A stretch of 17,692 bases of DNA from an uncultured Planctomycetaceae bacterium (GTDB lineage Bacteria > Planctomycetota > Planctomycetia > Pirellulales > JACPPG01), in the NCBI GenBank assembly GCA_945957305.1, contig CAMFLN010000004.1:1-17692 (forward strand). Direction: 5' to 3'. Shown here one piece after another: positions 1 through 17,692 of the stretch. The notes under the pieces are model-generated. The model ran no database searches, was not told the origin of the DNA, and worked only from the letters and a program-made list of their open reading frames with translations. Numbering within the stretch: position 1 is the stretch's first letter; every line of letters begins with the position of its first letter. Both the position numbers and the translations under genes were made by a program.

Positions 1-25
1 GCTCGGAGATGTGTATAAGAGACAG
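1..25 (+). other. Illumina Nextera (Tn5) adapter remnant, not genomic
   Basis: Positions 7-25 read AGATGTGTATAAGAGACAG, the 19-bp Tn5 mosaic end used in Nextera libraries, preceded by GCTCGG, the end of the Read 2 side adapter. It encodes the typical artefact peptide MCIRDR in one frame. It replaces the genomic sequence upstream of purL and puts an in-frame TAA at 16-18. The match is exact, so this is library sequence and not biology. Confidence 0.98.
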
Positions 26-1797
26 ACTTCGATCCGCGCTACCTGGGCAACCCGCTGGTCTATTGCGGCAACGTCGGACTGCTGCCCGTCGACAAGGTCG
101 AAAAAGACGCACAAGTCGGCGACTACATCGTGGCCGTCGGCGGACGTACCGGACGCGACGGTATTCATGGCGCGACGTTCAGCTCGGCCGAGTTGACCAG
201 CGAAAGTGAATCGCTCTCGGGCGGAGCCGTGCAGATCGGCAATGCCATCACCGAGAAGATGCTGCTCGACGTCATTCTCGTAGCGCGCGATCGGGGCTTG
301 TACTCGGCGATTACCGATTGCGGCGCTGGCGGATTTTCTAGCGCCGTCGGTGAAATGGGGGCCGAGATCGGCGCCGAAGTGTGGCTCGATCGAGTTCCTC
401 TGAAGTACGCCGGCCTTTCCTATTGCGAAATCTGGATCTCTGAAGCGCAAGAGCGCATGGTGTTGGCCGTGCCGCCGGCGCATTGGGAAGAGTTCGCCGC
501 GTTGTGCGCTGCCGAAGACGTCGAAGCGACGATCTTTGGCCGCTTCGTAGCGACGGGGCGACTCAAGCTGCTGTATCACGAAGCCGAAGTCGCGGACCTG
601 GCGATGGAGTTCCTGCACGACGGCCGCCCGCCGGTCGTGCGCGAAGCAGTCTTTACTCCGCCGCACGAATTGCCGTTGCAGGCCGTGCACCCCGCGAAAG
701 CCGACTACACGCCCGACTTGTTGCGCATTCTGGGAAGCTGGAATGTTGCCAGCAAGGAATGGATCATCCGGCAATACGATCACGAGGTGCAGGGGGCCAG
801 CGTCGTCAAACCGCTCGTCGGCGTGAGGAACGATGGGCCTGGGGACGCCGCGGTGCTGCGGCCGGTGCTTACTTCGCAACGCGGGATCGTCGTCTCGTGC
901 GGAATGAACCCGCGCTATGCCGATTTCGATACGTATCACATGGCCGCCAGCGCCATCGACGAAGCGGTGCGTAATTGCGTCGCCGTCGGTGCGGATCCGC
1001 GGCGGATCGCCATTCTCGATAACTTCTGCTGGGGCGATTGCAACCGGCCCGAGACGCTCGGTTCGCTCGTGCGCGCGGCGCTCGCCTGCCGCGACGTCGC
1101 GATCGAGCTGGGAACGCCGTTTATCAGCGGCAAGGACAGCCTGAACAACGAATTTCGTCATACACTGCCCGACGGCAGCACCGAGTCGATCGCCATCCCT
1201 CCCTCGCTATTAATCAGTGCCTTGGGACAGATCGGCGATGTCTCGCACGCGGTGACCATGGACCTGAAGGAAGCAGGCAACCTGCTGTACCAGGTCGGCC
1301 TGACTCGCGACGAGTTGGGCGGATCGCACTACGCAGCCGTCGCAGGACTGGCCGGTGGACACGTGCCGCGCGTGGATGCCAAGTCCGCGCGTGTGCTGTT
1401 TCTGGCGTTGCATGGCGCGATTGACGCTGGCTGTGTCCGCGCCTGTCATGATCTGAGCGAGGGAGGGCTGGCGGCCACCGCGGCTGAAATGGCCTTTGCC
1501 GGCGGGCTGGGCTTGCGCATCGAGCTATCGGCCGTGCCGCATGAACTCGGCGCAGCGGCGAGCAATGCGGCGCTGTTGTTCAGCGAATCGAACACGCGCT
1601 TCCTGTGCGAGGTGTGCCCCGACAAAGCGGCTCAATTCGAGAAGTTTTTAAACGGCATTCCGCATCGCCGCATTGGCGAAGTGACCGCGTCCGGTCGTGT
1701 CGAGATTGCCGGCCTGCCCGGCTCGTCCGGTGAGTTTATCGTGAACGCCGATTTGCAATCGCTGAAGGACGCCTGGCAGGAACCGTTCCGCTGGTGA
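26..1797 (+). CDS. purL: Phosphoribosylformylglycinamidine synthase subunit PurL (5' partial)
   Basis: PurL is the ATP-dependent synthetase part of FGAM synthase, which turns FGAR and glutamine-derived ammonia into FGAM in de novo purine synthesis. The frame is open from the adapter junction at 26, so the apparent internal ATG at 130 is not the start; about 590 codons of the C-terminal part remain. Visible motifs are [26 protein letters not shown] and [15 protein letters not shown] in the first half, then [43 protein letters not shown] and [16 protein letters not shown], the repeated AIRS/PurM-like ATP-binding halves. Compared with small PurL proteins of about 740 residues at least 200 N-terminal residues are missing. 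PurQ follows 7 bp after the stop, as expected for partner subunits. Identification is secure. Confidence 0.96.
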
Positions 1798-1804
1798 AAT
1801 TTGT

Positions 1805-2590
1805 ATGGCTGCACCTCGTGCCTTGATCTTGCGTGCCCCCGGCACCAACTGCGACGTTGAAACGGCGCACGCCTTCGAACGTGCTGGCGCAAGCGCGACG
1901 CGATTGCATGTCAATCGCGTGCTGGAGAATCCGCGCACCCTCGACGAATACCAAATCCTGTGCATTCCCGGCGGCTTCAGCTACGGCGATGACGTGGCGG
2001 CCGGGCGCATCTTCGGCAATCAGATTCGCCATCACCTGGCCGAGCGACTGCACGAGTTTCGCGAACAGAACAAGCTCATCCTCGGCATCTGCAACGGCTT
2101 TCAGGTGCTATTGCGATCAGGGCTGCTGTTCGAGGACTTGGGCACGCCTGACAACCCTCCGGCGACGCTCGACTGGAACGACTCGGGCAAGTTCGAGGAT
2201 CGCTGGGTTTACCTGCAGGCCGGGCGCGGCCCGTGTGTGTTCTTTCAGGGCGTCGCGTCGATGTATTTGCCGGTCGCCCATGCCGAAGGACGCTTCGTGG
2301 TCCGCGATCAGCAGATCCTCAGCACTTTGGAAGCGCAAGGGCGCATCGTGCTACGCTACACTTCGGCCGGCTCTCCGCATCAGGGGACGGAGCAATACCC
2401 CGAGAACCCCAACGGCTCGACCGCCGGGATTGCGGGCATCTGCGACACGACGGGGCGGGTGTGCGGCTTCATGCCGCATCCCGAGCGGCACATTGATCGC
2501 ACGCAACACCCACGCTGGACCCGCGGCGAGGGCTCGCCCGACGGGGATGGGCTGCGCGTGTTTCAGAACGCGGTTGGTTACTTCCGCTAA
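1805..2590 (+). CDS. purQ: Phosphoribosylformylglycinamidine synthase subunit PurQ (glutaminase)
   Basis: PurQ is the class I glutamine amidotransferase that releases ammonia for PurL. The 261-residue protein opens with ALILRAPGTNCDVE, has the PGGFSYGDDVAAGRIF oxyanion-region motif at about 55-70, the nucleophile Cys96 in LGICNGFQ, and the other catalytic residues His225 and Glu227 in FMPHPERH. The length is on the long side (many PurQ are about 225-230), with extra sequence in the middle and at the C-terminus (GEGSPDGDGLRVFQNAVGYF). The ATG at 1805 is 7 bp after the purL stop, so the two are almost certainly co-transcribed and made in equal amounts. The small adaptor PurS is not seen in the window. 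The gene ends 30 bp before the convergent spoVG. Confidence 0.96.
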   Translation: MAAPRALILRAPGTNCDVETAHAFERAGASATRLHVNRVLENPRTLDEYQILCIPGGFSYGDDVAAGRIFGNQIRHHLAERLHEFREQNKLILGICNGFQVLLRSGLLFEDLGTPDNPPATLDWNDSGKFEDRWVYLQAGRGPCVFFQGVASMYLPVAHAEGRFVVRDQQILSTLEAQGRIVLRYTSAGSPHQGTEQYPENPNGSTAGIAGICDTTGRVCGFMPHPERHIDRTQHPRWTRGEGSPDGDGLRVFQNAVGYFR

Positions 2591-2620
2591 CGACTTCTTG
2601 CACCGACCCGCGATTGACTA

Positions 2621-3283
2621 TTAAAAGATACCGGCGCCGAAACCGCCGCGGCTGTGACCGTCGAGCGGGGCGCGTTCGGCCGGCTGTTGCGCGGGGGCCT
2701 TGTGCGGCGCCCGCGGTTCGTGCACGGCCGGCTCCACCTTGGTTTGCTCGACTTTCGGGTGTTCGGTCTTCGCCTGTTCGGCCACCTTGGGGCGCGGGTG
2801 ATGATGCGGTTCAGGGCGTCCCTCGCGCGGGTGCGTGATCGTACGCGCGGCCGGACGCGAGTAATCGTCGTCAAAGTCGTCGTACCGCGACACGTAGCCC
2901 GGCAGCTGCGATTGCCGCAGCTCTTCGTGGTACGAGCTGATGACCTTGTCCTGGATCATTTCGCGGCAGCGCGAATTGATCGGATGGGCGATATCGGCGT
3001 ACAGCTTGGCGCGACCATCTTCGTCCTTGATCGCGCGGTCTTCTTTCAAGCGGTTGCCGCACTGGTTGCAGAATTGGGCTCGCAAGTGGTTCTTGTAGCC
3101 GCATTGCGGACAGTGGGACGTCAACTTGCGGCTGGGCATCGCGACGAAGGGCCCATTGGTCCCTTCGATGATCTTCAAGTCCCTAATCACGAAGCAGTCG
3201 TCCAACGTGATGGAACAGAACGCGTGCAGTCGCTCGCCGGCGACCTCTTCCATGAGCTTGATGCGAACTTCGGTGATTTCCAC
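2621..3283 (-). CDS. spoVG: SpoVG-family regulator with inserted zinc ribbon and long charged tail
   Basis: SpoVG proteins bind DNA and RNA and regulate division and development in Firmicutes; the role here is unknown. The two halves of the SpoVG fold are clear: [10 protein letters not shown]...[20 protein letters not shown]...[10 protein letters not shown] (residues 2-53) and [25 protein letters not shown] (98-122). Between them lies a zinc-ribbon-like insert with Cys58, Cys61, Cys72 and Cys75 (CPQC and CNQC). Residues about 135-220 are a disordered tail rich in P, H, K, E and A, ending GGFGAGIF. The total of 220 residues compares with about 95 for Bacillus SpoVG. I chose GTG at 3283 because AAGGAG lies 7 nt upstream and the family starts at this point; a TTG at 3313 would overlap the ispE stop. 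It lies 26 nt after ispE on the same strand, so it is probably co-transcribed. Confidence 0.9.
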
Positions 3284-3290
3284 GTCTGTT

Positions 3291-3296
3291 CTCCTT
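3291..3296 (-). promoter_or_regulatory. Shine-Dalgarno site that fixes the spoVG start
   Basis: On the minus strand the sequence reads AAGGAG, 7 nt before a GTG at 3283-3281. This near-perfect ribosome binding site, together with the usual SpoVG N-terminus, favours the GTG over the longer TTG start at 3313. The site sits in the short gap between ispE and spoVG, so spoVG would have its own translation start within the operon. Confidence 0.75.
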
Positions 3297-3309
3297 GCCA
3301 CTTTCTCGT

Positions 3310-4218
3310 TCAATTGGGCCCGGCGACCGCAAAAACCTGCGCAAACCCGCGGCTGCGCAAGGCGGCCGCCAACCGCCGAGCTTGTTTGGCGTGACGGCAG
3401 ATGCCGAAATAGGCGCTGCCGCTACCTGTCATCTGATGTCCGATAAAGTCAAAACGATTGAACTCTCCGCGCAGCTGCTCGATCGTGGGCGAGATCTCGG
3501 CCGCGGCCACTTCCAGCCTGTTGTGCAACCGGCGCCCAATGTCCGCGAGACAGCCCCGCCGCCACGCGTCGATCAACGGCTGCGCGCTATGCGGTACGGC
3601 GCTCGGCCGGCAATGGCGATAAACCTCGGCGGTCGACAACCCTGCCGGTGGCTTAACAATGACGAAGTACAGAGGTGGCATTTCGGCCAGGGGCATTACA
3701 TGCTCGCCGCGCCCCGTGCACAGCGCCGGGCGGGATGACAGGAAAAAGGGGACGTCACTGCCGAGCTGCGCCGCGATTTCGCTCAAGCGTTCCAGAGGCC
3801 AGTTGAGCTGCCAGCCGATATTCGCCGCCACGAGCGCCGCCGCGGCGTCGCTCGATCCGCCAGCCATGCCCGCTTCGAGGGGGACGCGTTTGACCAATTG
3901 CATCGTGGCGCCGGCGGTGATGCCTGCGGCGGTGCGCAGCAGGTGCGCGGCGCGTACTGCCAGGTTGTCATCGCCCAGAACAACCCTGGGAAATTGGCTC
4001 AAGCGGAGCGTGGCACGTGGGGGGTGCCATAAACATTGGCACCGGATGGCGCCATCCGCGGCGGGAGCAAAAGATAGACTGTCAGACAGCCTGACCGGAA
4101 CCATGAGAGTTTCGATCTCATGGAAACCGTCAGCGCGCTTGCCCAACACCTCCAGGAAGAGGTTTAACTTCGCCGGTGCCAGAACTGTGACAACGGACGA
4201 AGTTCGGCGAACGTGCAT
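3310..4218 (-). CDS. ispE: 4-diphosphocytidyl-2-C-methyl-D-erythritol kinase IspE
   Basis: IspE phosphorylates CDP-methylerythritol with ATP in the non-mevalonate (MEP) isoprenoid pathway; it is a cytosolic GHMP-family kinase. The 302-residue protein shows the N-terminal motif [22 protein letters not shown] with the catalytic Lys17, the ATP-binding glycine loop [17 protein letters not shown] (113-129), Asp155 in GSDVPFF, and the C-terminal GHMP motif [10 protein letters not shown]. Length and motif order are normal. The ATG at 4218 leaves 10 residues before the conserved core; a GGGAA sequence sits upstream. It is the first gene of a probable ispE-spoVG unit. The same two genes lie close together in Bacillus, where purR and yabJ sit between them. 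The divergent neighbour starts 285 bp away. Confidence 0.95.
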
Positions 4219-4503
4219 CCTACGCGTTCCCGACTTAAACGGAGCGAATTGTCCCGACGCACAAATATGAACGAGTCAGATAATGGCAATGGGCGCGCGG
4301 GGAGCCCCGACTTTCGAGCGGAGATTCTAGCCGGTTGTAACATAGGGGTCAATCTGAACCTGTCGCGTTATCATTATCGGCCCGACGAATTCACCGCCGT
4401 GAAAGTGGTGGCATGTTACTGCGCCAGGTTCGTGCGTTGATGAAGTGCTTTGGCGCTCAGCGCAAGGCGCAACGACAGCACTGACAGCAAGCGATTTACC
4501 GCC

Positions 4504-5001
4504 ATGTTGATTCGCAAAATTGTCTCGGGCGGTCAGACGGGCGCCGACCGCGCAGCGCTCGATGTCGCCTTGGAACTGCGCATCCCGCACGGCGGCTGGG
4601 TACCTCGTGGGCGATGGGCCGAAGATGGCCCCTTGCCCGGCCGCTATGAATGTCAGGAAATCGATTCGCCACAACCGGCGGTCCGCACGGCCGCCAACGT
4701 TCGTGACGCGGACGCGACGCTGATCTTCGCCCACGGTCCGCCGAGCGGGGGCACGGCGCTGACGCTCGACGTTGCACAGCAATTGCAAAAACCGGTGTTG
4801 TGCATCGATCTGCTCACCGCCGCAGAATGCGCGGTCGCGCGGAGAATCGCGGCGTGGCTCGCTGAGCATCGCCCCCCGGTGCTGAACGTGGCCGGCCCGC
4901 GCGCGTCGAACGATCCGCTGATCTACGACGCCGTATCGCGCATTCTGCGACGCGTCCTGGGGGAATGGCCGGCAGCAGGCAGCGAAATCGGTTGTCGTTA
5001 A
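4504..5001 (+). CDS. SLOG-fold putative molybdenum carrier protein
   Basis: This 165-residue protein belongs to the putative molybdenum carrier family (YpsA-related SLOG group, Rossmann-like). The sequence shows the family opening IRKIVSGGQTGADRAALDVAL, then HGGWVPRGRWAEDGPLP, RTAANVRDADATLIF, GPPSGGTALTLDVAQ and LNVAGPRASNDPLIYD, in the usual order and length. SLOG proteins bind nucleotides or nucleotide-derived ligands; the molybdenum-carrier name comes from a crystal structure and its physiological role is not settled. I place the start at ATG 4504 because the family begins here; an upstream ATG at 4450 would add 18 unconserved residues. It is a single gene between divergent ispE and convergent glyA. 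moeA occurs about 10.5 kb away, which by itself does not show a link. Confidence 0.85.
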   Translation: MLIRKIVSGGQTGADRAALDVALELRIPHGGWVPRGRWAEDGPLPGRYECQEIDSPQPAVRTAANVRDADATLIFAHGPPSGGTALTLDVAQQLQKPVLCIDLLTAAECAVARRIAAWLAEHRPPVLNVAGPRASNDPLIYDAVSRILRRVLGEWPAAGSEIGCR

Positions 5002-5040
5002 CCGACCGTCGGTAAGTGCTTTAAACGCGCGCGGTCCGCA

Positions 5041-6294
5041 TTAGGTGGTCGTCAAACAGGCGGCTGGCACCGGGAACGATTCGCACAGCGTGGCGATTTC
5101 GCCGCGGATGCGGGCGATCGTCTTGGCATCGTCGGCCCCCTTCAGGGCTTCGATCATCCACGCCCCCACGCGGCGCATTTCTTCGGTCCCCATGCCACGC
5201 GTGGTGAGGGCGGGCGTGCCGACGCGGATGCCCGAGGGGTCCATCGGCTTGCGCTCGTCGAAGGGGATCATGTTCTTGTTGACCGTGATGCCGCACTGAT
5301 CGAGCACCTCTTCGGCCTTCTTGCCGCCAAGCCCCAGCGGCGTGACGTCGACCAACATCAAGTGATTGTCGGTGCCGCCGCTCACCAGGCGCACTCCACC
5401 GGCCAACAGCGCTTCGGCCAACACCTTGGCATTGGCGATGATCTGCTTTGCATATTCCTTAAAGTCAGGACGCAGCGCCTCGCCGAAGCAGACCGCCTTG
5501 CCTGCCACGACATGCATCAGCGGCCCGCCCTGGATGCCGGGGAACAGATTGCGATCCAAATCCTTGGCGTATTCTTCGCGGCACATCGTCAAACCGCCGC
5601 GCGGACCGCGCAGCGTCTTGTGCGTGGTCGTCGTGACGAAGTCGGCCAGCGGCACGGGATTGTTGTGCAGGCCGGCGGCGACCAGACCCGCGTAGTGCGC
5701 CATGTCGACGAACAGCTTCGCCCCGCAATCGCGCGCGATCTGGGCGAACTTGTCGTGCGGAATTTCGCGTGGGTAGGCGCTCGCCCCCGCCACGATCAGC
5801 TTCGGCTTGTGCTCGCGGGCCAGCTTCGCCACCTGGTCGAAGTCGATGCGGTGGTCTTCGCGGCGCACGCCGTAGTTCAAAAAGTGATACAGCCGGCCCG
5901 AGATGTTCAGCTTCATGCCGTGCGTCAAATGGCCGCCATGCGCCAGATCGAGCCCCAGCACGGTGTCTCCCACTTCGAGAGCCGTGAGGTAAACGCACAG
6001 GTTGGCCTGGCTGCCCGAGTGGGGTTGGACGTTGGCGTGCTGGGCGCCGAAGAGCTGCTTCGCGCGGTCGCGGGCCAGATCCTCGACAACGTCGACGCAT
6101 TGGCAACCGCCGTAGTAGCGCCGGCCGGGATAGCCCTCGGCGTATTTATTGGTCAGCACGCTCCCCACGGCCTGCATAACGGCGGGGCTGGTGTAGTTTT
6201 CGCTGGCGATCATCTCCAGGCCTTCTTCCTGGCGCTTGATCTCGCCGGCAATGGCGGCCCAGACATCGGGGTCTTCTTGTTCGATCCAGTTCAT
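5041..6294 (-). CDS. glyA: Serine hydroxymethyltransferase GlyA
   Basis: GlyA interconverts serine and glycine using tetrahydrofolate and supplies one-carbon units for purines, thymidylate and formyl-methionine. The 417-residue protein is full length. Visible are the N-terminal [19 protein letters not shown], the region [22 protein letters not shown], the [12 protein letters not shown] loop, the PLP-related [13 protein letters not shown], and the cofactor lysine Lys226 in [14 protein letters not shown], followed by [10 protein letters not shown] and [18 protein letters not shown] 6294 gives the standard N-terminus; GGAGG lies about 13 nt upstream, slightly far. It stands alone and converges on the SLOG gene with a 39-bp gap. 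Confidence 0.97.
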
Positions 6295-6466
6295 GGCGAG
6301 TCCGCGACCTCCAGAAAACGAATAACGACGCCGTCAGGCGAGTAGACACGGCGAGGAGCCGGCGAAACGTCTTATTCTCCGGACACGGGGGGGTGTCGTC
6401 AAATGGGGCTGGTATTCGACCGACAGGAGACTTTGAATCAGAGATTTTCGGGGCGTGCGACTGGTT

Positions 6467-6475
6467 TGGTAGACT
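6467..6475 (+). promoter_or_regulatory. Possible extended -10 promoter, leaderless start
   Basis: The sequence TGGTAGACT fits an extended -10 element (TGn followed by a TATAAT-like TAGACT). It ends only 6 nt before the ATG of the small membrane gene at 6482, and no Shine-Dalgarno is visible, so the mRNA could be leaderless. No good -35 is seen. A similar TGC-TAGACT lies before pabA. This is a pattern match only. Confidence 0.3.
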
Positions 6476-6481
6476 TGCGGC

Positions 6482-6739
6482 ATGTGGAAGGCACTCGCAT
6501 GGACCGCCGTGTTTGCGTCGATCTGGGGAGTAGCCATCACTCTGCCAGTAGCCTGGAGGACGGAGAGTTACCCCGTGCCTGGATTCACTCGCTATGGGAC
6601 CCAGGAGCAGCAACGCGAGGTCGTGACATTGCCAGCGACGTCACCATCCACCGGGGAAATCGCCTTTCGCGGCATCGGGGGATCGCTTGCGTCCGTATTC
6701 GCTTGGGCCTCCTACCAAGCGATGCGTCGCGCGCGGTAG
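6482..6739 (+). CDS. Hypothetical small membrane protein
   Basis: I do not recognise this 85-residue product. It starts MWKALAWTAVFASIWGVAIT, a hydrophobic stretch at about residues 3-24 that could be a signal anchor or membrane helix, continues with a polar section containing YPVPGFTRYGTQEQQREV, and ends with a second weakly hydrophobic section GIGGSLASVFAWASYQAM and a basic tail RRAR. That suggests a small two-helix or anchored protein. There is no clear ribosome binding site, but a TGG-TAGACT element lies just upstream. The gene sits between divergent glyA and convergent fmt, and a stem-loop follows 24 bp after its stop. An overlapping longer frame (6403-6777) has a composition unlike a protein. 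Coding status is plausible but unproven. Confidence 0.5.
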   Translation: MWKALAWTAVFASIWGVAITLPVAWRTESYPVPGFTRYGTQEQQREVVTLPATSPSTGEIAFRGIGGSLASVFAWASYQAMRRAR

Positions 6740-6763
6740 GAGCAAAGGAAGGCCACCGCAGTT

Positions 6764-6784
6764 CGCCTGCAGAATAAGCAGGCG
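6764..6784. terminator. Stem-loop between convergent genes, possible bidirectional terminator
   Basis: CGCCTGC and GCAGGCG form a perfect 7-bp stem around the 7-nt loop AGAATAA. It lies between the stop of the small membrane gene (+) and the stop of fmt (-), the position expected for a shared terminator. No T-run follows on either strand, so a classical Rho-independent terminator is not shown. Confidence 0.4.
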
Positions 6785-6816
6785 CCGCGACAGCAAGCGC
6801 GGAACGACTGGAGATG

Positions 6817-7782
6817 TCAGGCGTCGGGCGACGGCGTCAGCCCAAACTTCTCCCCTGGCCTGATCGGATGGCCGCGGAGGAAATCGGCGGCTGGCATCAT
6901 CTGACGTCCGGCGGGCTGCACTTGTAACAGAGCCACGGCTCCCTCGCCGGCAGCGATCACCAGCTCGTGCTTGTCAGACGGGATCAAGGTGCCGGGTGTT
7001 GCGCCTTCGGTATTCGCGCGCACGTCGGCGCGGCCGATGATCAGTCGCAGCGGTTCGCCGCCAGAGCGCAGCCAGTCGGTGTATGCCCGGGGCCATGGCT
7101 GCAACGCGCGGACCTGGTTCTTGATCGCCACGGCCGGGCGCGACCAGTCGATCGCCCCGTCGGTTTTGCGCAGCCGACGGGCTTTGGTCGCGAGCGCCAA
7201 ATCCTGCGGCAGGGCCGCGGTCTGGCCGGCCTCGATCGCGTCGAGCATCTTCATCACCAGCGGAGCACCAAGCGCCGCCAGGCGCGTTTCCAGCTCGACG
7301 GCGTTTTCATCCGGCTCGATCGGCGCGCTGGCCTGGGCCAGAACCGGGCCCGCGTCGACGCGCGGCGTCATGTGAATGATGCTGACGCCGGTTTCGGCCT
7401 CCCCCTTGTACAACGCCCAATTGATCGGCGCCGCGCCGCGATACTTGGGCAGCAGAGAGCCGTGCAGATTGATCGCGCCATGCGGGGCGAGCGCGAGCGT
7501 TTCGGCCGACAGGATCTGCCCGTAATCGGCGACGACGAACAGGTCGGCGGCGAACTCGGCCAGCCGGGCGCGCGATTCGGCCGTGTTCACATCCTCGGGG
7601 TCGAGGATCGGCGTGCCGCGCCGCACTCCTTCGTCACGCACTGGCGAAACGGCCGCGACCACTTTGCCGCGCACCACGCGCGGCGGCTGCGTCACCAGCG
7701 CCACGACCTCATGCCGGGTGTCGAACAACGCCCGAAACGTCGGGGCGGCAAACGGCCCGGTGCCGAACATGATGATTCGCAT
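6817..7782 (-). CDS. fmt: Methionyl-tRNA formyltransferase Fmt
   Basis: Fmt transfers a formyl group from 10-formyl-tetrahydrofolate to initiator Met-tRNA. The 321-residue protein has the N-terminal formyltransferase core beginning MRIIMFGTGPFAAPTFRAL, with the catalytic residues Asn105 and His107 in GAINLHGSLLPKYRGAAPI and Asp143 in MTPRVDAGPVL. The C-terminal tRNA-binding domain follows from about residue 205, with LRKTDGAIDWSRPA and VRALQPWPRAYT, and ends in FLRGHPIRPGEKF. Length and order are normal. ATG 7782 gives the family start. Def lies upstream on the same strand, the usual def-fmt order, but the 151-bp gap holds a dispersed repeat and a hairpin, so co-transcription is likely but not certain. 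Confidence 0.96.
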   Translation of the reverse strand: MRIIMFGTGPFAAPTFRALFDTRHEVVALVTQPPRVVRGKVVAAVSPVRDEGVRRGTPILDPEDVNTAESRARLAEFAADLFVVADYGQILSAETLALAPHGAINLHGSLLPKYRGAAPINWALYKGEAETGVSIIHMTPRVDAGPVLAQASAPIEPDENAVELETRLAALGAPLVMKMLDAIEAGQTAALPQDLALATKARRLRKTDGAIDWSRPAVAIKNQVRALQPWPRAYTDWLRSGGEPLRLIIGRADVRANTEGATPGTLIPSDKHELVIAAGEGAVALLQVQPAGRQMMPAADFLRGHPIRPGEKFGLTPSPDA

Positions 7783-7787
7783 GGCAA

Positions 7788-7858
7788 AATAGTGGGCAGA
7801 GGGCAGCAGGCGGAAAGCAGTGAAGAAGAGTAGTCGGTAGTCAGTGGCCAGTAGTTAG
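7788..7858 (+). repeat. Dispersed heptad repeat, copy 1
   Basis: The copy begins with AATAGTGGGCAG (7788-7799), passes through a purine-rich middle, and ends with four 7-bp units: TAGTCGG, TAGTCAG, TGGCCAG, TAGTTAG (7831-7858). It matches copy 3 (12825-12897, opposite orientation) over its whole length and copy 2 (11431-11477) at both ends. Because 7 is not a multiple of 3, the TAG units give stops in more than one frame. It lies 5 bp upstream of the fmt start codon. Confidence 0.75.
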
Positions 7859-7889
7859 TAGCGGCGATTTGCTGTTCCGGGCGGAGCCA

Positions 7890-7912
7890 CCCTCTCGTGC
7901 CAGGAGAGAGGG
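7890..7912. repeat. CCCTCTC hairpin next to heptad repeat copy 1
   Basis: CCCTCTC (7890-7896) and GAGAGGG (7906-7912) form a perfect 7-bp stem with a 9-nt loop containing TGCCAGG. A similar CCTCTCC...GGTGAGG hairpin follows heptad copy 2. It lies 21 bp beyond the def stop and may act as an intergenic RNA structure or attenuator between def and fmt; there is no T-run for intrinsic termination. Confidence 0.45.
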
Positions 7913-7933
7913 GTAGTACGCCAGCGCGAAAGC

Positions 7934-8515
7934 TTACGTGCGCAGCGCTTCCAGTTCGCTCAGTCGGGCTGAGATCTTTTCGTCGTCCGGAATCTCGCCG
8001 CGCTGGCGGCGGTCGGCGAACTCGATCTCGAACTCCTCGAGCGTGTCTTTCAGCGACAAGCGAGTGGTCGGGCTCAAGCGGTCAATGAAAAGCACGCCAT
8101 TCAAATGGTCGGTCTCGTGCTGCACCGCGCGGGCGAACAGGCCATCGATCGTCTCTTCGATTTCCTGTCCGCTCAGGTCGTAGGCGTTGACCGTGATCGT
8201 CTCGGGGCGGCGCACTTGGGCGTACAAGCCCGGCAGGCTCAGGCACCCTTCCTCGGCCTCGGCCGATCCTTTGGGGTCGCTCAGCACCGGGTTGATAAAG
8301 ACCTGCTCCTCTTCGGCTTCGGCCGGGTCGCCGGTGAGGTTCAAGACGAACAGCCGGTAGGGCAAGTCAACCTGGTTGGCGGCCAGCCCAATCCCTTTGG
8401 CCTGGTACATGAGGTCGAACATTTCGCGGACAATTTTCCGCAGGTCGTCGTCGACGCGTCGCAGGGCCTTCGAAGTTCGTCGGAGCGTGGGGTGGGGAAA
8501 ATGGATGATCCGCAA
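7934..8515 (-). CDS. def: Peptide deformylase Def
   Basis: Def removes the formyl group from the N-terminal methionine of new proteins; it is a metal (Fe or Zn) hydrolase. The 193-residue protein has all three family motifs: GIGLAANQ (41-48, with Gln48), EGCLS (metal ligand Cys91), and QHETDHLNG (metal ligands His133 and His137, catalytic Glu134). The start is an unusual TTG at 8515; GGGAGG lies 9 nt upstream and the resulting N-terminus MRIIHFPHPTLR is the family norm, so I trust it. The C-terminus runs about 45 residues past the last motif. It precedes fmt on the same strand and is divergent from the ferredoxin gene; a TATAAT promoter candidate lies upstream. Confidence 0.95.
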   Translation of the reverse strand: MRIIHFPHPTLRRTSKALRRVDDDLRKIVREMFDLMYQAKGIGLAANQVDLPYRLFVLNLTGDPAEAEEEQVFINPVLSDPKGSAEAEEGCLSLPGLYAQVRRPETITVNAYDLSGQEIEETIDGLFARAVQHETDHLNGVLFIDRLSPTTRLSLKDTLEEFEIEFADRRQRGEIPDDEKISARLSELEALRT

Positions 8516-8524
8516 AGCGGGAAG

Positions 8525-8530
8525 CCTCCC
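8525..8530 (-). promoter_or_regulatory. Shine-Dalgarno for the TTG start of def
   Basis: On the minus strand GGGAGG precedes the TTG start codon at 8515 by 9 nt. No ATG or GTG nearby would give the conserved Def N-terminus, so this site supports a non-ATG start. A weak start codon behind a strong binding site could hold expression at a set level. Confidence 0.65.
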
Positions 8531-8574
8531 GGGGGGTCGAAGTATCAGCTCAAGTGATTGAAGTTATTGTGGGA

Positions 8575-8603
8575 ATTATAGTTCTGGCGGCCCCCCGGTA
8601 GAA
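8575..8603 (-). promoter_or_regulatory. Candidate sigma-70-type promoter for def-fmt
   Basis: On the minus strand a perfect -10 hexamer TATAAT (8580-8575) lies 17 bp after a weak -35-like TTCTAC (8603-8598). Transcription would start near 8568, giving a leader of about 50 nt before the TTG of def that includes its GGGAGG. The -10 is good and the -35 poor. Confidence 0.45.
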
Positions 8604-8853
8604 GTCCGTACAGCGGGGGCGGTCCAGCGTAGAAGTGTCCCCTGCCGCGGACTCCACCGCCGTGCCCGCCGCTCTCGGCTGCAGGGCAGGCGCGGTTGGC
8701 GATTGCCTGATTTCCTCCTATGATTGGAAGTCTGGCGGTCCGAAGCTCGTCCAAGTTCCGTAAGTTGCCACTGTAGCCGCCGATAAATTGCGGTGGGTCG
8801 TCGCCCGCCCTGTGTGCTCCGTTCGTCGTTCTGTTTTCGAGGATTCGATCGTC

Positions 8854-9246
8854 ATGGCCAAACAAGGCCCTCGCAAGAAGCTGCCGAAAGAACTCGCCGT
8901 CATCAACGCCGACAACTGCACCGGTTGCGAGGCGTGTCTGGAGGTCTGCCCTGTCGACTGCATCATGAAAGTGCAGCAGTACGACGCGATGTTCAATTTG
9001 CAAAGCTGGTGCGAAATCGACATCGAGCGCTGCGTCGGCTGCGAGGTGTGCGTGCACATCCCGCGCAAGAAGACCGATCCCTATGAATTGACGGTCTGTC
9101 CTTGGAACGCGATCGAAATGGTTCCCACCGAAGAGGTGGCGCAAGTCGTGGCCCAGATCGGCGGCCCGCCCGCCTACATCCAGGAAAACTGGGATCGCCT
9201 GGTGGGGACGGCGCAGCACCTGGCCGAGTTGAAGGCGAGCGGCTGA
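8854..9246 (+). CDS. Dicluster [4Fe-4S] ferredoxin with unusual second motif
   Basis: The 130-residue protein is a small soluble electron carrier. The first motif is standard: Cys22, Cys25, Cys28 and Cys32-Pro in CTGCEACLEVCPVDC, with an extra Cys36. The second has Cys60, Cys63 and Cys66 (CVGCEVC), but the fourth cysteine is Cys82 in VCPWNAIEMV, 15 residues later instead of the usual 3. By analogy with other dicluster ferredoxins Cys32 should complete the second cluster and Cys82 the first. Residues 91-130 form a C-terminal extension that may be helical (AQVVAQIGGPPAYIQENWDRLVGTAQHLAEL). The start at ATG 8854 follows GAGGA at 8839; an in-frame ATG at 8788 would add unconserved sequence. No redox partner gene lies beside it, so the electron donor and acceptor are unknown. 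Confidence 0.88.
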   Translation: MAKQGPRKKLPKELAVINADNCTGCEACLEVCPVDCIMKVQQYDAMFNLQSWCEIDIERCVGCEVCVHIPRKKTDPYELTVCPWNAIEMVPTEEVAQVVAQIGGPPAYIQENWDRLVGTAQHLAELKASG

Positions 9247-9282
9247 GCGCTCGCCACTTCGGAGTAGAAGAATTCGCGCCGT

Positions 9283-9312
9283 GGCCAGCGCACCCGGGTG
9301 CCCTCTTTGGCC
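9283..9312 (+). terminator. Two-part stem-loop after the ferredoxin gene
   Basis: The 12-bp perfect palindrome GCACCCGGGTGC (9290-9301) sits inside an outer stem of GGCCA (9283-9287) and TGGCC (9308-9312), starting 37 bp after the ferredoxin stop. It is a plausible transcript end or RNA-stabilising structure. There is no T-run, so termination is inferred from position only. Confidence 0.35.
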
Positions 9313-9434
9313 GCGTCGGCAAAATTCGTCCGGTTTCCGTCGCGCGCCGTCTTTCGACAGCGTGAATCAACCGGTATCTTCGTTTTTGCCGTCACCGGGA
9401 CCATTCACCCAACTCTTCGAATTCTTGCACTGCC

Positions 9435-10201
9435 ATGCACATCAAAGACGCGACGTTTCTGGTAACCGGGGGTGGGTCAGGCTTGGGAGCCGCGACGGTG
9501 CGCGAACTGGTGACGGCCGGCGGCCGAGCGATCATCGCCGACGTCAACGAGGAGGCGGGGCGCTCCTTGGCCGGCGAATTGGGTAACGCCGCGCGGTTTG
9601 TCAAAACCGACGTCACTGACGAAGCCAGCGTGCAGGCCGCCGTGGACGAGCCGTGCGGACGTTCGGCAATTTGCGCGGCGCGGTCAATTGCGCCGGCATC
9701 GGCATCGCGGCCCGCGTGCTGGGGCGCGACGGCATCCACGACCTGGGCGTGTTCGCCCGCGTGATTCAGATCAACTTGATCGGCACGTTCAACGTGATTC
9801 GTTTGTCGGCCGCCGCGATGGCGCAAGGCGAGCCGCTGGCCGACGGCGAGCGCGGCGTGATCGTCAACACGGCCAGCGTGGCCGCCTTCGACGGCCAGAT
9901 CGGCCAGGCCGCTTATTCCGCCTCGAAGGGGGGCGTGGTTGGCATGACCCTGCCCATCGCGCGCGAGTTTGCCAAGCTGGGCATTCGCGTCGTGACCATC
10001 GCGCCGGGCTTGTTCAACACGCCGATGATGGCCGCCCTGCCCGAAGAAGCGAAAAAATCGCTCGGCGCGCAGGTGCCGTTTCCGCCGCGGCTGGGCAATC
10101 CGAGTGAGTACGCGGCGCTGGTGCGGCACATCGCCGAGAACATCATGCTCAACGGCGAAACCATCCGCCTGGACGGCGCGATCCGCATGGCGCCGAAATA
10201 G
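9435..10201 (+). CDS. HSD10-like short-chain dehydrogenase (3-hydroxyacyl-CoA dehydrogenase type 2), frameshifted
   Basis: The reading frame is broken: residues 1-72 are encoded from ATG 9435 up to about 9650, and the rest lies in another frame from there to the TAA/TAG-side end at 10201. Adding one G at about 9650/9651 (GACGAG-CCGTGCGG to GACGAGGCCGTGCGG) restores a continuous 255-residue protein. That protein is a classical [11 protein letters not shown] cofactor loop at 11-18, Asp36 favouring NAD, NCAGIG at 85-90, Ser148 in NTAS, and Tyr161/Lys165 in YSASKGG. The stretch [27 protein letters not shown] and the end [13 protein letters not shown] closely match human HSD10, which oxidises short and branched 3-hydroxyacyl-CoAs. 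All catalytic residues are intact and there is no further damage, so I favour a sequencing or assembly error over a true pseudogene. Substrate is inferred from similarity only. Confidence 0.85.
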
Positions 10202-10358
10202 CTTTTGTGATCAACCGGCCAGTTCGCGCGGCGGCGATTGCGAGATTTTGATTAGTCTTGCGCAAGTTCGCTCATAAAGCTTGAATTCGGCCCTGCGCAG
10301 TTCTTACGCTTGCGCGTGACGCTGTAGAAATCAATTCCGCGCAAAGGCCCATCCCCTC

Positions 10359-11435
10359 ATGTCGACTGCCGATGTCAGCCGCTCCGCGCCGCAAGCATTC
10401 TCCGTGCGACGCGTGCTTCTCACGCTCATGCCAATTGTCGCCCTGCTGGGCGGCTACGTCGCTTACCAGCGCCACGCCTATCAGGCCGAAGCGCAACAGG
10501 AAGGGGAACGGCTGCTGCTGGGAACCTTGGGATTGGCAAAACCCACGAAGAACAAGCTCGACGCGCGTTTTGTCGATGCGGATGGCGATCTCGTGGCTGA
10601 CGCACCGCAAGATACTACGAAATGGATCGATCCCGATGTTTTGCACTTCTCCTACATTGCCGGCGAGGATGCGCGCCGGCAGCAAGATGTTTGGCAGCAA
10701 TTCTGCGAAGCGCTAGCCACAGCAACCGGCAAGAAAGTGGAATACTTGCTGCTTGACTCGCCCGAAGACCAGCTGCGCGCGCTGCTTGATGGCCGCTTGG
10801 AAATCGCGGGCGTGAATACCGGCAATGTCCCTACGGCGGTGAATGCCTGCGGCTTCGTGCCGGTTTCGACGTTGGGCGCCGGCGAAGGTTCGTTCGGCTA
10901 CGCGGTCAATTTCCTGGTGCCCGCCGGCAGCTCGCTGCAAAGCATCCAAGACGTGCGCGGCAAGACGATCGCGCTGACCGAGAAAGGAAGTAATTCCGGC
11001 TATAAAGCGCCGCTAGTGCTGCTGATGAGCGATTTCAATATCTTTCCGCAACGCGATTTCGATTGGGTTTACACGTTCGGTCACGAGGCGTCGATCAAAG
11101 GAATCGCCGCCGGCAAGTATCAGGTGGCCCCCGTCGCCAGCGACATGTTGGCCCGCGCGATCGCCCGCGGCGGGATTACGCCGGAACAGTACCGTGTGAT
11201 TTACGTCTCTGAGCGATTCCCCCCGGCGGCGCTGGGTTACGTCTACAACTTGAAGCCAGAGCTCGCGGCGAAGATCGCCGAGGTTCTAAAGACGTTTCCC
11301 TGGCAGGGAACGGCCCTCGAACAGGAATTCGCTCCGGCCGGCGATACGGAATTCGTGCCCGTGAATTACAAGAACGATTGGGCACTGATCCGCCGCATTG
11401 ACGATGCGATGGGCACGACGCACGTCGTCAAATAG
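10359..11435 (+). CDS. Membrane-anchored PhnD-type phosphate/phosphonate-binding protein
   Basis: The 358-residue protein belongs to the phosphate/phosphite/phosphonate ABC-transporter substrate-binding family (PhnD-like, periplasmic type 2 fold). An N-terminal helix at about 19-36 (LLTLMPIVALLGGYVAY) with basic residues before it looks like an uncleaved anchor, with no lipobox cysteine. Residues 73-81 read DADGDLVAD, a D-x-D-x-D-x3-D calcium-loop-like pattern. The binding domain starts near DVLHFSYIAGEDARRQQDVWQQF (93-115), with LLDGRLEIAGVNTG, DVRGKTIALTEKGSNSGYKAP (198-218, the PhnD ligand-loop region) and a C-terminal lobe ending about residue 315. No permease or ATPase gene is adjacent, so it may serve a distant transporter or act as a sensor. 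The stop codon overlaps heptad repeat copy 2. Confidence 0.85.
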   Translation: MSTADVSRSAPQAFSVRRVLLTLMPIVALLGGYVAYQRHAYQAEAQQEGERLLLGTLGLAKPTKNKLDARFVDADGDLVADAPQDTTKWIDPDVLHFSYIAGEDARRQQDVWQQFCEALATATGKKVEYLLLDSPEDQLRALLDGRLEIAGVNTGNVPTAVNACGFVPVSTLGAGEGSFGYAVNFLVPAGSSLQSIQDVRGKTIALTEKGSNSGYKAPLVLLMSDFNIFPQRDFDWVYTFGHEASIKGIAAGKYQVAPVASDMLARAIARGGITPEQYRVIYVSERFPPAALGYVYNLKPELAAKIAEVLKTFPWQGTALEQEFAPAGDTEFVPVNYKNDWALIRRIDDAMGTTHVVK

Positions 11436-11477
11436 CGGGCAGTAGACAGTTGCCAGTAACCGGTAGTTAGTCGTTGG
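11431..11477 (+). repeat. Dispersed heptad repeat, copy 2 (short form)
   Basis: It starts with AATAGCGGGCAG (11431-11442), whose TAG is the stop codon of the PhnD-type gene, and continues directly into 7-bp units TAGACAG, TTGCCAG, TAACCGG, TAGTTAG, TCGTTGG (11443-11477). The purine-rich middle found in copies 1 and 3 is missing, so this is a shorter or deleted version of the same element. Confidence 0.7.
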
Positions 11478-11506
11478 ACGGGAGAGTACAGCGGAAAAAT
11501 TCGAAT

Positions 11507-11527
11507 CCTCTCCGCTGGCGGGTGAGG
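11507..11527. repeat. CCTCTCC hairpin next to heptad repeat copy 2
   Basis: CCTCTCC (11507-11513) pairs with GGTGAGG (11521-11527) at six of seven positions around the loop GCTGGCG. It stands about 30 bp after the heptads, comparable to the hairpin after copy 1, which suggests both parts belong to one composite intergenic repeat. Confidence 0.4.
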
Positions 11528-11818
11528 GGAAAGCGTTCACGACTTGTCGGCTGCAGGCGGAGCGCTGTCGGCAGTTCAAAACTGCGGTGGCCGTTGCGCG
11601 GCAAGTCTTCGCCGTCGTCGAGTAACGATTCGCAGGCAGCCATCGGGCGCAAAAAGAATGCCACCAGGTCGCTTCGGAAAGCAACCTGGTGGCGGCGCGG
11701 GAAGAAAGGTTCGTGCACAACGGCGTCCGTGGACGCAGTTAGTCTCGGTGCGGCGTATCGTGATGCGGATTCAAACGGATTGCCGGCGACGGAAACTAAT
11801 GTCGTGGAACCAAAGGTC

Positions 11819-11910
11819 AGGTCGAAATCGAGGGTGACGATCAACCTGACGCCCGGCACTATAGAGTGCCAGCATTCGATTCGTATCAGCGTCAAGTTAG
11901 ATTTTGACTT
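11819..11910. repeat. Long imperfect inverted repeat with central hairpin
   Basis: The arm at 11819-11839 and the reverse complement of 11890-11910 agree at 15 of 21 positions, and three of the six differences would be G-U pairs in a plus-strand RNA. The centre holds GGCACT-ATAG-AGTGCC (11855-11870), a perfect 6-bp hairpin nearly concentric with the outer arms. A competing stem is GTCAGGT (11816-11822) with ACCTGAC (11844-11850). It could be a foldback (MITE/REP-like) element or a structured 3' RNA; no transposase or target duplication is visible. Confidence 0.5.
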
Positions 11911-11952
11911 AATCCACTTCGCCGGTTGTCGCCCCACCTAGGTTGGCGAACT

Positions 11953-12681
11953 TTAACGATGGGCCTTGGCCTTTTCGGTCAAGCGAGAGACCACGGCCGC
12001 GAATTCCTTGCGCGCCGCGGTGTAGCCGTCGACAGTTTTCTTATCGCTGCCGCGCAGATAGTCGAGAATGATTTTCTCGGCGCCGACAAACTCATCCGCG
12101 ATCTCGGCGACGGCCGCCGCGATGCGCACGGGTATGCTGGCGACGCCGTTGGTATCGCCGTGAAGTAAGTCTCCCTGCGCGACGGTCAAGCCGCCGACGC
12201 GCACCGGCAAGCCGACGTGCAGCATGTGGCAGTAGCCGTGCGAGCAGATCGTGCCACCGGTGAAGACCGGATAGCCAATCGCGCGGACCTGGTCGAGGTC
12301 ACGCCCCGCGCCGCTAGTGATCAGCCCGACCGAGCCGTAGGCCTGATACGTCGAGCACATGATTTCGCCGAACGTGGCCGCGACCGGAGGATCGTCGAGA
12401 TCCTGAAAGACAATCACGGCGGGGCCGGGCAATTCGCCGAACGTCGCCAATTGCTTTTCGATCGAGCTGTAGGCGTCGCCGCCGGCGGGCGGAGCGTCAC
12501 TACGGAAAGCCGTGGTGCAGGCAAAGCCCACCATCGGCGGCATTTCTGGGAAGCAGGACTTGATACGACCATCCATGTAACCGCGATTGCGCGGGATGAC
12601 ATCGAACAACTCGATGACGTTGCAGATCGTGGGCGTGTCGAACTTGCGAAGCTTGTCGAGCGTGGCGGCGGTAATGGCCAT
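11953..12681 (-). CDS. RraA-family protein (HMG/CHA aldolase-like)
   Basis: The 242-residue protein belongs to the RraA / demethylmenaquinone methyltransferase-like family, which includes RNase E inhibitors and class II pyruvate aldolases acting on 4-hydroxy-4-methyl-2-oxoglutarate-type substrates. Visible motifs are DTPTICNVIE (near 15-24), GEIMCSTYQAYGSVGLITSGAGRDLDQVRAIGYPVF with the conserved Gly-Arg-Asp used in metal and substrate binding, HVGLPVRVGGLTVAQGDLLHGDTNGVASIP, and a C-terminal helical extension ending KAKAHR. It is longer than E. coli RraA (about 160), so a metabolic lyase-type member is more likely than an RNase E regulator. I chose ATG 12681 with a weak AGG 9 nt upstream; an alternative TTG lies at 12690. 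It follows pntB on the same strand after 218 bp, separated by a repeat, so it is probably independent. The exact substrate cannot be read from sequence. Confidence 0.85.
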   Translation of the reverse strand: MAITAATLDKLRKFDTPTICNVIELFDVIPRNRGYMDGRIKSCFPEMPPMVGFACTTAFRSDAPPAGGDAYSSIEKQLATFGELPGPAVIVFQDLDDPPVAATFGEIMCSTYQAYGSVGLITSGAGRDLDQVRAIGYPVFTGGTICSHGYCHMLHVGLPVRVGGLTVAQGDLLHGDTNGVASIPVRIAAAVAEIADEFVGAEKIILDYLRGSDKKTVDGYTAARKEFAAVVSRLTEKAKAHR

Positions 12682-12824
12682 GTGCGGCAACCTGTTTCCG
12701 AAAAGAAGGCATTTACGACATGGGCAAAACTACCAAGCAGGCGCCGCGCGTCAAGCGACGAGGCACCCCGACCACAACAAGGAAGCATTTGCGGCGGCGA
12801 CAGGGAGCATTCTTGATCGACTAT

Positions 12825-12897
12825 CTAATTACCGGCTACTGACTACTAACTACTCTCTTCACTCTTCCTCACTGCCCTCCGCCCGCTGCCCACTATT
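12825..12897 (-). repeat. Dispersed heptad repeat, copy 3
   Basis: Read on the minus strand it begins AATAGTGGGCAG (12897-12886), 2 bp after the pntB stop, passes through a purine-rich middle resembling copy 1 (GGGCAGTGAGGAAGAG), and ends in four 7-bp units TAGTTAG, TAGTCAG, TAGCCGG, TAATTAG (12852-12825). Copies 1 and 3 are about 71 and 73 bp long and share end, middle and heptads. Confidence 0.75.
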
Positions 12898-12899
12898 TC

Positions 12900-14324
12900 T
12901 CAGTGCATCCCCGTCTCGCCCGTGAGCGCTTTGACCAGGTCACTGACCACTGTTTTGGCGTCGCCGAAGAGCATCCAGGTCGCGTCGCCGTAGTACAGTT
13001 CGTTGTCGATTCCCGCGAAGCCAGGGTTTTTGCTGCGCTTAATGGCAAAGACGGTGCGCGCTTTGTCCGCCTCGATGATCGGCATGCCGTAGATCGGGCT
13101 CGAACGGTCGTGCCGCGCCGCCGGGTTCACGATGTCGTTGGCGCCGATGACCAGGGCCACGTCGACGTGCGGCATTTCGGCGTTTATTTCATCCATTTCG
13201 ACGAGGTCGTTGTACGGAATCTCGGCCTCGGCCAAAAGCACGTTCATATGGCCAGGCATGCGACCTGCGACCGGATGAATGGCAAACTTCACCGTGGCGC
13301 CGTTTTTCTTCAGAAAGTCATACAGCTCGCGGACGCGATGATGTGCTTGCGCCACGGCCATACCATAGCCGGGCACAATCACGACGTGCCGCGCCATTTC
13401 CAGGATCTGCGCCGCCCCCTCGATCGTTTCGCTCTTGTAGTTTTGCTCCGTACCAGTCGCCGCCGCGGCCTTAACCTGGCCAAACGCACCAAACAGGACA
13501 TTCAAGAACGAACGGTTCATCGCCCGGCACATGATGATCGACAAGATCAAGCCGCTCGAACCATCAAGGGCGCCGGCGGTGATCAGCAGCTTGTTATCGA
13601 GCACGAATCCCATCGCCACGGCCGACAGCCCTGCGTAGGAGTTTAAAATCGAGATCACCGTCGGCATATCGGCGCCGCCAATCGGAATGATCAACAGCAC
13701 GCCAAAGGCGAGCGCGAGAACCACGATCGACAAGAACGCCAGCGCAGACCAACTCTCGGCGGGGAAAAGCACCAGCGCCGCCCCCAGTCCTACGGCCAAC
13801 AGAAGCAGCCCGATGTTTCCAATGTTTTGCAGCGGGTAAGTGATCGGCCGCTGCGGAACCCATTTCAGTTCTTGTAGCTTGCCGGCCGCCATCAAGCTGC
13901 CAGTGAAAGTGACGAAGCCCAGAATCACTTCGGCCACGAGCGCCGCGGTGCGAAACGGGGTCAACCGTTCGATCCCTTCGCCGCGCATGACGAAGTATTC
14001 GGCCGTGCCGACCAATCCCGTGGCCAGGCCGCCAAAGGCGTGCGAGAGCGCCGTGCGCTGCGGCACGGCCGTTAGCGGCACACGTGACAACGGCACACCC
14101 ACGGCGAATCCGGCCACGATGGCGCCGAGAATCCACAGCTGATGTTCGAGCTGGCCGTAGGCGGCTGCCACTTCGATCCACGTGGCCACCACCGCGAGAA
14201 CCATGGCCACAATGCCGAAAGTGACCCCGCGACGGGCCGTTTTGGGATCGTTCATCCCGTGCAACGACAGGACGAACAGAGCCGTGGCCACGACGTAAGC
14301 CAGCTGTACCGCGGAGTGAATCAT
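12900..14324 (-). CDS. pntB: NAD(P) transhydrogenase subunit beta PntB
   Basis: PntB forms part of the inner-membrane proton-translocating transhydrogenase, which uses the proton gradient to make NADPH from NADH. The 474-residue protein has about nine membrane helices over residues 1-280 (domain II), including LSHAFGGLATGLVGTAEY and GFVTFTGSLMAAGKLQE, IIPIGGADMPTVISILNSYAGLSAVAMGF and GSSGLILSIIMCRAMNRS. The NADP-binding domain III follows, with the fingerprint GYGMAVAQ (319-326), HPVAGRMPGHMNVLLAEA, GANDIVNPAA and SSPIYGMPI. All core motifs are intact and length is normal. Its ATG overlaps the pntAB stop in an ATGA, so the two are translationally coupled. A dispersed repeat starts 2 bp after the stop. 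Confidence 0.97.
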   Translation of the reverse strand: MIHSAVQLAYVVATALFVLSLHGMNDPKTARRGVTFGIVAMVLAVVATWIEVAAAYGQLEHQLWILGAIVAGFAVGVPLSRVPLTAVPQRTALSHAFGGLATGLVGTAEYFVMRGEGIERLTPFRTAALVAEVILGFVTFTGSLMAAGKLQELKWVPQRPITYPLQNIGNIGLLLLAVGLGAALVLFPAESWSALAFLSIVVLALAFGVLLIIPIGGADMPTVISILNSYAGLSAVAMGFVLDNKLLITAGALDGSSGLILSIIMCRAMNRSFLNVLFGAFGQVKAAAATGTEQNYKSETIEGAAQILEMARHVVIVPGYGMAVAQAHHRVRELYDFLKKNGATVKFAIHPVAGRMPGHMNVLLAEAEIPYNDLVEMDEINAEMPHVDVALVIGANDIVNPAARHDRSSPIYGMPIIEADKARTVFAIKRSKNPGFAGIDNELYYGDATWMLFGDAKTVVSDLVKALTGETGMH

Positions 14325-14761
14325 GGCGATCGGCCGTCACGAGCCTCGGTCGCCTTGAACATCTTCAACATGCGATCCGTGATCAGGAAACCGCTGACGA
14401 TATTGGTCATCGAGGCAAACAACGCCACGGCGCCCAGCAGCCGAATCGGCGCCGGGTAGTCCGCACCGGTCACGATGATTGCCCCGACCACTGCGATCGC
14501 CGAGATGGCGTTCGTCAATGACATCAGCGGCGTGTACAAGAGCCGCGATACGCGACGAATTACCCCCAAGCCGACAAACGTCGCCAGCACGAAGACAAAG
14601 AGCATCGACCAATAGTCGAGCGCCGGGGCGGCGTGACTTGCCGGGGAGAGATCCGTTGGCGCGATTTCTTCGGCCAGCACCGCTGCCGGACAACACATCG
14701 AGCTCAGCACCGTGATCAATGTCAGCATTGCGCATCGAGACATGAGGGCACGCGCTCGCAT
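14321..14761 (-). CDS. pntAB: NAD(P) transhydrogenase alpha subunit, membrane part (PntAB type)
   Basis: This 146-residue protein is the membrane segment of the transhydrogenase alpha subunit, encoded separately from the NAD-binding part. Residues 50-67, 82-98 and 105-127 are hydrophobic helices containing SMLFVFVLATFVGLGVIRRV, TPLMSLTNAISAIAVVGAII and LLGAVALFASMTNIVSGFLITDRML, all typical of PntA domain II. Residues 1-30 look like an extra signal peptide: basic start, hydrophobic core, and AVLA-EE as a possible cleavage site. I prefer ATG 14761 (GGAA about 10 nt upstream); a GTG at 14776 would add five residues. The ATGA overlap with pntB shows coupling. The NAD(H)-binding PntAA, normally the gene before it, is not here: the upstream neighbour is the divergent pabA. 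Confidence 0.88.
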   Translation of the reverse strand: MRARALMSRCAMLTLITVLSSMCCPAAVLAEEIAPTDLSPASHAAPALDYWSMLFVFVLATFVGLGVIRRVSRLLYTPLMSLTNAISAIAVVGAIIVTGADYPAPIRLLGAVALFASMTNIVSGFLITDRMLKMFKATEARDGRSP

Positions 14762-14905
14762 TTTTTTAGGTTCCACTAACCACGGCTCTGGCTAGCATGT
14801 CGCCTGGTGGCCGGAGTGTCAAACTCGGCCGTTCACTACCGTGTATCGCGCTGTCAAACGACCGCCTGCGGGGCGTGCCCCTCTCGTGTGCTCTGCAGGC
14901 GGGTG

Positions 14906-14914
14906 TGCTAGACT
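14906..14914 (+). promoter_or_regulatory. Possible extended -10 promoter for pabA
   Basis: TGC-TAGACT fits the extended -10 pattern and lies 52 bp upstream of the pabA ATG. The leader would include a small hairpin, GTGCC (14928-14932) with GGCAC (14938-14942). No convincing -35 is seen, as expected for an extended -10 type; this is a pattern match only. Confidence 0.35.
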
Positions 14915-14966
14915 AGGAGCAGTTACCGTGCCGTGCGGGCACACCGCGTGATGCTTTGAGCTTCTG

Positions 14967-15522
14967 ATGATTTTGCTAATCGATAATTACGATTCGTTCA
15001 CCTACAACCTGGTGCAGCGGCTGGGCGAGATTGACCCGGCGCTGGAACTTGAGGTCGTACGCAACGATCAGATTACGCTCGACGAGATCGAAGCGCGTGA
15101 GCCGACCCATTTGATCGTCTCGCCCGGCCCATGCACGCCGAACGAAGCGGGCATCTCGGTCCCTTGCATTGAACGCTTCGCCACCGAGATTCCGATCCTG
15201 GGCGTCTGCCTGGGACACCAATCGATCGGTCAGGCGTTCGGCGCCGAAATTGTCCGTGCCAAGCGGCTCATGCATGGCAAAACCGATCTGGTCTATCACG
15301 ATGGTCGTGGGCTTTTCGCTGGTCTGGAAAATCCGTTTCAAGCCACGCGTTATCACAGCCTCGTTATTCGACCCGGCACGCTGTCCGACGAATTCGAAGC
15401 CTGCGCCTGGTGCGATGGCCCCGATGGCGAGCGCGAGATCATGGGCATTCGCCATCGCCGCCTGCCGATTCACGGACTGCAGTTTCATCCCGAAAGCTTT
15501 CTCACGCCGCGCGGCTCGGACA
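14967..15522 (+). CDS. pabA: Aminodeoxychorismate/anthranilate synthase glutaminase subunit (3' truncated by adapter)
   Basis: The product is the class I glutamine amidotransferase that feeds ammonia to chorismate for folate (PabA) or tryptophan (TrpG) synthesis. The sequence has MILLIDNYDSFTYNLVQ at the start, VSPGPCTPNEAG (52-62), the nucleophile Cys81 in GVCLGHQSIGQAFG, MHGKTDLVYHDGRGLF (102-117), RYHSL, and His174/Glu176 in LQFHPESFLT. MHGKT and EIMGIRHR resemble PabA more than TrpG, but many bacteria use one protein for both. Genomic sequence stops after Asp185 at the embedded adapter; the last few residues are lost and the adapter adds VSYTHLTLPT. The TAA at 15575-15577 after the adapter, preceded by codons for TPSGKK, may be the real C-terminal end. 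The partner synthase subunit is not in the window. Confidence 0.93.
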
Positions 15523-15554
15523 CTGTCTCTTATACACATCTGACGCTGCCGACG
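15523..15554 (+). other. Embedded Illumina Nextera adapter (chimeric junction)
   Basis: 15523-15541 read CTGTCTCTTATACACATCT, the reverse complement of the Tn5 mosaic end, followed by GACGCTGCCGACG (15542-15554), the reverse complement of the Read 1 side Nextera adapter. The encoded peptide VSYTHLTLPT is a known sign of this contamination. It interrupts the end of pabA, so sequence left and right of it may not be contiguous in the genome. Confidence 0.98.
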
Positions 15555-15582
15555 CGACGCCCAGCGGCAAGAAGTAAACCGC

Positions 15583-16821
15583 ATGCTCTCCGTCGACGAA
15601 GCGCTTAAGCTGATACTCGCCCGCGCGCAGCCGCTTGCGGCGCGTACCATGGCGCTGGCCGATGTCGATGGATTGATTCTGGCCGAGGATGTTGCCAGCC
15701 CCATCGATTCGCCTCCTTACGACAAATCGATCGTCGACGGTTACGCGGTGGTTGCGGCGGATTTGGCCACAGGCGAAGCGCGGTTGAGAATCCTCGAAGA
15801 AGTCGTGGCGGGCGAGGTGCCACGTGCGACCGTCACGGCAGGAACCGCGACACGGATCATGACCGGCGCGCCAATCCCTGCGGGCGCGGACGCCGTGGTA
15901 ATGGTCGAGCGGACTTCGCATCACGCGCATACCGACGCCCACCATTTAGGCACCGTCTTCATTCGCGATGCTGACGTGCGCGCAGGGCGCAACATCTTGC
16001 GCCGTGGCACGTCGCTGTGTGCCGGGGACGTCGTCCTCCGCTGTGGCGCCCCGCTGCGAGCCATCGAAGTGGGAATTCTGGCCGAAGTGGGACGGGCGGT
16101 CGTCGCGGCGGTGCCGCGCCCTCGTGTCGCGATTCTGGCGACCGGCAACGAGTTGGTCGAACCGGATCAAACGCCTGCAGCGGGACAGATACGCAACTCG
16201 AACGGACCACTGCTGGCTGCGGCGGTGCGTGCCGGTGGAGGCGATCCCCTGCTGCTGGGCATTGCCCGCGATTCCGAGGAGGACCTGCGCGCGAGAATCG
16301 CCAGCGGATTGCAGGCTGATGTGCTAATCCTTTCCGGCGGAGTCTCGGCAGGCGTGCTGGACCTGGTGCCAAGCATTTTGAAAGAGCTGAAAGTCGCAGA
16401 AGTCTTCCACAAGCTGCGACTCAAGCCCGGGAAGCCGATGTGGTTTGGCGTCGCGCAGCGCGAAGCACATCAAACGCTCGTCTTCGGCCTGCCGGGAAAT
16501 CCGGTCAGCAGCTACGTCTGTGGCGAGTTGTTCGTCCGTCCCGCACTCGAGCGACTGGCAGGAAGGCCGGGGCACGGTTTGCGTCGCCTCCGCGCTACTT
16601 TGGCGCGTGATGTTCAGCAGCGCGGCGATCGGCACACGTTTTTGCCGGCCGTTTGTCACCTGTCGGACCAGGATCAGGCCCGCGCGGAACCGGTCACCTG
16701 GCATGGCTCGGCAGATTTACGTGGTCTGACAGCGGCCAATGCACTGTTGTCACTCCCACCGGGGGACCGTGTGTTTCATGCGGGCGAAATCGTTGATCTT
16801 GTCCTGCTTGATCAAGCGTAG
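15583..16821 (+). CDS. moeA: Molybdopterin molybdenumtransferase MoeA
   Basis: MoeA inserts molybdate into adenylylated molybdopterin, the last step of molybdenum cofactor synthesis. The 412-residue protein has SPPYDKSIVDGYAV (43-56, with the conserved Asp52), GTATRIMTGAPIPAGADAVVMVE (87-109), the MoCF-binding-like domain with VAILATGNELVEP, GQIRNSNGPLL and LILSGGVSAGVLDLVP, then RLKPGKPMWFG and VFGLPGNPVSS, and a C-terminal beta domain with WHGSADLRGLTAANALLSLP. The glycine loop reads GGVSAGVLD where most have GGVSVGxxD, and the acidic residue is kept. ATG 15583 matches the family start; the frame is open further upstream into the adapter, so a slightly earlier start cannot be excluded. It lies 28 bp after the adapter; lnt follows on the same strand. 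Confidence 0.95.
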   Translation: MLSVDEALKLILARAQPLAARTMALADVDGLILAEDVASPIDSPPYDKSIVDGYAVVAADLATGEARLRILEEVVAGEVPRATVTAGTATRIMTGAPIPAGADAVVMVERTSHHAHTDAHHLGTVFIRDADVRAGRNILRRGTSLCAGDVVLRCGAPLRAIEVGILAEVGRAVVAAVPRPRVAILATGNELVEPDQTPAAGQIRNSNGPLLAAAVRAGGGDPLLLGIARDSEEDLRARIASGLQADVLILSGGVSAGVLDLVPSILKELKVAEVFHKLRLKPGKPMWFGVAQREAHQTLVFGLPGNPVSSYVCGELFVRPALERLAGRPGHGLRRLRATLARDVQQRGDRHTFLPAVCHLSDQDQARAEPVTWHGSADLRGLTAANALLSLPPGDRVFHAGEIVDLVLLDQA

Positions 16822-16999
16822 TCATAGATGCCTGCGATCAAGCTGACCTGGGCAAAATCACGCGGCTGCCGTAGTCTGGAATTGCGTTGAGCCCGATCGT
16901 TCTGACTGCTTTCGCTTGTCACCTGCGACACTGCTAGCTTGCCCTGCAGTGAGCGAATTACAGATTCTGCCGCGGCGCCTACTGTCTTTACTTGGCCGT

Positions 17000-17692
17000 A
17001 TGTCATCGATCATGCCCCACGTTCCGTCGCGCACCAGCAATCGACGAACCGCTGCATCACCCGAGCACGACCGTGGCGGGATGCGTGTCGAGGCGGCGGC
17101 GCGCACGCCTGAGACTGTTCCGCGCAGTGCGATCACACTGGCTGGCGGAATGCTGGGAAGTCTTTTGCTGTGGCTGTCGTTGCCACCGGTGGGCTGGTTT
17201 CCCCTGGCCTGGATCGCTCCGGTGCCATGGCTCGTGCTGGCGCGCCGCACCGAATTGCCGGGACGCCGTCCCTATGTCGCGTTGTGGCTGGCCGGGTTCG
17301 CCTTCTGGCTGGGCGCGCTGCACTGGCTGCGGTTACCGCATCCGGCCACCAGCCTGGGCTGGCTGGCGTTGTCGTTCTACCTGGCGTTTTATTTACCGAT
17401 CTTTGTGGCCCTGTCACGCGTCGCTGTGCACGAGTTACGCTTGCCGATCCTCCTGGCGGCGCCTGCCCTGTGGGCCGGACTGGAATTGGCGCAGTCGCAT
17501 TTGCTCACCGGAATCAATATCGCCACGCCCGCGCATAGCCAGTATCGCTGGATCGAGTTGATTCAGATCAGCGACCTCTGCGGCGGCTACGGTGTGAGCT
17601 TTGTGATCGTGTTAGTTGCCGCTTGTATCGCCCGCGCGTGGCCGGTCGACGGCGCGGCGCGCGCATGGTGGCCCGCGATTCCAGCAACCGCC
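17000..17692 (+). CDS. lnt: Apolipoprotein N-acyltransferase Lnt (3' partial, N-terminal part)
   Basis: Lnt adds the third acyl chain to lipoproteins in the inner membrane. The frame runs off the window end without a stop. From about 17138 it encodes LAGGMLGSLLLWLSLPPVGWFPLAWIAPVPWLVLAR, the typical Lnt opening helices, then ALWLAGFAFWLGALHWLRLPHP, LGWLALSFYLAFYLPIFVAL, LAAPALWAGLELAQSHLLTGI and LIQISDLCGGYGVSFVIVLVAA, matching the membrane half of Lnt. The catalytic nitrilase-like domain would lie beyond the end. The start is uncertain: ATG 17000, 17012 and 17081 are all in frame, none has a clear ribosome binding site, and 17081 would leave the shortest cytoplasmic tail (about 24 residues). 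It follows moeA after about 180 bp with nothing recognisable between. Confidence 0.88.
   Translation, partial: MSSIMPHVPSRTSNRRTAASPEHDRGGMRVEAAARTPETVPRSAITLAGGMLGSLLLWLSLPPVGWFPLAWIAPVPWLVLARRTELPGRRPYVALWLAGFAFWLGALHWLRLPHPATSLGWLALSFYLAFYLPIFVALSRVAVHELRLPILLAAPALWAGLELAQSHLLTGINIATPAHSQYRWIELIQISDLCGGYGVSFVIVLVAACIARAWPVDGAARAWWPAIPATA

Follow-up and report, generated by a model that had tools for sequence, protein, structure and literature searches.

Intergenic heptad arrays reading outward from gene edges in a planctomycete genome and its relatives

Repeat copies at three gene boundaries

The stretch of DNA analysed here (the window, 17,692 nucleotides of an uncultured Planctomycetaceae bacterium, contig CAMFLN010000004.1) carries three copies of a repeat, each placed at the boundary of a gene (Table 1). 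Copy 1 begins 5 bp outside the start codon of fmt, which is encoded on the minus strand, the TAG stop of a PhnD-type gene falls within copy 2, and copy 3 begins 2 bp downstream of the pntB stop. A preliminary description, made from the sequence alone, had given these three copies and their abutment on genes, and its coordinates and sequences proved correct. Allowing up to three mismatches, TAGTYAGTAGTYAG has 11 matches in the window compared with 0.60 expected, a number reached by none of 200 shuffles; ten of the 11 fall within the three copies, as do all three exact occurrences of AATAGYGGGCAG in the window. The copies consist of heptads throughout, in the order GGGCAG-type units, sometimes a GA-rich linker, and then TAGTYRG-type units. 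The shared "end" of the preliminary description is a heptad itself, the one that opens a zone of such units (TGGGCAG AGGGCAG and so on), and each copy is a graded heptad array in which the linker is optional. Runs of GGG are found in the head zone only, and neither the TAGTYAG units nor the AATGWCG units seen in relatives contain them. A search of Rfam returned no match in the window.

Table 1. Parts of the three repeat copies in the window
Copy	Part	Position	Strand	Units	Remark
1	Head	7788..7820	+	AATAG, then TGGGCAG AGGGCAG CAGGCGG AAAGCAG	GGGCAG-type heptads
1	GA-rich linker	7821..7830	+	TGAAGAAGAG	
1	TAGT-type heptads	7831..7861	+	TAGTCGG TAGTCAG TGGCCAG TAGTTAG, last TAG	
2	Head	11431..11442	+	AATAG CGGGCAG	TAG at 11433-11435 is the stop of the PhnD-type gene
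2	Five heptads	11443..11477	+	TAGACAG TTGCCAG TAACCGG TAGTTAG TCGTTGG	No linker
3	Head	12872..12897	-	AATAG, then TGGGCAG CGGGCGG AGGGCAG	2 bp past the pntB stop
3	GA-rich linker	12853..12871	-		19 nt
3	Heptads	12825..12852	-	TAGTTAG TAGTCAG TAGCCGG TAATTAG	

The preliminary description proposed an intergenic repeat family abutting genes and a search of the genome for more members; such members are present and dispersed, so the outcome it had named as refuting did not arise. The head AATAGNGGGCAG occurs in 17 exact copies genome-wide, against two for the reversed control, and TAGTHRGTAGTHRG with at most one mismatch has 104 matches, against 49. Judged by eye, TAGT-type units follow 11 of the 17 heads, with a GA-rich linker in between at eight of the 11, while at 6 of the 17 the GGGCAG zone stands alone. 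Units of 7 nt, several in tandem, make up the window copies and the other arrays alike. On the contigs examined in this genome, 49 of 54 seed arrays lie outside called genes, and among the loci fetched from relatives none lies inside one (0/35 in the sister species G001, 0/20 in G004 and 0/10 in G003); together with the edge placement set out below, these counts confirm the proposal. Unbiased samples show no general signal. The intergenic sequence of the 21 largest contigs (54,043 bases, contig C1 being represented by its first 20,000 bases) has no excess of period 7, and across the 286 gap edges sampled on 20 contigs word asymmetry is flat, except that start edges favour GTAGT (15 versus 4; p 0.019, one of 15 tests listed). 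The arrays are thus confined to a small minority of gaps. As a side observation, TAG was counted at 18/35 array-adjacent stops versus 138/424 in this genome and at 13/23 versus 40/109 in G001, an excess that is partly trivial because some arrays themselves supply the TAG.

Polarity, facing pairs and comparison with relatives

Lone arrays read outward from stop or start codons in 22 of 26 cases in this genome, 22 of 26 in G001 and all eight in G003. The same polarity was seen for lone AATGWCG arrays of relatives (13/15) and for arrays of the further genomes G036 (12/12) and G020 (9/12, counted by eye). In this outward placement an array lies nearer to the ORF neighbouring it on the 5' side, on the coding strand downstream of that ORF and on the non-coding strand upstream of it. 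Both edge types are occupied, with 61 stop edges and 44 start edges among the 105 arrays that could be assigned a gene on their 5' side, and convergent edges also carry arrays. The preliminary description had remarked that the heptads place stops in several frames, which is true of the sequence; it is unlikely to be their purpose, since the 44 start-edge arrays are on the antisense strand.

Many arrays are solitary in their gap. Where neighbouring arrays on opposite strands lie within 300 bp of each other, all 35 pairs face each other and none is back to back. The likeness of partner arms, expressed as a rank fraction, was 0.38, 0.46 and 0.48 (chance, 0.5), and it follows from values so close to chance that most arms were made separately. 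Templating of one arm by the other in a hairpin was accordingly rejected for most pairs. Three pairs of this genome (C73, C36 and C733) do have arms that are alike, and C381 contains near-identical copies, of about 313 bases, in two gaps. At C81, C323 and C503, judged by eye, the array is preceded by a -10-like box and followed by the ATG.

Comparison of orthologous gaps, which the preliminary description had suggested, gave a divided answer. Array edges are shared with G001 at 11 of 54 orthologous edges, compared with 4 of 772 control edges (p 3.7e-11), whereas the window's own three sites hold no such array in relatives (0/4, 0/2 and 0/4). At 12 shared edges the two arrays were never each other's best match and their units differ; with a mean rank of 0.38, orthologous arrays are slightly more alike than chance would give, in keeping with partial descent. 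Moreover, one orthologous gap can hold different words in different species, so the position at an edge can persist while the word changes. This suggests that the arrays have been renewed and not simply inherited, and it speaks against the sequence-specific protein-binding array considered in the preliminary description. In G001 there are tail arrays in which a dozen or so identical units follow one another, and these point to ongoing expansion. Across 57 genomes of the order, the head pattern has matches in 39, near the control level in most, and most of the 29 loci listed are without heptads.

Relation to known repeats

Tandem heptamers of cyanobacteria are known as STRR, and their words differ from those of the planctomycete arrays. 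STRR heptamers occur, for example, in Calothrix (PMC4692102). The closest precedent is the description of GGGAATC repeats in Xanthomonas and GGGGA(T/C)T repeats in Nostoc (Rehm et al., 2015; PMC4692102). The outward placement rule has already been published there for these G-rich heptads. Their flanking genes are for the most part the same in two related species, although length and sequence vary greatly; an inverted pair is shown, and the function is given as unknown. The planctomycete arrays resemble them in their tandem 7-nt units, their mostly intergenic and outward placement and their shared gaps with variable sequence. They differ in tail words without G-runs and in the composite order of head, linker and tail, and we add counts of facing pairs and the observation that the word has changed within one orthologous gap. 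Neither polarity nor facing pairs nor this precedent had figured in the preliminary description.

TAACTGA repeats of marine Beggiatoaceae, some Cyanobacteria and Bacteroidetes (MacGregor, 2015; PMC4679880) are likewise intergenic heptad arrays near start codons with a word lacking G-runs, and in a Beggiatoaceae genome 147 of 170 sets point toward start codons (Table 1 of that paper). Their word is different, however, and the planctomycete arrays use stop edges as often. REP elements and their dimers, which bear GTAG or CGTC tags and have been reported from planctomycetes too (PMC3733652), share the short, dispersed, intergenic character and the frequent inverted pairing. A REP, as described there, is one tagged stem-loop, whereas the units found here are tandem direct heptads, not tagged palindromes, with arms that rarely match and, in lone arrays, no second arm at all. 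Five array strings were absent from the bacterial papers in the portions of the literature collection that the search covered, the sole match being a wheat-fungus marker paper.

A renewed, polarised spacer as the tentatively preferred explanation

We tentatively favour the idea that the arrays are spacer DNA renewed by a polarised copying process at the DNA level, the copying step being our inference. The heptad structure, the polarity, the facing pairs, the use of both kinds of edge, the mostly unlike arms and the shared orthologous edges with altered units are observed. In this reading the arrays are non-coding spacers of fixed polarity whose outward strand carries the current word of the genome. 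Arrays would originate at functional edges, that is at a stop codon, a start codon or possibly a promoter, in gaps that may be fragile or prone to slippage. Breaks or stalls in such a gap would be resected and then recopied by microhomology, with arrays elsewhere in the genome as the source; every 3' end would be lengthened on its own, always by the same word strand. Over repeated rounds the native spacer would be eroded up to the functional edges and units would be overwritten; a sequence-specific function would not be required. In favour of renewal we count the polarity, the facing pairs, the use of both start and stop edges, the unlike arms, the shared orthologous edges, the word switches and the expansion in G001. 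Against it, no break, repair or copying event was observed among the relatives, which are too distant for this. Against it also stand the array-free state of the window's three sites in relatives, the three pairs with alike arms, the near-identical gaps of C381, which fit local duplication, the orthologous rank of 0.38 and the few gaps affected in unbiased samples. The renewal model also leaves the initial choice of one word strand unexplained.

Reverse transcriptases of the RVT_1 family are not needed for such renewal. This family is absent from five of the seven genomes richest in AATGWCG, does not track this word (Spearman 0.004) and was not found in the present genome, the assembly of which is incomplete; an origin through reverse transcriptase was therefore set aside. 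That the arrays are miniature mobile elements dependent on a REP-associated transposase of the Y1 type, with facing pairs as two-ended copies and lone arrays as remnants, seems quite improbable. Such an origin would account for dispersed copies with a common head and for the near-identical copies in C381; REPs likewise form inverted dimers (PMC3733652), and Y1 transposases are present in 23 of 24 genomes with AATGWCG and in 20 of 33 without it, figures uncorrected for kinship and genome size (Spearman 0.38, a weak relation). However, the arms of most pairs are unlike, and the arrays are built in tandem instead of forming stem-loops that carry one tag. Visual inspection of six Y1 loci of G001-G004 revealed no heptad ends, and the array about 300 bp upstream of one locus, L377, lies at the neighbouring gene. 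Of the mobile sequence envisaged in the preliminary description, the form with matching inverted ends is thus disfavoured.

Slippage expanding chance heptads, combined with descent, fast unit turnover and confinement to gaps by coding constraint, would make the arrays plain simple-sequence repeats, which we consider unlikely. Published work on heptads cites this explanation (PMC4692102), and the long perfect arrays of G001, the recurrence at orthologous edges and the residual likeness in rank all fit it, but slippage alone would not lead one to expect a single polarity at gene edges, 35 facing pairs with none back to back, a head and word common to unlinked gaps, or a word switch within one gap. 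Somewhat less likely still is selection that keeps arrays at certain edges because they serve insulation, mRNA processing, translation spacing or a similarly tolerant role in which the word is nearly free; recurrence at orthologous edges and the arrays between -10-like box and ATG would agree with this, while the occupation of start, stop and convergent edges alike, the absence of the window's arrays from relatives and the word switches would not. An element that acts as RNA or through DNA structure, be it a hairpin, a terminator or a G-quadruplex, is the least probable of these alternatives. Pairing between facing arms is conceivable, G-runs occur in the GGGCAG zone, and the words of Xanthomonas and Nostoc were shown to form G-quadruplexes in vitro (PMC4692102); yet units without G-runs follow the same placement rule, most facing arms are unmatched, solitary arrays abound, and Rfam recognises nothing in the window. 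Broader than the renewal model, and about as unlikely as plain slippage, is a word-independent process common to several phyla that would lay 7-nt repeats outward from functional edges in a telomere-like manner. Facing arrays would then be scars of intergenic breaks, both 3' ends having been extended and joined, and a treated gap would stay a hot spot that follows the current word of the genome.

The family separates polarity from G-quadruplexes: because the placement rule holds for words without G-runs, such structures cannot be its general cause. In the one detailed study that we found (PMC4692102), the cause of heptamer build-up in gaps and of the gene-hugging polarity is left open. Strain-level genomes can tell the explanations apart, since a given gap is expected to change differently under slippage, under recopying from other arrays and under selection.

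A dispersed family of heptad arrays

Three heptad-built copies in intergenic gaps had led the preliminary description to propose a repeat family, and searches of the source genome, G000 (a fragmented bin of 4.55 Mb in 884 contigs, 78% complete), bear this out: the head, AATAG followed by GGGCAG-type heptads, has 17 exact copies genome-wide, compared with two for its reversed control. The head is sometimes followed by a GA-rich linker and then by a tail of TAGTYRG-type heptads. The tail pattern gave 11 matches in the window against 0.60 expected, and a two-unit tail with at most one mismatch gave 104 in the whole genome against 49 for the control. The exact tail pattern TAGTYRGTAGTYRG occurs 83 times in the sister species G001 (control 0), and its counts in G003, G002 and G004, further genomes of the order, are 12, 2 and 0 (control 1 in each). 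A second word, AATGWCG twice, is present in 24 of the 57 genomes searched from the order, and its control matched once. Most array-bearing contigs were picked by pattern; in unbiased samples of gaps, few were affected by arrays.

Features of the window
Feature	Position	Strand	Content
Copy 1	7788-7861	+	AATAG TGGGCAG AGGGCAG CAGGCGG AAAGCAG TGAAGAAGAG TAGTCGG TAGTCAG TGGCCAG TAGTTAG TAG (direct reading)
Copy 2	11431-11477	+	AATAG CGGGCAG TAGACAG TTGCCAG TAACCGG TAGTTAG TCGTTGG (direct reading)
Copy 3	12897-12825	-	AATAG TGGGCAG CGGGCGG AGGGCAG, 19-nt GA-rich linker, TAGTTAG TAGTCAG TAGCCGG TAATTAG (direct reading)
Conserved intergenic block	11644-11904		beside RraA-like gene
Folded segment	11640-11720		two hairpins, z -3.42
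trpG/pabA-type reading frame	14967-15608		contains CTGTCTCTTATACACATCTGACGCTGCCGACG
Adapter-like stretch	15523-15554		CTGTCTCTTATACACATCTGACGCTGCCGACG, directly before next gene

The genes adjoining the copies encode Fmt, peptide deformylase, a phosphate/phosphonate-type substrate-binding protein, a protein which we take to be RraA-like (all its matches lie below cut-off) and a transhydrogenase beta subunit, PntB, whose match is below its cut-off yet runs end to end and whose best named relative comes from a Planctomycetia bin. The block beside the RraA-like gene is conserved in G001 and G003 (91-93% identity over 60-68 bases, with a second block at 82-86%), had no match in Rfam and is possibly a terminator or a small RNA. 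The stretch CTGTCTCTTATACACATCTGACGCTGCCGACG, presumably the Nextera transposase adapter, is probably adapter carry-over or marks a false assembly join.

In the tail units of arrays on the G000 contigs examined, heptad position 6 alternates between A and G in neighbouring units, being identical in 27 of 94 adjacent pairs and in 40 of 62 pairs two units apart, which hints at a 14-nt unit in these tail sequences. The alternation was not seen in G001, where position 6 is identical in 73 of 133 adjacent pairs and in 61 of 99 two apart.

Polarity and facing pairs at gene edges

Lone arrays lie mostly outward, with the 5' end closer to a gene than the 3' end: 22/26 in G000, 22/26 in G001 and 8/8 in G003, and for AATGWCG arrays 13/15 in G004, as judged with a simple, home-made gene caller trained on G000 contigs that misplaces some start codons. 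These counts exclude arrays inside called genes or with no called gene on one side (10/54, 1/35, 2/10 and 1/20, respectively). Among all arrays in loci retrieved from another family of the order, 12/12 in G036 and 9/12 in G020 are outward, the exceptions being one tie and two arrays for which the closest called gene on the 5' side is 647 and 886 bp away. The edge on the 5' side, pooled over the G000, G001, G003 and G004 sets, is a stop codon in 61 cases and a start codon in 44, and several arrays furnish the stop codon itself. The median distance from edge to first recognised tail unit is 18 nt in G000 and 24 nt in G001; 12 of the 17 heads lie between -5 and +11 nt relative to a called edge and five are at 45-159 nt. 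In contigs C81, C323 and C503 the array starts close downstream of what we take, by eye, to be a -10-like box, and therefore a promoter may also serve as an edge.

Where two arrays share a gap they mostly face each other. A strict test of neighbours in one gap found 14 facing, none back to back and one tandem; with relaxed seeds, opposite-strand neighbours separated by less than 300 bp gave 16 facing pairs in G000, 16 in G001 and three in G004, again with none back to back. By eye, G036 and G020 add at least ten facing pairs, with no back-to-back pair within 300 bp among the matches listed. Two facing arrays almost fill some gaps (e.g. in C225, C278, C298, C543 and C733). The partner arm has a mean rank among all arms of 0.38, 0.46 and 0.48 in G000, G001 and G004 (chance 0.5) and is the best match in 5/32, 0/32 and 0/6 comparisons; therefore most arms have not recently been copied from one another and are not constrained to pair. 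Alike arms occur in pairs in C73, C36 and C733.

Two further gap structures were observed. In C381 (locus L200), two gaps flanking gene 1869-3053 contain near-identical sequence of about 313 bases, array included (approximately 1447-1755 and 3055-3370), as inverted copies. In C73 (locus L146), the interiors between the facing arrays of gaps 2248-2524 and 6397-6600 both carry a stretch resembling GGGAAGCAACGNGTTCACGAACAGTGGTGA, so that other repeat families also occupy these gaps.

Position and word in orthologous gaps

Among edges in the G000 contigs examined, 11 of 54 with an array have coding flanks matching one of 62 array arms retrieved from G001, compared with 4 of 772 other edges (Fisher p 3.7e-11); apart from seven loci found with the window, the G001 arms came from a genome-wide pattern search blind to G000 gaps. 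At 12 edges bearing arrays in both species the two arrays were never mutual best matches (mean rank fraction 0.38). The relatives share roughly 72-87% identity across compared genes, a distance at which single events are not visible. Nine orthologous comparisons were inspected, of which C81/L330 and C432/L330 are perhaps two ends of one gap. In C503 the units are GGGCAG-type and in its orthologue TAGTCAG; C278 shows the opposite arrangement. By eye, the C278 gap (969-1077) holds TAGT arrays in G000 and G003 (the G003 right arm being GGCAG-like), GGGCAG plus TAGT in G001, facing AATGATG arrays in G004 and a degenerate right arm only in G002. Counting against positional persistence, such an array was absent by eye from the window's own three sites in relatives (fmt edge 0/4, PhnD 0/2, pntB 0/4). 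The fmt-def gap of G003 (L247, between 4105 and 4571) contains, by eye, CACAGAG-type and GCAGAT-type repeats, also facing, with a period other than 7.

Precedents and a possible process

TAACTGA arrays near start codons are described by MacGregor (2015; PMC4679880). The planctomycete arrays obey the rule given by Rehm et al. (2015; PMC4692102), coding strand downstream of an ORF and non-coding strand upstream, although their tail units are without G-runs. In a period scan of 80 loci of mixed phyla (829 kb, coding sequence included, chosen for another purpose), period 7 ranked top among periods 4-20 with 14 regions, followed by period 18 with nine; by eye, some period-7 regions resemble facing pairs (e.g. 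L072, from a Gemmatimonadetes bin).

Roles as stops in all frames or as G-quadruplex, hairpin or terminator each fit badly with one of these tests. An RVT_1 reverse transcriptase is unnecessary, since it is missing from five of the seven genomes richest in AATGWCG. A Y1 transposase is found in 23 of 24 genomes with AATGWCG and in 20 of 33 without, and Y1_Tnp counts rise with AATGWCG counts (Spearman 0.38, p 0.004, 57 genomes; uncorrected for kinship and genome size), but no heptad ends were seen at the six Y1 loci examined. This leaves a process at the level of DNA, which lengthens the strand that runs away from a functional edge and is renewed in the same gaps. We propose that sequence at intergenic breaks would be recopied from other arrays, and that polarity would be maintained because the 3' overhang on either side would always be the same strand of the word.
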